DNA of 64,000 nt from Verrucomicrobia bacterium S94 (GTDB lineage Bacteria; Verrucomicrobiota; Kiritimatiellia; Kiritimatiellales; Pontiellaceae), in NCBI GenBank assembly GCA_004299845.1, contig CP036201.1, forward strand, positions 3,100,001 to 3,164,000, given 5' to 3'. Position numbers and translations under genes: made by a program. Positions 1 to 64,000 of the stretch are shown here, one piece after another (within the stretch, counting starts at the first letter, position 1; each line of letters opens with the position of its first letter). The notes beneath the pieces were generated by a model. The model did not search any database, was not told the origin of the DNA, and was given only the letters and a program-made list of their open reading frames with translations.

Positions 1-927
1 CCGCTGACCGGGATCCTCCATCAGCCATACGGCCCGGTTATCTGCAGCCTGGAAATGGAGAGGGACCGGATGGCCGGCATTGGCAAACTGCAACCTGCCC
101 GTCTCCATATCCAGCACCATATAGCAGGCGGTGGCATAAAGGAAAATATCCTCCTGCCGAAGAATCGGCAGCAGCAGACTGTTCATCCGGCCAAGGAAGC
201 GACCGGGATCCTGTTCAACCGGTGCAGTCTCCTCGACCAGCGCACAGATCAGCGCCGTCACCAGTGCTGCCCGGACGCCGTGTCCCATCACATCGCACAG
301 AAAAATACCGACTGTTGATTCGGTCAGTTGCTGAATCGTACAGAAATCGCCGCTGACGCCGCCGCTGGCGTTGTAGTGATGCAGAAACTCAAATTTACGG
401 CGTCCGGGTTCCGCACCGGGCGGATAAACCGGATAAGAGCGCGGAAAGAAGGTTTTCTGCAGCTCGGCCGCCATGCGGACATCCTCCTCCATCTCCTCCT
501 TAATGCGGCGAATCTGTTCGGCATAGTATGCCGCCCGGAGTTCGGCCTCTTTGTGCTCGGTAATATCCCGCGAAACACCGAACGTGCCGATAATTTCACC
601 TTCCGCGTTTTTCAACGGCATCTTCGTGGTGGAAACCCAGGTGATGCGTCCGTCTTCCCATGTCTCTTTCTCCTCGATGCCGATGATCGGTTCGCCGGTG
701 GCAATGATGCGCTGCTCGTCGTCGTAAGCCTGCTGCGCATGCGCCGAGGCGAAGAGGTCGAAATCTGTTTTTCCGATGACCGCCTCGCGGGAGAGCCCGG
801 TCCAGTCGCAGAAGGACTTGTTCACCATGATGAAACGGGAATCGCGATCTTTAAAATAGATATTGTCCGTCATGTTTTCCATGAGGTTCTGCAACAAGAA
901 TCCTGTATCCTGCAACTGTCCGGACAT
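1..927 (-). CDS. PAS domain / PP2C (SpoIIE-type) serine phosphatase, C-terminus cut by window edge
   Basis: Reading leftward from ATG at 925-927, 309 codons stay open to the window edge, so the C-terminus is missing. Residues about 10-125 form a PAS sensor domain (NIYFKDRDSRFIMVNKSFC; ends GTFGVSRDITEHKEAE). A short helical linker leads into a SpoIIE/PP2C phosphatase: AAELQKTFFP, then SGGVSGDF and LCDVMGHGVRAALVTAL, which carry the metal-binding Asp residues of this family. Such proteins dephosphorylate anti-sigma-factor antagonists in partner-switching pathways. The ligand and target cannot be read here, and no anti-sigma gene is visible. It is divergent from slyX. Confidence 0.9.
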   Translation of the reverse strand, partial: MSGQLQDTGFLLQNLMENMTDNIYFKDRDSRFIMVNKSFCDWTGLSREAVIGKTDFDLFASAHAQQAYDDEQRIIATGEPIIGIEEKETWEDGRITWVSTTKMPLKNAEGEIIGTFGVSRDITEHKEAELRAAYYAEQIRRIKEEMEEDVRMAAELQKTFFPRSYPVYPPGAEPGRRKFEFLHHYNASGGVSGDFCTIQQLTESTVGIFLCDVMGHGVRAALVTALICALVEETAPVEQDPGRFLGRMNSLLLPILRQEDIFLYATACYMVLDMETGRLQFANAGHPVPLHFQAADNRAVWLMEDPGQR

Positions 928-1038
928 ATCAATCAATCTCCCCGATTGCACCTATTGTTAACAAAGCATTCCGCAGCTTCAACGTAAAAGGCGATTAATC
1001 AACTCCCCATGCAGCGTAAATCTGCTAGGCTTCAAATC

Positions 1039-1236
1039 ATGGAAGAACGAATTATCCAACTTGAATCACTGGTCGCGATGCAGGACAAAACCATTGAAAG
1101 CCTGAACGAAGAAATCTACCGGCAGCAGCAGGATATCCTCCATCTGCGCAAACGGTTGGAGCGGCTGGAGGAAAAGATCCTGCAACTGCAGCATCCGGAT
1201 GAAATCGCAGAGAATGAACGCCCTCCTCATTATTAA
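1039..1236 (+). CDS. slyX: SlyX family protein
   Basis: A 65-residue, highly charged, all-helical protein starting at ATG 1039 (MEERIIQLESLVAMQDKTI). The middle (IESLNEEIYRQQQDILHLRK) and the proline/tyrosine end (RPPHY) are characteristic of SlyX, a short coiled-coil protein of unknown biochemical role. The frame extends 10 codons upstream to another ATG at 1009, but SlyX proteins normally begin at the chosen position. It lies 71 bp upstream of pyruvate kinase on the same strand. Confidence 0.85.
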   Translation: MEERIIQLESLVAMQDKTIESLNEEIYRQQQDILHLRKRLERLEEKILQLQHPDEIAENERPPHY

Positions 1237-1307
1237 AATATGAAATAGGGCTAGCCTCGCCGAATCAATCTGCTAAAAACCTGCGCTTGCAACCATATCG
1301 AGGTGCT

Positions 1308-2747
1308 ATGTTAAAAAAACAGACAAAAATTATCTGCACAATTGCCGGAAACCGCTGCGAAGAGGAGTTTATTCGCAAACTGTATAAAGCGGGCATGAAC
1401 GTTGCCCGTCTCAACACCGCCCATATTTCAACGGTTGAAGCCGACCTGATGGTACAACGTATCCGTTCTGTTGCTGACGATATCGGAATTCTGATTGATA
1501 CCAAAGGCCCTGAAGTCCGCACCTCGGGAATGGGCAGCGAAATTCTTGAACTGAATACCGGCGACCTCGTTGAAATCGGGGATAAAAAGCAGCCGGAAAA
1601 CGGATTCACCGTAAACTACGAGGATTTCGTGAATGACGTTCCGGTCGGCAGCGATATTCTCATTGATGACGGTGAGATCCGGCTGACCGTACTCGAGAAA
1701 AAAACCGATCTGCTGGTCTGCCGTGCCGAAAACAACGGCACCATTAAAAATAATAAGAGCGTTAATATTCCGAACGTCGAGCTGGGCCTTCCGGCACTGA
1801 CTGAAAAAGATGCTGAATTCATCGACTGGGCCACCCGGTCGGACATCGAATTTATCGCACACTCCTTTGTGCGGAACCGCGACGATGTAATGGCCATCCA
1901 AAGCATCCTCGACATGCGGAAAAGCCCCATCAAAATTATCGCGAAAATTGAAAACCGCGAAGGGGTTGAAAACCTCGACTCTATTCTCGATGTAGCCCAC
2001 GCGGTTATGGTGGCCCGCGGCGATCTCGGGATCGAAATTCCGCCGGAAGAGGTTCCGATTATCCAGAAACAGATGATCAAAACCTGCATCAGCCGCATCA
2101 AACCGGTGATCACCGCCACCCAGATGCTGCATACAATGATCGATAATCCGCGCGCCACCCGCGCCGAGGTTTCCGATGTAGCCAACGCCATTTACGACGG
2201 TACCGACGCCGTCATGCTCTCCGGAGAAACCGCCTACGGAAAATATCCGGTCGAAGCGGTCACCACCATGGCCGAAATCGCCCGGCGGGTGGAGGATCAG
2301 AAAGACGATCTCGTTCGGAAAAAGCTTCATATTGTTCAGCAATCGGATGAAATGCGTCCCCGTAATCATATTGCCCGCTCAGCTGTATCCATTTCCGCCA
2401 ACCTTCCCGCCAAAGCCATCATCACCAGCACCAAATCCGGCGACACCGCCATGGTTTGCGGCTCCTACCGCGGCAAGACCCCGATTTATGCATTGTCGGC
2501 CAGTGCCCGTACCGTGCGCGAACTTTCATTGTGTTACGGTATTTATGCGCGCCAGATCGATATTCCGGCAAGCACCAGCGAACTCGTCCGGTCCGGCGTA
2601 AAAATGCTGCTGGATGAAGGTTTATTTGAAAAAGATGATCTGATTATGTTCATCGGAGGCGGTCAGATTTATTCCTCCCATACAAACTTTCTGCAGGTTG
2701 AAACCCCGGCCACACTGCTCTCATTGAATAACCGGCCGCTGGAATGA
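1308..2747 (+). CDS. pyk: Pyruvate kinase
   Basis: Makes pyruvate and ATP from phosphoenolpyruvate and ADP, the last step of glycolysis, in the cytoplasm. The 479-residue protein has the full-length family architecture: N-terminal KTKIICTIAG and GMNVARLNTAH, the active-site region IKIIAKIENREGVENLD followed by MVARGDLGIEIP, and the TATQMLHTM and MLSGETAYGKYP motifs, then the C-terminal domain (GGGQIYSSHTNFL). ATG 1308 is chosen because GAGGTG lies just upstream; the TTG at 1287 would add seven unlikely residues. The stop codon overlaps the next start (ATGA), so the two genes are probably translationally coupled. Confidence 0.97.
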   Translation: MLKKQTKIICTIAGNRCEEEFIRKLYKAGMNVARLNTAHISTVEADLMVQRIRSVADDIGILIDTKGPEVRTSGMGSEILELNTGDLVEIGDKKQPENGFTVNYEDFVNDVPVGSDILIDDGEIRLTVLEKKTDLLVCRAENNGTIKNNKSVNIPNVELGLPALTEKDAEFIDWATRSDIEFIAHSFVRNRDDVMAIQSILDMRKSPIKIIAKIENREGVENLDSILDVAHAVMVARGDLGIEIPPEEVPIIQKQMIKTCISRIKPVITATQMLHTMIDNPRATRAEVSDVANAIYDGTDAVMLSGETAYGKYPVEAVTTMAEIARRVEDQKDDLVRKKLHIVQQSDEMRPRNHIARSAVSISANLPAKAIITSTKSGDTAMVCGSYRGKTPIYALSASARTVRELSLCYGIYARQIDIPASTSELVRSGVKMLLDEGLFEKDDLIMFIGGGQIYSSHTNFLQVETPATLLSLNNRPLE

Positions 2748-4453
2748 TCAAACGGTTCATCGCCTTCTACGGGCCGCATAAACCGCTGTTTGTGCTCGAC
2801 CTGGCGATGGCGTTTGTTCGTGCGCTGTGCGCCATCCTGATTCCGCTGGTTACCAAACAGCTGTTTGTGCCTGAAGGCGCAACCGGCGCAGAAATCGTGC
2901 GAACCGCCGCACTCCTGCTTGCGCTCGTGGCCGTACTGGCCTTTTCGGCCTTCAACAATATTAAATGGGGGCATGTGCTCGGTACGCGTATCGAAACCGA
3001 TATGCGCAGCGTTCTCTTCCGACATCTCCAGAAGCTTTCCTTCAGCTATTTTGACAAAACCAAAACCGGGCATATCATGTCCCGGCTGAGCAATGATCTC
3101 TTTACCATCTCTGAAGTTGCGCACCACGTTCCTGAAGATGTTTTTCTTGCCGCAATCACCATTTCCGGAGCTTTCATCTGCATGTTCTGGATGAATCCGA
3201 TTCTCGCCGCTGTGGCCCTCATTCCGGTGCCGCTGATGCTCATCTGCGGCATTCTCTTCCAAAAACGTTTCCGTAGAAATGTGCGCTCTATGCGCCGCCG
3301 CGTCGCCGACATCAACGCCAACATCGAAAATTCAATCCAGGGCATCCGCGAGGTAAAATCCTTTGCCGGCGAACATCATGCTGTTGCCCGGTTTGATGAA
3401 GTGAATCACGATTTCCGCGAATCCAAGGAAACGATGTACCATACCATGGCGGCTTTTCACTCCTCAATGATGGGACTGATCCACTTCCACGAAATTCTCA
3501 TCACCATCGCCGGGGCTGTTCTCGTATTCAAAGACATGGCCTCCATCGGCGATGTACTCGTCTTTCTTATGTTCGCCCGCTTCATGAACAAACCGATCGA
3601 CCGCATGGTCAACTTTGTCGAACAGTTCGGCCAGGGGGCCGCCTCATTTGAACGCTTCATCGAAATCATGGACATCGAACCCGATATTCAGGACCGCCCG
3701 AATCCCGTTAAGCCTGAAACAGTAACCGGCTGTATCCGGATCAAGGATCTCAGCTTTTCCTACGAAGGGAATGCTGCCCTGGTTTTGAAAAACATCTCTA
3801 TGACCATTCCCGCCGGACAAACCGTTGCCCTGGTTGGCGAATCAGGAGCCGGGAAATCCACCATCGCCGCACTGATTCCCCGTTTTTACGAAGCCGGAGA
3901 AGGATCGATTTCCATCGACGGTGTTAATGTACTCGACCATCGTCAGCAGTTTCTCCGCGAACAGATCGGAATCGTGCAGCAATCCCCGTTCCTGTTTGAC
4001 ACCTCCATTCGCGACAACATCCTCTTCGGCAACCGGGAGGCCTCTGAAGAGGAACTGATCAATGCCGCGCGTCAGGCCAATATTCTCGACTTTATTCAGT
4101 CACTGCCCGACGGCTTCGATTCTCAGGTCGGAGAGCACGGAGTCAAACTTTCCGGCGGTCAGAAACAGCGGATTTCCATTGCCCGTGTTTTTCTGAAAAA
4201 TCCGCCGATCCTGATTTTTGACGAAGCCACCTCGGCCCTCGACACGGAATCGGAGCAGTTGATTCAGAATGCCATGGAACGGCTTTGTAAAAACCGCACC
4301 ACCATCATTATTGCCCATCGCCTCTCCACCGTGAAACACGCCGACACCATTTTTGTACTGCGCGATGGCGAAGTGGTCGAAAACGGAACCCATGCCGAAC
4401 TGATCGCACGTAACGGCTACTACCACACCCTCTACACCAAAAGCCTTTTCTGA
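2744..4453 (+). CDS. ABC exporter, fused membrane and ATPase domains (MsbA-like)
   Basis: A 569-residue half-transporter that would work as a homodimer in the inner membrane. Residues about 1-320 are the type-1 exporter membrane domain (LSFSYFDKTKTGHIMSRLSND, then the coupling region IQGIREVKSFAGE). The ATPase follows: Walker A GESGAGKST, Q-loop IVQQSPFLFD, signature LSGGQKQR, Walker B ILIFDEATSALD and switch His in IIIAHRLST. Length and motifs match the MsbA/lipid-and-drug exporter group; the substrate cannot be assigned. It overlaps pyk by 4 bp. No clear terminator is visible in the 107 bp after it. Confidence 0.92.
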   Translation: MIKRFIAFYGPHKPLFVLDLAMAFVRALCAILIPLVTKQLFVPEGATGAEIVRTAALLLALVAVLAFSAFNNIKWGHVLGTRIETDMRSVLFRHLQKLSFSYFDKTKTGHIMSRLSNDLFTISEVAHHVPEDVFLAAITISGAFICMFWMNPILAAVALIPVPLMLICGILFQKRFRRNVRSMRRRVADINANIENSIQGIREVKSFAGEHHAVARFDEVNHDFRESKETMYHTMAAFHSSMMGLIHFHEILITIAGAVLVFKDMASIGDVLVFLMFARFMNKPIDRMVNFVEQFGQGAASFERFIEIMDIEPDIQDRPNPVKPETVTGCIRIKDLSFSYEGNAALVLKNISMTIPAGQTVALVGESGAGKSTIAALIPRFYEAGEGSISIDGVNVLDHRQQFLREQIGIVQQSPFLFDTSIRDNILFGNREASEEELINAARQANILDFIQSLPDGFDSQVGEHGVKLSGGQKQRISIARVFLKNPPILIFDEATSALDTESEQLIQNAMERLCKNRTTIIIAHRLSTVKHADTIFVLRDGEVVENGTHAELIARNGYYHTLYTKSLF

Positions 4454-4560
4454 ATCCGGAAATATGCAGCACTGTATTTCAACCGTCCTCGGAAACCGGT
4501 GAAAAAGTTCTCTCAAAACCAAGGACCATACGGCGTTCATTCTGATCCCGGCAATACTGC

Positions 4561-5214
4561 TTAATGATCCGGCCACTGTAAAACGGGCTTAATCGGATCC
4601 GGTAATGGACGGGGAAGAATAATACTTCCAAGCCCGTCGCCGCCGCCCACTTGACAGCCACGGCCCTGCACAAATTCCCGGACCGTGGCCGCGGCGGTCA
4701 TGGCATCAAACAGATCCCCCGTTCCGCGCTTCCGGACCTTGGAAAAATTAATCGTCATTTCAGCCGACGCATCATCATGCAGCAGGGTGTATGAAGCCGA
4801 TGGAAAAGCCTCATAGGTTGTCCCCAGCTTTTCCAGAATCCGGAAGAGTTCGAATCCCAGTTGCATCCAGGCCGGAGCATCCTTCCGTTTCGGTGTCCAC
4901 TGCGGATTGGCGAGGTTATGTGCTTTAATCACCACCTCACAGTGCCGCCCCAGCCCCTTATCGGATGCCGTCTTTTTCCGCCACTGCTGTTTCGCACCGT
5001 TCCAATACCACTTCCGGAGTCCGGCAAGCGGAACACGCGATGCATCAATACCCATGTGAAGATCTGCGATCCCGCTCAGACCTTCCAGAATCTGAAAAAT
5101 TTCGTACGGTGTTTTAAACCAGCCGGAATCGACCATTGTGCCCGACGCATCAGCCGCAACAAAAACACAGGGCCGACTCACCTGAACATCTATGCCTATA
5201 AACAGATTTTGCAT
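4561..5214 (-). CDS. DUF429 family protein (RNase H-like fold, predicted nuclease)
   Basis: The open frame runs back to 5445, but the conserved protein begins at ATG 5214 (MQNLFIGIDVQVSRPCVFVA), giving 217 residues and avoiding overlap with the upstream gene. FIGIDV at the start, an Asp in HMGIDASR, YEAFPSASY, and RGTGDLFDAMTAAATVREF near the end fit DUF429 proteins, which have an RNase H-like fold with acidic residues at these places. A nuclease role is a family prediction, not demonstrated. It is the last gene of the leftward run that starts at the IclR gene; why it sits with carbohydrate genes is unclear. Confidence 0.75.
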   Translation of the reverse strand: MQNLFIGIDVQVSRPCVFVAADASGTMVDSGWFKTPYEIFQILEGLSGIADLHMGIDASRVPLAGLRKWYWNGAKQQWRKKTASDKGLGRHCEVVIKAHNLANPQWTPKRKDAPAWMQLGFELFRILEKLGTTYEAFPSASYTLLHDDASAEMTINFSKVRKRGTGDLFDAMTAAATVREFVQGRGCQVGGGDGLGSIILPRPLPDPIKPVLQWPDH

Positions 5215-5239
5215 TCCGACGGGAATGTTAGCAGAGCGG

Positions 5240-6079
5240 TCATTCAGAAACAACGTAAAGCCCGGCCACCTTGTCAATCTCCGGAAGAACCGTTCGGGAG
5301 AGCACTTTTTTAGCTTTATTAACGACCATAATATCCGGCCAGGCGGAATTCGTGTGATAAAATGTAAAAGCAATCCTTCCGTCTTCCAAAGGCCGGATTT
5401 CGCAGACATGACCACCTTCCCCCTCGGGAAGATTTCCGTCTTCAACCGGATTGAACGTCCAGATCAGTTGGCCCTCCGGATTAAATTCATCCAGCCGGCG
5501 AAAGGAACCGATCAGTGTGTTCCCGTTCGACAGACGTACCGCACCTACCGGCTGTCTCAAGCTGGTAAATTCATTCATCACTTCTCCGTCGCGGGAAACT
5601 TCCTGAACTTTACCGTCGCGGGTTAAGGGGGCCAGATAGCTCCCATAGGCGGTTTTTCTGCAGAAACGGAACTGCCCGTGATGAGCATGGTTATCAGGAG
5701 CCAGCGGAATCCGCTCCAGCGTTCGGCCAAACGAATCAATCTCCAGCAGAACGCCCGGCCCCTCATTACCCACCAGATAACGTCCTTCCCCCAGAATCCG
5801 GGCCACAGGATTCTGCATTCCTTCCGGAACAGTGTAGCGCCAAAGCAACTTTCCTTTCCCGGAAATCATCCGGGCACCGGAAATTTCACTGCAGAAAATA
5901 CTGCCGCCCTTATCGGCATCCAGCGCCTGGGGATGCCGGATATCGGTATAATTCCAGACCACATTCCCGGCCGGATCCACCTTATAAATACCGTCCGGTT
6001 TATGGCTGCTGATCACGAATAACGGTCCAGCAGAACAACCGATCGAACAGCACAGCAGAACAACAGCATATCGTATCAT
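5240..6079 (-). CDS. Secreted beta-propeller protein (PQQ/NHL-like repeats)
   Basis: A 279-residue protein with an N-terminal signal peptide (MIRYAVVLLCCSIGCSAGP) followed by short repeats of the form G-x-x-x-W-x-Y or G-x-L-L-W-R-Y (AGNVVWNYTDI, KGKLLWRYTVP, EGQLIWTFNP) typical of beta-propellers of the PQQ-like or arylsulfotransferase type. The start overlaps the stop of the upstream heme-protein gene by 4 bp, so they are probably co-translated. No catalytic residues can be identified; it may be a binding or scaffold partner of the heme protein in the periplasm. A lipoprotein signal is possible, but the lipobox is poor. Confidence 0.7.
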   Translation of the reverse strand: MIRYAVVLLCCSIGCSAGPLFVISSHKPDGIYKVDPAGNVVWNYTDIRHPQALDADKGGSIFCSEISGARMISGKGKLLWRYTVPEGMQNPVARILGEGRYLVGNEGPGVLLEIDSFGRTLERIPLAPDNHAHHGQFRFCRKTAYGSYLAPLTRDGKVQEVSRDGEVMNEFTSLRQPVGAVRLSNGNTLIGSFRRLDEFNPEGQLIWTFNPVEDGNLPEGEGGHVCEIRPLEDGRIAFTFYHTNSAWPDIMVVNKAKKVLSRTVLPEIDKVAGLYVVSE

Positions 6080-9000
6080 CGTGCCGGCCCATCCTCATTA
6101 CAGCCGCCGGGGCCTTCCGGAAGATTGACCGCGCTGCAGCCCGGCAGCGGATTCATAAAAGCCTCTCTGCCCAGCATATCGATGCGCGGATCTTTATAGA
6201 GCAGTTCTTTTCCGCGCTCGATCGCTTTAAGCATTGTAACATAATCCGGATCGGTCTTATCGGCAAAAACCGGAGAGCCATCCGGGCGGGCACACAGCTC
6301 CGCCCCTCCGGCAACGGCAGCAAGCGGCGCCTGCAGCAGCAGACTATGCGATGGATTCGTCATATTGATACGGAATTCCGGACCGATCTTCGCCGCTAAC
6401 GACCACTTCCGGCCCAGACCATGGGAAGAGAGCGACTTATCGCCCCAGATATCACTGTATACCTTCATTCGGACCGGAATCAGCCACGACATATTCAGCG
6501 CATCACGTTCGTGACAATCCGCACAGCGTTTTTCAAAGACGGCCGGAAGAATCTCTTTCGCCCACGGATCAGCTCCCGGTTTATTTTCAAACCAGGTATC
6601 ACGCATACCAAGACCCCGCGGTTTCATGTCCACCAGTGCCGCATCGTAGGTGGCATAATACGGTACATTCGCATCAATCCAGCAGTAGACACGAAACCGC
6701 TCATCCCAGCTGATTTCGGACCCGCAATGCGACACATCCATAAATTCGTCAATCCGGCTGACTATTGCACCGACCGTATTCGGTGTGCCTTCATCGTGGT
6801 CCAGAGAGAAAACAGAAAGATGATCCACAATATCGCGGTCAATCAGCTGATCGTATGACTGGTTGAAAAAGCGCGTCTTATCATCCGTCAAATTCACTCC
6901 GCCTTTCGCCAGCGGACCGCTGTGACATTCAACACAGTGCTTATCCCACACCGGCTGTACAACTGAAACATAATCGATCAGACCCTGCGTTCCCCAGCCC
7001 TGCTTTTTCGGCTCCACCGGACCGCGACGCAGAGCCAGAGGCGTTTTTCCGGACATTGGCGGCGCGGAACCGTAGCCGTATTCGCGTTGCTCATGACAGC
7101 CGATACAGCTGAGATTCTCACCGGGCATCACGTGCAGATCGGCCCCCATACGCATAAGAGTCTTCCCCTCTTCATTCAGCACATTCAGCGAAATACTGCG
7201 CAGTGCCGGAACGCTGAAAAAAGCCGACCCATCTTCCTCAATCGGCACCAGCCCGTTCAGGCGCCGGACATGAACGGTTCCTCGTCCGATCAGAGGCGAA
7301 TGTCCCCAGGCCTCACCACCGCGAAGAATGCGGCTTTTCTGTACCTGTTCCATAACAGCAATATATTTTGCCTCACCGCGTTTCACATGTTTTGAAATGC
7401 CCTTGTAAACATCCTGCACCATCATGGTGGCGGTCATATCCGCCCCGGCATCGGTCCGGTTCATGATTTCCGGATCCTGAAATGTCCAATCGAATGGCGG
7501 AATCTTATCGGCAATCACCGGCGGCACTTCGCGTGGCCGCACCGGTATGGCGTTCCAGACGGACAGGCCGTCCGGTGCTTCATAGATAACACGCTCATTG
7601 CCGTAGGCATCCAGATAAAGCAGTTTGAGTGGTGTCATCGTATATTCCGGCCTTTTCCACTCCGGAATCTTTTCGGGATTATCCCATTCCGGGCGATGCT
7701 TTCTGCCGCCGTAGGAAACCAGAAACTGCTTTTCATTCAGCGGCCACGGTGTGCGGTATCCATCCGGATATTTAAGGTCCCCGTAAATCGGCACCTCGCG
7801 CGTGACCCACCGATAACCGGTGCCGCGCGGGGTTTCCGGACCCCGGCCATTCCAGATCAGACCGATCATGCCGGCATGGTGATTGTGGTGCGGCCCGAAT
7901 ACCGCCAGAATCTCCGGGCGGTCGGGAATCGTATGCGCCCACCAGAATCCACCGGGATCCTCAATCGTATTGCCGAAAACCAGCTGGAAATTGGTACCGT
8001 CCGGATTCACAGTCCACAGAGCGTGACGTGCAAATACATTTTTCTCCACTCCGTAATCCCAGCGCGTAAACAGAATACGCCCGTCATTGGTGACCCGAGG
8101 AGAATGATCGGAATCGATATTGGCCGAAATCAGCCGCAGATCTGAACCGTCGCGTTCCATCGTAAAGAGCAGACCGGCATACTGGCTCTGGCATTCCACA
8201 AAGGTACTGCGGCGCGTTGAGATAAAAACCAGGCGGCCGTTCGGCAGCTCAACCGGACTGATATCCGCCGTATCCCCATCCGTAATCTGTTTGAATCCGG
8301 TACCGTCCACCCCGATTTCATAAATATTCCAGGCATAGTCCCGATTTACACGTTTGCCGGAAAAGAAAATCGTCTTTCCGTCAAACGATAGACTCATATC
8401 ATAGATCCGCATATCCGGCTCGGAAAAAATAATCTCCGGTTCACCATCCGGTTCCGCAGGATCCAGCCGACAGATCGCCGAGGGCAATGATCCGCGTGTA
8501 CGGTATGGCGCAATTGCATTCTGATTATGCAGCGGCTTTGTGATAAAAATGAGCGGCGGCAGACGACGGATTTCCGCATCGAGAAAGTCCTCCAGCTTCT
8601 TCCGCATGGCCGAAGCATCTTTGGACCGCTTCAACTCTTTTTCCAACGTCCGGAGCTTCCGATCGTATGCCGCTGCCCCGGGCGTTGCGGGAAATGACGC
8701 CAACGATTTTTCAATGTCATACGATGCCGGTGAACACATTGGAATGGGTTCCGCCCGGAATTTAAAACGTTTTACATACTGCTCATCCGACAACCGGTCC
8801 ACAGCATGAATATCCACATACCAGGGATCCTGAACCGCATGCATACCTTCAACAGCAAATGCAAAACCATGCTCCGCCCAACGGCTCACATTTTTTATAA
8901 GCAGACGATTCGTACCCTTTTTCAGCGGAATATTCCGCTTTATCGGTCCCTGATACCGGCTCCAGCCGGTCAGCTTATTCTGCCGGAAGACTTCCTTCCC

Positions 9001-9405
9001 ATTGATCCAGATCTTGAAAAAATCCTGCATGCGGAAATACATCGGAACGGTCTGCTCCTTTTCCGATTCGATCGTGCGGTAAAGATAGACCGCTTCCATG
9101 CGCGATGGCGCCGGACCGCGCGGCAGCACATTATAGAAGCCGTCCGAATAATCCGTCCGGACCGTCCACCTGCGATCCAGATCCAGATAACCCGGAAACG
9201 GATGCATCCGATAGGTTTTCGTTACGTCCACTATCCCGGCCAGAGCATCTTTTTCGACTTCAAATGCAAAGGCCAGCGTACGATCCAGATTCCCAAACTC
9301 CTCATCCTTAAACGGACCGATCACATGCCAGTCGCCCAGCTGAAGGTCTGCGGCCAATAAGGAACCGGCTGTAAGCGCCATTAAACCTGTCAGAATATTT
9401 TTCAT
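6076..9405 (-). CDS. Large secreted HzsA-like protein with three CxxCH heme motifs
   Basis: An 1109-residue exported protein (signal peptide about residues 1-19, ending SLLAA). The N-terminal region (LQLGDWHVIGPF and a sugar-binding-like beta-sandwich with YFRMQDFFKIWINGKEVF) is followed by a TolB-like propeller (DMSLSFDGKTIFFSGKR, SPVELPNGRLVFISTRR). The C-terminal third has three c-type heme sites: CIGCH near residue 765, CVECH near 822 and CADCH near 958. This layout resembles proteins related to the hydrazine synthase alpha subunit that are abundant in Planctomycetes and relatives and not tied to anammox. A role in extracellular redox or sugar oxidation with the adjacent fucosidases is inference. 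Confidence 0.8.
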   Translation of the reverse strand: MKNILTGLMALTAGSLLAADLQLGDWHVIGPFKDEEFGNLDRTLAFAFEVEKDALAGIVDVTKTYRMHPFPGYLDLDRRWTVRTDYSDGFYNVLPRGPAPSRMEAVYLYRTIESEKEQTVPMYFRMQDFFKIWINGKEVFRQNKLTGWSRYQGPIKRNIPLKKGTNRLLIKNVSRWAEHGFAFAVEGMHAVQDPWYVDIHAVDRLSDEQYVKRFKFRAEPIPMCSPASYDIEKSLASFPATPGAAAYDRKLRTLEKELKRSKDASAMRKKLEDFLDAEIRRLPPLIFITKPLHNQNAIAPYRTRGSLPSAICRLDPAEPDGEPEIIFSEPDMRIYDMSLSFDGKTIFFSGKRVNRDYAWNIYEIGVDGTGFKQITDGDTADISPVELPNGRLVFISTRRSTFVECQSQYAGLLFTMERDGSDLRLISANIDSDHSPRVTNDGRILFTRWDYGVEKNVFARHALWTVNPDGTNFQLVFGNTIEDPGGFWWAHTIPDRPEILAVFGPHHNHHAGMIGLIWNGRGPETPRGTGYRWVTREVPIYGDLKYPDGYRTPWPLNEKQFLVSYGGRKHRPEWDNPEKIPEWKRPEYTMTPLKLLYLDAYGNERVIYEAPDGLSVWNAIPVRPREVPPVIADKIPPFDWTFQDPEIMNRTDAGADMTATMMVQDVYKGISKHVKRGEAKYIAVMEQVQKSRILRGGEAWGHSPLIGRGTVHVRRLNGLVPIEEDGSAFFSVPALRSISLNVLNEEGKTLMRMGADLHVMPGENLSCIGCHEQREYGYGSAPPMSGKTPLALRRGPVEPKKQGWGTQGLIDYVSVVQPVWDKHCVECHSGPLAKGGVNLTDDKTRFFNQSYDQLIDRDIVDHLSVFSLDHDEGTPNTVGAIVSRIDEFMDVSHCGSEISWDERFRVYCWIDANVPYYATYDAALVDMKPRGLGMRDTWFENKPGADPWAKEILPAVFEKRCADCHERDALNMSWLIPVRMKVYSDIWGDKSLSSHGLGRKWSLAAKIGPEFRINMTNPSHSLLLQAPLAAVAGGAELCARPDGSPVFADKTDPDYVTMLKAIERGKELLYKDPRIDMLGREAFMNPLPGCSAVNLPEGPGGCNEDGPAR

Positions 9406-9432
9406 GAATTCAGTCCTTTTTCTACAGCTTCA

Positions 9433-11370
9433 TCAGTTACCCGGCACTCCGATGTAATCATCTTTTTCAGAACGGAAATCAGCCCGACCGTTCAGGAGGT
9501 GCTTCCCCAGAGACTGTCCTGCGGCATCAAAATATTCTGCCACGCCTTCGTTCCACAGGGTTTGTCCACCATCCAGTGCTCCGAAAATTTCAATAGCGGT
9601 CAGTCTGGCGGGATGCGGCAGGGTGACTTCAATCCAGGGATTATTCTCTATTTCGGATTTATAAACTGAAGCCAGTCCCGGATGACCGTTATAATTTTTA
9701 TCGAATGCCCGCTTTGCTTCAAATCCGGCAATCTCAGATGACGCCCGAACCGAACCTTCCGCCGCAAGATTGACTTTCGCCCAGCCGGTCTGCGTTTTTC
9801 CCACGGCAATCAGTTCCGCCAAAGCCAGCTGTTTATTCCGTCCCGGCACAGTAACGCGAATGCGCGATACACGCCTTTCCGTAGTTGGAAGTTCCAGGCG
9901 GATGTATTCCGTCGGCCGTTCCGGAAACAGTCCTTTACCCTTCACTTTAAAGACATACGCAAATTCACAGGGTTTCTTTTCCGGAAAAACGATTTCCAGT
10001 GCGTTTTTTTTCTGTTTCCACAGAATCTTCTCCTCCGAACCGATGAGGGAAACCGATTCCACCTGCAGACCCGGAATTTCCGTCAGACCCAGCGACTCGA
10101 TTTGAACAGCCCCTTCGTGCCAGCCGCAGACCATGGCATAAAGCGCATCGCCCTTCCGGGTGAAACGGATGTCATCCGCAGTAAGGTTCCGGCCCAGATC
10201 ATAGTGCTCCGCAGTGCCGTCGTGTATCGGCCCCTCGCCATAGCGATGCCACGGCTTTGTCCCGTAAATCGCCTCGCCGTTGATTTTCAGCCAGTCCCCC
10301 ATTCTGAAAAGTTCTTTCCGCCACCGCTCCGGCCAGGACCCATCCGCTTCCGGCCCGATACTCAGCAACAGCGTTCCGTTTTTGGAAACAATATCAATCA
10401 ACTGATAAGTCCAGTATGCACCGCTGATTCGTTCCTGCGGCTCCTTTGATTCATCTCCGAGATTAAACCAGCCCCGGTTGAACGTGCAGTCGGCCATCCA
10501 CATCGGATAACGGATATGCCCGAATTTACCGTGCTCCACGTCGTAAACCTGACTCTCACGGTTCCCGAAACCGCTTTTAGTGGCCAGTGCCACGGTTTTT
10601 CCCTCCTGCACCGACTTGTTGTAATAATAGGCTGTCAGTTTTTTATTGTGCTCATGAAACGCCTTATGCCCGGTGCCGAAATCAAACCACAGAAAATCGA
10701 TATTATACTTATCAATCAGCTCGACGATGCGGTTATACCACTCATCCACCCACTGCCGGCTCGGACCCTTTTCCGGATCGTGCAAATTATATAAATCCGG
10801 CGCCGCAGCAGCATCAAACCGGTCGGGATACATAAATGAACTGAAATACGTCCAGTTCCAGGCCAGATGCGAGGTTACACCGAATTTCATACCCCGCCTG
10901 CGCGCTTCTTTCTCCAGCTCCCCCATCACATCAATATGCGGATTCTGATCCACCGAATTCCACCGGGTGTAGCTGGAATCATACATATCAAAACCGCAAT
11001 GATGCGCCGACATACCGACGATGAAACGAACGCCCACCCGCTCAGCATCCCCAACCCACTGCGCGGCACTGAAGCCCTCGCCGGAGAACCGCTTCACAAA
11101 ATCCTTATAGCCGAATTCCGAAGGATCGCCATAGGTCTTCACATGATGCTTATAGACATGCCCATCCGGCGCGGCATACATATTCCGCGCATACCAGCCA
11201 TCAAATCCCGGCACCGATGCCGGATTCCAGCACCAGTACATGCCGAACTTCGCCTCATTCAGCCACTCCGCCTGAGGGTAACGGTCAAGATCCTCCCAGT
11301 CTGCCTTATACGGAACTGCCGCTCCGAGTGCAACCGTGACCATTGATACAGACAGAAAAAACAGTTTCAT
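9433..11370 (-). CDS. Secreted GH29 alpha-L-fucosidase with C-terminal discoidin-like domain
   Basis: Hydrolyses terminal alpha-L-fucose from glycans, outside the cytoplasm. Start at ATG 11370 (MKLFFLSVSMV), with AGGAGA upstream; the open frame extends 20 codons further but without a signal. Signal peptide about residues 1-18. The GH29 barrel shows EWLNEAKFGMYWCWNP, SAHHCGFDMYDS and the nucleophile motif DFLWFDFGTG with Asp at residue 230. The end (VRASSEIAGFEAKRAFDKNY ... WIEVTLPHPARLTAIEIFG) resembles an F5/8 type C (CBM32-like) sugar-binding module. It lies 11 bp after a second GH29 gene of different sequence, so the pair probably handles different fucose linkages. Confidence 0.9.
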   Translation of the reverse strand: MKLFFLSVSMVTVALGAAVPYKADWEDLDRYPQAEWLNEAKFGMYWCWNPASVPGFDGWYARNMYAAPDGHVYKHHVKTYGDPSEFGYKDFVKRFSGEGFSAAQWVGDAERVGVRFIVGMSAHHCGFDMYDSSYTRWNSVDQNPHIDVMGELEKEARRRGMKFGVTSHLAWNWTYFSSFMYPDRFDAAAAPDLYNLHDPEKGPSRQWVDEWYNRIVELIDKYNIDFLWFDFGTGHKAFHEHNKKLTAYYYNKSVQEGKTVALATKSGFGNRESQVYDVEHGKFGHIRYPMWMADCTFNRGWFNLGDESKEPQERISGAYWTYQLIDIVSKNGTLLLSIGPEADGSWPERWRKELFRMGDWLKINGEAIYGTKPWHRYGEGPIHDGTAEHYDLGRNLTADDIRFTRKGDALYAMVCGWHEGAVQIESLGLTEIPGLQVESVSLIGSEEKILWKQKKNALEIVFPEKKPCEFAYVFKVKGKGLFPERPTEYIRLELPTTERRVSRIRVTVPGRNKQLALAELIAVGKTQTGWAKVNLAAEGSVRASSEIAGFEAKRAFDKNYNGHPGLASVYKSEIENNPWIEVTLPHPARLTAIEIFGALDGGQTLWNEGVAEYFDAAGQSLGKHLLNGRADFRSEKDDYIGVPGN

Positions 11371-11381
11371 AACAGATTCTC

Positions 11382-13241
11382 CTATTTCACTGGCGTTAGA
11401 CGCACCCCCTGGAACATAAATCCGTTCCAACGTCTGGAAGCATCAGGTTTGAGCATAAACGTCTTTTTCCCGGCAGCAGCAAATTCGACCATGCCCGCCG
11501 GCATATACTGAGGACGCAGTTTGTTCCCTACATCCTCGATCGACAGTGCCAGAGACTGCTCACCCAGAGTCAGCGTAAATCGTCCGCCTACAGTCGTATT
11601 CGCATTCGGGTCAAATACCGCGCCAGTATGTTCCGATAGCGTCTTTCCCCCTTCAGCAGCACGGGAGGCATAAATCAGCTCAACCTTATATTTCCCCGGC
11701 TCAATCAGAACAAATTCTCCCGTCAGATACTCTTCAGGATTCCGCCAGTCGTGCATATACAGCCGATTATTGATGCCCTCATAGTTGGGATATGCCTGCT
11801 CGCCATGAAGCGTCATCGACCAGATATCAAACTCCACTGAACCGCTCGCAAACTGCCGGGGAGTGCGGTCAACGGCGTACCCTTCCTCCACATCGAGTTC
11901 AATCACAGTAACGGCAGTGTCATTGAAAGAATTCTTCCAGGTAAAAGAGAGATCCGCCCCGGCCGCCTTCACATTCACCTCTTTCGGTCCGTCTTTATGC
12001 AGCAGCTTCGCCTGTTTCACATGACCGCTGAAGCCATGCAGAACAATGTGTCCCAGTTCCGGATCATGAACATGCAGATAGAGCTTGCCCGGTTTTTTCG
12101 AAACTGTGCCCCAGTCAAACTTACGCGGCCAGAACGGGCTGGCCGTCGTTCCGTAAACCGCATCGCCGTTCACCTCCAACCATTCACCGACCTGCAACAG
12201 CCGCTCCTGCATAATGACCGGAATGCGCCCGTCACCCGTAGGCCCGACACAGAGCAGAAAGTTTCCGCCACCGCCGACCACACCGCTGAATGTACGGATC
12301 AGCTCCTCGCGCGAATCATAATCATAGACCGATTCATTGCGGTTGTAGCCATAGCTTCTGCCGATACCACGGTCCTCCTGCCACGGGTGATGCGGAGAGG
12401 TATATTTTCCGGCTCCGTACTCACTTTCAAAAACATCACCGAACTTCCCGCGGCAATGTCCCCAACGGTCGTTGGTTACCACATAGTCCTTCACCGGCGA
12501 TTCGGTATAGAGCCAATGCGCCAGCCTGTCGCTACCCCACCGGTCATATCTCCCGTTCCATTCACCATCGAGAAAGATATGCCACGGTTTATATTTTTTC
12601 ACCACCTCTTTAAATTTCGGCTGAAACCACTCCTTTGCATACCGCTCCTTCTCACCGGCTATCCAGAGCGGGTGATACCACTCGTATACCGAAAAATAGA
12701 TCCCCATTTTCAGATCATACTTTTCACCGGACCGGTTCAGTTCTCCGATAATATCGCGCTTCGGACCGCGCTCCATCGCATTCCAGTCGGTCTCCTTCTT
12801 AAACATTCCGTATTTCGTGGGATACATGGCAAACCCGTCGTGATAGTTTGCTGTCGTCACCACATATTTCGCCCCCGAATCCGCAAACAGCCGACACCAG
12901 AAATCCGGATCCCACATCTCCGCCGTGAGCTGATCAGCAAAGTCCTCGTACGTCACCTCCGGACCAAACGCCCTATTGTGAAATGCCACAGTCTCCTTAT
13001 GCCCTCCGCGCCCGGGCGTATCATAGGTTTTAAGATACCACTCGGCATAACTCCCGCGGACAGCAAACCCCGGAACAGAATACGGCCCCCAGACCACAAA
13101 AATCCCGAACTTCGCCTCGTTGAACCATGCCGGAATTTCCCGCTTGGCATACGTCTCTTCCATGGAAGGGATATGCTGTTCCGCCGCCAGACCGGTTGTA
13201 CTGCAGATCAGCACCCCTGCTATTAAATACCCGAATTTCAT
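11382..13241 (-). CDS. Secreted GH29 alpha-L-fucosidase
   Basis: A 619-residue glycosidase with a signal peptide ([20 protein letters not shown]). GH29 signatures: [20 protein letters not shown], the conserved YHDGF at about residues 133-137, and the nucleophile region [11 protein letters not shown] with Asp at residue 225; [17 protein letters not shown] matches the conserved end of the catalytic barrel. The last 150 residues form an extra beta domain ([14 protein letters not shown]) often attached to such enzymes. GAGGAG lies before the ATG at 13241. It is the first structural gene after the IclR regulator (17 bp gap), consistent with inducible expression by a fucose-containing substrate. 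Confidence 0.92.
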
Positions 13242-13258
13242 TTTTCTGCTCCTCTGCC

Positions 13259-14044
13259 TTAAGCATTGCCCAGCCGTGCGGAAATCCGGCCGGCAGCCGT
13301 TCTGACGGCGGCCCCTTTTTCCTTAAATGTCGATATATCCAGCCGGCTCACCGGCCCCGTCACCACCAGCGCAGCCACCGGAAGCCCTTTTTCATCAAAA
13401 ACCGGTGCAGACAGACAATGAATGCCCTCCAGTTCCTCTCCAAGATCCACGGCATAGCCGTTTTGACGCACCGTTTCCAATGTCTGAAGAAATGCTTTTT
13501 CTGAAGTAATCGTCTGGTTTGTAAACTTTTCAAAGGTCAGCCGGGAAATCAGATCATCGCGCTCCTCCCGCTCCATAAACGCCAATATCGCCTTGCCCGG
13601 CGCTGACGAATGCAACTGAAAATGCGCCCCTGTTTCCACCACCAGCCGCAACGAATGCGGGCTCGGCACATGATCCAGCACAATACCCTGCGCCCCTTCA
13701 ATGGCACAAAGAGTTACCGTCTCCTTCAGGTTATTCCGCAACTCCTTCATAAACGGCATAGCCGTTTCAATCAGACTCGTGTGCTTCAGCACATGATACC
13801 CCATTGAAAGCAGCTTACGGCTCAGCGTAAACGTTTTTGAATCTTCGTTTCGGTCGATATAACCCAACGAATGAAGAACGCTCGCTGCCCGGAAAACAAA
13901 GTTTTTCGACAGCTCCAGTTTCCGGCTGATTTCCGAGGTCCCCAGCCCCTCAGGATATTCCTTCAGCAGTTCCAGAATCGCCAGCCCCCGTTCAAGGTTG
14001 GTCATTTTGAATACCGCCAGCTCTTCTCTGTTCGCAACAATCAT
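13259..14044 (-). CDS. IclR-family transcriptional regulator
   Basis: A 261-residue DNA-binding regulator. N-terminal winged helix-turn-helix ([30 protein letters not shown]), then the IclR effector domain ([58 protein letters not shown]), which binds small sugars or organic acids in this family. The start ATG is preceded by AGGAGG. A perfect dyad 17 bp upstream of the start is a likely operator, implying autoregulation. It heads a run of six leftward genes with gaps of 27 bp or less, so it probably controls the fucosidase genes. An alternative start at residue 14 would still keep the whole DNA-binding domain. Confidence 0.9.
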
Positions 14045-14060
14045 ATTTTCCTCCTGAATA

Positions 14061-14079
14061 AATAGAACGACGTTCTATT
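14061..14079. promoter_or_regulatory. Operator-like perfect palindrome upstream of the IclR gene
   Basis: AATAGAAC-GAC-GTTCTATT: two perfect 8-bp half-sites with a 3-bp centre, 17 bp upstream of the IclR start codon. IclR proteins bind dyads of this size near their own promoters, so this is the likely binding site controlling the 14.0-4.6 kb run. Assignment to this protein is inference from position and symmetry. Confidence 0.7.
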
Positions 14080-14102
14080 TTTATGATCATGGACATACAA
14101 AC

Positions 14103-14134
14103 AAAAAAAAGCGGCCCCCGGAGGGGACCGCTTT
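14103..14134 (-). terminator. Rho-independent terminator of acnB
   Basis: Reading leftward, a stem AAAGCGG/CCGCTTT continues through GGGG/CCCC (one mismatch between them) around a 3-base loop and is followed by eight T residues (A run at 14103-14110 on the given strand). It lies 27 bp after the acnB stop codon and separates acnB from the IclR operon. Confidence 0.9.
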
Positions 14135-14161
14135 ATACGCCTCACAAATGACACCTCATCT

Positions 14162-16720
14162 TTACACGGAAAACTCCGTCATCTGATCAAAATTCAGATA
14201 TCGATAGATTTCATCAGTCCGACCTTTCAGTTTCGGGCCGACGATATCGACATATTCCTGCGGACTCGGCAGCTCCCCTTTCAATGCAACTACGGCGGCC
14301 AGCTCAGCCGAGCCGAGATAAACCTGCGCATCTTTACCCATACGGTTATTGAAGTTCCGGGTGGAGGTCGAGAATACCGTCACTCCGTCCCTTACCCGCG
14401 CCTGGTTGCCCATACACAGCGAACAGCCCGGAATTTCCATACGGGCGCCGGCGGCGCTGAATTTGGAATAGTAGCCTTCCTTGATCAGCTGCTTTTCGTC
14501 CATCTTGGTCGGCGGGCAGACCCACAACAGCACATTGGCAAAACCTTCACCATCAAGCACCTCACCGGCCGCACGGAAATGCCCGATGTTCGTCATGCAG
14601 CTTCCGATAAAAACATCGTCGACCTTCGCGCCCTGGACATCGGACAGTTTTTTTACGTCGTCCGGATCGTTCGGACAGGCCAGCAGCGGCTCTTTGATTT
14701 CATTAAGATCAATTTCAATAACGGCGGCATATTCCGCATTCGCGTCAGCCTCCATCAGTTCCCCGTTCGCCAACCAGTCCTTCACATCAGCAATACGTTT
14801 TTTCAACGTTTCGGCATCGCCGTAACCGCCCTTGATCATCTCTTCCATCAGTGTGATATTGGAATTCAGATATTCCTCGATCGGTTCGCGGTCCAGCTTG
14901 ATAGCAGCCGCGGCGGCGGAGCGCTCGGCCGCGGCGTCGGTCAGTTCGAAAGCCTGTTCCACCTTCAGTTTCGGCAGCCCTTCCATTTCGAGGATACGCC
15001 CGGCAAAGACATTCTTTTTATTCTTTTTCTCAACGGTCAGCAAACCCTCCTGAATCGCCTGATACGGAATGGCGTTCACAATATCACGCAACGTCACGCC
15101 CGGCTGCAGCTCTCCTTTAAACCGAACCAGCACCGATTCAGGCATATCCAGCGGCATAACTCCTAGAGCCGCCGCAAACGCCACCAGACCGGAACCTGCA
15201 GGAAAAGAAATGCCCAGCGGGAAACGGGTATGCGAATCGCCGCCGGTTCCGACGGTGTCGGGAATCAGCAGGCGGTTGAGCCAGGAGTGAATAATTCCGT
15301 CCCCCGGACGCAGCGCAACACCGCCACGATTCATAATATAATCCGGCAACGTAGCGTGCGTAATGACATCAGTCGGTTTCGGATAGGCCGCGGTGTGACA
15401 GAAAGACTGCATTACGAGATCGGCATTGAATTTCAGACAGGCCAGTTCGGTAATTTCGCCGGCCGTCATCGGGCCGGTGGTATCTTGAGAACCAACCGTG
15501 GTCATTTTCGGCAGACAGGCCGTTCCCGGCAGAATGCCCTCAACACCGCAGGCTTTACCCACCATTTTCTGCGCAAGGGTATAGCCCTGGCCTTCAGCCG
15601 GTTTCGGATTATCCGGAACCACGAAAATGCCGGATTCGTCGATTGAACTCATACCGAGCGCTTCGCGCGCTTTTTCAGTCAGCTGTTTTCCGATAATCAG
15701 CGGAACACGGCCGCCGGCGCGGAATTCATCAAGAATGGTGTCGGGTTTGACCGGGAACGTGGTAATTTCATGCCCTTCCGCATCGGTAATCAGTCCTTTG
15801 ACCGGATAGACCTTAATGACTTTACCCGTTGTCAGTTCCGAAACATCAGTCTGAATAGGGAAAGCCCCGGAATCCTCAGCAGTATTGAAGAAAATCGGAG
15901 CAATGGTGCTGCCGATAATCAGACCGCCGCGGCGTTTGTTCGGAATACACGGAATATCGCTGCCGATATGCCAGATCAGCGAATTGCAGGCCGATTTCCG
16001 GGAAGATCCGGTACCGACCACATCGCCCACGAAGGTAACCGGCAGACCGGAGGTTTCTTTAAGTTCGGCGATGTCCTGCGGCCCTTCTGGAAAGAGTGAC
16101 CCTCCCATGCAGTTGGAATGCAAGGGAATATCCGCGCGGGTAAAGGCAAAAGACGCCGGAGAAAAATCATCGGTGTTGATTTCGCCGTCAACTTTGTAGA
16201 TGACCGTTTCGATCTCCTCCTGAATTTCCGGCAGCGAAGTGAACCATTCTCCATTGGCCCACGATGTAATAATCCCTTTCGCCACCGTGTTGCCGGCGTC
16301 GGCCAGAGCCTTAACATCGTCAAAACGGTTTACAGACAGCACCATGTTTTTCAGTGCTGCAGCGGCGGTTTCAGCAAGAGCCCCCTGTTCCTCAACCAGT
16401 TTAATGAGCCCGTCTAGGTTATATCCCCCAACCATGGTTCCGAGCAGTTCAACAGCCCGTTCGGGAGAAATCAGCGGAGTGGACTCTTCGCCGTGCGCAA
16501 CCTTGAAAAGGAATTCAGCCTTCACCTGTGCCGCGGGATCAACGCCGGGATTCACGCGATCAGTAATCAGCGCAACCAGTTCCTCTTCTTTACCGGCCGG
16601 CGGATTTTTCAGCAGCTCAATGACCTGCTCGGTCTGTTCTTTACTGAGCGCAAGCGGCGGAATACCCTCTTTTGCACGCTCTTCAACATGGGCATAATAC
16701 TCGTCAAAAAATAGGCTCAT
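14162..16720 (-). CDS. acnB: Aconitate hydratase B
   Basis: Interconverts citrate and isocitrate in the TCA cycle using a 4Fe-4S cluster; AcnB enzymes often also act on 2-methylisocitrate. The 852-residue protein has the AcnB domain order: N-terminal helical HEAT-like domain (residues about 1-160), swivel domain 4 next ([20 protein letters not shown]), then the catalytic domains. Cluster-binding cysteines are in [15 protein letters not shown] and [14 protein letters not shown]. Start at ATG 16720 (MSLFFDEYY); the 22 residues upstream in the open frame are not AcnB-like. A consensus promoter precedes it and a strong terminator follows, so it appears to be a single-gene transcript. Confidence 0.97.
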
Positions 16721-16744
16721 AATAGGATCATCCTTTTCTTGGTT

Positions 16745-16786
16745 AGGGAACGGGGGCAAAATAAAGGTTCCCTGTTGGCCTGTCAA
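16745..16786 (-). promoter_or_regulatory. Sigma-70-type promoter of acnB with overlapping inverted repeat
   Basis: On the minus strand TTGACA (16781-16786) and TATTTT (16758-16763) are separated by exactly 17 bases, a near-consensus housekeeping promoter 37 bp upstream of the acnB start. An inverted repeat AGGGAAC (16745-16751) / GTTCCCT (16767-16773) straddles the -10 box and may be a regulator site or an mRNA leader hairpin. Confidence 0.65.
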
Positions 16787-16846
16787 TTGCGTTGACTCCG
16801 GCGGTAATGGTGTTTTTCGCAGAAATGGAAAATTTTTGATTCGATC

Positions 16847-18064
16847 ATGAAGAGTGAATACATGACTTTTTTTAGACGAACGGGATTCATCCTGCTGGGC
16901 TCGCTGCTGTTTTTACAGCCGGTTTCCGGCGATCAGCTGACGTTCCGGAACGGCCGGACGCTGGACTGCACCATCCTCGCAGTAAACGACGACTATGTGG
17001 AGGTCTCACTGGGCACCGGCACCATGAGAATTTCGAGAAAACAGCTGACCGAACTGATCCGTTCGGATGAAAACACGACAAAGCCTCGGCAGGAACCCAC
17101 CGCTGAAAATATTCTGAGCGCACAGCACGCCCCGCCCGCCCACGCCGAACTGGCGGCGGAATTCCGGGAACTGATCCACCAGCGCAATGCGGCGCTTGAT
17201 GCTCAGTATATGATGAACCTGTATGAAAGTCAGATTCAGCAGCAGACCCGTACAACCGAACAGCTGGTGGCGGAACTGAAAAAAATACATCGGGAAATCA
17301 ATACCACGGCCCAGGCCATCAAATCCATCCAGCTGCCCGAACAGGCCCCACGTACGTACCGGGAATATAAAGAACAGGATGAACTGACGAAAAAAAAGTC
17401 GGCCCTACGCGACCGGTTTGCCGAACTGAATGCAACCATATCCCGCCTGCAGACCGAACTTTCCGAATCGGAAAAACAGACCGAAACACTGAAACAGAAA
17501 ATCAATAACGTCATTGCCCCGCTACCCATCTACTTCAATGCCGTCAACCGGTTCGACTCCCGCTATACAGCCTACAAAGCCAAACACCGCTCCGACTCCA
17601 TGGACCGGGCATCGAAACTGCTGTTTGAAAAGATCGACTACCATATGAAGCGGTTCCGAGATGAAACCTCCGAAGTGGTCGTTGATTCCTGGACGGAAGG
17701 CAACACCACCTTTGTCCGTGCCCTGGTCAATGGGAAAACCTCCGGTATTTTCATCTTTGATACCGGCGCAACATCGGTAACGATTTCAGAACCTTTCGCC
17801 CGGAAACTCGGCCTCCAGCTCGGCGACCTCCCCGTTCAGCAGGCCGTTGTTGCTGACGGACGGAAAGTGGATGCGTATCCGGTCATGCTTTCCTCGGTCC
17901 AGATCGGCGATGCGGAAGTGAAAAATGTCGCCGCCGCAGTACTGGGTAATGGAATGAACACCCGGGCCGACGGTCTGCTGGGCATGAGTTTTCTCCGCCA
18001 CTTCACCATTGGCATGAACGGACTTTCCGGAAAAATCACACTGACCCGCTTTTCAACGGACTAA
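16847..18064 (+). CDS. Periplasmic retropepsin-like aspartic protease with central coiled coil
   Basis: A 405-residue exported or membrane-anchored protein: hydrophobic signal at about residues 8-28 ([16 protein letters not shown]), a small N-terminal beta domain ([26 protein letters not shown]1-like), a long charged coiled coil (about 105-225) and a C-terminal clan AA aspartic protease domain with the active-site motif [14 protein letters not shown] near residue 304 and the second conserved loop [12 protein letters not shown]. One Asp per chain means it should act as a dimer. ATG 16862 is an alternative start. Substrate unknown; the coiled coil may mediate dimerisation. Confidence 0.8.
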
Positions 18065-19143
18065 CAGAAATCCTCGCTGCGCGCACTGCAGTATGCAATG
18101 ATTCCGGAAATATCGGATGGATCAACGCCGCGCCAGTAGATCTGCCATTTTCCGGCATGATGATGCCCGTTCGACTCTTTGTGATACCACGAGTTGAATG
18201 GATTATTGACGTTCGACCGCCAGAACAGTGCACCGTGATTTTCGTGGACCTCGCGCCAGAGTTCCAGCGCCAGCCCCTCGCCCCGCGCCTCTTTTCCAAC
18301 GGCAAATTTAGAAAGATACAGCCCCGCCGGATGTTCCTCCAGCAGAACGGCTCCCCGGTAATCCTGCTCAATATAGGCATGGGCCACATTATCGAGAAAC
18401 GCCGTCCCGGCCAGTTTTTTTCCAAATGCGGTTTCAAGCAGATTCAGTAAACGCGCGCGATCAACCCCCTCCAATCCCGGCAAATGATCAATCTGCGACC
18501 CTTTACGAATCAGCGTTCCCGCTCCTTTCACCGTGAAAATCTCTTCGAGCAGATTAATCGGGGATGTAATGGAAAGGTGCACCCCCGGATATTCCTGCAG
18601 CAGTTTTTTCCCCAGAGCCGGATAATCAAAGGCCAAGGCCTCCAGAATCTGGAAATTTTCCCGGTGCGTATATACATAAGGAACCAGCTCGCCTGCGGTA
18701 TTTTTCAACCCGCCGGCCGCACGGATAAAATGTACCCGCCGGGCCGTATCCGGCAGCAGCTGCAACAAGGCCTCTTCCAGAGAGACCGTCGGAGCAACCA
18801 GCACCGGCACCCGCTCCTTTGCCCGGGCATGCTCGATGAACGAAGCTGTTGTCCCTTTTTCCAGGGTCTGGAAAATGAAAATGGGCTCCTTTTTCAGCGT
18901 CTGCTGCATCGCCATCGCATCATCACCCGCCAGCAGAATGGCGGGAACCAGTTCGAGCCGCAGCAGAAAATGAAGATCAAACGCCAGCACTTCAGCTCCC
19001 GCTTCAATGCTGCCCGCATCCGGACAAAGCAGCGCAAAACAGGCGGTCGGACCGGACTGGAATTTGTTGAGATAAAACTCATACTCATCCCGCCGGCCAA
19101 TGCTGTCCAGAAACAGCCGTATGGTTTTATTTAAAGCGATCAT
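18061..19143 (-). CDS. NAT (DUF619-type) acetyltransferase with degenerate amino-acid-kinase domain, NAGS-like
   Basis: A 360-residue protein. The C-terminal 150 residues resemble the acetyltransferase domain of vertebrate-type N-acetylglutamate synthases (KGAGTLIRKG, AYIEQDYRGAVLLEE, YLSKFAVGKEARGEGLALEL, FWRSNVNNPFNSWYHKES). The N-terminal half resembles an amino-acid-kinase fold but lacks the Lys-x-Gly-Gly nucleotide motif of acetylglutamate kinase, so kinase activity is unlikely. It probably acetylates glutamate as the first step of arginine synthesis, with the kinase-like part structural or regulatory. No arginine genes are nearby. It overlaps the protease gene end by 4 bp, tail to tail. 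Confidence 0.7.
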   Translation of the reverse strand: MIALNKTIRLFLDSIGRRDEYEFYLNKFQSGPTACFALLCPDAGSIEAGAEVLAFDLHFLLRLELVPAILLAGDDAMAMQQTLKKEPIFIFQTLEKGTTASFIEHARAKERVPVLVAPTVSLEEALLQLLPDTARRVHFIRAAGGLKNTAGELVPYVYTHRENFQILEALAFDYPALGKKLLQEYPGVHLSITSPINLLEEIFTVKGAGTLIRKGSQIDHLPGLEGVDRARLLNLLETAFGKKLAGTAFLDNVAHAYIEQDYRGAVLLEEHPAGLYLSKFAVGKEARGEGLALELWREVHENHGALFWRSNVNNPFNSWYHKESNGHHHAGKWQIYWRGVDPSDISGIIAYCSARSEDFC

Positions 19144-19221
19144 TCAGAAAAGCCTATCACTGAATACCCGGAATACACGGAAATTAATTTTTCGCTGCGC
19201 CCGGCATTCCAAGGCCCGCTA

Positions 19222-19776
19222 TCAACCCAGCTTCTTTTTGGTTTCCTTGACCAAGCGCTTGAGCTTACCGCCCATAGCCACTTTCTTGACGTGCGACATC
19301 CGGTCAACCAGCAGGACGCCGTCAAGATGATCCAGCTCGTGCTGAATCGCCCGGGAAAGCAGCCCTTTGGCGTGAATCCGCTGCGGCAGCCCGTCGAGAT
19401 CAATGTATTCCGCGTCCACTTCATACCAGCGTTCCACATTGGCAAAAATGTCCGGGAAACTCAGACAGCCCTCCGGCCCCACCTGCACGGTTTCGGAATG
19501 GCCGACAATTTTCGGATTAATAAATACGAGCGGCATTTCAATTCCGGGATTCTCCCGCTCGCCATCTTCGCCGACATCGCCGTCCGGCGGAATATCCACC
19601 ACAAACATACGTTCCGTCCGGCCAACCTGTTCAGCGGCCAGACCAACACCCTGTTCAGCATACATCGTCTCCAGCATCTCTTTCGCCAGCGCACGGATAT
19701 CGTCATTAACCATCATCACTTCAACGGCCTTCTGACGCAGAATCGGATTTCCATAGGTACAAATCGGTAAGCTCAT
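19222..19776 (-). CDS. def: Peptide deformylase
   Basis: Removes the formyl group from new protein N-termini in the cytoplasm. The 184-residue protein has all three metal-site motifs: GVGLAAEQVG, EGCLSFP and QHELDHLDG. The start is set at ATG 19776 (MSLPICTYGNPILR), the normal start of the family; the frame extends 19 codons upstream without similarity. The loop GDVGEDGERENPGIE is a modest insertion. The gene is divergent from the radical SAM gene, 63 bp away. Confidence 0.95.
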   Translation of the reverse strand: MSLPICTYGNPILRQKAVEVMMVNDDIRALAKEMLETMYAEQGVGLAAEQVGRTERMFVVDIPPDGDVGEDGERENPGIEMPLVFINPKIVGHSETVQVGPEGCLSFPDIFANVERWYEVDAEYIDLDGLPQRIHAKGLLSRAIQHELDHLDGVLLVDRMSHVKKVAMGGKLKRLVKETKKKLG

Positions 19777-19839
19777 AGGCGCTAGGTTTTCCGTGAGAAG
19801 TCCGCTATTGTCAATCGAATTTAGAAAACACAAATACCT

Positions 19840-21453
19840 ATGTTAAACGAGATCCTTTTTATCGCCTTTAATGCCCGCTATGCCCATACGGCCTTCGGAG
19901 CACGCTATCTCCTCGCCAATATGGGCGACCTGCGGCCCCGCTCCGGCCTCCTTGAATTTGATCTTCAGGTGCAGCCCCGCGTTGCCCTGGAAAAGATTCT
20001 CAGCCGTCAGCCGAAAATCGTCCTCATCGGCTGCTATATCTGGAATATCGACCTCGTCACCCGGATTGCCGCTCTGCTCAAAGCGGTTCGTCCGGATATC
20101 CACCTCATTCTCGGCGGGCCCGAAATCTCCTACGAAACCGAACAGCAGGAGGTTTTTCACTACGCCGATCACGTGATCTGCGGCGAGGGCGAAGTTGAAC
20201 TCCCGAAACTCTGTCGCGAACTGCTGGAGCGCCAGGCTGCCGGCGACGCGCCCCCCCTGCCCCGTAAAATCATTCATGCGGAACCCGTCGATGTTTCACA
20301 GATTGAACTGCCTTACGATCTCTATTCCGATGAAGACATCAAACACCGGGCCATTTACGTGGAAGCCTCGCGCGGCTGTCCGTTTCGTTGTGAATACTGC
20401 ATGTCGTCGCTCGATCCCTGTGTCCGCTATTTCCCCGAAGAAAAACTGTTTTCAGCCTTTGGAAAACTGCTCGACCGCGGCGCACTGATCTTTAAATTTG
20501 TCGACCGATCCTTCAATATCGACATCCGCTTTGCCCTCAAAGTCCTCGATTTTTTCAGAGCCCGTTATCAACCCGGTATGATGCTGCACTTCGAAATCAT
20601 TCCCTCCCACCTGCCGGACGAACTGATGGATGCGGTAAAAACCTGTCCCCCCGGCATGCTCCAGTTTGAAATCGGCATACAGACCTTTAATGAAGCGGTT
20701 GCCCATCGAATTCAGCGCCCGCTCGATATCGAAAAAATAGAAAACAACATGCGCCGCCTGCGCCGGAAAACCGGCGTGCATATTCATGCCGACCTCATTG
20801 CCGGGCTGCCCGGCGAAGATCTCGAAAGTTTCGAACACGGGTTCAATCGCCTGCTCGCTCTGAATCCACAGGAAATTCAGCTCGGCATCCTGAAACGACT
20901 GCGTGGCGCGCCGATCGACCGACATTCCAAAAACTGGAACATGATATACAATCCCCACGCTCCCTATGACATTCTCAGCACCGCCCAAATCCGCTTCGAA
21001 GACATGCAGCGTCTCAGCCGCTTTGCCCGTTACTGGAATCTCATCGTCAACAACGGGCAGTTTATCGAAACGGCGCCCCTCCTCTGGACGGGAGGCAGGC
21101 GGGCCGCCTGCGATACAGCCCCGAACGTACCGCAGGCGGCCCGCCTGCTACCGGTGAACGGGAACTCCCCTTTCGCTGCTTTCATGCATTTTTCGGACTG
21201 GCTGTACGCCCAAACAAATACCACCGGAAACCTGCATGTCATCCGGTTGGCCAAACTGCTGATGAACTATCTGACCGTAGAAAAGGGTCTTGCTGAAAAA
21301 GACGTGGCCAAGGCGCTATGGAACGACTACCGGAGCGGCAACCGCCCCGACGTCCCCGGGTTCCTGAAAAAATTCGGATTTGAAAAACGTGACACAGCCA
21401 AAGTAAAACCGTTTATTGCTATGGCGCGACAGCGCCGGCATTTGAAAGAATAA
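19840..21453 (+). CDS. B12-binding domain radical SAM protein
   Basis: A 537-residue protein with an N-terminal cobalamin-binding-like Rossmann domain (NARYAHTAFGARYL, IVLIGCYIWN, LILGGPEISYE, VICGEGE) followed by a radical SAM domain whose cluster motif is RGCPFRCEYC near residue 182, with later motifs FEIGIQTFNEAV and HADLIAGLPGED. The C-terminal part (after about residue 400) matches the DUF4080-type extension. Such proteins are often methylthiolation- or C-methylation-like enzymes, but the substrate is unknown. Codons about 419-436 are made of a nested palindrome (see repeat at 21095) and read through in frame. Confidence 0.85.
   Translation: MLNEILFIAFNARYAHTAFGARYLLANMGDLRPRSGLLEFDLQVQPRVALEKILSRQPKIVLIGCYIWNIDLVTRIAALLKAVRPDIHLILGGPEISYETEQQEVFHYADHVICGEGEVELPKLCRELLERQAAGDAPPLPRKIIHAEPVDVSQIELPYDLYSDEDIKHRAIYVEASRGCPFRCEYCMSSLDPCVRYFPEEKLFSAFGKLLDRGALIFKFVDRSFNIDIRFALKVLDFFRARYQPGMMLHFEIIPSHLPDELMDAVKTCPPGMLQFEIGIQTFNEAVAHRIQRPLDIEKIENNMRRLRRKTGVHIHADLIAGLPGEDLESFEHGFNRLLALNPQEIQLGILKRLRGAPIDRHSKNWNMIYNPHAPYDILSTAQIRFEDMQRLSRFARYWNLIVNNGQFIETAPLLWTGGRRAACDTAPNVPQAARLLPVNGNSPFAAFMHFSDWLYAQTNTTGNLHVIRLAKLLMNYLTVEKGLAEKDVAKALWNDYRSGNRPDVPGFLKKFGFEKRDTAKVKPFIAMARQRRHLKE
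21095..21148. repeat. REP-like nested palindrome inserted in frame in the radical SAM gene
   Basis: Two perfect 18-bp inverted arms (21095-21112 and 21131-21148) flank an 18-bp loop, and each arm is itself a palindrome (GCAGGCGG-G-CCGCCTGC plus one base). The whole unit is 54 bp, a multiple of three, and carries no stop in the gene's frame. Its very high GC content differs from the flanking codons. It looks like a mobile REP/MITE-type element tolerated inside a coding region. Confidence 0.75.
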
Positions 21454-21456
21454 TTT

Positions 21457-22317
21457 ATGAAAGAAAAAAACAAAAACTGCGGCGGACAGTTAAACCTGCT
21501 GGTCCCCACCGAACACGCGGAACGGGTCTGTGAATGGGTGCGCGATGTTCTTGAAAAAGAACCGATCGAAGTGAGCCACCCTCATGCTGAACGGGCTCAG
21601 ATCGAAATCTATTTTGACTCCCTGATTCAGGCCGAAATTGCACGCAAAGCCCTGCCGGACGATCTTTTTATTCAGCACACTGAAGCCAAGGAATACAAAG
21701 AACAGGACTGGACCACCTTCTGGCAGCACCACTTCAAAACCATGGAACTGGGCCAAAACCTGCGCATTATCCCCGAATGGGAGCCGGTCCCGGAGGACGA
21801 CAGAGTTAATATTATCATCAACCCCGGGCTCAGTTTCGGTACCGGCGGACATTTCACAACCCGATTCTGCCTGGAGGCCCTGGAGTCAACAAAACGTTCC
21901 ATGGAAATCAATTCGATGATTGATGCCGGAACCGGCAGCGGCATTCTTTCGATTGCCGCAGTCAAACTGGGCATTACCGACGTCGTCGCCTTCGATTACG
22001 ATCCCGTCTGCGTCGACCAATGTACCGTCAATGCAGCACGCAACGGCGTGGCAGGAAAAATTCACTTTTTCCAGGCGGATGTTCTGCAGCCCGGCTGGAA
22101 CAGCAAACCGGCGGATCTGATTTGCGCCAATATCCTGACTTCCGTGCTGCTCGAAGCCGCCCCTATGCTGAAACGCGCCGCGAAAAAACGGCTGCTTCTC
22201 AGCGGAATCCGCGAAATCGAGGCCGATGCCGTGGCCGGCACTTTTATAGAGCTCGGCTGCAGGGAAGTGTCGCGCGACGGCGATGGCAAATGGTGCGGAC
22301 TGGTCATTGATGTCTGA
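21457..22317 (+). CDS. prmA: Ribosomal protein L11 methyltransferase
   Basis: Methylates ribosomal protein L11 using S-adenosylmethionine. The 286-residue protein has an N-terminal substrate-recognition domain (DWTTFWQHHFKTMELGQNL) and a Rossmann methyltransferase domain: INPGLSFGTGGHFTTRFCLE, the SAM motif MIDAGTGSGILSIAAVKLG, acidic motif VVAFDYDP and DLICANILTSVLL, all typical of PrmA. It starts 3 bp after the radical SAM stop and overlaps the next gene by 8 bp, so the three genes are likely one transcript. Confidence 0.93.
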   Translation: MKEKNKNCGGQLNLLVPTEHAERVCEWVRDVLEKEPIEVSHPHAERAQIEIYFDSLIQAEIARKALPDDLFIQHTEAKEYKEQDWTTFWQHHFKTMELGQNLRIIPEWEPVPEDDRVNIIINPGLSFGTGGHFTTRFCLEALESTKRSMEINSMIDAGTGSGILSIAAVKLGITDVVAFDYDPVCVDQCTVNAARNGVAGKIHFFQADVLQPGWNSKPADLICANILTSVLLEAAPMLKRAAKKRLLLSGIREIEADAVAGTFIELGCREVSRDGDGKWCGLVIDV

Positions 22318-23266
22318 AAAAAAGACGCAAAAGCGGTCGCTGAATCCGATGAACGTCATCGATCTCATTGCTCTCGGGCTCGTCGCGGCAACGGTCTTCG
22401 GCTTTCTCGGCCGGCTCCATTGGTTTCTCGATCTTTTTTCACATTTCCGGGTGCAGTATATGCAGCTGTGTCTTCCAATCATTGGAATCTGTCTCTGGAA
22501 ACGGATGAATAAAAAGGGTGCCGCGATGATTCTGCTCGCTGCCATTAATTATGCGCTGGTTCTGCCCTTATATTTTGGAAAATCCGATGTGCCAACCAAG
22601 GAACCGATCCGCGCGATGCTCATGAATATCAATGCACTCAACGGGAATACCGATGAGGTGCTGAGCGCCATTCATGATGCGGCTCCAGACATTCTACTGC
22701 TCGAAGAGGTCACGCCCAAATGGGACAACGAACTCCGAACACTGAATGAAGCCTATCCGCACCACATCGAGCAGCCGCGCGATGACTGCTTCGGCATTAA
22801 ACTGTTCAGCAAATTTCCACTTTCTAGAAGTGAAATTAAATCGATCAGTGACCGCGATGTTCCGACCGTTCTCACTACGATCCACACTCCGCAGGGCGAC
22901 ATTTCCTTTATCGGCACGCACCCGCTTCCACCCATTGGGAAAGCCTATTCAGAATCCCGCAACCTTCAGCTCCAGGCTCTGCCGAACATCGTCAAAAGCC
23001 AATCCCACCCGGTACTGCTGATCGGCGACCTGAACACCTCCCCGTGGTCGCCGCATTTCCAAAGATTGGAAAAAGAGAGCAGGCTGAAAAACAGCATGAA
23101 AGGATTCGGATTCCAGCCCTCATGGCCTGCCCGAACTCCGTTTATGAAAATTCCAATCGACCACGTGCTGCATTCGGATGAAATCGTCATTCACAATCGC
23201 ATGCTCGGACCGGACGTTGGCTCCGATCATCTTCCGGTTATTGTGGACTTTTCATTTGCTCAATAA
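22310..23266 (+). CDS. Membrane-anchored endonuclease/exonuclease/phosphatase family protein
   Basis: A 318-residue protein starting at ATG 22310 (MSEKKTQKRS). Two or three membrane helices occupy residues about 17-100 (LIALGLVAATVFGFL, YMQLCLPIIGICLW, AAMILLAAINYALVLPL). The C-terminal domain has the EEP metal-dependent hydrolase motifs MNINALNGN, DILLLEEV, GTHPLPP, VLLIGDLNTSPWS and GSDHLPV. The membrane-plus-EEP layout is common in proteins that may act on phospholipids or phosphoesters in the envelope; the substrate is unknown. Two TTCCAA-N3-TTGGAA palindromes lie inside it. Its end overlaps the helicase gene end by 7 bp. Confidence 0.85.
   Translation: MSEKKTQKRSLNPMNVIDLIALGLVAATVFGFLGRLHWFLDLFSHFRVQYMQLCLPIIGICLWKRMNKKGAAMILLAAINYALVLPLYFGKSDVPTKEPIRAMLMNINALNGNTDEVLSAIHDAAPDILLLEEVTPKWDNELRTLNEAYPHHIEQPRDDCFGIKLFSKFPLSRSEIKSISDRDVPTVLTTIHTPQGDISFIGTHPLPPIGKAYSESRNLQLQALPNIVKSQSHPVLLIGDLNTSPWSPHFQRLEKESRLKNSMKGFGFQPSWPARTPFMKIPIDHVLHSDEIVIHNRMLGPDVGSDHLPVIVDFSFAQ
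22473..22487. repeat. Dispersed palindrome TTCCAA-N3-TTGGAA, intragenic copy 1
   Basis: TTCCAA-TCA-TTGGAA inside the EEP gene, encoding part of its second membrane segment (LPIIGI). One of a family of at least four exact copies in the window. Confidence 0.6.
23056..23072. repeat. Dispersed palindrome TTCCAA-N3-TTGGAA, intragenic copy 2
   Basis: TTTCCAA-AGA-TTGGAAA, 7-bp perfect arms, inside the EEP gene (encoding FQRLEK). Confidence 0.6.
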
Positions 23267-25707
23267 AAACCGCCGCCATCCACTTCGAGTAGATCTTCGG
23301 GAATTTCAGTGAGAAAGCGGGAGGGATCCAGGAAGATCATACCACCGTCACGCTGACGACGCACCATCGGCGAGCAGATGTAGAGATCATCCTCGGCGCG
23401 GGTAACCGCAACGTAGAAAAGCCGCCGCTCTTCGGCATCGCCGTTTTCCTCCACGGACTTCTTGGACGGAAACATATCCTCATTGACGAAAAGGATAAAT
23501 ACGACTTTCCACTCCAGCCCTTTGGCCTGATGTACCGTACTCAGGCGAATCGCGTCGCGCTGTTCCTCTTCGGCCGGAGCATTTCCGCCCTCGGCATCCA
23601 TATTGGTAAGCAGCGCAATTTCCTGAAGAAACGCTTCGGTGGAGTCAAACTTCACAGTGAAGTCGATCAGACCGTCGATATCCTCCTGCCGGAATTTATG
23701 GTTATCAAAGTTTTCGACCATGTATTCTTTATAGAAGGCTTTCACAAAACGGAAAATGACTTCGCCGGGATCACTCGCCAGACTCTCCTCACGATAGGCG
23801 ATAAAAATATCCTGTATCTTTTCCCAGTCCGCTTTGGCGGCCGACGGAAGAGCCGCAAGCACTTCGGCACACGTTTCCGCCCGCTGGAGATTCACACGGC
23901 CCCCGAGTTTTTTAAAAATTTTCGATGCCGTCTTCGCCCCAACCTTCGGAAAAAGCTGGAGCAGACGGGAAAACGCCAGTTCATTGGCCGGATTGACCAG
24001 CAACTGCAGCGTGGAGCAGACATCTTTGATATGTGCCTTCTCAAAGAAACGCACGCCGGAAGTCAGCGAATAGGCCAACCCCGCACGGTTCAGTTCCATT
24101 TCCAGTTCCATGGCATGGAAATGCGAACGATAGAGCACACACATATCGGAGAGCGCAATACCCTGCCGCTGCAGTTCGTTGGCTTTTTCAATCACATAAC
24201 GGGCCTGCACCGATCCATCGCGCACCTTGACCAGTTTCGGCCGCACATCACTTGCGCGCACCGCCTGCAGCTCTTTCTGAAACTGCTCCGGATTCCCGGC
24301 AATCACTTCGTTGGCAACATCCAGAATTTCCGGCGTGGAGCGGTAGTTGGTCTGAAGTTTAAAGGTCTGAGTTCCCGGATAGGTCTTTTCAAATTCTAAA
24401 AAATTGCGGAAGTCGGCACCGCGCCAGGAATAGATGCTCTGGAAATCATCGCCCACAACCATCAAATTTCCATGCGTCTGTACCAGCAGATGAACCAGCT
24501 CGGCCTGAATGGCATTCGTGTCCTGATACTCGTCGACCAGGACATATTTAAACTCTTCCTGATAATGATGCCGAATGTCTTCATGTTCCAGTAACAGCTT
24601 ATGGGCGTAGATCAGCAGATCATCAAAATCCATCGAATTGGATTCCTTTTTTTTCTGCTGATAAAGATTGTACGCTTTGATGACATCATCAGCCTCGACA
24701 TCGGAATATTCGAACTCCTCTTCAATCGCGGCATTGAGATCACCCATGCGGCCACTGACCACGCCAAAGAGACTCAGCAAAACTTCCGGTTTCGGAAAAT
24801 GTTTTTTTTCTACGCCGATATCATCAATACACGTACGCATCAGCTTTTTGGCATCATCCGAATCCAGAATGGTAAAATCGCGCCCGAACCCAATACGATT
24901 GGCACCTGCCCGGAGAACCCGGTTAGCAAAAGAGTGAAAAGTTCCGCTGTCATAACTGCCGAATTGATTCCCGACCAGCTGATGGGTGCGTTCCAGCATT
25001 TCCCGCGCGGCTTTATTGGTGAATGTCAGCAACAGCACATGATCAGGATGAACCCGTTTCTGTGTGGCGAGGTAGGCCAGGCGATAAATCAGCGTGCGTG
25101 TTTTTCCGGTACCGGCGGCGGCAATCACCAGCGTGGGACCGTCCGGCGCTCTGACGGCCGCCAACTGCTCTTCATTCAGTTCTTTTTCAAAATCAATATC
25201 GGCGGCAAGCTGCACGAAGTCACGCTTCGTTCGTACCGGCGGTTTCCAATCCGATTCCGCTTCTGCTGTTTTTTCCGGCGGCGTTTCCGGCTGCGAAAAA
25301 CTGTGCCATGAGCGGCCTTTGCCGGAGGTGATGAATTTGGTGAACCGCGCCGGTGTAACGCCCCGCTTTCCCCCGATCAGACTTCCCAGTTCGAGCACGA
25401 GCACGGGAATCTTTTTTTCGGTATAACCGGCAGCCAGCCCGGTACTGCCGGGATCCACAATCACGATCTGTTCATCGTGATAGCTGGTACAGAGAAAAGC
25501 GACTTCGCCTTTCCCGAAATCACCAAGTTCCGTAACGGTCCTGCACGAAATGAGCTTCGGTTCCTGCACCTCGCCCGCTGCACCGTCATAGGTCCCGACC
25601 TGCCCGGGAAGATAAATAATGCCGTTGGTCATCAGGTGTTTTTTTAACAGGTCGTATACTTCTTTTGAGATTCCGCCCTCATTACGCTGTACTGTATCTG
25701 AAATCAT
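23260..25707 (-). CDS. UvrD/Rep-type DNA helicase with extra N-terminal domain
   Basis: An 815-residue superfamily 1A helicase that unwinds DNA in repair or recombination. Motifs in order: Q-motif region LNEEQLAAVRAPDG, Walker A AAAGTGKTR (about residues 196-204), motif Ia LLTFTNKAAREM, Walker B VLVDEYQDTNAIQ, motif III VGDDFQSIYSWRGAD, motif IV LQTNYRS, motif V LSTVHQAKGLEWKVVF and motif VI LFYVAVTRAEDDLYI. Residues 1-150 precede the helicase core and are not part of the normal UvrD fold (INGIIYLPGQ... KGEVAFLCTSYHDEQ); I cannot assign this part. The C-terminal Tudor-like tail of UvrD/PcrA is absent. Confidence 0.92.
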   Translation of the reverse strand: MISDTVQRNEGGISKEVYDLLKKHLMTNGIIYLPGQVGTYDGAAGEVQEPKLISCRTVTELGDFGKGEVAFLCTSYHDEQIVIVDPGSTGLAAGYTEKKIPVLVLELGSLIGGKRGVTPARFTKFITSGKGRSWHSFSQPETPPEKTAEAESDWKPPVRTKRDFVQLAADIDFEKELNEEQLAAVRAPDGPTLVIAAAGTGKTRTLIYRLAYLATQKRVHPDHVLLLTFTNKAAREMLERTHQLVGNQFGSYDSGTFHSFANRVLRAGANRIGFGRDFTILDSDDAKKLMRTCIDDIGVEKKHFPKPEVLLSLFGVVSGRMGDLNAAIEEEFEYSDVEADDVIKAYNLYQQKKKESNSMDFDDLLIYAHKLLLEHEDIRHHYQEEFKYVLVDEYQDTNAIQAELVHLLVQTHGNLMVVGDDFQSIYSWRGADFRNFLEFEKTYPGTQTFKLQTNYRSTPEILDVANEVIAGNPEQFQKELQAVRASDVRPKLVKVRDGSVQARYVIEKANELQRQGIALSDMCVLYRSHFHAMELEMELNRAGLAYSLTSGVRFFEKAHIKDVCSTLQLLVNPANELAFSRLLQLFPKVGAKTASKIFKKLGGRVNLQRAETCAEVLAALPSAAKADWEKIQDIFIAYREESLASDPGEVIFRFVKAFYKEYMVENFDNHKFRQEDIDGLIDFTVKFDSTEAFLQEIALLTNMDAEGGNAPAEEEQRDAIRLSTVHQAKGLEWKVVFILFVNEDMFPSKKSVEENGDAEERRLFYVAVTRAEDDLYICSPMVRRQRDGGMIFLDPSRFLTEIPEDLLEVDGGGFY

Positions 25708-25809
25708 GCGCGAGAACTTGCCAGAATGTCGGCATCGCTTAAAGCCTCGTTCTCCGGGAATAGAGGTTAACCCAAAACCACAGAGCTGATTTATGCTCCG
25801 AAAAGTTTC

Positions 25810-25857
25810 CTCTCACAACGAACAGTCCTATTTCGTATCTCTGCAACGTTGTGAGAG
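25810..25857. repeat. 11-bp inverted repeat with 26-bp loop between brkB-like and helicase genes
   Basis: CTCTCACAACG (25810-25820) pairs perfectly with CGTTGTGAGAG (25847-25857). It lies just after the stop of the leftward BrkB gene and about 100 bp before the helicase start. There is no long T run on either strand, so a classical terminator is not clear; it could be a weak terminator, an mRNA processing hairpin or a small operator. Confidence 0.55.
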
Positions 25858-25861
25858 AAAA

Positions 25862-27181
25862 TCACCCTTCCCCATCCGTGAACTTTTTCAAGGTAATGGC
25901 ATCCAGCGTTTCATCGAGCGAAACATCAGCCGTTTTGAGTATTTCATCTGCCACGGAATCTTCAGCCAGTCCGAGTTCGGAGGGCGATGCGCCGTCGTGA
26001 ACCAGAAGGTCATAAATTTTTTTGGCGGTCACATGCTCCGGGGCGTGAAGCAGAACATATTCCGATCCGTCTTCCGGCCCGACCTGTCCGAGCAGGTCGG
26101 CTTTGGCAAGTACCTCGATCACTTCGTTCATGAGGCGGACGGGTATATTGTTGGCCCGGGCAAAATCCGTGATATTCAGCGACCGGTCATCGCTATGAAA
26201 AATACGAACGGCCTCTTTCATAATCGAAAAAGCGACCCAGAGTTTGGCCACCATACTCGCCCGGACGGCCGCCAGCTCCTCGGCATAGGTATCGCGGTTC
26301 TGCACTGCAAAGGCCAGTTCCGCCCCGAACAGTAGAATAGTCCAGCTCATCTGCAGCCAGAACAGGAAAATCGGAAAATAGGCAAATGTACCGTAAATCT
26401 TACTCAGGCGTGTCACCCCGATCCCCAGTCTGAGCATGACGATCTGCAGAATCAGCGCAAGCAGCGAACTGGTGAACCCGCCGATCAGCGCCGCGCGGAA
26501 ACTCACCCGGGTGTTCGGAATAAACATGAACACCATAATAAACGCCAGCGTCATCATCAGTACGGGAGCCAGTTGCAGCACACTTTTAATCACCGGACCG
26601 AGCCAGACATAATGGTCCGAAAACGCCGACAGCTGAATCGAAATAAAATTGGCGGTAATCATCAGTACCGGTGTAATGATCAATACTGAAAGATAGTTCC
26701 TGATTTTATCCCCCATTGCGCGCGAAGACTGGACCCCCCAGATCTGGTTGATCGACTCCTCGATTTCACTCAGTAGCTTGAAAATGATATAGATGAAAAT
26801 CACGCCGCCGAGCATGCCCAGCGCTCCCATGTCCGTTTTTTCAACCAGTTCGATCAGCTGGTTTACAAACTCCTGAATCTGCGGAATTTCGGCCGACTGC
26901 TCGATCATCCATTCTTTGGCCGTGGTAAACCCGATGGCGCTGGAAATGGAAAAAATGATTACGAGGAATGGAATCAGCGCCATCAGCGTGGCAAACGTCA
27001 GCGCCGAGGCATGCAGCTTGCAGCGGTTCGTTTTGGTGCCGCGGAAAACCAGATGCATAACGCGCAGGGTTTCAATCCCGAAGGCCCGCATCCGCGAATG
27101 ATGCTCCTGATTAATCCGCCACAGATCGTGCTGAAGGAAGTGCAGAAATTTTTTCCACTTTTCTATAAACGTTACGGCCAT
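25862..27181 (-). CDS. YihY/BrkB-family inner-membrane protein with C-terminal winged-helix-like domain
   Basis: A 439-residue protein from ATG 27181 (MAVTFIEKWKKF). Six membrane helices lie within residues about 60-300 (ALTFATLMALIPFLVIIFSI, GMLGGVIFIYIIFKLL, IWGVQSSRAMGDKIRNYLSV, VLMITANFISIQLSAF, MMTLAFIMVFMFIP, TSSLLALILQIVM), with the family's conserved KIYGTFAYFPIFLFWLQMSW. The last 130 residues form a soluble, winged-helix-like domain (LNITDFARANNIPVRLMNEV) found in many BrkB proteins. The family's function is unsettled (once annotated as ribonuclease BN, now thought a membrane transporter or envelope factor). Confidence 0.88.
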   Translation of the reverse strand: MAVTFIEKWKKFLHFLQHDLWRINQEHHSRMRAFGIETLRVMHLVFRGTKTNRCKLHASALTFATLMALIPFLVIIFSISSAIGFTTAKEWMIEQSAEIPQIQEFVNQLIELVEKTDMGALGMLGGVIFIYIIFKLLSEIEESINQIWGVQSSRAMGDKIRNYLSVLIITPVLMITANFISIQLSAFSDHYVWLGPVIKSVLQLAPVLMMTLAFIMVFMFIPNTRVSFRAALIGGFTSSLLALILQIVMLRLGIGVTRLSKIYGTFAYFPIFLFWLQMSWTILLFGAELAFAVQNRDTYAEELAAVRASMVAKLWVAFSIMKEAVRIFHSDDRSLNITDFARANNIPVRLMNEVIEVLAKADLLGQVGPEDGSEYVLLHAPEHVTAKKIYDLLVHDGASPSELGLAEDSVADEILKTADVSLDETLDAITLKKFTDGEG

Positions 27182-27225
27182 CTTCAGCACTCCCGCGGTT
27201 GATCAACTCCGGAACTCTACGTGGG

Positions 27226-27259
27226 TTTCCCGGGGTTGGAAAGTTCCAAGGGTTGTAAA
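27226..27259. repeat. Two degenerate tandem copies of the TTCCAA-N3-TTGGAA palindrome
   Basis: Between the BrkB gene and the outer-membrane protein gene, 27226-27242 (TTTCC-CG-GGG-TTGGAAA) and 27243-27259 (GTTCCAA-GGG-TTGTAAA) each match the dispersed palindrome with one or two mismatches and share a GGG centre. This is the only intergenic occurrence I found. Confidence 0.5.
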
Positions 27260-28144
27260 TCAGTAGTTGATGGTCAGGCCGGTATAGGGGCCGTTGTTAT
27301 AGTGCCCGTTTTCGCTGTTACTGAAATACAGCAGGCGGTAACCCACCCGCAGATGAACGTACTTATAACCAACCGATGCGGAAATATCATAATCTCCAAT
27401 ATCGAACACATAGCCGGAATAATCAGCTTCATACCACGCGGGCCGAAACTCAAAACCCAACCAGTCGGTCGGGTAATATTTGATCGGCAGCGTAACAGCA
27501 ACGGAATGATCATCTGAAAGATCCCCATGCTGCTGGGCCACACCAAGCCCCAAGGCAATCTCTGCGGAGCCCGGAAAAAGGTTGGGCCAGCGAAATCCGT
27601 ACCGCAACGCGCCGTAATACTGATTGATCGTCTGATCCAGCGGATCGGCATCATCTTCCTGATATGCGGTTGTACGCGCATAAAACGCCAGTGCTTTGTA
27701 TCCCAGCTCCAGCCGCCCGTCAAACGCCTGGTTTGCCGAATCAATATACTGATAATTCAGATCCACACGGGCGTAAGGCTCGATCACGTCACCGGATTCA
27801 TGCATCGGCCGGTATATCGTTCCTTCAGTCGCCCAGCCCTCTTTGCCTTCGGCATTCATTCTTGCGTTCGGATCATTACTGCGATATTTGAACGGGGCGG
27901 CAATCAGCCAGCCCCAGAAATCACTCATGAATCCACTGCCGGATGCACTGGAGGCCGAAGGATAGGTTCCGGACCCGAATGCAGAATGTACATCGTTGCT
28001 GTAAACTTTCTGCTTTTGAGGTCTGCTTTCTGCGGCTTTTTTTTCCGTATCGCGCTTAAGCTCGCCAAGCCCGGCACCCGCAGCCGAGCACGCCAGCGAA
28101 ACCGCCAGCGTGCCCAGACATAAACGATGAAATTGCAGTTGCAC
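27260..28144 (-). CDS. Putative outer-membrane beta-barrel protein
   Basis: A 294-residue exported protein. I place the start at GTG 28144, preceded by AGGGAT and directly after the ilvD stop codon; longer in-frame starts lie inside ilvD. The signal sequence is about residues 1-25 (LCLGTLAVSLACSAAGAG). The mature part has alternating aromatic strands ending in an aromatic residue (YARVDLNYQYI, LELGYKALAFYAR, GLTINY), as in outer-membrane barrels, and FMSDFWGWLIAAPFKYRSND before the barrel. No characterised family recognised. Probably co-transcribed with ilvD, though a functional link is not evident. Confidence 0.65.
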   Translation of the reverse strand: MQLQFHRLCLGTLAVSLACSAAGAGLGELKRDTEKKAAESRPQKQKVYSNDVHSAFGSGTYPSASSASGSGFMSDFWGWLIAAPFKYRSNDPNARMNAEGKEGWATEGTIYRPMHESGDVIEPYARVDLNYQYIDSANQAFDGRLELGYKALAFYARTTAYQEDDADPLDQTINQYYGALRYGFRWPNLFPGSAEIALGLGVAQQHGDLSDDHSVAVTLPIKYYPTDWLGFEFRPAWYEADYSGYVFDIGDYDISASVGYKYVHLRVGYRLLYFSNSENGHYNNGPYTGLTINY

Positions 28145-28145
28145 G

Positions 28146-29816
28146 TTATCCCTGCAGAACCGCGCCGTTGCTTGCATTGGTGGCCATTTTGGCATAACGC
28201 GCAAGCCATCCGGTGGTGAAGCGCGGTTCCGGCTCCTTCCAGTTCTTACGACGTTCCGCAAGCTCCTCTTCGGACAATGCAACCGACAGTCGGTTATTCG
28301 GAATATCGATTTCAATGATATCGCCTTCCTTCAGCAGACCGATCGGGCCGCCTTCCGCTGCTTCCGGGGAAATATGACCGATGCACGCGCCGTGCGTTCC
28401 GCCACTGAAACGCCCGTCGGTGATCAACGCGCATTTATCGCCCAGCCCCTGCCCCATAATGTAAGAGGTCGGCGCCAGCATTTCCTGCATACCCGGTCCG
28501 CCCTTCGGGCCTTCGTAGCGGATCACCACTACGTCACCGGCTTTCACTTTGCCGCCAAGAATACCTTCACACGCCTCCTCCTGCGATTCAAAGATCACTG
28601 CCGGACCCGTGTGCACCAGCATTTTCGGATCAACGCCCGCACTCTTCACGACACATCCGCCTTCTGCCAGGTTACCCCAGAGCACAGAAAGGCCGCCGGT
28701 TTCGGAATAGGCATTTTCAATTTTTCGAATACACTCCGGATCCTTACTTTCCGCACCGGCAATATTTTCACCCAGCGTTTTACCGGTCACCGTCGGACAA
28801 TCAAGATTGAGCAATCCTTCTTTCTTTGCCGTTTCCGCCAGAATCGCACTGATGCCGCCGGCGGCATGCACATCTTCGATATGATAATGCGAAGACGGCG
28901 AAACCTTGCAGATGTTCGGGCATTTTTTGGAAACGGCGTTGATGCGGTCGAGATCGTATTCTACCCCCGCCTCTTTCGCGATCGCCAGCGTATGCAATAC
29001 CGTATTGGTACTTCCGCCCATCGCCATATCCAGTGCAAACGCATTGTCGAGCGATTCCTGCGTAACAATCTCACGCGGCAGCGGACCGTCAGCATAAGCC
29101 ATCTCCACTGCGCGTTTCGCGGCTTCTTTCCAAAGCTGATGCCGAGCCGGATCCAGCGCAAGAATGGTACCGTTACCCGGCAGTGCCAGACCGATGGCTT
29201 CGCACAGACAGTTCATCGAATTGGCTGTGAACATGCCGGAGCAGGAGCCCTGGCTCGGACAGCCTTTGCATTCGATCTCTTCGAGTTCTTCGTCGGAAAT
29301 GGAGCCCTGTTTGTGTTCAGCCACCGCTTCAAAAACACTGATCAGGTCAACGACCCGTCCATCTTTCGTCTTCCCGGCTTTCATTGGACCGCCGGAAGCG
29401 AAGATCGTCGGAATATTCACACGCATCGCGCCCATGATCATGCCCGGAACAATCTTATCGCAGTTCGGGATACAGATCATCGCATCGAAGGCATGAGCCC
29501 CGACCATGGTTTCCACGGCATCGGCAATCAGCTCCCGGCTCGGCAGCGAATATTTCATCCCGGCATGGCCCATAGCAATGCCGTCACACACTCCGATCAT
29601 ATTGAACTCAATGGGTGTACCGCCCGCTTCGCGGACCGCATCCTTCACAATTTTTCCCACCTGATCGAGATGAGCGTGGCCCGGAATCACCTCGTTGAAA
29701 GCATTACAAACCGCAATGAACGGTTTTCTGATATCCTCAGACGACATCCCCGTTGCACGCATCAGTGCACGGTGCGGTGCCCGTTCCAATCCCTTTTTTG
29801 TTTTATCGCTGCGCAT
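28146..29816 (-). CDS. ilvD: Dihydroxy-acid dehydratase
   Basis: Catalyses the third step of valine, leucine and isoleucine synthesis with an Fe-S cluster. The 556-residue protein has the family motifs [55 protein letters not shown] and [20 protein letters not shown]. The start is ATG 29816 ([18 protein letters not shown]); the 13 upstream residues in the open frame are not conserved. A plausible promoter lies 39 bp upstream. No other branched-chain gene is in the window. Confidence 0.97.
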
Positions 29817-29854
29817 ATTACCTGGTCCTTTCTTAAAGCGTTGAATGGAGGTCA

Positions 29855-29882
29855 ATAGTACCAGAGCCGTCTTTTAAGTAAA
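29855..29882 (-). promoter_or_regulatory. Possible promoter of ilvD
   Basis: On the minus strand TTTACT (29877-29882) and TACTAT (29855-29860) are 16 bases apart, located between the upstream gene's terminator and the ilvD start. The match is moderate. Confidence 0.4.
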
Positions 29883-29891
29883 CCCCGGCCT

Positions 29892-29928
29892 AAAAAAAGA
29901 AAAGCCGCCCCGAACCGGAGCGGCTTTT
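29892..29928 (-). terminator. Rho-independent terminator after the small barrel gene
   Basis: On the minus strand AAAAGCCGC pairs with GCGGCTTTT (29900-29908 with 29920-29928) around an 11-base loop, followed by a T run (A run 29892-29898 on the given strand). It lies 21 bp after the stop of the upstream leftward gene and upstream of ilvD. Confidence 0.88.
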
Positions 29929-29949
29929 CAAAAGTCTGAAAACCAAACC

Positions 29950-30597
29950 TTAAAAATTGATGGAGAGAACACCGGCTACGTGTGCACCGCTTCCTGAAAA
30001 AGTAACATCATCGGTTCCGATCCAACCGCCATCATATTCCTGTTCGTGCGAAAATCCTTCATAGCCCAGTTCCAAACCGAGCTCTACATTTTCGCCGAGC
30101 AGAACAAAAACACCGGCTTTCAGTCCGAAAAGTCCATAACCGCCGGTTCCATCGTCATATCCTGTCGTTTCATTTTCGGCTATTCCCAAGCCCAGATACG
30201 GTCCGGCCTCGATAACCACCTGCTCTCCGACTTTTGCAGCGACTCCACCCTGCAGCAGCAGTCCGAATGTTGTTAAATCAACGTCAGCAGCCCCGCCGGA
30301 AAGAGCATGACTTCCGATAAACAACCCCCCGCCCAGCATCCCTCCGATTGCAGGGTTATTCTTACTCCAGAACCGGTGAACATAAAGAATCTCCACACGC
30401 GCACCCCCATCGTCATCTACAGAATAGGTGCCACTCGAATCCTCGACTTCATCGATGCCTGGAGCAGAACCCAGAGAAATACGAATAGAGTTTGCTTTGT
30501 CCCTGGTTTTATTGGCTTCATTAATTTCATCAGCAGCCAAAACACTGCCACTTACAGCAACTGTAATCCCTAATATAAGTATACGTTTTAATGCCAC
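29950..30597 (-). CDS. Small outer-membrane beta-barrel protein (OmpW/OmpA-barrel-like)
   Basis: A 215-residue exported protein starting at GTG 30597, which has a very strong ribosome site (AAAGGAGG, 5-6 bases away). Signal peptide about residues 1-21 (ILGITVAVSGSVLA). The mature protein is rich in Gly and alternating hydrophobic strands (GGMLGGGLFIG, FGLLLQGGVAAKVG, GLFGLKAGVFVLLG, VAGVLSINF ending in Phe), typical of 8-stranded outer-membrane barrels. Function unknown. Single-gene transcript with its own terminator; a small palindrome sits just upstream of the ribosome site. Confidence 0.7.
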   Translation of the reverse strand: MALKRILILGITVAVSGSVLAADEINEANKTRDKANSIRISLGSAPGIDEVEDSSGTYSVDDDGGARVEILYVHRFWSKNNPAIGGMLGGGLFIGSHALSGGAADVDLTTFGLLLQGGVAAKVGEQVVIEAGPYLGLGIAENETTGYDDGTGGYGLFGLKAGVFVLLGENVELGLELGYEGFSHEQEYDGGWIGTDDVTFSGSGAHVAGVLSINF

Positions 30598-30612
30598 AAA
30601 GGCCTCCTTTAG

Positions 30613-30626
30613 TTAAGTTGACTTAA
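30613..30626. promoter_or_regulatory. Short palindrome upstream of the barrel gene
   Basis: TTAAGT-TG-ACTTAA, 6-bp perfect arms with a 2-bp centre, immediately upstream of the AGGAGG of the leftward barrel gene. Possible operator or leader hairpin; short enough to be chance. Confidence 0.35.
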
Positions 30627-30661
30627 ATGCCAAGCAACATAACAGCTATCAAAAAAAGAAA

Positions 30662-31600
30662 TCAAAGACTTTGCGCCATAAATTCCAGCCGGGAACGCAC
30701 TTCGGCACCTAATGCGGGCATCTCAACCGCCGCGATGGCAGAGCGGTAATCTTCTATGTTTTTGGCCCCCATGCAAATCGTATGAGCACCGGGCCGGTCG
30801 AGAATCCATTTAATGGCGGCCTGCGCCATGGTCATCCCTTCGGGGAGACACTCGGCAAGAACGGCAAATTTCGAATAGTCTTCGTCCGCGCACCAATTAG
30901 ACCGGTTATCATCGGAAGCGAATTGCGGTTTTTTATGAAAATATTTTCCGCTCAACCGTCCCTGTGCCATCACCCCGCGCAACTGGGTGCCGAGCTGATT
31001 TGCCCGTGCAATTTTCCAGGCTTCGGAAGCCGGATCGAGCAAACTGACCGGAAACTGCACCACCTCGACATTCCCTGCCTTAACCATCGTGTCCAGCAGT
31101 TTAAAATCGCCGGTCGAAACCCCGTACGCCCGGATTTTTCCAGCCGCTTTGGCCCTTTCCAGTATTTCACGACCTTCTTCCAGATGCCCGGTTTCCGGCG
31201 CGCAGTGGTAGAGATAAACATCGACATAATCGGTATCCAGCCTCTTCAGCGAACCTTCCAGACTCGGCAGAATGGTCGGCGGCGACGAATCGTCAATCCG
31301 CGTTCCGCCCTCGCCCACGCGATAGCCGAATTTGGAGGAAATCACCCATCGGTCTCGCTGTCCCTTCAATGCTTCACCCACGCGCCGCTCAGATTCCCCG
31401 GCACTGTACTGCTCCGCCGTGTCGATAGCATTGATACCGAGGTCCCCCAGCTCATGGATCATGCGGATCACATTTTCTTTCCCAGGGTCCGGATGCCCAT
31501 CGGGTTTTCCATCAAAAAACAGCGGTCCGCCCAGCTGCCATGCACCGATGGTTAAAGCCGAAACCTCTATTCCGGTACTTCCAAGCTGATTATATTTCAT
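30662..31600 (-). CDS. Aldo/keto reductase
   Basis: A 312-residue NADPH-dependent oxidoreductase of the AKR superfamily. Start ATG 31600 (MKYNQLGSTGIEVSALTIGAW); the open frame extends into the upstream gene. Catalytic tetrad residues are visible: Asp and Tyr in NAIDTAEQYSAGESE, Lys in WVISSKFGYRVG and His in DVYLYHCAPETG. The end (IKWILDRPGAHTICMGAKN) is the cofactor-binding region. It follows the SDR gene by 4 bp, so the two reductases are likely made together. Substrate unknown. Confidence 0.9.
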   Translation of the reverse strand: MKYNQLGSTGIEVSALTIGAWQLGGPLFFDGKPDGHPDPGKENVIRMIHELGDLGINAIDTAEQYSAGESERRVGEALKGQRDRWVISSKFGYRVGEGGTRIDDSSPPTILPSLEGSLKRLDTDYVDVYLYHCAPETGHLEEGREILERAKAAGKIRAYGVSTGDFKLLDTMVKAGNVEVVQFPVSLLDPASEAWKIARANQLGTQLRGVMAQGRLSGKYFHKKPQFASDDNRSNWCADEDYSKFAVLAECLPEGMTMAQAAIKWILDRPGAHTICMGAKNIEDYRSAIAAVEMPALGAEVRSRLEFMAQSL

Positions 31601-31604
31601 GCGT

Positions 31605-32396
31605 TTACCACACAGTATTGATAGAGCCGCCGTCGACAGCAATCGTCTGGCCGGTGATGTAACTGGCCGCATCCGAGAGCAGGAAGGCACCGAGCTTTCC
31701 GAACTCCTCAATCGTGCCATAGCGGCCCAGCGGAATTCCCGCTTCATTAGCGGCTTTAACCTCATCGACCGGCCGGTTCAGATTTTCCGCATTCATGCTG
31801 TCTAAAGACTGCACACGGTCGGTATCGATGCGCCCAGGCATCAGATTGTTGACCCGGATATTTTCCGGGGCGAGCTGTTTCGACAGACTCTTGGCCAGAC
31901 TGGTCACGCCGGAGCGCATAACATTGGACAGCAGCAGAAAATCAATCGGCTCTTTCACGGAAACGGAGGTGATGGTGAGAATCGACCCTCCGCCCGCCTG
32001 ACGCATCAGCGGCAGCACCTGCCGAATCATCCGCACCGAGCTCATCAACGTAAGATTAAACGCCTTTTCCCAGTCGGCATCGTCAAAATCATCAAATTTA
32101 CCCGCCGGCGGCCCGCCGGCATTCACCACCAGCGCATCCACGCCGCCAAAGGCATCCGTTGTATTTTCCACCCACCGTGAAATCGAATCAGGATCAGCTA
32201 CATCAAGCACATTCGGCAGCACCTCGGCTTCGGTTTCCTCAATCAATACGTCAGCAGCGTCAAATACTTCCGCTTCCGTACGCGCACCGATGGAAACCAG
32301 AGCGCCTGCTTTAGCCAGTTCGCGGGCAATGCCGAAACCCAGCCCTTTACTTGAAGCGGCAACCATCGCCACTTTTCCATGTAATCCCAGATCCAT
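31605..32396 (-). CDS. SDR family protein lacking the usual Tyr-x-x-x-Lys motif
   Basis: A 263-residue short-chain dehydrogenase/reductase from ATG 32396 (MDLGLHGKVAMVAASS). The cofactor region KGLGFGIARELAKAGA and VVNAGGPPAGKF is present and the end carries the SDR pattern FLLSDAASYITGQTIAVDGG. At the catalytic position (about residues 154-162) the sequence reads LLLSNVMRS instead of Y-x-x-x-K. A known SDR subgroup has this LSN-x-x-R pattern, so the protein may be a real but atypical enzyme or a non-catalytic binder. It is flanked by the CPBP gene (2 bp gap) and the AKR gene. Confidence 0.85.
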   Translation of the reverse strand: MDLGLHGKVAMVAASSKGLGFGIARELAKAGALVSIGARTEAEVFDAADVLIEETEAEVLPNVLDVADPDSISRWVENTTDAFGGVDALVVNAGGPPAGKFDDFDDADWEKAFNLTLMSSVRMIRQVLPLMRQAGGGSILTITSVSVKEPIDFLLLSNVMRSGVTSLAKSLSKQLAPENIRVNNLMPGRIDTDRVQSLDSMNAENLNRPVDEVKAANEAGIPLGRYGTIEEFGKLGAFLLSDAASYITGQTIAVDGGSINTVW

Positions 32397-32398
32397 AA

Positions 32399-33007
32399 TC
32401 ATCTCCTTATCAATAACCAAACGCCCATTAGAACCCCGGCATCCGCCACCGCATGCGTCAGCACCGGCAACAGATATCCGCCGAACCGCTCCGCCGCCCA
32501 GCGCCAGAAAAACGAGCTTCCGACCAATATACCGAACACCATAAACAGCCAAGGCCAGTAAACCAGCTCATACAACACAAATACATGATATCCCGCAAAA
32601 GCAAAATCCTGCCAACACAGCCTCTCCGCCCTTTCCGGCCCGATACCCCGCCAGTGAAGCTCTTCCAGCATCGGATGTACGACCGAAAACCAGGGAATCA
32701 ACAGCATCCACGCAGCTCCGGTCAGGCCGTATTCCGCCATCCATTCCACCAGCGCATGTTCCGATATCCGGAAAAACGGCCACATAAAATAAACCACCGG
32801 CGCGGCCAGCGCACATACGATCATCGCCGGAATCAGCAGGGGCGAACAGCCCCGGCCGATCTTTTTCCAATCCCCGGAAGATTTCCTTATACACAGAAAT
32901 AACAGCATACCGGCGTGATAAAACAGCATAGCCGCCCATGCACTGCTGAGCACATGCATCCCCAGCAGCACAGCCAGATACGGGATCAGAGCGGGAACGA
33001 TTTTCAT
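32399..33007 (-). CDS. CPBP-family intramembrane protease-like protein
   Basis: A 202-residue integral membrane protein with about six helices (LIPYLAVLLGMHVLSSAWAA, LIPAMIVCALAAPVVYFMW, LLIPWFSVVHPM). The CPBP (Abi) metal-protease motifs are present: EELHWR near residue 115 (E-E-x-x-x-R), a His in FAGYHVF and a His with Asp in THAVADAG. The family cleaves substrates within membranes or is linked to CAAX processing and bacteriocin self-immunity. It is the first gene of a three-gene leftward run (CPBP-SDR-AKR), divergent from bioF. Substrate unknown. Confidence 0.8.
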   Translation of the reverse strand: MKIVPALIPYLAVLLGMHVLSSAWAAMLFYHAGMLLFLCIRKSSGDWKKIGRGCSPLLIPAMIVCALAAPVVYFMWPFFRISEHALVEWMAEYGLTGAAWMLLIPWFSVVHPMLEELHWRGIGPERAERLCWQDFAFAGYHVFVLYELVYWPWLFMVFGILVGSSFFWRWAAERFGGYLLPVLTHAVADAGVLMGVWLLIRR

Positions 33008-33042
33008 GATGTAACCTATATTGCATTTTCAAGGTTGCGCCA

Positions 33043-34230
33043 ATGAAACAACTTGGACAAAGTGACCCGATGGACGACACATGGATTCAACAGCAACTCA
33101 ACGTTTTCGCGAAACAGGGACTCGAACGCCGCGCCCGCATTTTCCCTCAGGCCGGAGGACTCATCCGCATTGACGGAACAGAAATGCTCAATTTTTCGAG
33201 CAACGATTATCTCGACCTCGCCCGCCACCCGCATGTCATTGATCGCGCCCGGCAGGCACTGAATGAGTTCGGCACAGGTACCGCAGCCTCACGGCTGGTC
33301 ACCGGAACGCTGCCGATCCACGAGGAACTCGAGCAACGCCTGGCCCGGGAAAAAGGCTTTGATTCAGCACTTGTGTTCGGAACAGGCTATATGGCCAACG
33401 CCGGCACTATTCCCGTTCTCGCCGGTCGCGGCGACCTGATTTTTGCAGACAAACTCGTACACGCCTCAATGATCGACGCCTGCAGACTTTCCGGCGCCAA
33501 ACTCGTCCGCTGGACGCATAATGACGCAGAGGCACTGGAAAAACGGTTAAGACAGCATGCCGACTCCACCGGCCGCAAACTGATCATTACCGAATCTGTG
33601 TTCAGTATGGACGGCGATATGGCGCCACTGACCGAAATCGCCGGTCTGGCGGAACAATATGACGCGATGCTGATGGTTGATGAAGCGCATTCCACCGGTA
33701 CCTTCGGCCCGAACGGGGCCGGACTGATCCGCGAACGGGGAATTGAAAACAAGGTTACGGTCTCGATGGGCACGATGAGCAAAGCGATGGCCGGCTTCGG
33801 CGGTTACGTGGCCTGTTCTGAAAATCTGCGGAAGCTCCTGGTTCATTCCTCACGCGCATTTATCTATACTACCGCCCCGCCGCCGGCGGTCATCGGCGCG
33901 GCACTCGGTGCCCTCGATGTATTCGAAGCTTCTCCAAGACTTGGAAATATTCTACAGGCGAATGCCGATTATTTCCGGTCGCTGCTGCACGAAGCCGGAC
34001 TGGACACACTCGACAGCCGAAGCCAGATTATTCCGGTGATTATCGGCGACAACGAAAAAACACTCGCCGTTTCCCGGAAACTGCGCGCGGAAAATATCAT
34101 CTGCGCCGCCATCCGCCCGCCCACCGTTCCGCCGGGCACAGCACGCCTGCGTATTTCAATTACCCTGGCGCATCTGGTCGACGATCTGGAACGTGCCGCG
34201 AAGGCCATCATCAAAGCCGTTAAAAATTAG
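33043..34230 (+). CDS. bioF: 8-amino-7-oxononanoate synthase
   Basis: PLP enzyme that condenses pimeloyl-ACP (or CoA) with alanine in biotin synthesis. The 395-residue protein shows FSSNDYLDLARHP, GTGTAASRLVTGTLPIHEEL, DKLVHASMIDA, MLMVDEAHSTGTFGPNGAG and the PLP-lysine region VSMGTMSKAMAGFGG. ATG 33070 is an alternative start closer to typical BioF N-termini; 33043 has AAGG upstream. Related alpha-oxoamine synthases (such as Kbl) look similar, but the GTGTAASRLVTG pattern and nearby BioH-like gene favour BioF. Rest of the pathway lies 10-15 kb away. Confidence 0.88.
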   Translation: MKQLGQSDPMDDTWIQQQLNVFAKQGLERRARIFPQAGGLIRIDGTEMLNFSSNDYLDLARHPHVIDRARQALNEFGTGTAASRLVTGTLPIHEELEQRLAREKGFDSALVFGTGYMANAGTIPVLAGRGDLIFADKLVHASMIDACRLSGAKLVRWTHNDAEALEKRLRQHADSTGRKLIITESVFSMDGDMAPLTEIAGLAEQYDAMLMVDEAHSTGTFGPNGAGLIRERGIENKVTVSMGTMSKAMAGFGGYVACSENLRKLLVHSSRAFIYTTAPPPAVIGAALGALDVFEASPRLGNILQANADYFRSLLHEAGLDTLDSRSQIIPVIIGDNEKTLAVSRKLRAENIICAAIRPPTVPPGTARLRISITLAHLVDDLERAAKAIIKAVKN

Positions 34231-34316
34231 AACGCGACGGAGGAGAAGAAAATAAAGGATTCAGGTTGTGCATGCTCTTCTCTACCGGTTTTCTTATTTC
34301 CGTTACCGATAACATC

Positions 34317-34964
34317 ATGAAAACAGTTTTAGTCATTTCGGGGTGGGCCCACGGGATTGAAGCCATCCGGCCGATCGGCAATGCGTTGCGCGATCTATTT
34401 GAAGTGCAACTGCTTACCGGCACAGAGGTGCTCAAAATGCGCCGAATTCCGAATGCGGATTATATTGTGACAGGCTCTATGGGCGGACTGCTCGCCCTCG
34501 AACATCTGCCGACGGGCTGCCGCAAACTGGTGCTGATCTCGTCCACGGCCAGATTCTGCACGGCGGCGGATTATTCCTGCGGCACGCATGAAAAAATACT
34601 GAAGCGGATGATTGTTCAGCTGAAACGCAATCCGGAGACAGTGCTGAATGAGTTTTATAAAAATGTGCACCACCCCCACCCATACCGCGCCTGTACAGGT
34701 GTGACTGAGCCGCTTGACGACCTGGTGGCGGGACTGGAATACCTGCTGGCATCGGACGTCCGGGAAAAAGTTCCGCAAATCGGCATTCCGGTGAAGCTTT
34801 TCCATGGCTCGCGGGACCGGATTATTCCACCCGGTGCCGCCGAATGGCTGCAGGCAAACCTGGCGGACAGCACTTTATCGGTTTATAATGACGGGCATGG
34901 ACTTGCCGCGCACCATTTCCCGGAAATGATGCACGAAATAAAACCGTTTTTAACAGATGGATGA
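34317..34964 (+). CDS. Alpha/beta hydrolase, probable BioH-like pimeloyl-ACP methyl ester esterase
   Basis: A 215-residue hydrolase from ATG 34317 (MKTVLVISGWAHGIEAIRPI). The nucleophile elbow reads TGSMGG (Thr in place of the first Gly of G-x-S-x-G), the acid is in LFHGSRDRIIPPG, and His is in VYNDGHGLAAHHFPEM. The pattern after the elbow (KLVLISSTARFCTAADY) matches BioH/BioG-type esterases, which release pimeloyl-ACP for BioF. Position directly after bioF supports this role, though it is inference. It lies 86 bp after bioF and overlaps the next gene by 8 bp. An upstream TTG/ATG start (34266/34272) is less likely. Confidence 0.7.
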   Translation: MKTVLVISGWAHGIEAIRPIGNALRDLFEVQLLTGTEVLKMRRIPNADYIVTGSMGGLLALEHLPTGCRKLVLISSTARFCTAADYSCGTHEKILKRMIVQLKRNPETVLNEFYKNVHHPHPYRACTGVTEPLDDLVAGLEYLLASDVREKVPQIGIPVKLFHGSRDRIIPPGAAEWLQANLADSTLSVYNDGHGLAAHHFPEMMHEIKPFLTDG

Positions 34965-35427
34965 ATTTATGAATGACCCTCTCAAACTGGGCTGGCGTGA
35001 ATGGTGTGCACTTCCCGATCTCGGCATCCCGGCCATCAAGACCAAAGTGGATACCGGGGCAAAAACCTCGTGCCTGCATACTTTCAGTATTATACCCTTC
35101 CGCGAAAACGGCATTGATTATGTTCGTTTTAAAGTCCACCCGCTTCAGAAAAATGAAACGGTCGTACTCGAATGTACAGCACCGGTGAAGGATGAACGGG
35201 TCGTCAGCGATTCAGGCGGCCATAAAGAAATGCGCTATATCATTGAAACCCGGATGCGAATTGGCGATAAGGAGCGGTTGATTGAAATGTCGCTGACGAA
35301 CCGGGACTCGATGCGCTTCCGTATGCTTCTCGGACGGCGGGCCATGGAAGAAAACACCATCGTTGATCCGTCGGCGTCCTATCTCAATGGCCGGTTGGAG
35401 GCCAGAGTACTTTACCGTCTGGTCTGA
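34957..35427 (+). CDS. rimB: RimB-type retropepsin-like protein (PF05618, 'ATP-dependent zinc protease')
   Basis: A 156-residue protein with the motif [15 protein letters not shown] near residue 31 and [16 protein letters not shown] near the end, characteristic of the family once called ATP-dependent zinc protease and now known in some bacteria as RimB, a retropepsin-fold protease that trims poly-glutamate tails added by RimK. It is immediately followed by rimK (19 bp), which strongly supports this role. ATG 34969 is an alternative start. Confidence 0.88.
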
Positions 35428-35446
35428 TTTGAATTTGGAGAACACT

Positions 35447-36352
35447 ATGAAAATTGCCCTGCTGTCACGAAACCCGAAACTCTATTCCACCCGGCGACTC
35501 AAAGAGGCGGCGGAGAAAAGAGGCCATGAAGTGCAGATTATCGATGCGCTTCGCGCCTATATGAATATCGCCTCGCACCACCCGACCATTCACTACAAAG
35601 GCGAACCGCTTACCGGGTTTGATGCCGTAATTCCGCGTATCGGGGCTTCAGTAACCTTTTACGGAGCGGCCGTTCTGCGTCAGTTTGAAATGATGGGAGT
35701 TTATCCGCTGAACGAATCCGTGGCCATTACGCGTTCCCGTGATAAACTCCGCTCGCTCCAGCTGCTCTCCCGCAAAGGCATTGGCCTGCCGGTTACGGGA
35801 TTTGCCAGCAAACCGGACGATATCAAGGATATGATCAAGATGGTCGGCGGCGCACCGCTGGTGGTCAAACTGCTGGAAGGCACGCAGGGCATCGGGGTGG
35901 TTCTGGCCGAAACACAGAAAGCGGCCGAAAGCGTCATTGAAGGCTTTATGGGCGTGAAAGCCAATATTCTGGTGCAGGAGTATATTAAGGAATCAGAAGG
36001 AGCGGATATCCGCTGTTTTGTAATCGGCGGAAAAGTGGTGGCCTCCATGCAACGCAAGGCTGCACCCGGCGAATTCCGCTCCAATCTTCACCGCGGCGGC
36101 AGTTCGTCGCTGATAAAAATCACACCGGAGGAGCGTTCAACCGCCGTCCGCGCCGCCCGGATTATGGGCCTCAACGTCGCCGGCGTGGACCTGCTGCGCT
36201 CCAACCACGGCCCGGTCGTAATGGAAGTCAATTCCAGTCCGGGACTCGAAGGTATTGAACAGGTAACCGGCAAGGATATTGCAGGACAGATGATCGAATA
36301 TATCGAAAAGAACGCCAAAGAAGGAAAGACCAAAACCAAAGGACAGGGCTGA
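35447..36352 (+). CDS. rimK: RimK-type ATP-grasp glutamate ligase
   Basis: Adds glutamate residues to the C-terminus of ribosomal protein S6 (and related substrates). The 301-residue ATP-grasp enzyme starts at ATG 35447 with GGAG upstream. It begins [20 protein letters not shown] like RimK, with [71 protein letters not shown] and [14 protein letters not shown] providing the nucleotide and metal-binding residues. Grouped with a RimB-like protease and an AstE-like hydrolase, which suggests a reversible glutamylation module. Confidence 0.94.
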
Positions 36353-36355
36353 GCC

Positions 36356-37405
36356 GTGCAGAGCGCCATGACCATCGGCGGACAGCATATTGCCGCCGGT
36401 ACGGAATCATCGATCCAGCTTCCGCTGCCGGAATTCTACACCAACACGCCGGCATCGATGACGATCCATGTCATTCATGGAAAAACGGCTGGACCGTGTC
36501 TGATGGTGACCTCCTGCCTGCATGGCGATGAGATCAACGGCATTGAAATCATCCGCCGCCTGCTGGGGCAGAAAGTCCTCAAACGGCTGAAAGGTACCCT
36601 GATTCTTATTCCGGTGGTGAATGTATTCGGTCTGGTTGCACGCTCGCGCTATCTGCCTGACCGGCGCGACCTGAACCGCTCGTTTCCCGGATCGCCGAAA
36701 GGCTCCATGGCCGGCCGGCTCGCCCATGTTATCATGTCGGAACTTTTTCCCCACTGCACCCATATCATTGATCTACACACAGGGGCCATCGACCGCGAAA
36801 ACCTGCCCCAGATCCGGGCTACACTCAATGGCGATGAAAAGCTTATGGAACTGGCACAGGCATTTAACGCTCCGGTCATTCTCGATGCTCCGCTCCGCGA
36901 GGGAACGTTTCGCCAGGCCGCGCACAGCCGCGGTATTCCCACGCTGGTTTATGAAGCCGGCGAAGCATTGCGTTTCGATGAAATCTCCATCCGTGCCGGG
37001 GTGGCAGGTATTCTGAACGTACTCAGCAGTCTCGGTATGATCCGTAAACGCTCTCCGCGTAAAGAACATCAATCCCTGCTGGCCAAAAACTCCTCGTGGG
37101 TGCGTGCACCCCAGAGCGGCATTGCCCGATCTGTAATTGCGCTCGGTGAACGGGTGAAAAGCGGCGATAAACTGGCCTACATCAGCGGACCGCTCGGCGA
37201 ACTGGAGGAAGTCGTTAAAAGCCCGGCCTCGGGGATCGTGATCGGCCGCACCCGCCTTCCTCTGGTACACGAGGGCGAAGCGATTTTCCACATCGCCACC
37301 TTTGCTCGGCCGGCGGCAGCTGCGGAATCCATCGAAAACTTTCAGGATGCTTTTGATCCGGATACGGATACCGAGGAAAGCGACGAACCCCCTTTAATCA
37401 GCTGA
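36356..37405 (+). CDS. Succinylglutamate desuccinylase/aspartoacylase (AstE/AspA) family zinc hydrolase
   Basis: A 349-residue M14-like zinc carboxypeptidase or deacylase. Zinc ligands are visible in TSCLHGDEINGIE (His and Glu) and in HIIDLHTG (His), with the substrate Arg in DRRDLNRSFPG. The C-terminal beta domain (VRAPQSGIARSVIALGERV) resembles a biotinyl/lipoyl-type fold common in these proteins, followed by an acidic tail (DPDTDTEESDEPP). GTG 36356 is used because it is 3 bp after the rimK stop; ATG 36368 is possible. Its place after rimK suggests action on glutamyl or acyl-glutamyl groups; that is inference. Confidence 0.85.
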   Translation: MQSAMTIGGQHIAAGTESSIQLPLPEFYTNTPASMTIHVIHGKTAGPCLMVTSCLHGDEINGIEIIRRLLGQKVLKRLKGTLILIPVVNVFGLVARSRYLPDRRDLNRSFPGSPKGSMAGRLAHVIMSELFPHCTHIIDLHTGAIDRENLPQIRATLNGDEKLMELAQAFNAPVILDAPLREGTFRQAAHSRGIPTLVYEAGEALRFDEISIRAGVAGILNVLSSLGMIRKRSPRKEHQSLLAKNSSWVRAPQSGIARSVIALGERVKSGDKLAYISGPLGELEEVVKSPASGIVIGRTRLPLVHEGEAIFHIATFARPAAAAESIENFQDAFDPDTDTEESDEPPLIS

Positions 37406-37417
37406 AGCAGCTATATC

Positions 37418-38437
37418 ATGACCTCTGATATATTAACGTGGACCGGTATTCTTGTTCTGATCATTCAATCCGGTGTTTTTTCGGGACTGAATCTTGCGAT
37501 GTTCGGACTCAGCGCCCTTCGGCTGCAGGCTATGGCGGATACGGGGAACCGGAAAGCTGCCGGACTTTTTGCCCTGCGGCAGGATTCGAACTTTCTGCTG
37601 ACGACCATTCTCTGGGGCAATGTGTCCACCAATGTATTGCTGGCTTTGCTGTCGGATTCCGTTATGGCCGGTGTTGCCGGCTTTTTCTTTTCCACGGTCA
37701 TCATCACCCTGTGCGGGGAAATCATGCCGCAGGCCTATTTTTCCCGCCACGCCCTTCAGGTTGCCACGCTGCTTTCCCCGCTGCTGAAAATCTACCAGAT
37801 CCTCCTCTATCCCGTAGCCAGACCGACGGCATGGCTGCTGGATAAATGGCTCGGGAAAGAGGGTATCAACTATCTTCCGGAAGAGGAACTGATGGCGGTG
37901 CTCAAACAGCATATGAAATCACCGGAATCCGATGTCGGCCATATTGAAGGGCGGGGTGCGGTAAATTTCCTGGCACTGGATGATCTGCTGGTTACCGAAG
38001 AAGGGGAGCCGATTGATCCCCGCAGCATCCTGGCACTGCCGATGAAACATCACCGGCCGGTTTTCCCGGCCTACACGCCCGATTCGCGGGATCCTTTTCT
38101 GAAAAAAATCCAGTCTTCGGGAAAACGATGGGTTGTTCTGACAGACCCGCACGGCAACCCGGCATACACCCTGGACTGTGCTTCATTTATGTCCGCCGCC
38201 CTCTTCAGCCATCAGGCGGTCGATCCGATGGAACACTGCCACCGGCCGGTGATGGTGTACGAACGCCGCACCCGGCTTTCACAGATTCTCGGCCGGCTGG
38301 AAACCGCTCCCGGCGACGACAACATCAGGCAGGATGTCATTCTCCTTTGGAGTGCCCGGGAAAAACGGATCATCACCGGATCCGATCTGTTCGGTTATCT
38401 GATGCGGGGCATTGTCCGGCAGACCGGGTCAGACTGA
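37418..38437 (+). CDS. CNNM (DUF21)-type membrane protein, CorB/C hemolysin-like
   Basis: A 339-residue protein with four N-terminal helices of the CNNM/DUF21 transmembrane domain (ILVLIIQSGVFSGLNLAMFG, TTILWGNVSTNVLLALLSD, GVAGFFFSTVIITLCGEIMP) and a cytosolic C-terminal part resembling a degenerate CBS pair (ALPMKHHRPVFPAYTP, WVVLTDPHGNPAYTLDC). The family is linked to Mg export and metal balance. It is the last gene of the bioF-rimK run, 12 bp after the AstE-like gene. The CBS region is short and diverged. Ends tail to tail, 9 bp overlap, with the GNAT-nitrilase gene. Confidence 0.82.
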   Translation: MTSDILTWTGILVLIIQSGVFSGLNLAMFGLSALRLQAMADTGNRKAAGLFALRQDSNFLLTTILWGNVSTNVLLALLSDSVMAGVAGFFFSTVIITLCGEIMPQAYFSRHALQVATLLSPLLKIYQILLYPVARPTAWLLDKWLGKEGINYLPEEELMAVLKQHMKSPESDVGHIEGRGAVNFLALDDLLVTEEGEPIDPRSILALPMKHHRPVFPAYTPDSRDPFLKKIQSSGKRWVVLTDPHGNPAYTLDCASFMSAALFSHQAVDPMEHCHRPVMVYERRTRLSQILGRLETAPGDDNIRQDVILLWSAREKRIITGSDLFGYLMRGIVRQTGSD

Positions 38438-39981
38438 CCGGTCCGAGGGTTTGGAAGACTGCACAATCCGGTATAAATCGGTTCGACGATCCTTTTTATT
38501 TCTGACACTTCCGCGCGAATGCAGTTCCTTGAGCAGATCGAAATTAACATCCGCAATCAGCACCATTTCCGTATTCGGCGTGGCCTCGGTTTTCACCGTA
38601 TTCGTCGGGAAGGAAAAATCGGACGGGGTAAAGATCGCGGACTGCGCGTACTGAATATCCATATTATTGACATTCGGCAGATTTCCGACCGCACCGGCAA
38701 TGACCACATAACATTCATTTTCAATAGCCCGCGCCTGAGCACAGTGGCGCACCCGCATATACCCGTTCTGGGTATCGGTCAGAAACGGAACAAACAGAAT
38801 ATTCATATCCTGGTCAGCCAGAATCCGGCACACCTCCGGAAACTCAACGTCGTAGCAGATCAGAATGCCGATTTTCCCGCAGTCGGTATCAAAGGCCTCG
38901 ATACGGTCCCCCCGGACATTCCCCAGGCCTCCACTTCCGACGGCGTCGGATGAATTTTATGAAAACGGTCGAAGGTGCCGTCGCGGCGGCAGAGAAAGGA
39001 TACGTTCAGCAGGCGGCCGTCTTCCACCACCTCCGGCATACTGCCGGTGATTACATTCACGTTATACGCCACCGCCAGTTCCTGAAACCGCTCCCGAAGC
39101 GGATCCGTAAACTGAGCCAGCGCACGGATCGCCTTGGCTTCGGGCAGGTGGTTGTGCGGCGACATCAACGGTGCATTGAAAAATTCCGGAAAAAGGACAA
39201 AGTCGGCTTTATAGTCGGAAACCGCATCGATGAAATATTCCGCCTGCTCCATCAGTTTCTCCACACTCCGGAACGGACGCATCTGCCACTGTACCAGGCC
39301 GATCCGCACTTCGGTACGCTCCATATTGAGCACTTTGGGATCGGGCTGATAATAAATATTATTCCATTCCAGCAGCGTCGCAAATTCGCAGCTTTCCACA
39401 TCCCCTTCCAGATAGTTTTTCAGCACCTTTTTCACATGAAATCCATTGGCCAGCTGAAACGAGAGCGTCGGATCGTGGATCTCCTTACCCTGCACCTTTT
39501 CGATATAAACGCGGGGCGGCATATGGTCGGCATAGTTTTTATAGTTGGGAATCCGCCCGCCGGCCATAATGGCGCGCAGGTTCATATTTTCGCACAGCTC
39601 TTTCCGGCCTTCATAAAGGCGCCGTCCCAGCCGCATTCCGCGATATTCCGGATGCACAAAAACATCAATGCCGTAAAGCACATCGCCCGACGGATCATGG
39701 GTATTAAACGAGTTGTTTCCGTGGATCTGATTATAGGTGTGATTATCGCCGAACCGGTCATATTGAATAATCAGCGAAAGCGCACTGGCAACCACTTTCC
39801 CGTTGAGTGTGATGCACAGCTGGCCCTCCGGAAAAATCGCGAGCAGCCGGCGGATGTCCTCTTCTTTCCATGAGCCCAGCCCCGTCTGCTCATAGGCCTT
39901 ATCCATCGAGCTTCTTAAATCAACATAGTCTTCAAGCTCAAGATGGCGCAGTTCGATAACATCCTGTATATGATTTTCCAT
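38429..39981 (-). pseudogene. GNAT acetyltransferase / carbon-nitrogen hydrolase (nitrilase) fusion, split by a one-base deletion
   Basis: The 5' part (38860-39981) encodes an N-terminal GNAT domain (about residues 1-215, GIDVFVHPEYRGMRLGRRLYE) and the first half of a nitrilase domain with the catalytic Glu (VLFPEFFNAP) and Lys (RFHKIHPTPSE). The frame then breaks in six G residues (C run 38908-38913) after AWGMSGG. In the next frame the rest of the domain follows, including the catalytic Cys (ILICYDVEFPEVC) and RVRHCAQARAIENECYVV, down to 38429. Adding one G gives exactly 517 codons plus stop, the normal size of this fusion family. A true pseudogene or a sequencing error are both possible; error is favoured by two similar cases. 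Confidence 0.85.
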
Positions 39982-39997
39982 ACGCTTCCCTCTTCAG

Positions 39998-41095
39998 TTA
40001 AAACCATTTCATCCGGCGGAAAACCGCCAGCATGCCCAGAACCAGCGCAACCATAACCACCCAGAAAACGGGATAGCTGTATTTCCAGCCAAGCTCCGGC
40101 ATATGTTCAAAGTTCATGCCGTAAATGCCCGCCACAAAAGTAAGCGGAATAAAGATGGTGGCAATAATGGTCAATACCTGCATGACCTGATTGGTTTTCT
40201 GCCCCATGCTCGACAAATAAAGATCCTGCACCCCGCTAAGCATATCGCGGAAGGTTTCAACGGTATCAATGACCTGAATAGTGTGGTCATACAGATCGCG
40301 CAGATAGGCCGAGATTTTAGCATTCAGCAGTTTGCTCTCGCCCCGTTCCAGAGCGCTGACCGCCTCGCGCAAAGGCCAAACCGCCTTGCGGATATACAGC
40401 AGTTCCCGTTTCTGGGCATAGAGCTCATTCAGCAGAAAACTGTTCGGATTCTCCATCAGCGCCTGTTCGATGCTTTCGATCTGCTCTCCGGTTTTTTCAA
40501 GAATCATGAAATAATTATCCACGATCGCATCCATCAGGGCATACAACAGATAGTCAGCCCCCATTTTCCGAATACGCCCATGCCCTTTCCGTAAGCGGTC
40601 ACGCACCGCATCAAACACATCGCCGGCCCGTTCCTGAAATGAAATCAGGCAGTTTTCCGTCAGAATAAAACTGATCTGCTCCGAATGAATATCACCGCTC
40701 TCCGGTTCCACAAAAAGCATACGCACCACCAGAAAAAGATAGTCGCCCATATCTTCCAGTTTCGGGCGCTGCGTCGTGTGCAGAATATCCTCCAGCACCA
40801 GCGGATGGATGCCGAACTCCGCCCCGATACGACCGATCACATCAGTATTATTGAGCCCGGTTATATTAATCCACGAAACGGTGTCAGTCTCCTTGAGTGC
40901 AAAACACGACGCTGCAGCCGCATCATCCTCCTCACAGAACTTTTCGGCCGAATAATCCAGCACGGAAATACGCAGGGGTTCGGCCGTCTGCTCCCCGGTA
41001 TACATCATGGTGCCCGGCGGTGTATCCTTCTTATCGGAGATCGTAATAAACAGCCGTTTAAGCTGCCGGTCTGCGACTTTGAGCAGTTTATTCAT
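39998..41095 (-). CDS. corA: CorA-family magnesium/cobalt transporter
   Basis: A 365-residue divalent-cation channel. ATG 41095 is chosen for its perfect AGGAGG site; the open frame extends nine codons upstream. The N-terminal cytosolic domain (WINITGLNNTDVIGRIGAEF, PLVLEDILHTTQRPKLEDMG) is followed by a long helix and two C-terminal membrane helices (QVLTIIATIFIPLTFVAGIYG and YPVFWVVMVALVLGMLAVF) flanking the selectivity motif YGMNFEHMPE. The gene overlaps the upstream mscS by 8 bp. Being in an operon with two mechanosensitive channels suggests an ion-balance role. Confidence 0.95.
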   Translation of the reverse strand: MNKLLKVADRQLKRLFITISDKKDTPPGTMMYTGEQTAEPLRISVLDYSAEKFCEEDDAAAASCFALKETDTVSWINITGLNNTDVIGRIGAEFGIHPLVLEDILHTTQRPKLEDMGDYLFLVVRMLFVEPESGDIHSEQISFILTENCLISFQERAGDVFDAVRDRLRKGHGRIRKMGADYLLYALMDAIVDNYFMILEKTGEQIESIEQALMENPNSFLLNELYAQKRELLYIRKAVWPLREAVSALERGESKLLNAKISAYLRDLYDHTIQVIDTVETFRDMLSGVQDLYLSSMGQKTNQVMQVLTIIATIFIPLTFVAGIYGMNFEHMPELGWKYSYPVFWVVMVALVLGMLAVFRRMKWF

Positions 41096-41960
41096 TTTTT
41101 CCTCCTGCCGGCTCAGCCGCACCCCGTGCGTCTGGAACCGGTACTACATGTACGGGAAACGGCTTTGTGACTTCACCGGCATACAGCGTACGGTGCGGGA
41201 ACGGAATCTCGATTTTCTCTTCATCGAACCGTTTTTTGATCTCTTTCATCAGACTGTTACGCAATGCGATATAATCCGTTTTCGCAAACCAGGGCCCAAA
41301 CTGGAATTCCAGAGCGGAATCGCCGAAGCCCTTGAATATAATCAGCGGCTCGGGCTCATCCAGACAGTAGGGGTTGGCCGTTGCAACCTCTTTGAGCACA
41401 TTCACCACATGGTCCACATCCTCTTTATAAGCCACCCCGATCGGGATATCCATCCGGCGGATAGGAAAGCGTGTCACATTAGTGAACGATGATTTGATCA
41501 GCGTTTCATTCGGAATCCGGATCAGCTGATTATTAAACGTGCGTAATTGAACAGACAGCAGATCAATGGAATGAACCGTACCGTGATCGGAACCGGCATG
41601 CAGAACATCGCCGACCGCAAACGGTTTTTCCCAAATCAGGAAAAGGCCGCTGATCAGATTCGACAAGCTGGTCTGCGAAGCGAAACCGATCGCCACACCG
41701 GCAATTCCGGCCGCCCCCAGCAGTGTCCCGAGCTGAACGCCCGCTTTCTGCAACACCATAATGATGAGTAGTGCCGTGCCCAGATAAAGCACCCCTTTAC
41801 TGGCCAGCATGATCGATTGTTCGCTGACTTTTTTGCGCAGACCTTTACGAATCAGATAACTGAACAGCCGCAGAAACGGCAGCCCGAATCCCAGCAGCAG
41901 CACGCAGTAGATAACCGTTCCCCGATACTGGTCGAACCAGCTGTGTAGATACGCCGTCAT
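41088..41960 (-). CDS. MscS-family mechanosensitive channel
   Basis: A 290-residue small-conductance mechanosensitive channel that opens under membrane tension to release solutes. Two leading helices (TVIYCVLLLGFGLPFLRLF and LYLGTALLIIMVLQKAG) precede the pore helix AAGIAGVAIGFASQTSLSNLISG, followed by the beta domain (FAVGDVLHAGSDHGTVHSID, IRIPNETLIKSSFTN). The start overlaps the DUF432 stop (ATGA) and the end overlaps corA by 8 bp, so translation is likely coupled. Confidence 0.95.
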   Translation of the reverse strand: MTAYLHSWFDQYRGTVIYCVLLLGFGLPFLRLFSYLIRKGLRKKVSEQSIMLASKGVLYLGTALLIIMVLQKAGVQLGTLLGAAGIAGVAIGFASQTSLSNLISGLFLIWEKPFAVGDVLHAGSDHGTVHSIDLLSVQLRTFNNQLIRIPNETLIKSSFTNVTRFPIRRMDIPIGVAYKEDVDHVVNVLKEVATANPYCLDEPEPLIIFKGFGDSALEFQFGPWFAKTDYIALRNSLMKEIKKRFDEEKIEIPFPHRTLYAGEVTKPFPVHVVPVPDARGAAEPAGGKNE

Positions 41961-42753
41961 GAAACATCCACCCGCTGTTTAAAATTATCAAAAGAACGTA
42001 GCAATGTACCACGTTTGATGGCTTCACGCGCGTTGCCGACCTTTTGATCGGCCCTGCCCAGATCCGGCGCGCCTGCGGCATAGACCATACGGCTCCAGCT
42101 CTCCGCCCCCGATAACTCACACGACCCCGTCCGGTCCAGAGGCGTTCACTGCCCTGATAAATATTAAGATGCTGGGGACGGATACAGATCCGCTCAAAGG
42201 CCAGCGTCTCTTTCGAAAGGTTTTTCACGTTCAACGGAAATACCACCCGATGCGCACTGTTGGAAAGCTCCGCCAGATGAAGCCGCGCTGTGGTTTTCAA
42301 CGCATAACACAGTTCCCCTTCCGTAAAGGAGCCGAACCAGGAGTTTGAAAGCGTATAAGTCGGCACCTCCACAGCCGTTTTCCCTGCGGAGCCGAAACTG
42401 ATCGAGAGCCACAGCGGAAGACCGATATAAAATTCCACCGTCTGCTTCGGCATCACCGTCATCAGCATTTCCGGTCGCACAATAATCGACCGATCCGGCA
42501 GGCTCGGCTCCAGTCGCACACAGTCCATCGCTTCATCCAGAATCCAGCGGCTCCATTCAAAGCCCCGGTTCATAGGCTCCCTCAGAATCTCCAGCGAGCA
42601 CCGTTGATCATCAATTTGCATTTCCTGCTCGTGCGAGACATACCAGTCTTTACGCTTCCGGTGTATACGCAGTGTTAACGGCCCGACACAGCAAACCAGC
42701 GTTTCCCCTTCCAGCAACGTGTGCGTTTCCCACAACGCAGAATAATCCGGCAT
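41957..42753 (-). pseudogene. DUF432 family protein, split by a one-base deletion
   Basis: The frame from ATG 42753 encodes a beta-rich protein (LEGETLVCCVGPLTLRIHRK, VEFYIGLPLWLSISFG, LAFERICIRPQHLNIYQGSE) fitting DUF432, a family often next to mscS. As read, it runs into the mscS gene to 41845 with non-family sequence. A missing base in a five-G tract (C run 42106-42110) explains this: after LWTGRGRVSYRG the next frame reads AESWSRMVYAAGAPDLGR and ends ...FKQRVDVS, with its TGA overlapping the mscS ATG. Adding one G gives exactly 265 codons plus stop. Function unknown; the context suggests a channel accessory role. Confidence 0.75.
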
Positions 42754-44066
42754 CAGTTTTCTCCCGCATCATACTGCAGACAAGGCTGCCCCGTGGCTTC
42801 GAGCACCGTCCGCCAGAGACTGCCGGCCGGATTGATTTTACGCCTTCCTTTCGTTACCAGCTCCAGCGGAACATGCACATAATGCCCGCTCCAGCGGCTG
42901 ACCATCATCCCGGTCCGCCCGGCCATCGCCGCATGCACCGCCGCATGGGCCAGTCGCGTGCAGTAAATCCGGTCCGTCGCACACGCGGGCGCGGAGCGTA
43001 CCGAATAACCGGGATCCAGATATTTCAGTTTCACCGGTTTTTCCAACGCCTGAAAATGCTGCTGAATCCGCTCACACAACAACTCTCCGATATCATGGTG
43101 CAGCACATTTCCGCTGGCGTCCTTATCCTCCCGACCCTGCTGTTTAAAGTGCCGCTGCCCGGCACCCTCGGCCACTACAATCACGGCATGATCCTTACGC
43201 TCCAGCCGCTCCTCCAGATAAGCCAGCAACCCGTTCGGTCCATCAAAATCAAACTCCACCTCCGGCACCAGCACCACATTCGCCTCCAGCGAGGCAATCG
43301 CCGCACCGGCAGCAATAAATCCGCTATCGCGCCCCATCACTTTCACAATCCCCACACCGCGTTCCGTTGACCGCGCTTCGACATGCGCGTCCGAAATCAC
43401 GCGCGCAGCAATTTCTACCGCCGTGTCGTATCCGAACGACTGGTCCACCCACATAATGTCATTATCAATGGTTTTCGGAATACCGATCACACTGACCGGC
43501 TCGTCCCGACGCAGCAATTCCTGACTTAATTCAAGTGCCCCGCGCTGAGTGCCGTCGCCGCCAATCACAAACAACTGCGAAATCCCCTGTTCCAGAATCC
43601 AGTCCGCCATTTCGCCGACCTTCTGAGCACCGCGGCTGGTGCCCAGCATCGTTCCGCCGTCGCGGTGGATTTCATCCACCGAATCCGGCGTTAATTCCTC
43701 TGGCGGAAGACCCGCATCCGTCAGTCCTGCATATCCATAACGAATACCGAGAATACGGGGCACCCCGTAATGATGACTCAGACTCATCACCAGACCGCGA
43801 ATCACATCATTCAGCCCGGGGCACAGCCCGCCGCAGGTCAGAATCGCAGCCGTCATCTTTTCAGGCGCACCCGAAATCAGCGCGCGCGGTCCGGCCCGTT
43901 CGAATGCACTTTCAGCATCATTATGGTCGTCTGTAATACAGGGGAAGATCCGGACCGCATCGGTATCAGACCGATATCTGATCTCCGCAGTAGAATCGCA
44001 GCCGGCATAACGCAGCGGCGAAGAATGATTAATATTTTCAAATTTTGAAATACGGGTATCCATCAC
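42753..44066 (-). CDS. pfkA: ATP-dependent 6-phosphofructokinase (long type)
   Basis: Phosphorylates fructose 6-phosphate in glycolysis. The 437-residue protein has an N-terminal extension of about 70 residues before the core (ILTCGGLCPGLNDVIRG), as in the plant and trypanosome-type enzymes. The donor-site sequence VIGGDGTQRGA has Gly where PPi-dependent enzymes have Asp, so ATP should be the donor; PKTIDNDIMWVDQSFGYDTA is the catalytic loop and VMGRDSGFIA binds substrate. It overlaps the upstream mscS by 4 bp and abuts the DUF432 gene (TGATG), placing a glycolytic enzyme inside a channel operon. Confidence 0.92.
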   Translation of the reverse strand: MMDTRISKFENINHSSPLRYAGCDSTAEIRYRSDTDAVRIFPCITDDHNDAESAFERAGPRALISGAPEKMTAAILTCGGLCPGLNDVIRGLVMSLSHHYGVPRILGIRYGYAGLTDAGLPPEELTPDSVDEIHRDGGTMLGTSRGAQKVGEMADWILEQGISQLFVIGGDGTQRGALELSQELLRRDEPVSVIGIPKTIDNDIMWVDQSFGYDTAVEIAARVISDAHVEARSTERGVGIVKVMGRDSGFIAAGAAIASLEANVVLVPEVEFDFDGPNGLLAYLEERLERKDHAVIVVAEGAGQRHFKQQGREDKDASGNVLHHDIGELLCERIQQHFQALEKPVKLKYLDPGYSVRSAPACATDRIYCTRLAHAAVHAAMAGRTGMMVSRWSGHYVHVPLELVTKGRRKINPAGSLWRTVLEATGQPCLQYDAGEN

Positions 44067-44980
44067 AGCTTCTCCTGATTCGGGTCATTGAGCGAAGACG
44101 CGGCCGGGGCTGAATAATAACGGATCGTCGGGTAGGCCAGCCAGATATCGGAGTTTTCGGCAAACGCATCGAGAATCTCCTCCCAGATTTTCTGTTCCGT
44201 GCCCCGGCGCTGGCGCGGGTTCACCAGATAGCGAATGGTTAAACAGACTCCAGAGTCTTTAACATCCGTATACACCGTTGGTGTCAGCTTCCCGGCAATA
44301 ATAAGATATTTCTGCGCCGCCTTGCGGATCTGAGCCTGCGCCCCCAGGGAAAGAAACTCGGTATTTTCCCGGCCGATTTTCAACAACAGTGCTTTCGCCT
44401 TTTTCCAATCGCTTTCGAACGTGATCAATACAGGAATTTCATTCCAGATATATTCAAATCCCGTATGCGAATTCGCCAGCGGTTTCCGCAGTGCCAGATT
44501 ATTCGGGACATGAATAATCCGTCCGGTACTCTGATCGGCATCCACCCAGTTGCCCACTTCCACAATGCTGAACTGAAACAGTCGGATATCAATAACATCC
44601 CCCTGTGTACCGTCAATTTCCACCCGATCGCCCACCCGGAACGGCTTGCGCGCCTCGATAAAAAAGAACCCGGCAATATTGGAAATCGGATCATGCAGTG
44701 CCACCGCCAGACCGGCGGACATCAGACCGAGAAACGTGCCCAGTGAGGTCATCCCGCGAAACCAGATCGACCCGATCACCAGAAAAACCACCCCAGTATG
44801 GATATAGGCTATCAACTTACGGGCATGATAACGCCGTTTATCATCTTCGACATTACGGTTCATTACACGTCCGGTGATCTCTTTGAGCAGAAAAAGAAAA
44901 ATGAACGCCGCCGCCGAATAGAGTATCCGCTCGGTGGTCTGAGGTGACAGCTTCCAGAATGCTGCAATCTGCTCAATCAT
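44063..44980 (-). CDS. MscS-family mechanosensitive channel
   Basis: A 305-residue mechanosensitive channel from ATG 44980 (MIEQIAAFWKLSPQTTERIL). Two helices (ILYSAAAFIFLFLLKEI, LIAYIHTGVVFLVIGSIWF) precede the pore helix (LGTFLGLMSAGLAVALHDPI) and MscS beta domain (FRVGDRVEIDGTQGDVIDIR, IIHVPNNLALRKPLAN). It differs considerably from the second MscS protein 2 kb downstream, so it is not a recent duplicate. First gene of the six-gene leftward operon. A small hairpin (CCGCA-GTA-TGCGG, 45000-45012) lies in its leader. Confidence 0.92.
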   Translation of the reverse strand: MIEQIAAFWKLSPQTTERILYSAAAFIFLFLLKEITGRVMNRNVEDDKRRYHARKLIAYIHTGVVFLVIGSIWFRGMTSLGTFLGLMSAGLAVALHDPISNIAGFFFIEARKPFRVGDRVEIDGTQGDVIDIRLFQFSIVEVGNWVDADQSTGRIIHVPNNLALRKPLANSHTGFEYIWNEIPVLITFESDWKKAKALLLKIGRENTEFLSLGAQAQIRKAAQKYLIIAGKLTPTVYTDVKDSGVCLTIRYLVNPRQRRGTEQKIWEEILDAFAENSDIWLAYPTIRYYSAPAASSLNDPNQEKL

Positions 44981-45098
44981 GATCTGCTTTCCGTATTTTC
45001 CGCAGTATGCGGCCTGGGCACTTTCCACGCAAGCAAGGGATTGCATTGACGTGCCTTTTCAAGCAAGCTCCTGCGCCTGATTCCGGGAAGGTATAACC

Positions 45099-45863
45099 AT
45101 GATAGGACAACGATTTTCAGCTGCAGCAGAAACCTACGACCGCCACGCCCGGCCCCAACAGACCCTGGCACAGTCGGTGGTGTCCATGCTGCCGGAAAGG
45201 CGTCCGAAGCGGATACTGGAACTCGGCCCCGGCACCGGTCAGCTCACCCGTCTGCTCATCAACCGGTTTCCCGAGGTACCGATTGATGCCGTAGACATAG
45301 CCGAAAAAATGATCGAGCATAGCCGGGCCCGATTTTCCCGCTATCCGCAGATCAACTGGATCATCGGCGATGCCCAGAATTTCCGGGGCTCCGATCCTTA
45401 TCCTCTGATTGTTTCCAGTTCGGCCCTGCACTGGGTTTCCAATCTGCGGGAAACCTTTGAAAATATTTTCCAAAATCTCGAACCCGGCGGAATATTCCTG
45501 CTGGGGATGATGCTCAAAGGGACCCTCAGAGAACTTCATGAACTGCGGCGGGAAATCGCGCCGGAAAAAACACCGGATCTTACTCTACCCAGCTATGAAA
45601 CCATTCAAACAGCCCTGAAGGACTCCGGCTTCACGCTTAAGCACCGGAAACATGCCGAAGAAGAGATCATCTATAAAGATGCCCGCACATTCCTCCGTGC
45701 CATTCATGAACAGGGTGTAACCGGCGGCAGAGTCAGTACCGCTAACATACCGCTCACCCGTTCGGAAATCAGCCGCCTCACGACAGTCTATCAGAACCGG
45801 TATGCCTCCGATGGCGGGGTCTGCGCCACCTACGAAACCGCCATCTTCCTGCTCACAAAATAA
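45099..45863 (+). CDS. bioC: Malonyl-ACP O-methyltransferase
   Basis: SAM-dependent methyltransferase that caps malonyl-ACP so fatty-acid enzymes can build the pimeloyl chain for biotin. The 254-residue protein begins with the BioC hallmark RFSAAAETYDRHARPQ, then the SAM motif ILELGPGTGQLTRLL and IVSSSALHWVSNL, which are also BioC-like. It lies 9 kb from bioF and 2 kb from bioD on the same strand; the ester it makes would be removed by the BioH-like hydrolase near bioF. Confidence 0.85.
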   Translation: MIGQRFSAAAETYDRHARPQQTLAQSVVSMLPERRPKRILELGPGTGQLTRLLINRFPEVPIDAVDIAEKMIEHSRARFSRYPQINWIIGDAQNFRGSDPYPLIVSSSALHWVSNLRETFENIFQNLEPGGIFLLGMMLKGTLRELHELRREIAPEKTPDLTLPSYETIQTALKDSGFTLKHRKHAEEEIIYKDARTFLRAIHEQGVTGGRVSTANIPLTRSEISRLTTVYQNRYASDGGVCATYETAIFLLTK

Positions 45864-45947
45864 ATCCATCGATTCAGCCGATTGATCCATGGTCTTTTGA
45901 CCGGCTCTTCTTTAGATTGAACATCATTAAAACAGGAGAATATGATC

Positions 45948-47054
45948 ATGATTTCAGGAAAAGCGGCCATCGCCGATGGAAAAGGCGGATTTTCGATTGA
46001 AGAAATTCAGGTGGATGCACCGGGACCGAATGAGGTGCTCGTACAGATCAAAGCGTCGGGTGTCTGCCATACCGACTGGGATTCGCTGAACTGGGGCCGC
46101 CCGATAGTAATGGGGCACGAAGGTGCGGGTGTTGTGCTTGAAACCGGAAAAGGCGTTACCCGCGTTGCTGTCGGCGATGAAGTGGTCTTGAACTGGGCGA
46201 TCCCCTGCGGCGAATGTTTTCAATGCCTGCATGGGAACCGTCATATCTGCGAACGGCAGAACCAGGTTACTGCTCCGGACTATATGCAGGGCCATTCCGC
46301 TCTTGAAAAAACACTCTATAAAGGCCGGGGTATCGAGCGCTCATTCAACATCGGAACCATGTCGACCCATGCTGTTGTGCGCGAGGAAGCCCTGGTGAAA
46401 ATGAATCCGGGGATTCCCTTCTCCTCCGCCTGTATTATCGGTTGCGGCGTAATGACCGGTTATGGATCTGCGGTAAATGCCGCCAAAGTCACGCCGGGAT
46501 CCAGTGCCGTCATTCTGGGCGTCGGCGGTGTCGGCCTCAATGCCATCCAGGGCTGCCGCATTTCCGGGGCGGATAAGATTATTGCCATCGACATCAACGA
46601 ACATCGCCTTGAATTTGCAAAAACCTTCGGTGCCACTCACACAATCGTGGCCGACAAAGCCGACAAAGGGCTGATGCAGGCGGCTGAAGAGGTAAAGAAA
46701 CTGACCGATGGCCGCGGAGCCGATTTTGCCTTTGAATGCACGGCGATTCCCGAGCTTGGTGCCGCCCCGCTGGCCATGATCCGGAATGCGGGAACCGCCT
46801 GTCAGGTCAGCGGCATCGAGCAGGAAATCAGCATCGACATGAATCTGTTCGAATGGGACAAAATTTACATCAATCCGCTCTACGGCAGTTGCGATCCTTA
46901 TTACGATATGCCGAAACTGATGAATCTCTACGACAAAGGTTCTCTCCTGCTGGACGAAATGATTTCCCGGACCTATCCGCTTGAAGAACTGGAACAGGCC
47001 TTTCACGATATGCACACGGGTAGAAATGCAAAAGGTGTATTGATTCTGGAGTAA
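45948..47054 (+). CDS. Zinc-dependent alcohol dehydrogenase (class III-like)
   Basis: Medium-chain dehydrogenase of about 368 residues that oxidises an alcohol with NAD(P). Catalytic zinc ligands in ASGVCHTDWD, VMGHEGAG and IIGCGVMTGYG; structural zinc cysteines in CGECFQCLHGNRHIC; cofactor fold VILGVGGVGLNAIQG. ATG 45948 is favoured by the spacing from AGGAG; ATG 45942 is also possible. The GCGVMTGYGSAVN segment resembles S-(hydroxymethyl)thiol dehydrogenases. The following esterase, 2 bp away, suggests a formaldehyde-oxidation pair. Confidence 0.9.
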   Translation: MISGKAAIADGKGGFSIEEIQVDAPGPNEVLVQIKASGVCHTDWDSLNWGRPIVMGHEGAGVVLETGKGVTRVAVGDEVVLNWAIPCGECFQCLHGNRHICERQNQVTAPDYMQGHSALEKTLYKGRGIERSFNIGTMSTHAVVREEALVKMNPGIPFSSACIIGCGVMTGYGSAVNAAKVTPGSSAVILGVGGVGLNAIQGCRISGADKIIAIDINEHRLEFAKTFGATHTIVADKADKGLMQAAEEVKKLTDGRGADFAFECTAIPELGAAPLAMIRNAGTACQVSGIEQEISIDMNLFEWDKIYINPLYGSCDPYYDMPKLMNLYDKGSLLLDEMISRTYPLEELEQAFHDMHTGRNAKGVLILE

Positions 47055-47056
47055 TC

Positions 47057-47860
47057 ATGTCAAAATTCCGAACCACAGAATGTTCCGATGCAACGTATGA
47101 GCGGGATCATCTCCGCTTTATCACCGTGAAAAGTCCGGCACTGGGACACCGCGCCAATCTTTCGCTCTTTCTGCCTGAAAACCATGCCCGAATACAGAAT
47201 CTGCCCCTGCTGATCCTGCTGCACGGCGTCTACGGCAGCCATTGGGTCTGGCCGTTCAAAGCCGGGGCCCACATCACAGCTCACGAAATGATTTCCAGCG
47301 GAGAAATTCAGCCATTAGCCATTGTCATGCCGTCTGATGGGTTGTGGCGCGAAGGCAGCGGATATCTGACCCACGAAGAAGCGAACTTCGAGGCCTGGAT
47401 TACCGAAGACGTGATCGATGCGGTCAAAGAAAATATTCCCGATGTCACTGCTCAGTCGAAAATCTGCATCAGCGGGCTGTCGATGGGCGGCTACGGTGCT
47501 CTGCGGCTGGGGGCAAAATATCCGGAGCTGTTTTCCGCCGTCAGCGCGCATTCCTCGATCACCGATTTCCCTCAGCTCAGCAAATTTGTCGACGAACCCC
47601 TTTCTGAATACCGGTTAAAGGATTCAGACAACACACTGTCGGCATATTACTGGATACAGAAAAACCGCAGAATCCTGCCGCCGCTGCGTTTCGACTGCGG
47701 GGTCGATGATCTGCTGATCGAGGAAAACCGGAAGCTGCATCAACAATTGAAAGAAGCGGATATTCCCCACATTTATGAAGAATTCGAGGGTGAACATAGC
47801 TGGCCCTACTGGACCCTCCACCTGCGCGACACCCTCCGCTTTATCAATCACTGTATTTAA
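47057..47860 (+). CDS. Esterase of the esterase D / S-formylglutathione hydrolase-like family
   Basis: A 267-residue alpha/beta hydrolase. The nucleophile elbow ICISGLSMGGYGALRLG, the acid region LRFDCGVDDLLIEEN and the His in FEGEHSWPYWTLHL form the catalytic triad; LLILLHGVYGSHW is the oxyanion region. Proteins of this type include S-formylglutathione hydrolases and CE1 feruloyl or acetyl esterases. Direct coupling to a class III-like ADH favours thioester hydrolysis in formaldehyde detoxification, but a carbohydrate esterase cannot be excluded. No signal peptide, so cytoplasmic. Confidence 0.85.
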   Translation: MSKFRTTECSDATYERDHLRFITVKSPALGHRANLSLFLPENHARIQNLPLLILLHGVYGSHWVWPFKAGAHITAHEMISSGEIQPLAIVMPSDGLWREGSGYLTHEEANFEAWITEDVIDAVKENIPDVTAQSKICISGLSMGGYGALRLGAKYPELFSAVSAHSSITDFPQLSKFVDEPLSEYRLKDSDNTLSAYYWIQKNRRILPPLRFDCGVDDLLIEENRKLHQQLKEADIPHIYEEFEGEHSWPYWTLHLRDTLRFINHCI

Positions 47861-47902
47861 TCCGCGTTGCACGGCCCCGGCCATTATGATTAGCTCCACT
47901 GC

Positions 47903-48616
47903 ATGCATGGACTCTTCATAACCGGAACTGATACCGATGCGGGAAAAACCGCACTCAGCGCCCTGCTGCTGGCGGAAACCCGACGGCGGAACATAAATGC
48001 CGCCCCCATGAAACCTGCACAAACCGGGTGCAGAGACGGCGCCGTTCCGGACCTTGACTATTCTCTTTCAATGGCCGGAATGAATATTCCGTCCAGCACC
48101 TATCAGAAAATGTCGGTTTACCAGTTTGAACCCGCCTGCTCCCCGCACCTCGCCGCCGAAATGGCCGGAACGGAAATCGATATCGCCGAAATGGTGATTG
48201 CCGCGCGCGCGCTGGCCGACGATTTTGAACTTATTCTCGCCGAAGGGGCCGGCGGACTGATTGTTCCGCTGAACCAACGCGAAACCATGCTCGACCTCAT
48301 GCAGGCCCTGAAATTTCCGGTTCTTCTCGCTGCCCGTCCGGGCCTTGGCACCATCAATCACACGCTGCTCTCCATCCGGACCCTGCGCAGCGAAGGACTG
48401 AACATTGCCGGGGTCGTTTTTGTGAATGCCGGGAATCAGGAATACACGTTCATCGAGGAAAACAACGCCGCCACCATTGAGCAATTTGGAAAAGTCCCGA
48501 TTCTCGGAACCATCCCCTACTGCTCTCAGCTTGCTCAACCGCATCCGAAATACGATGACCTTCCGCTCCCCGTTATCGCTGAAACCGAGAACATTGTGAA
48601 CCGGCTGAGCTTATGA
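47903..48616 (+). CDS. bioD: ATP-dependent dethiobiotin synthetase
   Basis: Closes the ureido ring of biotin's precursor using ATP and CO2. The 237-residue protein starts MHGLFITGTDTDAGKTALSA, containing the BioD P-loop, with PMKPAQTGC, LAEGAGGLIVPL and VPILGTIPY. Its stop overlaps the start of a TonB-receptor-like gene (ATGA), so the two are translationally coupled. bioA and bioB are not in the window. Confidence 0.93.
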   Translation: MHGLFITGTDTDAGKTALSALLLAETRRRNINAAPMKPAQTGCRDGAVPDLDYSLSMAGMNIPSSTYQKMSVYQFEPACSPHLAAEMAGTEIDIAEMVIAARALADDFELILAEGAGGLIVPLNQRETMLDLMQALKFPVLLAARPGLGTINHTLLSIRTLRSEGLNIAGVVFVNAGNQEYTFIEENNAATIEQFGKVPILGTIPYCSQLAQPHPKYDDLPLPVIAETENIVNRLSL

Positions 48617-50304
48617 GCCATCATTTTTTTCATTCTGTTGTGCAGCATCGGTCTGACAGAAACAGACGGCTGCGACACATCGCGTTTTTCATGAGTATTG
48701 TTTCCGCATCGACCATTTCCGTTCTGGCTCAGGATGGTGTCAATACGCGGCAGGTGTGGCAGGTACTGGATACCGAGCCGGAAGTGCTGGTGAATGTGCA
48801 GGGGCTGGCGCAGCAGGATTTATCGATCCGGGGCGGCAGTTATACAGGCTCGGGCCTGAGTATTAACGGACTCCGCCTCAAATCGCCCTATTCCGCCCAC
48901 TGGAATGCGGAGTTTCCAATCCTTGGAAATCTGCTGTCGGTTCCAACCGTTGGAACCGGAATCGACAATGTATCCGGCCATCTGGTCGGCACGGCGGATT
49001 TCAGCACTCGTCCGCTCGGTGATGCCCGGCAGGTGTACGCCGGACTGGGTACAGAAGAACATTATGCCGGCGGGATCTATGCTTCGTCGGAAAATGTCGG
49101 CGGATATTTTGACTGGGAAAAGGCTCGGCGGATTGATGATTCCGAAAATGATATGGAGCGGTCGTCCGGCGGAGCGGTTTTGCGGATTCCGACGGAGGAG
49201 TGGAATATCGATTTCATTGCGGCCGGACAATCGAAGGATTACGGGGCCTACGGTTATTACGGGCTGACGGAGGATGTATCGCACCTGCTCGACGACCACC
49301 TGATCCATGCCGGCGCAACACGCGGGGATACAGACGATGCATTCGTGCGGGTGTCTGGACTTTACCGGGATATACGCGATCAGACGCTTGATGATACCGC
49401 ATCAACGCTGACCAATGTTTTTTCGCGGAATTTTGCGGCAGCCGTGGAAGGTCGTACGCTGGAGGTTCAGCATATTGCTCTTTATCTTCGCAGCAACCTG
49501 GAATACGAGCGGGTCAGCGGCGATACGGCCGCTGCTGACCGCACGCGCGGGTCTCTATTACTGATGCCGGAGGCGCACTTTGAACGGTTTATCCTGAAAG
49601 CCGGCGTAAATGCGGTTTTCCAGACGGCGGAAAGTGCGGTTTTCCTGCCGGCGTTCGGAATGGACTGGTTTCTTTCGGATAACGGAATTATCTCGCTGTC
49701 TTACACAGAAACCAAACAACAGCCCGATTTCCAGACGCTGGAAAATAATCCGTTGCTGGAACAGCAGCATTCGAAAAATACAGAACTGGGCTTTAAGCAG
49801 TATTTATCGGAAAACAGTGACTGGAAAATCGGTGCGTTTTTCCGGACGCTGGAAAATGCCAGCGACTGGATCGGCGGTACGGCAACGGATCTGGGACGGC
49901 TGAATATCTCCGGGCTGGATGCATCCTTCAGCTATTATCCGAATGAACATCTTGCATTTAAAGCCTATTATCAGTGGGTCTATAAAGATACCGCAGTCAA
50001 CGACGGACTCTACGAAACCGATTATCCGGAACACATGCTGAACCTTTCGGCCTACTGGAATTTCCTCGATCAGTTTACGGTGCAGTTTTCCCAGACCACG
50101 CGGCTGCAGACAGAAAATTCGGTTCGCACCAGTGATGATTTCGGTGCTTTGGCGACGCTGGGCTTGCATTACAATCCATCCTTTGCCCAGAATGTCCGTC
50201 TTTCGTTCCTGGTGGATAATCTGTGGGGCTCGAATTTTCAACCCATACCCGGTCTGAAATCGCGCCCGACCACAGTCTTCACCGGATTAACTGTTGGCTG
50301 GTAA
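48613..50304 (+). CDS. TonB-dependent-receptor-like outer-membrane protein coupled to bioD
   Basis: A 563-residue outer-membrane barrel protein. The signal sequence lies at residues about 21-40 (HIAFFMSIVSASTISVLAQ), so an internal ATG at 48691 may be the real start. A short plug-like segment follows (EVLVNVQGLAQQDLSIRGGS), with the DLSIRGG pattern of BtuB/FepA-type receptors, and then many barrel strands (AAFYLRSNL-type repeats, VFTGLTVGW at the end). It is shorter than usual receptors (600-700) and a TonB box is not obvious. Coupling to bioD suggests uptake of biotin or a precursor; this is inference. Two palindromic repeats lie in its 5' coding part. Confidence 0.78.
   Translation: MSHHFFHSVVQHRSDRNRRLRHIAFFMSIVSASTISVLAQDGVNTRQVWQVLDTEPEVLVNVQGLAQQDLSIRGGSYTGSGLSINGLRLKSPYSAHWNAEFPILGNLLSVPTVGTGIDNVSGHLVGTADFSTRPLGDARQVYAGLGTEEHYAGGIYASSENVGGYFDWEKARRIDDSENDMERSSGGAVLRIPTEEWNIDFIAAGQSKDYGAYGYYGLTEDVSHLLDDHLIHAGATRGDTDDAFVRVSGLYRDIRDQTLDDTASTLTNVFSRNFAAAVEGRTLEVQHIALYLRSNLEYERVSGDTAAADRTRGSLLLMPEAHFERFILKAGVNAVFQTAESAVFLPAFGMDWFLSDNGIISLSYTETKQQPDFQTLENNPLLEQQHSKNTELGFKQYLSENSDWKIGAFFRTLENASDWIGGTATDLGRLNISGLDASFSYYPNEHLAFKAYYQWVYKDTAVNDGLYETDYPEHMLNLSAYWNFLDQFTVQFSQTTRLQTENSVRTSDDFGALATLGLHYNPSFAQNVRLSFLVDNLWGSNFQPIPGLKSRPTTVFTGLTVGW
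48913..48958. repeat. Paired dispersed palindromes TTCCAA-N3-TTGGAA inside the receptor gene
   Basis: TTTCCAA-TCC-TTGGAAA at 48913-48929 and CGGTTCCAA-CCG-TTGGAACCG at 48938-48958, two perfect palindromes 25 bp apart (start to start) inside the receptor coding sequence (encoding FPILGN and VPTVGT). They are the longest members of the family in the window. Confidence 0.7.
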
Positions 50305-50335
50305 ACAAACCGGCATATGATTTGAGGTTTTCAGG

Positions 50336-51436
50336 ATGGGATTTGAGAAAGGATCTGTGAGTTTCCGCATGTATTTCGCATCGCGCGATCTGACGGTGGA
50401 GGATATCGACAAATTTGCCGCTGCGGCACTGCCGCCGCTCAGTACACTGGCGGAAGAGGAAGTACACGGCTGGGTCGGAGGCCGTCATCTACTGGACCGT
50501 AACATCACGGAAGAGAATGCATTTCTGGGCGGATATCTGCGGCTCTCATTAACGCAGGCCCAGAAAAAAGTCCCGACCTCTCTCCTCCAGGCGGAATGCG
50601 CTCTTGAAGAGATGGCAGTCATGGAGGCCGAAGATAAAAATTATCTTAACCAGACCCAGCGGTCGGAAATCAAAAAACAGATTAAAGAGCGCCTGCTCCC
50701 GGATATGCCGGTGCAGCTGAAAGGGATTGATTTCGTATTCGATGAGCGTTCCCATATGATTTACTCCACCGCAATTTCGGAAAAGCAGCTGGATGCCTTT
50801 GTTCTGAGTCTGATGCAGACGACGGGCTGCGGAGCAACTCCGGCCGATCCGGAGACCATTGCCGAGCGTGTGGCCCATGTGGATGTGCAGGGCTGGGCTC
50901 CGTCCAGCTTTTCGGATGAACTCGAAGACGGTATGGTCGACGGTACAGCCGGGCGGGAATTTCTGATGTGGCTGTGGTTCTGCTCCGAAAAACGCCAGGG
51001 CATTACTCAGATTCCGGATGTCGGCGAAATCGCCTATATGATCGAAGGACCGCTGACCTTTGTGATGGAAGGCAAAGGCGCGCACGAAATCACGCTGCGT
51101 AAAGGTGAACCAATGCTTTCCGCGGAAGCGCGTACAGCGCTGCTCAGCGGAAAAAAATTAAAGAAAGCCAAAATGCAGTTTGTACGTGGTGAAGAGGTCT
51201 GGGCTTTTACCTTTGACGCAGATGACTTTGTTTTCCGCAGTCTTAAACTACCGGAAACCGAAACCTTTGACCGCGTTGGAAAATTCCAGGAACGCATGGT
51301 TTTCCTGGAAACCTTCCGCCAGAGTTTCTTCCACCTCTACAGCGAATTTGCTAAAGAACGCAACGATTCCAAGGTGTGGAAAGAGACCAAGGAAGAAATG
51401 CGCAAGTGGGTGGCCGACCGCCCGTCTACAGCTTAA
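50336..51436 (+). CDS. rdgC: RdgC-like recombination-associated protein
   Basis: A 366-residue protein resembling RdgC, a ring-forming DNA-binding protein that limits RecA. Supporting segments: HGWVGGRHLLDRNI, YLRLSLTQAQKKVP, FDERSHMIYSTAISEKQLD, and TAGREFLMWLWFCSEKR, which aligns with the conserved EFLTWLWF of RdgC. The length is a little longer than E. coli RdgC (303). It is followed 13 bp later by a small gene of unknown function, probably in the same transcript. Confidence 0.75.
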   Translation: MGFEKGSVSFRMYFASRDLTVEDIDKFAAAALPPLSTLAEEEVHGWVGGRHLLDRNITEENAFLGGYLRLSLTQAQKKVPTSLLQAECALEEMAVMEAEDKNYLNQTQRSEIKKQIKERLLPDMPVQLKGIDFVFDERSHMIYSTAISEKQLDAFVLSLMQTTGCGATPADPETIAERVAHVDVQGWAPSSFSDELEDGMVDGTAGREFLMWLWFCSEKRQGITQIPDVGEIAYMIEGPLTFVMEGKGAHEITLRKGEPMLSAEARTALLSGKKLKKAKMQFVRGEEVWAFTFDADDFVFRSLKLPETETFDRVGKFQERMVFLETFRQSFFHLYSEFAKERNDSKVWKETKEEMRKWVADRPSTA

Positions 51437-51449
51437 CGGAGACACTGAT

Positions 51450-51923
51450 ATGCTGTTTAAAAAAGTAAAAAAGGGCACTGTCGATGCTGCCCTTCTGGGC
51501 GAAAACTTCGGCTCCATCCGGACTGCGCTCACTGAGATTCTGGAGTTTAAAGAAAAACGGTATAAACCGACTCCGGTTTACGAAGTCCGCAAAAAAGTGG
51601 ATATTGAATCCGCATGGCCTGCCTGCAGAGACCGACTCTATTCCATGTTTGAAGAGCTCACTTCCATTGCCAAACAGCTCGACATGGAAACCACAACCAT
51701 CAATCCCGATCTCAGTTTTTCAGAAGCAATCGAAACCTTTGTTGTTCAGCTGAACAGCATTGTATACGGCCTGGCCGATGTAGTCGGTACGGGTAAGCAT
51801 ACGCTGGAAGAACTCATTGAAGTCAATGACCGGATTCTTAACATCCAGCTCAGTGCGAATGAGCTTGAGCGGTTTGTGCTGTCGGAATTCAAATTTCCAG
51901 GCATGCCCGGTGCGGACGATTAA
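51450..51923 (+). CDS. Hypothetical protein, partner gene of rdgC
   Basis: A 157-residue, mostly helical, soluble protein from ATG 51450 (MLFKKVKKGTVDAALLGENF), with GGAG upstream. No signal peptide, membrane helix or catalytic motif is visible; charged segments TEILEFKEKRYKPTPVYEV and VTGKHTLEELIEV-type helices suggest a protein-binding or helical-bundle role. I do not recognise the family. Its closeness to rdgC hints at a shared DNA-related role. The frame is also open upstream to 51180, inside rdgC, but that part is out-of-frame overlap. Confidence 0.7.
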   Translation: MLFKKVKKGTVDAALLGENFGSIRTALTEILEFKEKRYKPTPVYEVRKKVDIESAWPACRDRLYSMFEELTSIAKQLDMETTTINPDLSFSEAIETFVVQLNSIVYGLADVVGTGKHTLEELIEVNDRILNIQLSANELERFVLSEFKFPGMPGADD

Positions 51924-53542
51924 CGCAAAAGCTCCTCTCGGAGCAACCGGATAAATTTCTCCGGCGGCTTATGTTCCGCCCCCATCATACAGGCCTGAAT
52001 CCAGTTTCGCTCGAGAAGATAGTCACTGCGGTAACTGATTAATACGCCATGCTCTTTCAATTTATCCCCAATACGCTCTGAGGAGTGAATTTCCGGCAAA
52101 GCGATGGTAACCACAGCCGGCATTGCACAGGAATCGGGGGCCAGAATCGGCGCATCGATTTCGGCCAGTTTTCTCCGTATCCGGATTGACCACTCGCGCA
52201 CATCCGCAAACCGTTTATTCCAGTCGTGCGATTCCAGTGCGGCAAGCAGGGCATAAACCAGATTAGACTGTATCGTAAACGGAATTCCCGCCTGTTTCTG
52301 ATAAATTCCCAGATCAAGCGCACACGGCAAATCATCCGGAGCAGGCTCCAGATCATGATTGTGAAACACCATACAGAGTCCGGAAATTGAAGCCAGTCCC
52401 TTTCCGCTGGTTCCAGATGCCAGATAAACCCCCGAAAGATCCACCGGGACCGTGCCGAGGGAACTGATACAGTCCAGGCAGAGTTTCGCATTATAGGCCT
52501 CACAAACATCCTGAAACATTTCAATGTCGTGCAGCACCCCGGTCGACGTTTCGCAATGCGTCGCCCAGACCCAGCCAATTTCAGGATGCTGTTTAAACTG
52601 CTGTTCAACCATTTCTCTGGAGAAGGATTCCCCCTCCGGAATTTCCAATGTATGGAAAAACAGTTTTGCTCCATTGGCATTCCGGGTGAGACGGCGGCCG
52701 AATTCGCCGCTCACCAGAATCAGTCCGGTGGAACAGAGCAGCGACAACTGCCCCGCAACCGCATCATTCGCCAACGTCCCCGGCCCCATAAGCACCTGCA
52801 CCTGATCCGCCTTCGTCAAGTCGCACAACAGCCGCCGCAGTTTCTGGAAATCTTTTATAAAATCATCACCCCGATGCGAACACGGTTTTTCTTTATAAAC
52901 TTCCTGCACCTGTTTGCCGAAATCAACCGGACCGGGGAGAAAGTTGAACAGTATGGTATCATCATTAGCCAGTTCCGGCTCTTTTTTGGCAAAGGAACGC
53001 GACCGCGTTTTCAAATCCTTATACGCTTCAAGCGTCAGATACATCGGCTGGTACTGAGCATCCTCGGTTCCAACCAGTGGACCGAACGGGGTAAACCCCA
53101 GAAATTTATACAGTTTAATCTGGCGGACGGTCCCCGAAATAACGGCGAGATCGTGTCCTCGATCAATCGCATGCTGCACCAGCGTGGCAATCAATCCCTG
53201 CGAAATCCGGGTATAGCGGAACTCTTCCTCAACAGCCAGCAGACGGATTTCGCAAAGCGAACGCCCCGGCGGAAGATAGGCATCGAGATCGCTGAGCTTT
53301 TCATCCAGGGAAAACGGCCGCTTATCGCGAAAAGCGATCATGCCCGCAAGTATACGCCGCTCTTCATGAACACAGATAATATAGGTGTTTTCATCATGAA
53401 ACTTATCCTTCAGTTTGCGCTCAGGATTGGCTTCATGCTGAGGAATCTCCTCCACAAAAGTCTTGTAATTGAGTGCGTTTACCGCCTCCATTTCCCAATC
53501 TTCCCGGGCAATTTTATAGATAAATCCGTCGAGCAATCCCAT
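51920..53542 (-). CDS. GNAT/FeeM-like acyltransferase fused to class V aminotransferase
   Basis: A 540-residue two-domain enzyme. Residues about 10-180 form a GNAT or autoinducer-synthase-like acyltransferase (ALNYKTFVEEIPQHE, ILAGMIAFRDKRPFSLDEK, EIRLLAVEEEFRYTRISQGL, LYKFLGFTPFG). Residues about 200-540 form a PLP-dependent class V aminotransferase like 2-aminoethylphosphonate transaminases (FLPGPVDFG, VLMGPGTLANDAV, WATHCETSTGVLHDIE, CLDCISSLGTVPVD, with the PLP Lys in ASGTSGKGLASISG near residue 381). An enzyme that makes an amine and N-acylates it is an attractive guess. The start overlaps the PlsY-like stop by one base, so the two are coupled. Confidence 0.82.
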   Translation of the reverse strand: MGLLDGFIYKIAREDWEMEAVNALNYKTFVEEIPQHEANPERKLKDKFHDENTYIICVHEERRILAGMIAFRDKRPFSLDEKLSDLDAYLPPGRSLCEIRLLAVEEEFRYTRISQGLIATLVQHAIDRGHDLAVISGTVRQIKLYKFLGFTPFGPLVGTEDAQYQPMYLTLEAYKDLKTRSRSFAKKEPELANDDTILFNFLPGPVDFGKQVQEVYKEKPCSHRGDDFIKDFQKLRRLLCDLTKADQVQVLMGPGTLANDAVAGQLSLLCSTGLILVSGEFGRRLTRNANGAKLFFHTLEIPEGESFSREMVEQQFKQHPEIGWVWATHCETSTGVLHDIEMFQDVCEAYNAKLCLDCISSLGTVPVDLSGVYLASGTSGKGLASISGLCMVFHNHDLEPAPDDLPCALDLGIYQKQAGIPFTIQSNLVYALLAALESHDWNKRFADVREWSIRIRRKLAEIDAPILAPDSCAMPAVVTIALPEIHSSERIGDKLKEHGVLISYRSDYLLERNWIQACMMGAEHKPPEKFIRLLREELLR

Positions 53543-54132
53543 TATGCCTCCTTTTGCGGCAACCCAGCCGAAAATGCTTTGCGAATCCGCTCACGATGAG
53601 CAAACAGAATGATTACCGAAACCGCAGTCAATGCAGCAACCGCATGGTCCGGCATGTCGAGTGCATAGGCAACCAGCGGAAGGGTCAGAAAAGCCGTTAG
53701 ACCACTCAGAATAAAACCCCGACGGAAAATCAGCAGAACAAGCGTAAGACCGAACAGCAGCATTGCAAGGTTGCTGTCGAATGCAAGATAAGCTCCGATT
53801 GCAGGAGCAATGCCACGCCCTCCGCGAAACTGAAGGAAAAGCGGCCAGACATGCCCGGCAACAACCGCGACCAGAACCAGCGAAACCACCGGCGCAGCAA
53901 GCCCGAACCAATGCGCCAGCGCAACAGCGGCCAGACCTTTCAGTGCATCCCCCAGCAACGTAACCGCGAACCCGGATGCGCCCAGTATGCGCCCGGCATT
54001 ACGCGCACCGACTCCCCCGCTGCCGCATTCACGGATATCTCTTTTCGTCTTCAAACGAACCAGATAATAACCCGTGCAGATTCCGCCGAGCAGATAGGCA
54101 ATCAGAATGCAGATGATGTCCCTGTCTATCAT
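53542..54132 (-). CDS. PlsY-like glycerol-3-phosphate acyltransferase (divergent)
   Basis: A 196-residue membrane protein with about six helices and the three PlsY motifs in changed form: GSGGVGARNAGRILG at residues 37-51 (canonical GSGNIGATN), FRGGRGIAPAIG at 102-113 after GHVWPLF (canonical FKGGKGVAT), and AHRERIRK near 178. PlsY transfers an acyl group from acyl-phosphate to glycerol 3-phosphate in the inner membrane. The changes suggest a specialised acceptor or donor. Coupled to the GNAT-aminotransferase gene, so it may make a non-standard lipid with it. Divergent from the SDR gene. Confidence 0.82.
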   Translation of the reverse strand: MIDRDIICILIAYLLGGICTGYYLVRLKTKRDIRECGSGGVGARNAGRILGASGFAVTLLGDALKGLAAVALAHWFGLAAPVVSLVLVAVVAGHVWPLFLQFRGGRGIAPAIGAYLAFDSNLAMLLFGLTLVLLIFRRGFILSGLTAFLTLPLVAYALDMPDHAVAALTAVSVIILFAHRERIRKAFSAGLPQKEA

Positions 54133-54261
54133 GTAGCACTCTCCAGTGTGTCCATCGTGTTACTAGATTAACGGCAGTTTAACCTTTTACAACTATTTTT
54201 TACCAGCCTACGTTTGAGTTGTCGTTTACACAGCACTCTGCTATCAGTAGGGAAATCTATA

Positions 54262-55095
54262 ATGAAAAGAAACGAATCAGTACTCATCACAGGCGCTTCA
54301 TCAGGTATAGGATTTGTTACTGCAAACTACCTCTGCCAACTCGGTTATCAGGTATTTGCAGGTATCAGAACCTCTTCAAACGAAGTGAAGTTTGAGGATG
54401 GGATTGTTCCGGTAACGTTAGATGTTACCGATGAAAAATCGGTTACCACTGCCTTTAGAATAATCAGAAATACAACATCAGCCGGCCTGGGAGCAGTTGT
54501 ATGTAATGCCGGACTCCCTCAAGCAGGCCCGATGGAACATTTGAATCTTCAGCGGTTTAACGACCTGCTCGACGTAAACGTTCTGGGAAATATACGAATT
54601 ATTCAAGCCTCTATACCTCTTCTCCGATCCCAATCAGGAACTATTATTTTCATAGGATCCATCAGCGGACGCATATCCTTACCCTTTCAAGGCGCCTACA
54701 GTGCTTCCAAATTTGCGCTGGAAGCTATCACAGATGCTCTACGTGTAGAACTCCGCCCATGGAATATTCCGGTCACCATTATCGAACCCGGCAATGTAAA
54801 AACCAAAATCCGAACCAGGGCTTTGAGTAATATAGAGGCCGACCTAACAGCGTTGACTCCTCAGCACCGATTGCTTTATGAACCTATATACAGGTTTGCT
54901 CTGAATCATGCTTCCCGAAAATCTGCCGAGCCAATAGCCGTTGCAAAACTGGTGGAACGCATACTTAGATCAAACAAAATTAAACCGAGATACCTGCTGG
55001 GAAAAGATGCGATTCTTCTGCATTTGATCTCCAGACTACCAACGGCATGGAGAGATAGAATTATATCCAGCAAACTTCCGGAATACGGAAATTAA
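54262..55095 (+). CDS. SDR family oxidoreductase (intact catalytic motifs)
   Basis: A 277-residue short-chain dehydrogenase from ATG 54262 (MKRNESVLITGASSGIGFVT). It has the cofactor motif GASSGIG, CNAGLPQAGP, catalytic Ser in FIGSISGR, and Tyr146/Lys150 in YSASKFALE, plus a C-terminal extension (RYLLGKDAILLHLISRLP) typical of SDRs acting on lipids, steroids or retinoid-like substrates. The gene is AT-rich compared with its neighbours (hand count about 42% GC in one line), suggesting transfer. It converges on the flavoprotein gene with a 4-bp overlap. Confidence 0.88.
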   Translation: MKRNESVLITGASSGIGFVTANYLCQLGYQVFAGIRTSSNEVKFEDGIVPVTLDVTDEKSVTTAFRIIRNTTSAGLGAVVCNAGLPQAGPMEHLNLQRFNDLLDVNVLGNIRIIQASIPLLRSQSGTIIFIGSISGRISLPFQGAYSASKFALEAITDALRVELRPWNIPVTIIEPGNVKTKIRTRALSNIEADLTALTPQHRLLYEPIYRFALNHASRKSAEPIAVAKLVERILRSNKIKPRYLLGKDAILLHLISRLPTAWRDRIISSKLPEYGN

Positions 55096-56696
55096 TCGAA
55101 ATTGTATCTTCCCGGCGAAATGATTCGGTTCGGATCAAGAATATCCTTCAAATTCTGAACGGTATTCCAGAATACATCACCCTTTCGTACAACATGGTGC
55201 ATAGAATTTATCCCTACTCTATAGGGTGGATAACCCATATCAACATAGCGTGCCTCCATATCCTGAATACATTTATGAGCCCTTCTGACCTGTTCCTGAT
55301 CTCTTCGGTCAAAAGCGAGACTTACGACTCCTTCCATGCATTTTGCGGAAAGCAGATTCAGCGTTATCGCAACATCAAAACCGTATTCGGAAAATATTTT
55401 TTCTGTTTCTGTAACAACCTGCAAAACATCTTTTGATGCCGCCGGTACGACGGGCAGACAGAACAATGTACCACTATGACTGAGATCCGGATCCAGAGAG
55501 TCCAGATTCTCCAGATCACCTACCGGCCAATACAACGTTTTCAGCGAAGCATCCGATGCTTTTCCCTGCGCTAAACCCGAAATCGGCATAACAGCCTTAA
55601 GCAGCAGAAGTTTTTCATGCATCCCGGGAATCCACTTGAACCAGGTGGCCACTTTCTCAGCTACCTTCAATGTTTTATCCCCAATGAAACGAACTGTTGC
55701 GATACTTCCCAATACCCTGCGGATTTCCTTTTTACTGTTTTTAACCTGCTGCTTCGAGCCGACCAAACCCACCCCGACAGACCATGTACCGAAAGAACTC
55801 GACTTCAACATTTCATTAACATAGTTAATGAGATCCGTTCCCGGCAAATGTCCTTCCCTAAGTAATGCCTGATAGACATGAGGAGCCAAGGAGATATGTG
55901 TTCGCTCTTGATTTCCCAGATGTGCGACTGTCCGAATATGGCCACTCCTGCGCAGGTTCACTAAACCATCAACTAACTGTGGAAGATCACTCTCATTCTT
56001 GATACTGATTGCTGCCGTAATCATACATTCTGATTTAGGCATTAGATCAATGCAGGCCGATGTAACGATCCCAAAATTTCCCTGAGGAAACAATCCATCC
56101 AGAGATGGCCCAACACCGTGAGGATATAAGTTCTGTGTTTTGGAATCCGGATAATGTCCAAATCCGGTTTGAAGAGTCTGACCGTTACCGAGCACGATTT
56201 TCATATTGGAGATACCGTCTGCTCGTGAATCGAAATAGCCAACGCCTCGATCAAGGGCATTACCGATCAGGCTTGTATCTGATGAAGAACCGGTCACATT
56301 CAATATGAGCTTCAATCTGTGTTGTTCAATATGATCCAGCAGCTGACGCTGGGTCACACCGGGTTCAACCACGGCATAATGAAACCGCTCACTGATTTCA
56401 AGAATACGGTTCATACCGGATAAATCAACGATCGCCGCCCCATCGCGAACCGGCAGTTTCGACCCCATACCCCATTGTTTTCCCTGACTGATGGGATAAA
56501 GCGGTACTCGATACGTATTTGCCGTCTCGACAATCTGCTCAACCTGCTCGTGGTTTACCGGCTTCAGGACGGCAACAACCTGTCGCTCAGAGGCACACAC
56601 GCTGCGCGTATATTTTTCCAGCGCCCGGGCATCGTGAATAACCGCAGCAGCACCCAGCTGTTTTTCCCAGGCATCAATGGCAGAACGTACGGACAT
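55092..56696 (-). CDS. FAD-linked oxidase of the vanillyl-alcohol oxidase / p-cresol methylhydroxylase family
   Basis: A 534-residue flavoprotein. The N-terminal FAD domain shows VVAVLKPVNHEQVEQIVE, YPISQGKQWGMGSKLP, AIVDLSGMNRILEI, VVEPGVTQRQLLDHIEQH and NVTGSSSDTSLIGNALDRG, and the cap/C-terminal part (MEARYVDMGYPPYRVGINSM, VQNLKDILDPNRIISPGRY) closes the family pattern. Substrates in this family are p-substituted phenols or related alcohols. The 5' 450 bp (56.25-56.70 kb) have native GC while the rest is AT-rich, so the gene looks mosaic. Last gene of the leftward FadL-regulator-oxidase run. Confidence 0.88.
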   Translation of the reverse strand: MSVRSAIDAWEKQLGAAAVIHDARALEKYTRSVCASERQVVAVLKPVNHEQVEQIVETANTYRVPLYPISQGKQWGMGSKLPVRDGAAIVDLSGMNRILEISERFHYAVVEPGVTQRQLLDHIEQHRLKLILNVTGSSSDTSLIGNALDRGVGYFDSRADGISNMKIVLGNGQTLQTGFGHYPDSKTQNLYPHGVGPSLDGLFPQGNFGIVTSACIDLMPKSECMITAAISIKNESDLPQLVDGLVNLRRSGHIRTVAHLGNQERTHISLAPHVYQALLREGHLPGTDLINYVNEMLKSSSFGTWSVGVGLVGSKQQVKNSKKEIRRVLGSIATVRFIGDKTLKVAEKVATWFKWIPGMHEKLLLLKAVMPISGLAQGKASDASLKTLYWPVGDLENLDSLDPDLSHSGTLFCLPVVPAASKDVLQVVTETEKIFSEYGFDVAITLNLLSAKCMEGVVSLAFDRRDQEQVRRAHKCIQDMEARYVDMGYPPYRVGINSMHHVVRKGDVFWNTVQNLKDILDPNRIISPGRYNFD

Positions 56697-56705
56697 CAGG
56701 TCGGA

Positions 56706-57896
56706 TCAGCCCTGTGCCAGCGATGCGGGATTAGAAAAATAACCGAGTGCCGTATGAGCCTGCGGTACACGGACTGTTACAATACTGCCCTCTCCGACAC
56801 GGCTCTCGAAAACCAGCGTTCCGCGGTGCTCTTCAATCACTTTTTTAGTGATGAAAAGGCCTAGTCCAGCCCCTTTTTCAATAGTGGCGGTATTATCAAA
56901 CGGTTCAAAGATCCAGCGCAGTGAGGAGGTGTCCACACCGCACCCGTTATCTTTTATTTTCAGTTCGATGTCTGAGTTGGTCAAAGAGAACTCCACCGCA
57001 ATACTCGGAGCAGATTCGTTGTCGACTGCGGTAACCGCATTATCGATCAGATTCTGAAGCGCCCGCTTCACCTGCAGGCGCTCACCAAGCATCTCATACT
57101 GGTCTTCGGCACCATCTACCTGCACTGAAAAAGAGATTTCAGAATGGGCTGCCGCATCGCGGAAACAGTCATTCACCAGTTTCGGCAGGTTCACCCGTTG
57201 TAACTGGGAAAAGTCGAAGCGCCCCAGAGCACGCCATGATTCAACCAACTCCGCACACCGCTCTACATTGCGTTCAATCTGATCAAGATATTCGCTCATC
57301 TCATCAGAAGTGGAATCCCGTTTTTCTTTCAATTCATAATTAAGCAGGTCGAGATAACCCCGAATAATGGTCAACGGATTCCGGAGATCGCGAACCAGCT
57401 CCGAAGATGCTGCACCGAGTGAAGTCAGCTTGTTGGTCTTCCCCACTTCCCGGCTGAGCGACTGCGTCATTTTAGTGAGCTCTTCCTGTGCCTGTTTTTT
57501 GCGGGAATTCAGCTTGGAACGCTCGACATATTTTTTGACCACCGCCTGAATTTCGTCCGTATCAAACGGTTTTTGAAGATAGTCATTGGCACCGTAACGG
57601 ATCGCCTGCTGAGCGGTTTCAAGGTCGCCATAGCCGGTGAGCATCACAATAGAAACATTCGGATTGATCTCGCGGATCTCCCGCAGTCCTTCAATACCGC
57701 TTTTTTCCGGCATACGGATATCCATGATGACCAGATCCGGGTTATGTTCCCGAAGGGCATTTATTCCCGCATCAACCCGCTCCGCGAGCACCATGTCGTA
57801 ATCATACTTCAACACCATGCGCAGACTTTCACGCGGTCCGCGCTCATCATCGATGACCAGCACTTTACCTTTTTTGTCTTTGCATTCCGCGATCAT
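56706..57896 (-). CDS. Receiver domain fused to histidine-kinase module lacking the phospho-accepting His
   Basis: A 396-residue signalling protein: receiver domain at residues about 10-125 (KVLVIDDERG, phosphoacceptor Asp59 in LVIMDIRMP, Thr87 in MLTGYG, Lys109 in YLQKPFD), a short linker, a dimerisation domain and an ATPase domain (LQNLIDNAVTAV, IKDNGCGVD, GAGLGLFITKKVIEEH). At the H-box the sequence reads SSELVRDLRNPLTIIRG: Arg169 (codon CGC, one base from CAC) replaces the usual His. Autophosphorylation is therefore unlikely unless another residue serves. Flanked by 9 bp from the FadL and flavoprotein genes. Confidence 0.88.
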   Translation of the reverse strand: MIAECKDKKGKVLVIDDERGPRESLRMVLKYDYDMVLAERVDAGINALREHNPDLVIMDIRMPEKSGIEGLREIREINPNVSIVMLTGYGDLETAQQAIRYGANDYLQKPFDTDEIQAVVKKYVERSKLNSRKKQAQEELTKMTQSLSREVGKTNKLTSLGAASSELVRDLRNPLTIIRGYLDLLNYELKEKRDSTSDEMSEYLDQIERNVERCAELVESWRALGRFDFSQLQRVNLPKLVNDCFRDAAAHSEISFSVQVDGAEDQYEMLGERLQVKRALQNLIDNAVTAVDNESAPSIAVEFSLTNSDIELKIKDNGCGVDTSSLRWIFEPFDNTATIEKGAGLGLFITKKVIEEHRGTLVFESRVGEGSIVTVRVPQAHTALGYFSNPASLAQG

Positions 57897-57905
57897 AATG
57901 ACTCC

Positions 57906-59116
57906 CTAAAACGCTATAGAGTATGTCAGACCAACAAGGTTGGAATCAATCTCATAAATCCCCGCACCGCTTGTGTTCGAAACCGGCGCGCTGCGATCCT
58001 CGTAGATACTGAACGTGTAGGCTAGGTCAATCATGTGAGCTCCGCGGGTATACCCCAGCCCGAAACTGATCGCATGGCGGTCGGCATCCGGCAGAAGCGG
58101 CGTAATGGTGTCCTCCGGGATCGGGCTCGGAATATAGGCATATCCCGCGCGAACAACCAGAGAATCGAGGGCCTGCCAACTGCCGCCGACACCAAAAGTG
58201 AATGTGTCATCCCAGTTGTTTTCAAGATCCGCAACCGGCACACCGGCCACCAGTTTCTGAGAATCATTCAAAGACCATTGCAGCCATTCCACTAAAGCTT
58301 CTATCTGAACATTCTCATTTATGGAAAACCCATACCCAACACCAATGATATTCGGCAATTTGACTTCAGTTTCGAAAGGCCCCGAATTCACCCCGCTGAC
58401 TTTAAAATCGCCGTCAAAATCTACCTGCATTTGGCTCCGGTATGTCAGCGCCAACCGCTGTCCTTCCACGGGGTTCCAGGTCAAACCGAGATTAGCCCCG
58501 ACACCCCAACCATCGCCTTCGCCTTCCACATCCGCATAGGTTCCTCCCCTGTACCCAGCAAAGATTTCAGTGTCAGCTCAGAATAAGCGACATTCAGACC
58601 GGCTCCAAGCGACAGCGTATCGGTTAATTTTGTCGCAACCGTGGGGTTAAAATTGATCATCATCATCTGGGCCTCATAAGGCACAAAATCACCGGGATTA
58701 ACAATAAACGGGGCAAAATCGTCTTTTTCCCAGGAAAGCCCCTGCCCATAAGGTGTATTAATGCTCAGCCCCGCTGTCCAACGTTCACCCAGCGGTAAAG
58801 CGTAATAAATGTTGGGCAGAAAATTCCAGTCGCCATCCGACTCAAAAGCATTGGGAGCCAATGGGTTCTGATATGAGTTTTCCGTGCGGGCCATGGTCAG
58901 CGACAGAACAACAGACTGATTGGTCTGAAAGGCTAAATTCGCCGGATTGTAGAAAATCGCCGAGGCATCATCCACCCACACCGAATGCACGCCGGATTTG
59001 GCAATCCCCTCCGCGGTCGGCGGCGGATTACGATAGCCATCGGCCATCGCAGACCGGGCAAGAGCAAAAACTGTTGCACATAACCCCGCCGCAAAATATC
59101 TGTGATTCCTGATCAT
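57906..59116 (-). pseudogene. FadL/OmpP1-type outer-membrane transport protein, split by a one-base deletion
   Basis: The N-terminal part (to about 58550) has a signal peptide (FAAGLCATVFALARSAMA) and FadL features (VWVDDASAIFYNPANLAFQ, LSINTPYGQGLSWEK, INFNPTVATKLTDTLSLG). The frame then breaks in a G tract (C run 58546-58549) after KSLLGTG; the next frame continues YADVEGEGDGWGVGANLGL, RLALTYRSQMQVDFDGDF down to VGLTYSIAF at 57906. Adding one G yields exactly 403 codons plus stop, the family length. FadL proteins carry hydrophobic molecules across the outer membrane. GAGGGG precedes ATG 59116. First gene of a leftward run of three. Confidence 0.88.
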
Positions 59117-59359
59117 AAATACCCCTCAATATCGACAATTAATAAACTGTCTTTTTTTAGCATAAGATATGCCATGGGTCACTAAAAAATTCACCTACAG
59201 GTTGTGTAAAAATTCTTGATATATACAATATATTGATATTTAGTGTACAAAATTGTGCACAACATATGTGTGCATATTTATCACCTATGATTGCGGCCGA
59301 TACCTGATTATTCCACTACATAAGGATACGCCGAAATTCAGACAAAAGGAAGTAGACCC
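59117..59359. promoter_or_regulatory. AT-rich divergent promoter region with palindromes
   Basis: The 243-bp gap between the divergent FadL and ketosynthase genes is very AT-rich and should hold promoters for both. It contains the perfect palindrome TTGTGCACAA (59253-59262), followed one base later by ATATG-TGTG-CATAT (59264-59277), plus a TATA-rich stretch at 59215-59240. These could be operators for the signalling proteins on either side. No gene is visible here. Confidence 0.5.
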
Positions 59360-60565
59360 GTGATCGGCAGAAACAGAGTGGTTATTACCGGTATTGGAGT
59401 ACTCGCCGCCAACGGCATCGGCAAAGACGCATTCTGGAACTCCCTCCTCGCAGGCAAATCCGGCATCGATCTGGTTACTCTTTTTTCTTCCGAAAACCTC
59501 GCACCGTGTTTAGCAGGTGAAGTACCCGATTTTGACGTTAATGCGTATATTGATCGTTCTCTGAAACCCAAAAGAATGGGGCGTTTTACACAACTGGCAT
59601 TAGTTGCAGCTACTGATGCAATAAAAGATTCAAGATTAAATATGGACTATATGCGGTCTATAAATTCACTGCCAATTATCATTGGGTGCTCAGCACCCGC
59701 AATGGATCTGCTTGGTCAACATGCAACAACGACTACGGCAGTCATGAGCATCCCAAATGCGGCAGCAAGTGCTATCGCATATGCGAATGAACTCAAAGCA
59801 TCGATCCAGACAATTTCCAACGGTTGCGCATCGAGTTTAGATGCCGTGGCCTATGCATCCTCATTTATCTCTACCGGAAAATCTGATGTTGCACTTGCTG
59901 GCGGTGCTGATTCTACAATAACTGAATACGTTATGAATTGTTTTACTAAGGCAAAAAAACTCCCGTCAATTGCCGATCCTCCATCTAAGTCCTGCAAACC
60001 TTTTGATTTAAACCGTAGTGGAGGAGTTATTGCAGAAGGTGCCGTTATCTTTATTCTTGAGAACGAAAATCACGCCACATCAAGGGGAGCATCAATTTAC
60101 GGAACCATTTCTGCATACGGAAAAGCAAATGACCCTCCAAAAGAAAGAGAAGGAATCGGCCTGACTCTTTCTATGCAGCATGCTCTTCAAAATGCAGGCT
60201 TATCCACACGGGATATTGACTACATAAACGCACATGCTCCCGGTGACAGCACTATGGATCTTTCCGAAACAGATTCTATTAAGGCAGTTTTTGGAAACCG
60301 GGCATATGATATTCCTATTTCCTCAATTAAAGGGTCTACAGGTAGTGCCATGGGCACAGGAGGAGGACACCAGCTAGCCTGCACTCTACTCTCCCTACAA
60401 AATAAATGCATTCCACATACTACCAATTTGACTGTAACAGATCCTTATTGCGATCTCGACTATGTAATGGCAGAGAACAGATATATTGAATTAAATTATG
60501 CCATGGTAAATACGCATGGGTTTGGCAGAAGTAACGGGACGCTAATTGTTAAGAACTGGAAGTAA
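59360..60565 (+). CDS. Beta-ketoacyl-ACP synthase (FabF/FabB-like) with altered active site
   Basis: A 401-residue ketosynthase starting at GTG 59360, preceded by AAGGAAG. The nucleophile Cys156 lies in SNGCASSLDAV; the first His (residue 292) in NAHAPGDST; PFDLNRSGGVIAEGA and THGFGRSNGTL match the family. At the second catalytic His (normally K-x-x-T-G-H) the sequence is KGSTGSAMGTGGG with Ser329, so malonyl decarboxylation may be altered or lost. Codons from about residue 45 on are AT-rich, unlike the first 140 bp. Followed 6 bp later by the histidine kinase gene. Confidence 0.88.
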   Translation: MIGRNRVVITGIGVLAANGIGKDAFWNSLLAGKSGIDLVTLFSSENLAPCLAGEVPDFDVNAYIDRSLKPKRMGRFTQLALVAATDAIKDSRLNMDYMRSINSLPIIIGCSAPAMDLLGQHATTTTAVMSIPNAAASAIAYANELKASIQTISNGCASSLDAVAYASSFISTGKSDVALAGGADSTITEYVMNCFTKAKKLPSIADPPSKSCKPFDLNRSGGVIAEGAVIFILENENHATSRGASIYGTISAYGKANDPPKEREGIGLTLSMQHALQNAGLSTRDIDYINAHAPGDSTMDLSETDSIKAVFGNRAYDIPISSIKGSTGSAMGTGGGHQLACTLLSLQNKCIPHTTNLTVTDPYCDLDYVMAENRYIELNYAMVNTHGFGRSNGTLIVKNWK

Positions 60566-60571
60566 TTCTTC

Positions 60572-63061
60572 ATGCTAACAACAACCACGATACTAGTTCT
60601 TATTCTCATAACAAATATAGCGGTGAGCCTAGCAATTCTACTCACTAATTCCCAACGGACTCAAAATCGCTATTTCACTTTCTTTTCTACGATTATGAGT
60701 GTGTGGATTTTATTCGTGATGGGCATTATCCATTCAAACGATGCTCTATCGGCATTACATTTTATTAAAGGTGCATCAGTTGCAGGAACCTGGATCCCAC
60801 CATCCTTCCACCTACTTTGCCTTTCAATTTCCAACCCTAATGTATCGCTGAAAGAACAACTGCTTCGCGCTCGTTTCCCTCTCATTCTGGCATTTTCCAC
60901 CAGCATCTTATGCCTTAGCCATCTCTTTATTACAAAAGTATCATTAATGCCAGTCGGATCGGTTCCCGATGCGACATACGGTCCCGGATTCGCATTATAC
61001 ACTGCATATTATCCCGTTCATTTCACATTTACGATCATAACATTTTTCCGTGCTTTAAAAAAAGCACGAGGAGTTCAACGGGTAGAACTTCAATTTGTCT
61101 TAACTTCAATTGCTATGGCCATTCCAGTGTATCTTTTAATTCATATGGCCGCAGTGCTACTCGAGAGTTCACAGCCACAACAATATGGGCCAATAAGTAT
61201 TATTCCAATTAACCTTGTAATTGCCTATGGAATAGCGACTAGGCATATTCTTGAAGTTGGAACATTTATTAGAAGAATTATCGCATATATCCTTCAAGGG
61301 ATATATCTAATCTTCGTTTACCTACTGACCTATTATCTAGTTTTAAAAGGGTTTTCACACCTCATATCAGACACAGATCTGCCGGCACAAATCTGCGCTA
61401 CAGTGGTAGTAGCCTTCTCAATGGCGCCCATGCATGGCAGGTTTCAGAAAGTCGCGTATAAACTTGTTTCAAGTCAGTCATTAAACGCGCCAATAACAAT
61501 GAAGAAAGCAGGGGAGATCTTTCAATCTATAACGACACAAGATGCACTTCTCTGCCAGTTCACTGACTTGCTAACGGAATCGCTTAAAGCTCAGTCGGTA
61601 CGCCTATTGATTAAAACCGGGGGGGATTTTACTGAAGCAACATCCAAAGGACGAGTTAAAGTCACACTTCCTCCAGCTTTGGTGGCGACTTTGGAATCAA
61701 CAAAAGATCCAATCAGCGAGGATAAGCTGACCCGGTCTAGACAAACTCCAACAACTAAAGAGGTTCTCAGAGATCTTAGAACCTTAAACTCCCAACTTGC
61801 TACAGGTGTGTTTTCACAGTCTGAACTTAGAGCAGTTATTTTATTTGGATCCAGGACTGGCGGACGCATTTATGACAAAACCGAACAGGACACCCTTCAG
61901 ATCCTCTGCAATCAGTTCGCTGTGGCTCTTGAAAATGCCCGGCTTTATACCGCGATGCAGGACAGTAAAATCCAGAATGAAATTATGCTGGAGCAGCTGG
62001 CCAGCGGGGTTGTGGTCGCCAGGCCGGACCGCGGCATCACCCTCTTTAACAATGAAGCCCAGAAGATTACCGGCATCAACGAAGAACAGTCCATTGGTAA
62101 ACACATTACCGTCCTTCCGCGTGAAATTTATCTGGCCCTTGAAGTCACACTGGAAAATGAAAACGGCGTACGTAATATTGATGCGACAATTTATCCCGAT
62201 GAAAACAGCGAGGATTTCCCGAAATATATCCGTATGAGCTCGGCCTTTCTGCTCGGGCACGACGGCAAACCCATGGGAGCGCTTCTGGTCATCACGGATA
62301 TTACTGAACTGAAAGCACTGGAGGAACAGGTACGCCGGTCCGATCAGCTTTCGAGTGTCGGCACACTGGCCGCCGGCATGGCGCACGAAATCAAAAACCC
62401 GCTCGTAACCATTAAAACCTTCACCCAGCTGTTGCCCCAACGCTATAACGACGAAGATTTCCGCAAAGATTTTTCATCGCTCGTGGCCCATGAGGTTGAA
62501 CGCATTGACGGCATCGTGAATGAACTGCTCAGTTTTTCAAAGCCGGCCAAACCGCACCTTATCGCTATGGATATTCAGGAGACGCTGGATCAGATCCTCA
62601 AGCTGGTGCATGAGCAGCTCTCGCAAAACAGCATCAAACTGCAGAACAACTGCAAAGCGGACAAATCGTACATTATGGGCGATGCGAAACTGCTTTCTCA
62701 GGCCATTATCAACCTGATTCTAAACGCCATTGATGCCATCGGTGAAAACGGGACTCTCACCATCGGAACCATCAACTGCGCTTATCGTTTTGCCACCGGA
62801 GACTCCCCCGACCGCGCCGTCACCCGGAAATGCATCCGCATTCAGATCACGGACAACGGCAAAGGCATTGCCCGCGAGAACCTTCAGAAAATTTTTGACC
62901 CCTTCTTTACCAGCAAAAGCGAAGGAACCGGTATGGGACTTTCCGTTGCGCACGGCATAATCAGCGAACACCACGGGGTAATCGAGGTTGACAGTGAACT
63001 GGGAAAAGGAACCACGTTTTACCTCTACATGCCCCTTCTTGAAGAAGAGGTTACCTCATGA
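60572..63061 (+). CDS. Membrane sensor histidine kinase (7TM-GAF-PAS-HisKA-HATPase), compositional mosaic
   Basis: An 829-residue inner-membrane sensor kinase. Residues about 1-275 contain seven to eight membrane helices (LVLILITNIAVSLAILL, YILQGIYLIFVYLLTYYLV) like the 7TM kinase input domain. A GAF domain (about 305-460), a PAS domain (SGVVVARPDRGITLFNNEA), and a kinase core follow, with His605 in GMAHEIKNPLVTIKTF, N-box LILNAIDAIGENG and G-boxes ITDNGKGIA and GTGMGLSVAHGI. The first 1.28 kb are AT-rich (single lines about 32-40% GC) and the rest have native GC (50-60%), the switch being near 61.86 kb within the GAF domain. It overlaps the next gene by 4 bp. Confidence 0.92.
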   Translation: MLTTTTILVLILITNIAVSLAILLTNSQRTQNRYFTFFSTIMSVWILFVMGIIHSNDALSALHFIKGASVAGTWIPPSFHLLCLSISNPNVSLKEQLLRARFPLILAFSTSILCLSHLFITKVSLMPVGSVPDATYGPGFALYTAYYPVHFTFTIITFFRALKKARGVQRVELQFVLTSIAMAIPVYLLIHMAAVLLESSQPQQYGPISIIPINLVIAYGIATRHILEVGTFIRRIIAYILQGIYLIFVYLLTYYLVLKGFSHLISDTDLPAQICATVVVAFSMAPMHGRFQKVAYKLVSSQSLNAPITMKKAGEIFQSITTQDALLCQFTDLLTESLKAQSVRLLIKTGGDFTEATSKGRVKVTLPPALVATLESTKDPISEDKLTRSRQTPTTKEVLRDLRTLNSQLATGVFSQSELRAVILFGSRTGGRIYDKTEQDTLQILCNQFAVALENARLYTAMQDSKIQNEIMLEQLASGVVVARPDRGITLFNNEAQKITGINEEQSIGKHITVLPREIYLALEVTLENENGVRNIDATIYPDENSEDFPKYIRMSSAFLLGHDGKPMGALLVITDITELKALEEQVRRSDQLSSVGTLAAGMAHEIKNPLVTIKTFTQLLPQRYNDEDFRKDFSSLVAHEVERIDGIVNELLSFSKPAKPHLIAMDIQETLDQILKLVHEQLSQNSIKLQNNCKADKSYIMGDAKLLSQAIINLILNAIDAIGENGTLTIGTINCAYRFATGDSPDRAVTRKCIRIQITDNGKGIARENLQKIFDPFFTSKSEGTGMGLSVAHGIISEHHGVIEVDSELGKGTTFYLYMPLLEEEVTS

Positions 63062-64000
63062 GAACGCTGCCCTCCAGCCTCCTCTACTCCCGCGATGAAG
63101 AACTGACATCGCGCCTCATTCGTGTGGCTTCGACCATTACAGCCATCCATCCTCTGGAAGAACAGGTCGAACTCGAACAATGGTTTCAGCAGTTCGGAGA
63201 TACCGTACTGCTGGCGGATCTGCGTGCCCCCAACTGCCTCGACGTTATCGCCATGCTGCGCCGCGAGCGGCCGTCCACCATAATCATCGTAATCGGCGCC
63301 GACCGCTCCGACCCCATGCTTGCGGCAGAACTGCTGGAACCTTTCGCCAAAACCTCTTTTGAACCGGACCGGCGCGAATTGCAGTCTCTTCTGAAACAGG
63401 CCATTGAATGCCAGATGCTCCGCCAGAAAACCCGTATTCTTGAGGAAGAACTCATCAAGCTGAATGCCCGGAAAAGCGAACAACGGTCGGAGCCTCGAAG
63501 CTTTTTTTCAGCACCGCTGCGGAATTTCTCCAAGGCTCAGCGCAACTTCGACAATGTAGATGCCCTTTTCGAAAGCGTAGTGGAAGGCCTTGTAGCCACT
63601 GCACGGGTATCACGGGCCGGCATCTTCATCCAGCCGGATCCGCAGGACGACTATATTTTCCAGGCCGGAACCCGCTGCCTCGCCGCCACTGAAAAACTGA
63701 AATTCAGCCCCCACGACAGATTCATCCGGTGGTTGGAAATGAATACCCATCTGGTATCGCGCAAAACCCTCGAAAATATTACTGATCCGCAGGAACGGGC
63801 CATGCTCAAGCTGATGCTCGATTCCCTCGGTGCCGAAATTATCATCCCGATCTATGCCGCCGGCCGGATCAAGGGCTGGATTTTCGTCGGTCAGCGCTCC
63901 ACCGGCATTCCTTTCGAAGTGGCCGACCTTGAAGACCTGACCGGGCTGGCAGATCATATTTCCACCACCCTTGAAAAAGCATTCCAATACGAAGAAACCG
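63058..64000 (+). CDS. GAF-domain signalling protein, C-terminus cut by window edge
   Basis: Coding from ATG 63058 to the window edge (314 codons visible). The first 120 residues look like a degenerate receiver-type alpha/beta domain (TVLLADLRAPNCLDVIAML, TIIIVIGADRSDPML), then a helical linker (RQKTRILEEELIKLNARKSE) and a GAF-like sensor domain (FESVVEGLVATARVSRAGIF, EIIIPIYAAGRIKGWIFVGQ). Such layouts usually precede a sigma-54 activator AAA+ domain or a kinase; which one cannot be seen. Coupled to the histidine kinase (ATGA), so probably its cognate partner. Confidence 0.8.
   Translation, partial: MRTLPSSLLYSRDEELTSRLIRVASTITAIHPLEEQVELEQWFQQFGDTVLLADLRAPNCLDVIAMLRRERPSTIIIVIGADRSDPMLAAELLEPFAKTSFEPDRRELQSLLKQAIECQMLRQKTRILEEELIKLNARKSEQRSEPRSFFSAPLRNFSKAQRNFDNVDALFESVVEGLVATARVSRAGIFIQPDPQDDYIFQAGTRCLAATEKLKFSPHDRFIRWLEMNTHLVSRKTLENITDPQERAMLKLMLDSLGAEIIIPIYAAGRIKGWIFVGQRSTGIPFEVADLEDLTGLADHISTTLEKAFQYEET

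Follow-up and report, generated by a model that had tools for sequence, protein, structure and literature searches.

A divergent PlsY paired with a fused N-acyltransferase–aminotransferase in Kiritimatiellota, Verrucomicrobiota and Bacillaceae, and its possible role in making a serinol-based lipid

We analysed a 64,000-nucleotide stretch of the Verrucomicrobia bacterium S94 genome (hereafter the window) and found two coupled genes on its minus strand. The upstream gene (53542..54132) encodes a 196 aa PlsY-like acyl-phosphate acyltransferase, referred to here as the module copy (PF02660, 127.2 bits; gathering cut-off 24.1), and the downstream gene (51920..53542) encodes a 540 aa fusion of a FeeM-like N-acyltransferase and a class V aminotransferase, as judged from the open reading frame (ORF), Pfam and NCBIfam matches, and an AlphaFold model (mean pLDDT 90.6 for the whole protein). 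Within the fusion, the N-acyltransferase domain occupies residues 1–185 (52988..53542, minus strand) and the aminotransferase domain residues 197–540 (51923..52954, minus strand). The junction of the two genes reads GGAGGCATAATGG on the minus strand; the stop codon of the plsY-like gene (TAA) and the start codon of the fusion (ATG) have one A in common (TAATG), and a GGAGG ribosome-binding site lies 5′ of the fusion start. This tight junction is not a matter of chance, because the intergenic gap is mostly −17 to +15 bases in 69 linked loci.

Downstream, on the plus strand (50336–51923), lie a gene for an RdgC-like protein (weak PF04381 match) and then one for a small protein of no known family; both are convergent with the fusion gene, with a 4-base overlap at the fusion stop, and the RdgC-like gene is kept at the same place in 15 Kiritimatiellales loci. 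On the minus strand, 56706–57896 encodes a single protein with a receiver domain ahead of a histidine kinase (REC-HisKA-HATPase), upstream of an FAD-linked oxidase gene, and 57906–59125 holds a FadL/OmpP1-like gene that a frameshift at about 58540 divides. An intact 418 aa relative aligns to consecutive stretches of the latter, one half in each of two frames, and the gene is intact in nine related loci (398–455 aa); the split gene could be a pseudogene or a sequencing error. We did not count this wider Pontiellaceae neighbourhood (FAD oxidase, response regulator-kinase, RdgC-like gene) towards the module; only close relatives have it in common, and we took it for ordinary synteny.

The window PlsY is a paralogue, since the genome carries a second, canonical plsY that scores far higher as a PlsY (182.8 vs. 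127.1 bits for the window copy), which also rules out the window gene as the only copy. The module PlsY shares 30% identity with the canonical PlsY of the same genome and falls short of the equivalog model for glycerol-3-phosphate (G3P) 1-O-acyltransferase (TIGR00023; 119.3 bits, cut-off 137.2). Structures and mutants of aaPlsY have established that Ser35, Arg45, Lys104 and Asn180 hold the G3P phosphate, that Ser142 and His177 contact the G3P 2-OH, and that Thr41 (at the acyl-phosphate carbonyl) and His92 contact the acyl-phosphate (PMC5700162). Every canonical copy that we compared (39/39) has S-N-T-R-H-K-S-H-N at sites 35, 37, 41, 45, 92, 104, 142, 177 and 180. The window protein retains Ser38, Arg48 and His179 (aaPlsY Ser35, Arg45 and His177), and it carries Arg44 (54001–54003) at the Thr41 position, Arg106 at Lys104, Gly144 (53701–53703) at Ser142, and Arg at the Asn180 position. 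Across the module copies (n = 63), Ser35 (62/63), Arg45 (63/63) and His177 (63/63) are kept, Ser142 is never found (0/63; Gly in 56/63), Arg41 is present in 51/63 with Thr41 kept in 11/63, and the phosphate-clamp Asn180 varies; Arg41 occurs in only 3.0% of 7,288 PlsY homologues surveyed (PMC5700162). Because Ser35 and Arg45 are kept and Ser142 is lost, and assuming roles as in aaPlsY, the acceptor of the module PlsY is likely a compound that is still phosphorylated but altered at C2, an inference from residue changes without biochemistry. The preliminary description of this locus, made from sequence alone, had reported both ORFs, their TAATG overlap, and PlsY motifs (GARNAG and FRGGRG) altered at substrate-contact residues; the ORF check and the comparison with canonical copies bore all of this out (Arg lies at the aaPlsY Thr41 and Lys104 positions, respectively), and of the two findings that it named as refuting its interpretation, one, a PlsY-like gene that is the sole plsY of its genome, was not made. 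What it missed was the most consistent change, the loss of Ser142 in all copies, usually to Gly.

The first ~175 residues of the fusion match the Pfam FeeM family (PF21926; 42.8 bits, cut-off 27), which Pfam ranked first, and a Bacillus homologue matches it as well (39.9 bits). A separate model of this domain (pLDDT 91.8) aligned with FeeM (2g0b) at Z 18.0 over 168 residues and with N-acyl homoserine lactone (AHL) synthases at Z 17–18 over 170–177 residues; a plain GNAT (5jph) scored Z 18.7 over 142 residues, so the fold alone leaves the matter undecided. A profile search of the PDB with this domain only was weak (best E 0.001; FeeM at E 0.8). Taking the Pfam match with the near-full-length fold coverage, we consider the domain a likely member of the FeeM/AHL-synthase branch, N-acyl transfer itself being inferred. 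One stand-alone FeeM-like domain that is 50% identical to the fusion N-domain (locus L056, 2973–3734, minus strand) adjoins a gene for a protein with PglD/NeuD-type hexapeptide, CBS and nucleotidyltransferase domains.

The C-terminal domain matches Aminotran_5 (Pfam). Its best named match is TIGR03301, the 2-aminoethylphosphonate (AEP) transaminase family PhnW-AepZ, at 122.6 bits against a cut-off of 360.8, and TIGR02326 gives 81 bits (cut-off 400.8). Its fold resembles those of class V enzymes (Z 40–44), including the AEP transaminase 7e7g (Z 42.1, 341 residues), which is also the top PDB sequence match. Because the PLP residues Asp357 and Lys381 (the Schiff-base Lys) are invariant in a 39-sequence alignment, this domain should be a working PLP enzyme, which we regard as likely on sequence grounds and without biochemistry. 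Class V enzymes have an Arg that binds the substrate carboxylate, with a role as in AGT and PhnW. At this position all 39 fusion proteins carry a Gln (Gln516; 51995–51997 in the window), AEP transaminases (FRxG motif) carry Arg, as do the ordinary class V enzymes in the genomes that were searched (FRIGNI, FRVANI, FRIGHM), and split homologues of other Verrucomicrobiota carry mostly Glu (LFEIAAM). The natural reading of Gln516, and in our judgement a likely one, is a keto substrate without a carboxylate; this too is inferred from sequence, and it comes with the caveat that class V enzymes usually use amino-acid donors that need this very Arg for their carboxylate, so that donor binding by a Gln516 enzyme is unexplained. 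The Ser142 loss and the invariant Gln516 both restrict the range of likely substrates, to C3 compounds that are phosphorylated and have no carboxylate. The preliminary description had placed the N-terminal domain in the autoinducer-synthase/FeeM branch, which is supported by Pfam and by full-length fold coverage but only in part, as an ordinary GNAT scores equally high; the comparison of predicted structures with FeeM and AEP transaminase that it called for is the one given above, and it overlooked the invariant Gln516.

These residues bear on a rival reading in which the N-domain acylates an amino acid, as FeeM does, and the PlsY O-acylates the product or an unrelated acceptor, yielding an aminolipid akin to ornithine or glutamine lipids, for which PlsY would take the role of the PlsC-type enzyme. 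FeeM/OlsB-type enzymes do use amino acids, and aminolipid synthesis does proceed by N-acylation followed by O-acylation (PMC11631085). Against this, the carboxylate-binding Arg is missing from the fused aminotransferase in 39/39 proteins, and the PlsY keeps the clamp residues Ser35 and Arg45, which better fit a phosphorylated, non-carboxylated acceptor; we consider this reading unlikely.

Homologues of the fusion were sought in several genome sets. The full-length fusion is present in 10 of 195 genomes of the window's phylum, with ~44% to 89% identity to the window protein, and a scan of 84,980 species genomes added 15 further Kiritimatiellales/Pontiellaceae records together with Bacillus sp. 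DNRA2 and Bacillus marasmi, both at 45% identity. In the family of these two species (Bacillaceae), 82/193 genomes have the fusion, and a Bacillota-wide sample (398 genomes) contained it at full length in only two genomes besides the query's own; a search of viral contigs gave no match. At 64 distinct loci in three groups of bacteria (Kiritimatiellota, Verrucomicrobiota and many Bacillaceae), the fusion is immediately preceded by a plsY-like gene on the same strand, usually with an overlap or a gap of ≤15 bases, and beyond the pair the Bacillus loci contain ordinary housekeeping genes. On a plasmid of Cytobacillus spongiae, the pair is carried together with a lipoteichoic acid (LTA) synthase family gene; the RefSeq names of the three are glycerol-3-phosphate acyltransferase, aminotransferase class V-fold PLP-dependent enzyme, and LTA synthase family protein, and since the fusion is named there only for its aminotransferase, the module is not recognised by name. 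The pair thus recurs across phyla, as the search proposed in the preliminary description was meant to reveal, and it appears likely to be a self-contained, mobile module. Other Verrucomicrobiota of the window's phylum have split N-acyltransferase and aminotransferase genes, adjacent or overlapping (five loci), and these Verrucomicrobiota lack a second PlsY.

Immediately after the fusion, 15 Bacillaceae loci have an LTA-synthase gene, often with an overlap between the two, and the C. spongiae plasmid has the same arrangement (locus L186, LTA-synthase-family gene at 5587–7440). Two of these LTA-synthase-family genes, when tested, scored 627–647 bits against the lipoteichoic acid synthase model (cut-off 970); the fusion-adjacent homologue is full-length and keeps recognisable motifs of solved LtaS enzymes. 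This neighbour points to membrane glycerolipids. Kiritimatiellota are Gram-negative in organisation, and lipoteichoic acid therefore cannot be the general purpose of the module.

With this distribution in hand, a second rival can be weighed, namely that the fusion makes N-acyl 2-aminoethylphosphonate, a phosphonolipid. In its favour, the closest named relatives of the aminotransferase domain are AEP transaminases (TIGR03301; 7e7g), and four module-bearing Bacillaceae have a real PEP mutase. But the domain lies far under the family cut-offs for AEP transaminases, the carboxylate Arg of those enzymes is replaced by Gln, and the G3P-type acyltransferase partner is left unexplained. In the window's phylum, none of the 10 module genomes has a PEP mutase over cut-off (the window genome has not even a weaker match), and the same holds for 10 of the 14 module-bearing Bacillaceae. 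Since the window genome, like most of the others, has no PEP mutase, phosphonolipid synthesis is very unlikely, and we rejected it as a general reading.

Possession of the fusion goes with possession of an additional PlsY. In the phylum sample, exactly two PlsY were found in 9/10 fusion genomes vs. 3/185 genomes without the fusion (p = 2 × 10⁻¹², Fisher's test); the tenth fusion genome has a single PlsY match, whose score resembles those of module copies, and some PlsY matches in the three fusion-free genomes are fragments at contig ends. Bacillaceae with the fusion have on average 3.0 PlsY copies vs. 2.2 in those without. Mirror-tree comparison of the PlsY-like protein and the fusion gave r = 0.85 overall and r = 0.82 within Bacillaceae (0/2000 permutations each), and all nine of the nine examined Bacillaceae genomes in which the fusion is not linked to a plsY-like gene have an unlinked PlsY with Arg41 and Gly142. 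The gene pair, its domain assignment, its co-occurrence and co-evolution, and the conserved residue changes are shown by these data. Conversely, among 24 non-fusion genomes picked for having at least two PlsY copies, four Bacillaceae keep an intact Arg41/Gly142 PlsY and a fifth has a truncated one, and we therefore rejected a strict two-way association. Two of the four intact lone copies lie next to a ComM-like gene, the one that also borders the module in related species; from this neighbour we infer, as one possible reading, that lone copies are remnants after loss of the fusion, and an independent role is also open, so that the special PlsY can be retained, and might even function, where the product of the fusion is missing. 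In sum, the two genes likely depend on each other, the converse not being strict.

These exceptions are relevant to a third rival, which we consider possible: the product could be a free N-acyl amine such as N-acyl serinol (a signal or surfactant), as with the Gemella synthase, with the PlsY paralogue only supplying or diverting lysophosphatidic acid. This is supported by the Gemella gene that makes N-palmitoyl serinol (review PMC11271093), by the split pairs without a second PlsY, and by the few species that have a special PlsY and no fusion. On the other hand, without a common intermediate it is hard to account for the near-universal pairing, for the co-evolution, and for the fact that the paired PlsY has specifically lost its contact with the 2-OH.

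Our preferred reading is a three-activity lipid module running from dihydroxyacetone phosphate (DHAP) to an N,O-diacyl serinol phosphate. First, the aminotransferase domain would convert a phosphorylated C3 ketone, most likely DHAP, to serinol phosphate, a reaction for which the aminotransferase domain of RtxA provides precedent (PMC3222319). Second, the FeeM-like domain would N-acylate serinol phosphate, probably with a fatty acyl group from acyl-ACP. Third, the special PlsY, still gripping the phosphate and having space where the 2-OH was, would transfer a second acyl group from acyl-phosphate to the remaining CH2OH. The predicted product, 2-N-acyl-1-O-acyl-serinol 3-phosphate, is an amide analogue of phosphatidic acid that could feed into normal headgroup pathways, and the same product would arise in the alternative order, in which the PlsY makes acyl-DHAP first and the fusion then aminates and N-acylates it. 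While this is the best explanation that we can offer, we hold it to be as likely wrong as right, given that substrate, product and step order are all inferred; weighing against it are the lone special PlsY, the split pairs without a second PlsY, the Thr41 group (11/63), the varying Asn180, the unexplained donor binding of a Gln516 enzyme, the ordinary GNAT that matches the N-domain fold as well as FeeM does, and the absence of biochemistry. The aminolipid or N-acyl amine product suggested in the preliminary description likewise stays an inference, even though the testable parts of that description were supported.

A bolder form of this reading, which we lean against while not dismissing it, is that the product belongs to a novel bacterial phospholipid class built on serinol in place of glycerol, with an amide at position 2 and an ester at position 1. 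On this view, a two-gene module would make it from DHAP; the module would have passed between Kiritimatiellota, Verrucomicrobiota and Bacillaceae, in part horizontally and also by plasmid, and would be tied in many Bacillaceae to an extra lipoteichoic-acid synthase. N-acyl serinol synthesis is itself known, from the Gemella N-acyl synthase (cited in PMC11271093), and reviewed aminolipid pathways employ a PlsC-type second enzyme, in a review that mentions neither serinol nor aminotransferases (PMC11631085). No paper naming the PlsY/fusion pair was found in the literature searched, and there is a real chance of its product forming a new class of lipid. PlsY is usually treated as a single-function, nearly invariant starter of phospholipid synthesis; the module PlsY forms another, conserved type whose acceptor pocket has been remodelled, and its partner is an enzyme inferred to make and acylate an amine. 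If the proposal is true, bacteria possess a lipid akin to phosphoglycerides that is esterase-resistant at position 2, and such an amide lipid could be missed or misassigned by current lipidomics.

Compared with known systems, the module PlsY has the fold family of aaPlsY (5xj5), its acyl-phosphate site (His92 and the phosphate-hole loop), and Ser35 and Arg45, but the window protein differs in being a second genome copy with Thr41→Arg, Ser142→Gly, Lys104→Arg and Asn180→Arg, and in scoring below the cut-offs of PlsY equivalogs. The fusion resembles the AEP transaminases PhnW/AepZ in fold (Z about 42) and in its PLP Asp and Lys, and departs from them in sharing only ~20% identity, in lying far under the equivalog cut-off, in its invariant Gln for Arg, and in the lack of a PEP mutase in the window genome. 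Its N-domain aligns over nearly its whole length with the FeeM N-acyl amino acid synthase and with AHL synthases; unlike FeeM, it is joined to an aminotransferase, and its acceptor is probably not an amino acid. The proposed N-acylation of serinol is shared with the Gemella N-acyl serinol synthase (Cohen et al. 2017; PMC11271093), which reportedly also has an aminotransferase domain and is not known to have a PlsY partner; no Gemella sequence was identified in the Bacillota-wide sample of 398 genomes. The proposed conversion of DHAP to serinol phosphate is shared with the N-terminal domain of RtxA (rhizobitoxine), which is joined to a sulfhydrylase-like domain, whereas the present aminotransferase is joined to an N-acyltransferase. 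Finally, the proposed pathway is like OlsB/OlsA aminolipid synthesis in combining N-acylation by a GNAT-fold enzyme with O-acylation, and unlike it in that the O-acyltransferase partner is a PlsY (PF02660), which uses acyl-phosphate, and not an enzyme of the PlsC type, and in that the amine would be made by the same protein that acylates it.
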